From Granulicella sp. UBA5172 (GTDB lineage: Bacteria; Acidobacteriota; Terriglobia; Terriglobales; Acidobacteriaceae): DNA of 9,426 nucleotides. Made by a program: the position numbers and the translations under genes. Location: assembly GCA_002413385.1 (NCBI GenBank), contig DHWW01000058.1, positions 1-9,426 on the forward strand, in the 5' to 3' direction. The notes below the pieces were generated by a model. The model did no database searches, was not told where the DNA came from, and saw only the letters and a program-made list of their open reading frames with translations. Shown here piece after piece: positions 1 to 9,426 of this stretch. Numbering within the stretch: position 1 is the first letter of the stretch; each line of letters starts with the position of its first letter.

Positions 1-156
1 GCGGGAGGATGGGGTGAAATAGGTAGGCTGTTAATTCTACGGTTACTTAGTATAGCGAGTCACCAAAAGTTGATGAGTCTGTGCTGGATACAGTCAATTC
101 CGCCAACCGTACAAGGTTTATGCCGCCACTCAATTGGTTGCCGGGTGAGTGTTGAA
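1..156. other. Non-coding stretch beyond the cluster
   Basis: I see no convincing gene here. A plus-strand open frame starts at 70 and runs to 513, but it crosses the stem-loop at 157-189 and then runs antisense into the 3' end of the porin gene. It has no recognisable domain and no clear ribosome-binding site, so I treat it as chance. No tRNA or repeat is evident. Confidence 0.5.
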
Positions 157-189
157 AATCCCATCCACGCCGAAGGCGTGGATGGGATT
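157..189 (-). terminator. Stem-loop with U-run, likely transcript end
   Basis: A perfect inverted repeat: left arm 157-171, 3-base loop 172-174, right arm 175-189, giving a 15-bp stem. Read on the minus strand, the right-hand side of the stem runs directly into TTTTC, the layout of a Rho-independent terminator with a short U-run. Read on the plus strand there is no U-run, so the orientation matches the end of the leftward cluster. It lies about 290 bases past the porin stop codon, with no evident gene between, so the transcript would carry a long 3' untranslated part. The short U-run lowers certainty; a repeat-type palindrome is the alternative. Confidence 0.6.
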
Positions 190-475
190 CTCGAACTTGC
201 TCAAAACACCGTTTTCGGGAACTTCGCTTTCTCAGGTCATCCTAAGTTCTCATCATTGACACTCCGGCTTCGACTCGGGGCTGCAGACCACCGCGCAAGA
301 TTGTTCCAAAAGGCGAACCGCTGGAGGTACTGCAACATCTCTGAAAATAGGCGGCCAAAACTGATGTGCTGCGTCGCTTCAAAAGGTGTGCCTTCTGGAC
401 AGACAACGAACTTCGCCAAAGTAACGACAAGCGCGTTTGATCGGCCTGCGAATAGCTTCGGATCATCGATGATGC
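190..475. other. Gap between porin stop and terminator, no clear gene
   Basis: Open frames exist on both strands. The one on the minus strand (590-237) begins inside the porin gene in another frame; the one on the plus strand (70-513) is its antisense. Neither shows a known motif, a signal peptide or a good ribosome-binding site. The region may hold decayed sequence, but I cannot name an ancestor. Confidence 0.45.
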
Positions 476-3187
476 CTAGAACGCGTAAACCAGCGAGAGT
501 CCCCCGGCGCTGATGGCGTAGTTCGGCGCTTTCTCGTTCGAGGGCAAGAAATTCGCGCCGCTGCCATACTGCATGCCTAGATAGATCCAATCGGACGACA
601 TCATCCGCTGGAACTGATAGAAGGCCTTCAGTGTGGTCTTTTTCTTGATCACGTACTGTGCCGTCGGCGACACGGTGATCTCGTCATCTCTCACCGTCGG
701 GTAATTCACTGCCGGGATGAAAAATACCGCTGCTATTCCGGAAGCCAACGGCGGAGCAGGCGCTGCGAGGGCGAGCGGATTATTGACATAGCTTCCGCCT
801 AAGACCGAGGTATCGGTTCGCGCACGGGTGTACAAGACCTGGGTTGCCAGTTCGAGATTGCCGGATAGCAGGCCCTTCCTGCTGAGCGAGAATCCAAGCG
901 TATCGATCTTATCGCGATCGCCCTTGGAGAAGTTCAGGCACGGATCTATTTTGGCGCTGGCATTCCTCGCCACAACGGTTGGATAGCACCCGCCCGATAT
1001 GAGCGTGTCAGCAGCCTGACCGACAAACGCCGTAGTGCTGTTGCTGCCGTAGGCGTCGCCCCTGGTAAGGAGCCGCCGGTTGTCGTAGGTATAGAAAACG
1101 TCGGCGACAAGGTTCTCACTCGCCGCGTAACTGGCATCCATGCTTGCTGCCCAGAAGACATCTTTCTTCAGACCGTAGGCAGAGTTGAGGTAATCGTCAT
1201 CGGTGTATTCGCCGTTGCCATGAATCGAGAGCTTATCTGTCGCCTGCCAATCCAGGTCGGAAAGCGCCTTGTGGCGATTGCGGTCGGCTTCCATGTACCG
1301 TCTCATCCCCGGCAATTCGTTGATGTTGTTGCGGCTGCCATAGAGAGACTGGGGCACGATGTTGTTATTGGGGGTGAAGATGGCTGCGTTGCCGGTGAGC
1401 GGACTGCTTGGCAGACCAGCGATCGGACCGTACGCCGTCAGCCCGGTCGCTTGCAAGTACGCGAAAGCGCTCTCGGTCGCGCCTCCTGCAGGGATCTGGT
1501 TCGCCATGGGAACAAGCGCTAGGAACGCATCCTCGTTGTACGCTCCCCTCCGCCACGAATACGCGTAGCTAACTCTTCCGGTCAGGCTCCCAACGGATGT
1601 TCTGCGCCAGTCCGCTCCCAGCGTGTGTTCATCGGTCGTACGCGCGTCGGCGCAACCGATCCAGCTGCCGGGGCAAGTGCGGTCAATTTTCTGCCACTGG
1701 TAGCTGGCCTTGAGCCACTGTTTCTTCGCGATTGTGTACTCCGCCTCCCCGTCCGCCTGGTTGGTCATCTCGCTGTAGGCGCGATTCTGGTAAATATTCG
1801 TGTTGCTTCCCAACCCGGCAGGCACTCCATAAAGACCGGCGAAGGGCGAAGCGCCGCTCTTCGTCTCGTTCGCATCCTGGAAGAAGTAGGTATGGACAGG
1901 GGTTTGATTGTCGCGGTTGAAGAACTTATAGGCTGCAACGAGGTTCCATTTCTTGTTGGGCTTTGCAGTGAACTTCGCGTTGACCAGGCTGCTCACCACA
2001 AGCCCGTTGAGCGATGGAACGGGCAGGCCGAATGCCAACTGTCCGTTAGCCGCCGTCGAGGGGCCCAGGAAGGGGTCGTTCTGGGTATTGCGCCCGTAAG
2101 ATCCGGAGACGACAAGCTTCATGTTGTCTTTAAACTTCTCCGCGGCCATAAACGTGAACTGGTTAAACTGGTTGCTCGGTGGGTTCGCCAGCGTGGCACT
2201 CTTGGTCGGATCGGCCACGTCTTGCCACGTGACGGAGCTGACATTGTCGGTGAAGAACGACCCGTAATAAGCGAGCGACAGGTAGAGGTGCTTGAATTTA
2301 TAGTTCGCCGCCGCGTTCGCCTGACTGGTGTCGAAGTCAACCGGCGTGGGAAGAGTGACGCTGTTTTCCGCCACCTGTGAAGTAACGGCGCCAAGGGCCT
2401 TGAGCCCAGACTTGTGCTCGTACGTGTAGCTGAGTGGAATGTCCAGCCTGTCCGAAGCGTTGTAGAGTAAACCGGCGTCGACCCTGGTGCGCTTGGTGGA
2501 AAGATAGACACTTTGGAAACCGGGGACGTCCGCAGCAATGATGCTGGCCAGCGTTGCCAGTTGGGCCGTCGTAGGCGCGGTCAGCACGCCCAACTTGTTG
2601 TAGACGCTACCCGCCCCGGCAAACGGATCAAAGGCCCGGAAGTTGAGCTTGGTGGCGCTGGCCTGCGGGGCCGCTGGAAAGATCCAATTTGACGGCAGCG
2701 TGAGATTCCCTGTGCCGGCGCCTAAGTAGGGTGTTTGGTAAGTATCGGAGCGGTTGGCCAGCAGTTCGGAATAACTCAAGAAGAACTGGTACTTGCCCTG
2801 CTTGCCGAACTCGGCATACAGGCTGCGTGTTTCGAGGCCGAGGTTCCTCCCCCTCATCTGCCAGCGCCACGTACTCTTGCTGTCATAGGCAGCGCCACCG
2901 CGAAAATCGAAATTTCCTATACCGAACGGTCCTGAATTCTGCAGGCCGTTATATTCGCCGAACTTGAATGAGCTGCCGCTTACGCCGCCGACCCCGGCAT
3001 CCACTGTGTTGGTAGGCGTGGTCTGGCTTGCGGCAGTAGGCGCGGGCGGACTTGCGGCGGGCGCTTGCGAGTACGCGTAGCTTCTGGAACCGGCGAGCAG
3101 GGAGAACATCAAGCAAGCCCTCGTGCCACTACGAACGTATCGCAATGCATGGGCCGCACAACTGGTTATCTTCACGTCAGTAGTCAA
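476..3187 (-). CDS. MtrB/PioB-family outer-membrane beta-barrel protein (decahaem-associated porin)
   Basis: Porin-like sheath that, in characterised relatives (MtrB, PioB, MtoB), surrounds a ten-haem cytochrome and lets electrons cross the outer membrane. The protein is about 903 residues, longer than Shewanella MtrB. After an Ala/Pro/Thr-rich leader it has the family-style opening SFKFGEYNGLQ...GNFDFRGG followed by long runs of alternating polar/aromatic strands with Asp/Asn-rich turns, and it ends in Phe (LSLVYAF), the usual C-terminal residue of outer-membrane barrels. It lacks the CxxC near the mature N-terminus known from Shewanella MtrB; four Cys occur later, in two loop-like pairs. 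Start choice: a TTG at 3187 lies 8 bases after GGAG, 22 bases past the decahaem gene stop; a GTG at 3175 is the alternative. An ATG at 3331 would overlap the upstream gene by about 120 bases and precede the signal peptide, so it is unlikely. The signal peptide itself is weak by eye (hydrophobic part ACLMFSLLAG). Family assignment is confident; the transported direction is not. Confidence 0.88.
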   Translation of the reverse strand: MTTDVKITSCAAHALRYVRSGTRACLMFSLLAGSRSYAYSQAPAASPPAPTAASQTTPTNTVDAGVGGVSGSSFKFGEYNGLQNSGPFGIGNFDFRGGAAYDSKSTWRWQMRGRNLGLETRSLYAEFGKQGKYQFFLSYSELLANRSDTYQTPYLGAGTGNLTLPSNWIFPAAPQASATKLNFRAFDPFAGAGSVYNKLGVLTAPTTAQLATLASIIAADVPGFQSVYLSTKRTRVDAGLLYNASDRLDIPLSYTYEHKSGLKALGAVTSQVAENSVTLPTPVDFDTSQANAAANYKFKHLYLSLAYYGSFFTDNVSSVTWQDVADPTKSATLANPPSNQFNQFTFMAAEKFKDNMKLVVSGSYGRNTQNDPFLGPSTAANGQLAFGLPVPSLNGLVVSSLVNAKFTAKPNKKWNLVAAYKFFNRDNQTPVHTYFFQDANETKSGASPFAGLYGVPAGLGSNTNIYQNRAYSEMTNQADGEAEYTIAKKQWLKASYQWQKIDRTCPGSWIGCADARTTDEHTLGADWRRTSVGSLTGRVSYAYSWRRGAYNEDAFLALVPMANQIPAGGATESAFAYLQATGLTAYGPIAGLPSSPLTGNAAIFTPNNNIVPQSLYGSRNNINELPGMRRYMEADRNRHKALSDLDWQATDKLSIHGNGEYTDDDYLNSAYGLKKDVFWAASMDASYAASENLVADVFYTYDNRRLLTRGDAYGSNSTTAFVGQAADTLISGGCYPTVVARNASAKIDPCLNFSKGDRDKIDTLGFSLSRKGLLSGNLELATQVLYTRARTDTSVLGGSYVNNPLALAAPAPPLASGIAAVFFIPAVNYPTVRDDEITVSPTAQYVIKKKTTLKAFYQFQRMMSSDWIYLGMQYGSGANFLPSNEKAPNYAISAGGLSLVYAF

Positions 3188-3209
3188 TTCAGTCTCTCCA
3201 ATTGAACGG

Positions 3210-4187
3210 TCATCGCTGGAACTTGGCGCCGGCCGGATGATTCGAACCGTGGATGGTTGAGTGACAGGCCAGACAGCTGCGTCCATTTCCCTGGGCTGCT
3301 GGGCTCTGGCTTCCCAGCGGAATCTGGCCAATCGCCGTGGTTACGTCGCCGTTTGGCAGATTTGCACCGCTATACAGGTTTTTCGCGTGATCGCCGCTGT
3401 GACAGCTCTGGCAGAGCATCGGCGACCGCATTTTCAGCAGAGGCGAAAAATTGGAGCCGTGAGGCGTGTGGCAATTGGTGCAGTCGTCCACAACGGGCGC
3501 ATGCTCCCAAAGGAAGGGACCGCGCTTCTCCGCGTGGCACGTGTAACACGTCTCGTTGACAGATTCCTTGATGAGGAGCTTGGGGCCGTCGGAGCCGTGC
3601 ACGTTGTGACAACTGGAACAAGGTACTTTTCCTTCGAGGATCGGGTGCCTCGAGAAGCGATGAATCTGGGCGTCCTCGGCCTTGTGGCACTTAGCGCAGA
3701 CTTGGGGCTGGGTCACCGGGTCCAGCACTTTCTGCTTTACCGCGTGCGCTTCGTGACAATCGGTGCAGGCAACTCCGTGCCTTTCGTGCTGGCTGCCCGC
3801 CCAGTGCGACCGAGCACGGACGCTTGATTCGTGACAGGTGAGACAGGATGCATTCCGCTCCACTGCCGACGAAATATTTTTGGATTTGGCTCCAAACACG
3901 ACATCCGGCTTGGTAGTCGGATCGCCCAAGTGTGAGGCACTCGCGCCGTGACAGGATTGGCAGCCGGGAGTGCGCTCGTCGGCCTTTACACCATGCTTGG
4001 TCTGGTAGATGGTGAGTATCGGCGTACTCCAACTCTCGTTGTGGCAGAGGGTACACTTCTGGTCGCCTTCCAGGGATCGGTCGACTTGTGCCAATGCGGA
4101 AAGCGAGCCGAAGAGTACCGAAACGCTGGCACAGATCAGAAAAAGCCGAATCAGTTTGTGCATCTTTTTCCTTCGCAGTTTGTGCAT
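3210..4187 (-). CDS. MtrA/PioA/DmsE-family decahaem c-type cytochrome
   Basis: Periplasmic ten-haem electron carrier expected to plug into the adjacent porin. Numbered from the upstream ATG (325 aa), it has a signal peptide (basic start, hydrophobic LIRLFLICASVSVLFGSLSALA, cleavage near residue 33) and exactly ten CxxCH haem sites, starting at Cys 45, 76, 115, 141, 164, 190, 214, 236, 259 and 305. Many additional His (for example HGV, HWAGSQHERHG, HRFSRHP, EAH, NVHG, TPHG, TIHG) can serve as distal axial ligands, as in the bis-His haems of MtrA. Length and haem count match MtrA. The start is doubled: an exact 24-bp tandem repeat places a ribosome-binding site and ATG at both 4187 and 4163, in frame, so the protein may begin with eight extra residues (MHKLRRKK) or without them; both forms keep a workable signal peptide. 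The porin gene follows 22 bases after the stop. Confidence 0.93.
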   Translation of the reverse strand: MHKLRRKKMHKLIRLFLICASVSVLFGSLSALAQVDRSLEGDQKCTLCHNESWSTPILTIYQTKHGVKADERTPGCQSCHGASASHLGDPTTKPDVVFGAKSKNISSAVERNASCLTCHESSVRARSHWAGSQHERHGVACTDCHEAHAVKQKVLDPVTQPQVCAKCHKAEDAQIHRFSRHPILEGKVPCSSCHNVHGSDGPKLLIKESVNETCYTCHAEKRGPFLWEHAPVVDDCTNCHTPHGSNFSPLLKMRSPMLCQSCHSGDHAKNLYSGANLPNGDVTTAIGQIPLGSQSPAAQGNGRSCLACHSTIHGSNHPAGAKFQR

Positions 4188-4199
4188 CTTTTTCCTTCG
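4152..4199 (-). repeat. Exact 24-bp tandem duplication covering RBS and start codon
   Basis: Units at 4152-4175 and 4176-4199 are identical. Read on the minus strand each unit contains an AAGGA Shine-Dalgarno, five bases (AAAAG), then ATG and three codons (His-Lys-Leu). Because the unit is a multiple of three, the second start is in frame with the first. The result is two complete, identical initiation sites for the decahaem cytochrome. Confidence 0.95.
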
Positions 4200-4317
4200 C
4201 GTAGAGAATCTTGAATCGTTGCTGCGTCCCTATCGAACCGAGCACTCGAGCAATCCACGCCGTGCTGTACTTCGCAACGAACAAGGTTCTGCGAGCTCTA
4301 CTCTTGCCGCTAGGTGT
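4188..4317. other. Spacer between the two multihaem cytochrome genes
   Basis: About 130 bases between the stop of the nonahaem gene and the first start of the decahaem gene, much wider than the other junctions downstream of the Rieske gene. Apart from the upstream half of the duplicated ribosome-binding site, I see no strong hairpin or clear -35/-10 pair. An internal promoter could lie here, which would let the MtrA/MtrB pair be expressed separately, but the sequence does not show it. Confidence 0.4.
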
Positions 4318-5595
4318 CTAGCTCTCAATCTTCCTGATGTACAGCCAAAGTCCAGCCAGCATCATCACAATGGCAACCAGGCACATTCCGAGTCCGATAC
4401 GACGATGATTGCGCTCTACCATCGCGTCCTTTCCGGCCTTCAGGTTGCTGGCGGCGAGTTTCCGGCCGACTTGAATATCCTGATTCACGAGGTCCGCCTT
4501 GAAGCTGTGGATGGTAACGCGAGCTTTGGTTAGTGCATCCTTCGCCTGGTCCTGAGCCAGTCGCGCTTCGCTCACATCCATGCCAGAGGCCTCGGCGACG
4601 CGAAGCGCCTGGTCCGCTTCCTTGATAGACCTATCCAGTTGCATCAACCCACTCTGGATGTTCACCCTGGCTCGATCACACCTGTCACCGGGTTGATGGC
4701 ATTTCATGCAAACGCCTTCGGGGCCGGCGCCAAGTTTCGCGTCGGTTGGATGCTGGATACCATGATTGCTATGACACACGACGCATCCGGGCAGATTAAG
4801 CGCCTCAAATGCTTTATGGTGCGAACTCTTCCCATACATCTGGGCCTGGAAGACATGGCAGCTCGCGCAAACATTCTGGACTTTATCGACACCTGGCGGC
4901 ACCGCACCATGGTTTCCATGGCAGGTTGTGCAGGTGGGCGCGCTCAGATCGCCGCGCACCACCATGTCCTGGTAGTGCACGCTGGTGATGTACTGGGCAT
5001 ACTGATTGGTGGGAATGCCGTATTGCTTCATGTACTCCGCGTCGGAGTGGCAGCGCGAGCACGTCTTCGCGACGTTGACGGGGTTAACCGTGGACCGGGG
5101 ATCTTTCGGTGCCCTTATATCGTGGACACTATGACAATCGATGCATACGGCAACTTTGGAGTCTCCAGCCGCAAAGAGCTTGCCATGCACACTGGTGTGG
5201 TACTGGTCCAACTGGTCCGTGCGTAGTCCTGGATTGAACGTCTTGATATAGGTGGGATTCGAATGGCAACTTCCACATAACTGGGGGACTTGTTTGCGAT
5301 CAATTTTGCCCTTGAACCCAGCTTTTTTTCCCATGGAGACGGTTGGATCGTAACTGCTTGCGTCGCCTCCGTGGCAACTGGTGCAGGTCAAACCCTTTTG
5401 GGAGTGGATGTCCTGACTGAACTTATCCTGAGTAACTTCCAGGGGAGCAGGAAGAGCGGAGTGACAATCCAGACAGGAGTTCGTTGTGTTCGTGGTTTGC
5501 CCATACCCCAGGCACACTCCGAGCACAATCTGCCCGACCAACCCAACATAGCGGGCTGCGCTTGATAGCCGGAAGTTATTTCGCAAGGAAGCCAT
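4318..5595 (-). CDS. Membrane-anchored nonahaem c-type cytochrome
   Basis: Multihaem periplasmic electron carrier of 425 residues from the ATG at 5595. An N-terminal signal sequence (hydrophobic stretch at about residues 17-32) is followed by nine CxxCH haem sites starting at Cys 41, 71, 107, 151, 179, 222, 243, 271 and 296. Residues of about 302-398 carry no haem site and look like a long charged, Ala-rich helix (possible coiled coil), leading to a hydrophobic segment at about 399-420 and a short basic tail (IRKIES). This predicts a haem domain in the periplasm held on the inner membrane by its C-terminus. The start overlaps the end of the cytochrome b gene by 20 bases and has only a weak Shine-Dalgarno, so translational coupling is likely; a GTG at 5601 is possible. 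Its place right after Rieske and cytochrome b suggests it replaces cytochrome c1/f as the acceptor of the complex (inference). I do not recognise a named orthologue; the haem count and anchor are read directly. Confidence 0.9.
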
Positions 5596-6656
5596 AAACA
5601 CTCATCCCGATCACATACACGAGCGCAAAGATTACTAGCCCGTTGATCCACTTTCTTGGGCGTGAGGGCTGCTCACTCTCAAAGAATGGCAGCAGAACCC
5701 ACAACAAACCGGCCAGCCCACAGCCGAGTACACCCAGAACCTCTCCGTCCATGAACCACACTTTGGACGGAATGAGTTTGAGCGTCTGGAACATGAAGAG
5801 GAAGTACCATTCGGGCTTGATTCCCGCCGGGGCAGACCCAAAAAGATCTGCCTTGGTCCCGAGATCCCATGGGAAGATTGCCGCCAAGGCACCCAGCGCT
5901 CCCATAGCTACGTACCAGGCCATCATCTCCCGGAGCGCGAAGTTGGGAAAGAACTTTATGTCTCGCCTGGCAGACGGATCCTTGACCCACTCAACTTCGG
6001 TCTTAGGCGGAACGCTCATGCCTAGACGTTGAACCAGAAAGAGGTGAACCGCGATGAGCACGCCTACTATTCCAGGGAGAACGGCAACATGAAATCCGAA
6101 GAACCTTGTCAGGGTGGCGCCAGTCACCTCGTCGCCGCCGCGTAGAAAGACCATCATGGGCTTGCCAATGATGGGAACCTGCCCAGCGATCTCGGTACCA
6201 ACCTTCGTGGCGAAGAAAGCCAGCGTGTTCCACGGCAGAAGATAACCACTGAACCCGAATCCCATGACCACAAACAAAAGCAACATTCCGGTGATCCATG
6301 TCAGTTCTCTTGGTTTGCGGTAGGCCTTCAGGAACGCCACGCTGAACATGTGTACAAAGGCGAAAAAGATCATCAGATTGGCTGACCAGGAGTGGATGGA
6401 GCGAATCAGCCAGCCATACTGCACCTTGGTCATGATGTACTGAACGCTCTCGAAGGCCTCGTTGGCGCCAGGACGGTAAATACAGTAGCAGCAGAATCCC
6501 GGTGACCACCTGGACCCCAAAAAGGAAAAGGGTGATGCCTCCGAAGAAATACCAGTAAGACAAGCGATGTTTGGGGACGGTCTTATGCTTCAGCAGGGCG
6601 ATGATATCGTCCAGACCAAGCCTTTCGTTAAGCCAGCGGAAGATGGCAGCCAACAC
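5576..6656 (-). CDS. Cytochrome b6/subunit IV-type cytochrome b of a Rieske/b complex, with a one-base frameshift
   Basis: Quinol-oxidising membrane subunit carrying two b haems. Joined across the frameshift it is 359 residues: an N-terminal b6-like part with four membrane helices and a C-terminal part like subunit IV with three. Haem ligands are His 88 and 102 (H-x13-H) and His 189 and 204 (H-x14-H, the b6 spacing). The PEWY quinol-site motif is at 281-284, and b6-like blocks include [20 protein letters not shown] and KPRELTW. The Cys that binds the extra haem ci in b6 is replaced by Phe (residue 37). The start is GTG at 6656, six bases after GGGAGG and one base past the Rieske stop. In the TTT/AAA run at 6478-6480 one base too many breaks the frame after Tyr 59: the upstream frame would run on to 6003, and the conserved remainder is read in the frame that ends at 5576. 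All else is intact, so a sequencing error or a very recent mutation is likely. Conceptual product confident; functional state uncertain. Confidence 0.9.
6478..6480 (-). other. Single-base frameshift site in cytochrome b
   Basis: The minus strand reads tat-tta-ccg here, whereas the conserved [10 protein letters not shown] continuation needs tat-tac-cgt. Removing one T of the TTT run restores one 359-codon frame that matches cytochrome b6 on both sides. The reading frame downstream has no proper start of its own (only a TTG in mid-helix sequence). Confidence 0.85.
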
Positions 6657-6657
6657 G

Positions 6658-7119
6658 CTATGCCTCCCGCTTTCGGCTGACGTATATCTCGTCACCGCGT
6701 ACATGCACATCGAAGACATCAAGCGGTCTTGGCGGCGGACCTGAAATGTTTCGGCCATCGATACCGTAGGTGCCGTTGTGGCAGGCACACCAGACTTCGC
6801 CCATATCGGCGCGATACTGCACGGTGCAGCCGAGGTGGGTGCAGGTAGCAGAGAGCGCGTGATACGTGCCGTCGGCGGCCAAGATCAGCAGGCCAGGATG
6901 GTTGCCAAAACGAAAGATCTCTCCGGAATTCGGCTTCAGTGCCCCGACCTTGGCAGCAATGACTTCGTCTCCGCCAAGATCAACCACCGGCGGCGGAACC
7001 AGATAGCGCATCACGGGATAGAGGAATGAAGCCAGAGATACGAGCAGGCCGCCTCCAACGAAGTATTCAATCACGCTGCGACGCGTCGATCCCGATGGTG
7101 AATTTTCGTCGACGCTCAT
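6658..7119 (-). CDS. Rieske [2Fe-2S] protein of the quinol:cytochrome c oxidoreductase
   Basis: Carries electrons from quinol bound at cytochrome b to a periplasmic cytochrome. It is 153 residues. The N-terminus has an Arg-Arg pair (13-14) before a hydrophobic segment (about 18-40), the usual Tat-type signal anchor of Rieske proteins. The cluster motifs are C93-T-H95-L-G-C98 and C111-A-C113-H114-N-G: Cys 93, His 95, Cys 111 and His 114 bind iron, and Cys 98/Cys 113 form the family's disulfide. The C-terminal GPPPRPL loop that covers the cluster is present. The ATG at 7119 is preceded by TAAGGAGGTG, a near-perfect Shine-Dalgarno, which lies largely in a 17-bp hairpin (7129-7167). The stop is one base before the cytochrome b start, so the two are co-translated. 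Confidence 0.95.
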   Translation of the reverse strand: MSVDENSPSGSTRRSVIEYFVGGGLLVSLASFLYPVMRYLVPPPVVDLGGDEVIAAKVGALKPNSGEIFRFGNHPGLLILAADGTYHALSATCTHLGCTVQYRADMGEVWCACHNGTYGIDGRNISGPPPRPLDVFDVHVRGDEIYVSRKREA

Positions 7120-7128
7120 TCACTACAC

Positions 7129-7167
7129 CTCCTTACAGAAGTACCACTTCGGTACTTCTGTAAGGAG
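7129..7167 (-). promoter_or_regulatory. Perfect 17-bp hairpin that covers the Rieske ribosome-binding site
   Basis: Arms 7129-7145 and 7151-7167 are exactly complementary, with a 5-base loop at 7146-7150. In the minus-strand transcript the 3' arm ends in TAAGGAG, the core of the Shine-Dalgarno for the Rieske gene, and the 5' arm begins with its exact complement, CTCCTTA. The folded form would therefore hide the ribosome-binding site eight to nine bases before the ATG. There is no U-run, so a terminator is unlikely. Regulatory use is inferred; the structure itself is read directly. Confidence 0.75.
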
Positions 7168-7180
7168 CATGAGGGCTGTG

Positions 7181-7235
7181 TAACCCTCTGGTCTGTGATC
7201 CACAGCACAGATTCACAGCACAGACCAGAGGGTTA
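7181..7235 (-). repeat. Second perfect 17-bp inverted repeat, with direct repeats in its centre
   Basis: Arms 7181-7197 and 7219-7235 are exactly complementary, with 21 bases between. Inside, CACAGCACAGA occurs twice (7201-7211 and 7214-7224, period 13), the second copy overlapping the right arm. This allows alternative pairings: the TCTGTG of the left arm can pair with either copy. CCCTC at 7184-7188 can also pair with GAGGG at 7171-7175 instead of the one at 7229-7233. No U-run follows on the minus strand, so it is not a standard terminator; mRNA stabilisation/processing, an attenuator or a mobile palindrome are possible. Confidence 0.7.
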
Positions 7236-7405
7236 GGGGAAACTATCTTATAAGGCCGAACGGCTAAGAGCGGCCCACTGCCAGAGGTCGATCGAAATGG
7301 AATCGGACGCATTTGTAACACGCCCGAGAGGTTGACAGGAGCAGGAATGGTCGCATTCAACACTTCGCGAAATTGCTCTTCGCTTAGGCCATTTCTGCTT
7401 TATAC
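7236..7405. other. Rest of the cytochrome c / Rieske spacer
   Basis: About 170 bases between the second inverted repeat and the stop of the monohaem cytochrome gene. A minus-strand frame (7363-7133) runs through it and through both hairpins, but it has no ribosome-binding site or recognisable domain and is probably chance. I see no clear promoter. Confidence 0.45.
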
Positions 7406-7726
7406 CTACTTCTGCAACGTGCGGATGTAGGCGATGGCTGATTTGATCTGATCGTCAGTAAGCTTGCCTTTGTAAGCGGGCATCTTGCCCTTGCCATTCG
7501 TCGCGGTCGCGATCAGTTCAGAGTCGGGGGCCTTGACGATTGCCGGGTCCTTGAAGGATGCAGCTTTCATGGCCTTGCCGGCCGGGGTTGTGCCCAAGCC
7601 GTCCGCGCCGTGGCACATCGCGCACTTCGCTTTGTAAGTATCCGCACCGGAGCCCGCCGCAAATGCCGGTGTGACGATGGATGCTGCAAGGCAGCCGATT
7701 ACTGCGTATTTCAAATTGAATTTCAC
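7406..7726 (-). CDS. Monohaem class I cytochrome c, periplasmic
   Basis: Small soluble electron carrier of 106 residues before processing. The start is GTG at 7726, seven bases after AAAGGAG. It gives a clean signal peptide (KFNLKYAVIGCLAASIVTPAFA, cleavage after about residue 23, AFA). Reading further upstream to an ATG at 7822 would put an Arg-rich tail before the signal and is rejected. The mature part has one haem site, CAMCH, followed by GADGLG, and a distal Met in GKMPAYKGKLTDDQIKSAIAYIRTL, the typical C-terminal helix of c5/c6/c555-like cytochromes. As the first gene of the cluster it may shuttle electrons between the Rieske/b complex and the multihaem proteins or an oxidase (inference). 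It is separated from the Rieske gene by 286 bases with two hairpins, so it may be expressed at a different level. Confidence 0.93.
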   Translation of the reverse strand: MKFNLKYAVIGCLAASIVTPAFAAGSGADTYKAKCAMCHGADGLGTTPAGKAMKAASFKDPAIVKAPDSELIATATNGKGKMPAYKGKLTDDQIKSAIAYIRTLQK

Positions 7727-8526
7727 TAAGTTGCTCCTTTGTACCGGGATAGCCAATCCGCTCCCCCGGCTACGACGCACTATACTCCCACGAGCTGCGA
7801 GCGGCCCGAGCAAACGGTTCACATGGGATTCAAAGTCGATCCTTTTCCCCCGGTAGGAAGCCAGATTTATGGACCTTGCAGACGATTGTGACTCTGCCGT
7901 CTGGCCAGAAGTTTATCCATATTTCGCCCACGTCAACTGTCGTGAAATCACCGATGCTGTCAGGGATCGCATGAGTCTTGCGTGGTGGATTGCGTGCGGA
8001 GTGTCGGGCTGGACAGGAGTAAGGTGGCTTGTTCTTAAGCCCACAGCTTCTGGAACAGCCTTCTTGGAGCCGCTCTCCTTCTTATTTCCATTGGGATATA
8101 GCCCATGAGTCGGCGAGCCTTTTGGGACGAAGAGCAGCGGTTCTAAAGCAGGTTACTTTGTTTCAAAATGTGCAATCGAGGCATTGGTGTTTAGGAGCCT
8201 TTTAGAACGGCCGATGGGAACCGTCGGGAAAAATGGGAAGGGGGATATCCTGAGCGTGAGATCCGCGTCCCGTGGATAATCGTGCCTCGGGCTAGGGGCT
8301 GAACGCGATCCAGTGCTAATGTGATATGGCTGTCACTCACTTTTGTTTGGATAGCTGGCGAGGCCCATGGCCGGAAGGGCCGGGGGGCTGGAAGAGGTGT
8401 TTCCGTCTGGTTTACATCTCCGTCTACACATATACGAGCCTAGCTGTGAAGTTTCAAGAGGTTGTCCATTCGATCTGACTGCGAGAAGCTGGTTCTGCGA
8501 CGAATCAGTTTTATCGGAGGGACCGA
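7727..8526. other. Long gene-free stretch upstream of the cluster
   Basis: About 800 bases with no gene I can support. It should hold the promoter of the leftward cluster; a TATAGT on the minus strand (7784-7779) could be a -10 element, but no matching -35 box is visible, so I do not call a promoter. A plus-strand frame of 79 codons (7869-8108) lacks a ribosome-binding site and known motifs. The left end of the transposable element must lie somewhere before 8527, but I cannot identify its terminal repeat. No tRNA or CRISPR pattern is visible. Confidence 0.45.
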
Positions 8527-9426
8527 ATGGACTACCACCAGAATGCCCGACTGACGGCCTATAGTCGAGAGCAGTTGGCCAAGAGAGTTCTTGAGCAGGG
8601 GCTGACGCCAAATGGGTCCGCCGCTATCGCGAGCACGGAGCAGCCGGTCTCGGGGATCGAAGCTCACGCCCGCTGCGTTCCCCACGGCTTACCGCTTCGT
8701 CCTTGTCCGAGCAGGTTCTTGCCCTTCGCCGGCTGCGCTACAACGGTCTTCGGATCTCCATGGCCCTCGGGCTGAGCCGCGCCACGGTGAGCCGCATCCT
8801 GCGCCGTGCGGGCATGAACCGGCTGCGATCCCTGGACCCGCCGCCCCCGGTGGTGCGCTACGAGCACAAGCGTCCCGGTAGCCTCATCCACTTCGATATC
8901 AAACGCCTGGCCAGGATCGTCAAGCCCGGCCACCGCGTCCACGGCGACCGTAGCCGCGAAACGCGCGGCGCGGGTTACGAGTACCTGCACATCGCCATCG
9001 ACGATCACAGCCGGATCAGCTTCGCGGCCATCCTGCCCGACCAGACCAGCGCCTCGGCCCAACGGTTTTTCCACATGAGCCGAGCCCACTTCTCCCGCTT
9101 CGGCTTCTCCATCCGCCGCGTCCTCACCGACAACGGCCCCTGCTACCGCGACCGGCGCTTCCGCATGTTGCTCAACCAGCAACACGTCAAGCACCGCTTC
9201 ACCCGCGCCTACACTCCGCGCACCAACGGAAAGGCCGAACGCTTCATCCAGACTATGCTCCGCGAGTGGGCCTACTCCCGAACCTATCAGACCTCAGACG
9301 AACGAAACGCACAGCTCGACCCCTGGCTCCATGACTACAACTTCCACAGACCACACTCAAGCCTTACACTCAAAACTCCAGCCTCTCGCGCAGGCCTGAA
9401 TCGGAACAACCTCCTGAGCCTCCACA
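8527..9426 (+). pseudogene. IS481-family transposase, internally deleted and cut by the window end
   Basis: DDE transposase of an insertion sequence. It begins at ATG 8527, five bases after GGAGGG, with the family opening MDYHQNARLTAYSREQLAKR. At about 8608 the frame changes: the first helix-turn-helix should continue for roughly 16 more residues, but the sequence jumps from VLEQGLT to KWVRRYREHGAAGL two bases later in another frame. A deletion of about 46 bases explains both the missing residues and the shift. From 8610 the frame is open to the window end and contains a second helix-turn-helix (LSRATVSRILRRAG) and the catalytic core: Asp in IDDHSR (codon at 9000), Asp in LTDNGPCY (9129) and Glu in TNGKAERFIQT (9237), an exact D-x35-E spacing. 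The C-terminal HDYNFHRPHSSL block is present. The start codon therefore cannot yield a full enzyme without a frameshift. The body is richer in G and C than the stretch before it, in keeping with transfer. Confidence 0.88.
8527..9426 (+). mobile_element. IS481-family insertion sequence, partial
   Basis: Inferred from the transposase gene, which is the only part seen. The left boundary and its terminal inverted repeat are not recognised, and the right boundary lies beyond the window. It sits upstream of the electron-transfer cluster and transcribes away from it. Confidence 0.7.

Follow-up and report, generated by a model that had tools for sequence, protein, structure and literature searches.

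A predicted Rieske/cytochrome b/nonahaem complex recurs beside MtrAB-type conduit genes in Acidobacteriota, with interchangeable parts

Acidobacteria are abundant in soils. In the locus described here, probably acidobacterial, genes for a bc-type complex lie next to those for an outer-membrane conduit, and the two likely belong to one electron transfer chain that would link the quinone pool to the outside of the cell. The window, that is, the whole stretch of DNA analysed, is a 9.4-kb contig, and the cluster genes all lie on its minus strand between 476 and 7726 (Table 1). A preliminary description of this DNA had named six families on one strand, and all six were recovered by Pfam searches, on the minus strand and in the range it gave; its count of haem c sites (1 + 9 + 10 in the monohaem, nonahaem and decahaem proteins) was reproduced from the CXXCH motifs. 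It had also called the junctions mostly tight, which holds for three of the five. The Rieske and cytochrome b genes are 1 nt apart, the cytochrome b and nonahaem genes overlap by 20 nt, and the decahaem and MtrB genes are spaced by 34 nt if the likely porin start, GTG 3175, is used. The other two are loose, with 130 nt between the nonahaem and decahaem genes and 286 nt, containing two perfect 17-bp inverted repeats, between the monohaem c and Rieske genes. Given this hairpin-bearing gap and a cytochrome b frame that is broken as assembled, the proposal of a single transcript sufficient for the entire chain was too strong.

Table 1. Features of the cluster in the window
Feature	Position	Strand	Evidence
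Monohaem cytochrome c	7406..7726	-	Pfam Cytochrome_CBB3 1.1e-15, one CXXCH
Perfect inverted repeat	7181..7235	.	17-bp arms, 21-nt loop
Perfect inverted repeat	7129..7167	.	17-bp arms, 5-nt loop
Rieske iron-sulfur protein with a single membrane helix at the N terminus	6658..7119	-	Pfam Rieske 1.5e-10
b6/IV-type cytochrome b, frame broken	5576..6656	-	Two ORFs; Pfam Cytochrome_B both, Cytochrom_B_C on C-part
Nonahaem cytochrome c, C-terminal helical region + membrane helix	4318..5595	-	Nine CXXCH, helix 400-418
Decahaem cytochrome c, MtrA type	3210..4187	-	Ten CXXCH; PDB 6r2q_A E 4.2e-64
MtrB/PioB-type outer-membrane porin	ORF 476..3331	-	PF11854 E 3e-112, residues 121-951

We examined the bc genes individually. 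Counted from GTG 7726, the monohaem c comprises 106 aa (the called ORF begins at 7822), and such a gene precedes the Rieske gene in several relatives' loci. The repeat nearer the Rieske gene, whose 3' arm (as RNA) contains AAGGAG ahead of the Rieske start, occurs only once in its own genome with up to three mismatches allowed, and no hairpins of this size were found before the Rieske gene in nine relatives. Both cluster-binding boxes of the Rieske protein are present (CTHLGC and CACHNGTY), and its best PDB matches are b6f Rieske chains. In 55 of the 56 sequences compared, Gly occupies the position of a Ser that raises the Rieske potential (PMC12954380), which suggests that the cluster is of the lower-potential kind.

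The assignment of the cytochrome b to the b6/IV type stood, but not as a single open frame, since it is broken once near 6480. ORF 6003-6788 gives the frame for the N-terminal part, ORF 5576-6520 contains the C-terminal part, and the switch is at about 6470-6490; the short N-part scores 22.9 bits in Pfam, below the 27.2-bit cut-off. The C-part ORF carries the b-haem histidine pairs (H-13-H and H-14-H) and a Qo-site PEWY, and PEWY or PEWF is present in 58/63 cytochrome b ORFs when all types are counted. A homologue from genome G055 has b6 as its top PDB match. In b6f, a Cys in helix A binds haem cn; that Cys is absent from the alignment of the G055 homologue and from the window N-part, where Phe takes its place. 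Branches in our cytochrome b tree were very long, and the tree served solely to find nearest rows.

The nonahaem protein had been described as anchored, and its hydrophobic C-terminal helix is indeed a predicted membrane anchor (residues 400-418). Pfam found no c1 or f domain on it, a PDB search returned no match, and neither it nor the decahaem protein carries a NapC/NirT domain (PF03264). The mean pLDDT of its AlphaFold model is 48.6, with higher values only in the C-terminal helical part, where blocks past about residue 300 reach 53-94 with one dip to 48. A Rieske gene was present in all 54 stretches carrying the cytochrome b-nonahaem core, and in L195 and L237 the cytochrome b is fused to the nonahaem protein. 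As judged from gene content, Rieske, cytochrome b and nonahaem cytochrome are a fixed unit, here designated bc9, with the nonahaem cytochrome as the likely substitute for c1/f.

On the conduit side, the MtrB/PioB-family porin gene adjoins the decahaem gene on the same strand. We take the decahaem protein's match, 6r2q_A, to be the Mtr complex; the PDB row bears another name. Past the porin 475 bases remain to the contig end, and no MtrC-like surface partner is found in so short a stretch. The porin is 87% identical to one from a Granulicella MAG that has no bc genes nearby, and in a same-genus relative this conduit type is joined to another bc type.

To see how far the arrangement extends, loci were drawn both by the nonahaem protein and by the porin. 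Among 43 nonahaem-drawn bc9 loci (window excluded; 20/70 places were left out of this survey), nine have a conduit pair on the same strand no more than 6 kb away. G032, a tenth case, resembles the window and is split over two contigs (L043/L042). Three opposite-strand pairings turned up in the survey of these loci. The 84 porin-drawn stretches (window included; seven fragmentary PF11854 places were left out: two in G249, two in G073, and one each in G185, G237 and G282 C240) contain a cytochrome b gene in 13 cases, 10 of them on the same strand as the porin; the remaining 71 carry none. In both surveys, some of the stretches that lack a pairing stop at contig ends. A rough chance expectation, based on four cytochrome b contigs per 3.58-Mb own genome and 1.42 Mb in the 84 stretches, is about 1.6 cases, versus the 13 observed. 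The preliminary description had asked whether the gene order is confined to this genome; it is not, being present also in L134 and, over two contigs, in G032, and recurrence in both surveys rules out a one-genome arrangement. The window's order, bc9-decahaem-porin, is the rarer one, and conduit-then-bc9 is commoner. G058 and G052 each carry a PF11854 porin as well as a bc9 core, the two on different contigs, and in G031 the bc9 unit sits before COX1 instead of a conduit.

These pairings involve two bc types and conduits of several lineages. The porin tree does not show one ancestral pairing of bc and porin genes. It was a quick tree in which six end branches are long, and L129, which shares its contig with L035, was left out of it; the number of pairing changes is approximate because contig ends can hide pairings. 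By these comparisons, the bc-conduit pairing recurs with interchangeable parts. That it recurs across several families within the phylum, and that parts are interchanged, supports the earlier proposal of a co-encoded quinone-to-surface module.

Together, these data suggest that bc9 and the MtrAB-type pair make up a single chain, with the nonahaem cytochrome replacing c1 and passing electrons to the conduit, a reading to which we assign a probability of roughly 0.55. The two b-haem histidine pairs and PEWY suggest that the Qo site would oxidise menaquinol with a Q-cycle. Electrons would then pass from the Rieske protein to the nonahaem cytochrome and on to the decahaem cytochrome inside the porin, either directly or via the monohaem c. 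We favour outward flow, which may end at an acceptor of fairly high potential, for example Fe(III) or Mn(IV) in acid soil, and would give respiration a proton-coupling step that is absent from CymA-type quinol dehydrogenases.

The same genes could also run in reverse, the conduit importing electrons from an external donor, Fe(II) or some other, and the bc complex driving quinone reduction uphill, or the monohaem c feeding oxidases. Of the conduits found beyond the phylum, the nearest are betaproteobacterial (51% for the porin), the related MtoAB and PioAB pairs serve Fe(II) oxidation (PMC10654088), and the window has a monohaem c in a genome with several COX1 genes. We nevertheless consider reversal unlikely, since RuBisCO, the one carbon-fixation marker covered, had no match in the 75%-complete genome, the Rieske protein looks lower-potential, and the position of bc9 before COX1 in G031 fits quinol oxidation. 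Less probable still is that bc9 is a general complex III serving various acceptors and that its adjacency to MtrAB is chance or purely positional. No same-strand conduit pair lies within 6 kb of 34/43 nonahaem-drawn cores (33 counting G032 as paired), the conduit pair of L035 has no bc genes across 22.8 kb, and the window itself has its two loose gaps. Set against this is recurrence from both survey sides, in several families and involving two kinds of bc genes and more than one porin lineage, as well as the shared strand in most of the stretches that pair a porin with a cytochrome b.

A working complex requires that the frame break be an assembly error or be absent from other strains. We think it improbable, slightly more so than mere adjacency, that the cluster is a decaying or freshly moved copy that does not work in this strain, although the cytochrome b is frameshifted, a transposase gene lies about 1 kb upstream of the cluster, presence within the genus is patchy and the 3' fragment of a second nonahaem gene lies on contig C265. 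The lesion is single and affects cytochrome b only, every other gene being open, and in a MAG as fragmented as this, an error of base calling or assembly is equally likely. Codons are conserved on either side of the break: differences from the G032 cytochrome b fall at third codon positions in 32/62 cases for the N-part and 133/206 for the C-part. The homologues in the relatives L038 and L043 are open. As no nonahaem orthologue was found in the 27 other same-genus genomes, the contig may be mis-binned. Its tetranucleotide composition correlates at r 0.90 with nine other stretches of its genome, which range from 0.72 to 0.96 among themselves, but this test was undecisive since L035 and L208, both from other genomes, score 0.95 and 0.92. 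Within its own genome, other cytochrome b genes, one with a Rieske gene on a COX1-bearing contig, indicate that bc9 is likely an extra, dedicated unit.

The implication that a co-encoded bc complex lacks precedent went too far, as bc genes close to porin-cytochrome genes have already been published for the Geobacter ext cluster and for cave MAGs (2026). Geobacter extHIJKLMNOPQS (GSU2930-2940), a suggested site of quinol oxidation, likewise brings together genes for Rieske, cytochrome b and an outer-membrane porin with those for multihaem c proteins, including ones of 10 and 12 haems (PMC2825233, PMC5877670). From the descriptions in these papers, it is set apart by a 23-kDa cytochrome b rather than a long b6/IV-type protein, by the 45-kDa porin ExtI, tied to selenite and tellurite, rather than an MtrAB pair, and by a rhodanese and a lipoprotein c rather than an anchored nonahaem c. 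In four karst cave MAGs, petB/petC (cytochrome b and Rieske) genes lie within clusters that pair a porin with a smaller decahaem cytochrome; the account is one sentence, and the section it stands in describes no nonahaem subunit, recurrence, phylogeny or interchange (PMC13264449). Shewanella MtrAB, MtoAB and PioAB share the pair of decahaem cytochrome and PF11854 porin, but their quinone step is described as CymA, NetBCD or not co-encoded, whereas here bc genes adjoin (PMC8805035, PMC10654088). For mtrCAB clusters of Group 5 Acidobacteriia, the survey reports no inner-membrane quinone oxidoreductase alongside (PMC8805035). Anammox Rieske/cytochrome b complexes resemble bc9 in having a b6-like core and a multihaem c in place of cytochrome f, and differ in their four-helix cytochrome b, accompanied by a subunit-IV-like protein of its own, in their NAD(P) oxidoreductase subunit and in a multihaem c of the hexa- or octahaem kind; an outer-membrane conduit goes unmentioned in the description drawn on here (PMC12954380).

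The recurrent pairing makes bc9 a candidate inner-membrane partner for acidobacterial conduits. More tentatively, and at somewhat less than even odds, a proton-translocating Rieske/cytochrome b/nonahaem complex, and not a CymA-type dehydrogenase, may be a standard inner-membrane partner of MtrAB-type conduits in Acidobacteriota, with bc/conduit combinations swapped on many occasions and a Q-cycle coupling site thereby provided for extracellular respiration. From the pairing one would expect extracellular respiration to include an energy-conserving step missing from the Shewanella model.

All six gene families that the preliminary description placed on one strand were recovered on the minus strand of the window, an entire contig (G000:C57, 9426 bp), with the CXXCH counts listed below. 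The assembly it belongs to has 354 contigs and is 74.6% complete. The cytochrome b frame is split near 6480; compared with genome G032, codon differences by position were 21/9/32 in the N-terminal part (58 codons) and 47/26/133 in the C-terminal part (298 codons), which suggests constraint on both parts and a break that is either recent or an assembly error. Other cytochrome b genes lie on contigs C136, C353 and C276 of this genome, C353 also bearing Rieske and COX1 genes, and the Rieske, b6-like cytochrome b and nonahaem unit (bc9) is therefore likely a dedicated extra complex. From 8600 on the window has a higher G+C (0.65) and contains a transposase gene.

Features of the window, genes of the cluster in transcription order
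Feature	Position	Strand	Remark
Monohaem c	7406-7726	minus	first; one CXXCH
Rieske	6658-7119	minus	second
Cytochrome b	5576-6656	minus	third; two frames
Nonahaem c	4318-5595	minus	fourth; nine CXXCH
Decahaem c	3210-4187	minus	fifth; ten CXXCH
MtrB/PioB porin	476 to about 3175	minus	last
Perfect inverted repeat, 17-bp	7129-7167		nearer to Rieske gene
Perfect inverted repeat, 17-bp	7181-7235		farther from Rieske gene
Integrase-core transposase	8703-9425	plus	runs off contig end

At E <= 1e-60, 63 of 396 genomes across the phylum (own included) have a match to the nonahaem protein. Protein collections yielded 7999 scored candidates, 6615 of which match it at E <= 0.001; among the 120 matches listed, names were 'hypothetical' or cytochrome c3/CXXCH-family, some from Terracidiphilus and Terriglobales. 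We sampled neighbourhoods at 50 of 70 nonahaem places, and also around porin loci and in close relatives. By a distance rule, 54 of 56 nonahaem-labelled stretches held a cytochrome b-nonahaem core, all 54 with a Rieske gene on the same strand; the two exceptions are L042, which holds half of a gene divided over two contigs, and L233, whose nonahaem ORF is overlong and whose gene string is nonetheless Rieske-cytochrome b-nonahaem. A single ORF encodes cytochrome b fused to the nonahaem protein in both L195 and L237. The constant Rieske gene and these fusions are good evidence that the nonahaem protein would be the third subunit, at the place of c1 or f. A 17-haem cytochrome gene immediately precedes bc9 in five loci (L229, L231, L238, L239 and L244). 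Elsewhere in the own genome, a 195-bp piece (L046, G000:C265, 3815-4009) with 86% DNA identity to window 4288-4479 represents the 3' end of another nonahaem gene, the remainder being absent.

A survey of conserved adjacency, proposed as a check in the preliminary description, found the pairing of bc genes with conduits (decahaem MtrA-type cytochrome plus PF11854 porin) recurring in other genomes. PF11854 occurs in 7 genomes of a 61-genome set of relatives and is adjoined by bc genes in 5 (the window, G055, G030, G028 and G016); G058 and G052 have it without adjoining bc genes and carry bc9 elsewhere. Among cores collected via the nonahaem gene, 9 of 43 (window excluded) have a same-strand decahaem gene and barrel-sized neighbour within 6 kb; apart from G032, split over two contigs, no such pair was found within that distance on the same strand in the remaining 33. 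Three of the nine have PF11854 porins (L038, L041 and L040, the last resting on the porin and a three-haem remnant, its decahaem gene being cut by the contig end), and six have large ORFs unrecognised by the MtrB profile (L209, L218, L219, L221, L224 and L226). Profile comparison to the MtrB set gave 97.8% probability for L209, L042 and a C148 protein of the own genome, and 99.2% for L143, L218, L219, L221, L224 and L226, a set that also included one unrelated protein, L227_4706. G032 has a gene order close to the window's on two contigs, Rieske-cytochrome b-nonahaem (L043) and nonahaem-decahaem-large ORF-monohaem c (L042). Stretches collected via the porin gene included cytochrome b in 13 of 84 (window included; 10 same strand, 3 opposite), with none found in the other 71. 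The PF11854 pairings are spread over family groups f1, f7, f12, f21, f27, f33, f55, f79 and f84. Two bc types are involved: bc9, and one in which a Rieske gene accompanies a cytochrome b-c fusion, the latter type directly before MtrA-MtrB in G016 (L057, of the window's genus) and G146 (L174).

Several further arrangements were seen. L138 and L139 carry a tandem double Rieske-cytochrome b, then 11-haem and 21-haem cytochromes, beside a decahaem-porin pair. The own genome has a second set (L047, G000:C148, 5594-9634) of decahaem gene, 820-aa ORF and monohaem c; the ORF is related to porin-like ORFs adjoining bc9 in G313 and G032, and its monohaem c shares 59% identity with that of the window. 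The window's decahaem protein matches PDB chain 6r2q_A, which is labelled 'Cystathionine beta-synthase' but has the sequence of a multihaem cytochrome.

Change counts on a porin tree of 88 rows, blind to gain versus loss and with contig ends that may hide pairings, argue that the bc-linked label is scattered and not inherited in one clade. Initial labels (11 bc-linked rows) gave 9 changes, 9/9 forced by starred branches, against a shuffled mean of 10.5 (48/500 as low); corrected gene calls (15 rows) gave 13, 12 of them forced, against 14.0 (129/500 as low); same-strand cases only (12 rows) gave 10. The window porin is 87% identical to one from a Granulicella MAG (L035), near whose pair neither Rieske nor cytochrome b was found in a 22.8-kb stretch. 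It shares 68% identity with the porin of G016, a genome in which the conduit adjoins the other bc type (cytochrome b 33% versus the window's). The C-terminal part of the window's cytochrome b is nearest to G032, G442 and G313. Across 27 other same-genus genomes no nonahaem orthologue was found (best E 8e-13), and the only other porin is that of G016. Exchange, loss or mis-binning are possible histories for the contig.

Both inverted repeats of the window lie immediately upstream of the Rieske gene. The nearer one occurs only once in the own genome, and when folded as RNA it pairs the AAGGAG ribosome-binding stretch (z-score -6.6). No repeats of equal length were found before Rieske in nine relatives. 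Candidate explanations are a translational switch, a mobile palindrome and an assembly effect.

We infer a Q-cycle in which menaquinol would be oxidised at the Qo site, with electrons passing to Rieske, the nonahaem protein, perhaps the monohaem c, and the decahaem protein inside the porin to the outside. Of 63 cytochrome b ORFs, covering all types, 58 carry PEWY or PEWF; a pattern search detected neither motif in the other 5. In b6 a Cys binds haem cn; the window-type cytochrome b has Phe there. Among 56 Rieske ORFs of bc9-set stretches, 55 have Gly and one has Ala where the potential-raising Ser would stand, and the Tyr is kept in 43 and replaced by Phe in 13. Mutating the Ser or the Tyr in yeast reduced the potential by 130 or 65 mV, respectively, according to work cited in PMC12954380. 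The Rieske thus looks to be of the lower-potential kind, which favours outward flow, as does the lack of a RuBisCO match in the incomplete own genome. G031 points the same way: there a 267-aa ORF and then a COX1 gene come after bc9, all on one strand, and bc9 in that setting would oxidise quinol. Inward flow from an outside donor such as Fe(II) is less favoured, and is consistent with the nearest conduits outside the phylum being betaproteobacterial and with related conduits serving Fe(II) oxidation; outward flow remains the direction we favour.

The lack of precedent for a co-encoded bc complex that the preliminary description implied is overstated. In Geobacter, Rieske and cytochrome b occur together with multihaem c and a porin (PMC2825233 and PMC5877670), and four MAGs reported in 2026 have petB and petC within porin-cytochrome clusters (PMC13264449). 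That paper likens them to 'PCC4' of He et al. 2017, whose inner-membrane protein has five helices and is likened to cytochrome b, the word Rieske being absent from the excerpt available (PMC5566968). For mtrCAB clusters of Group 5 Acidobacteriia, the accessible part of PMC8805035 reports no quinone oxidoreductase nearby. In open-licence literature, judged mostly from listings, we found no paper on a nonahaem bc unit. The bc-conduit kind is thus already known, and what seems new is the nonahaem unit and its recurrent, interchangeable pairing with conduits.
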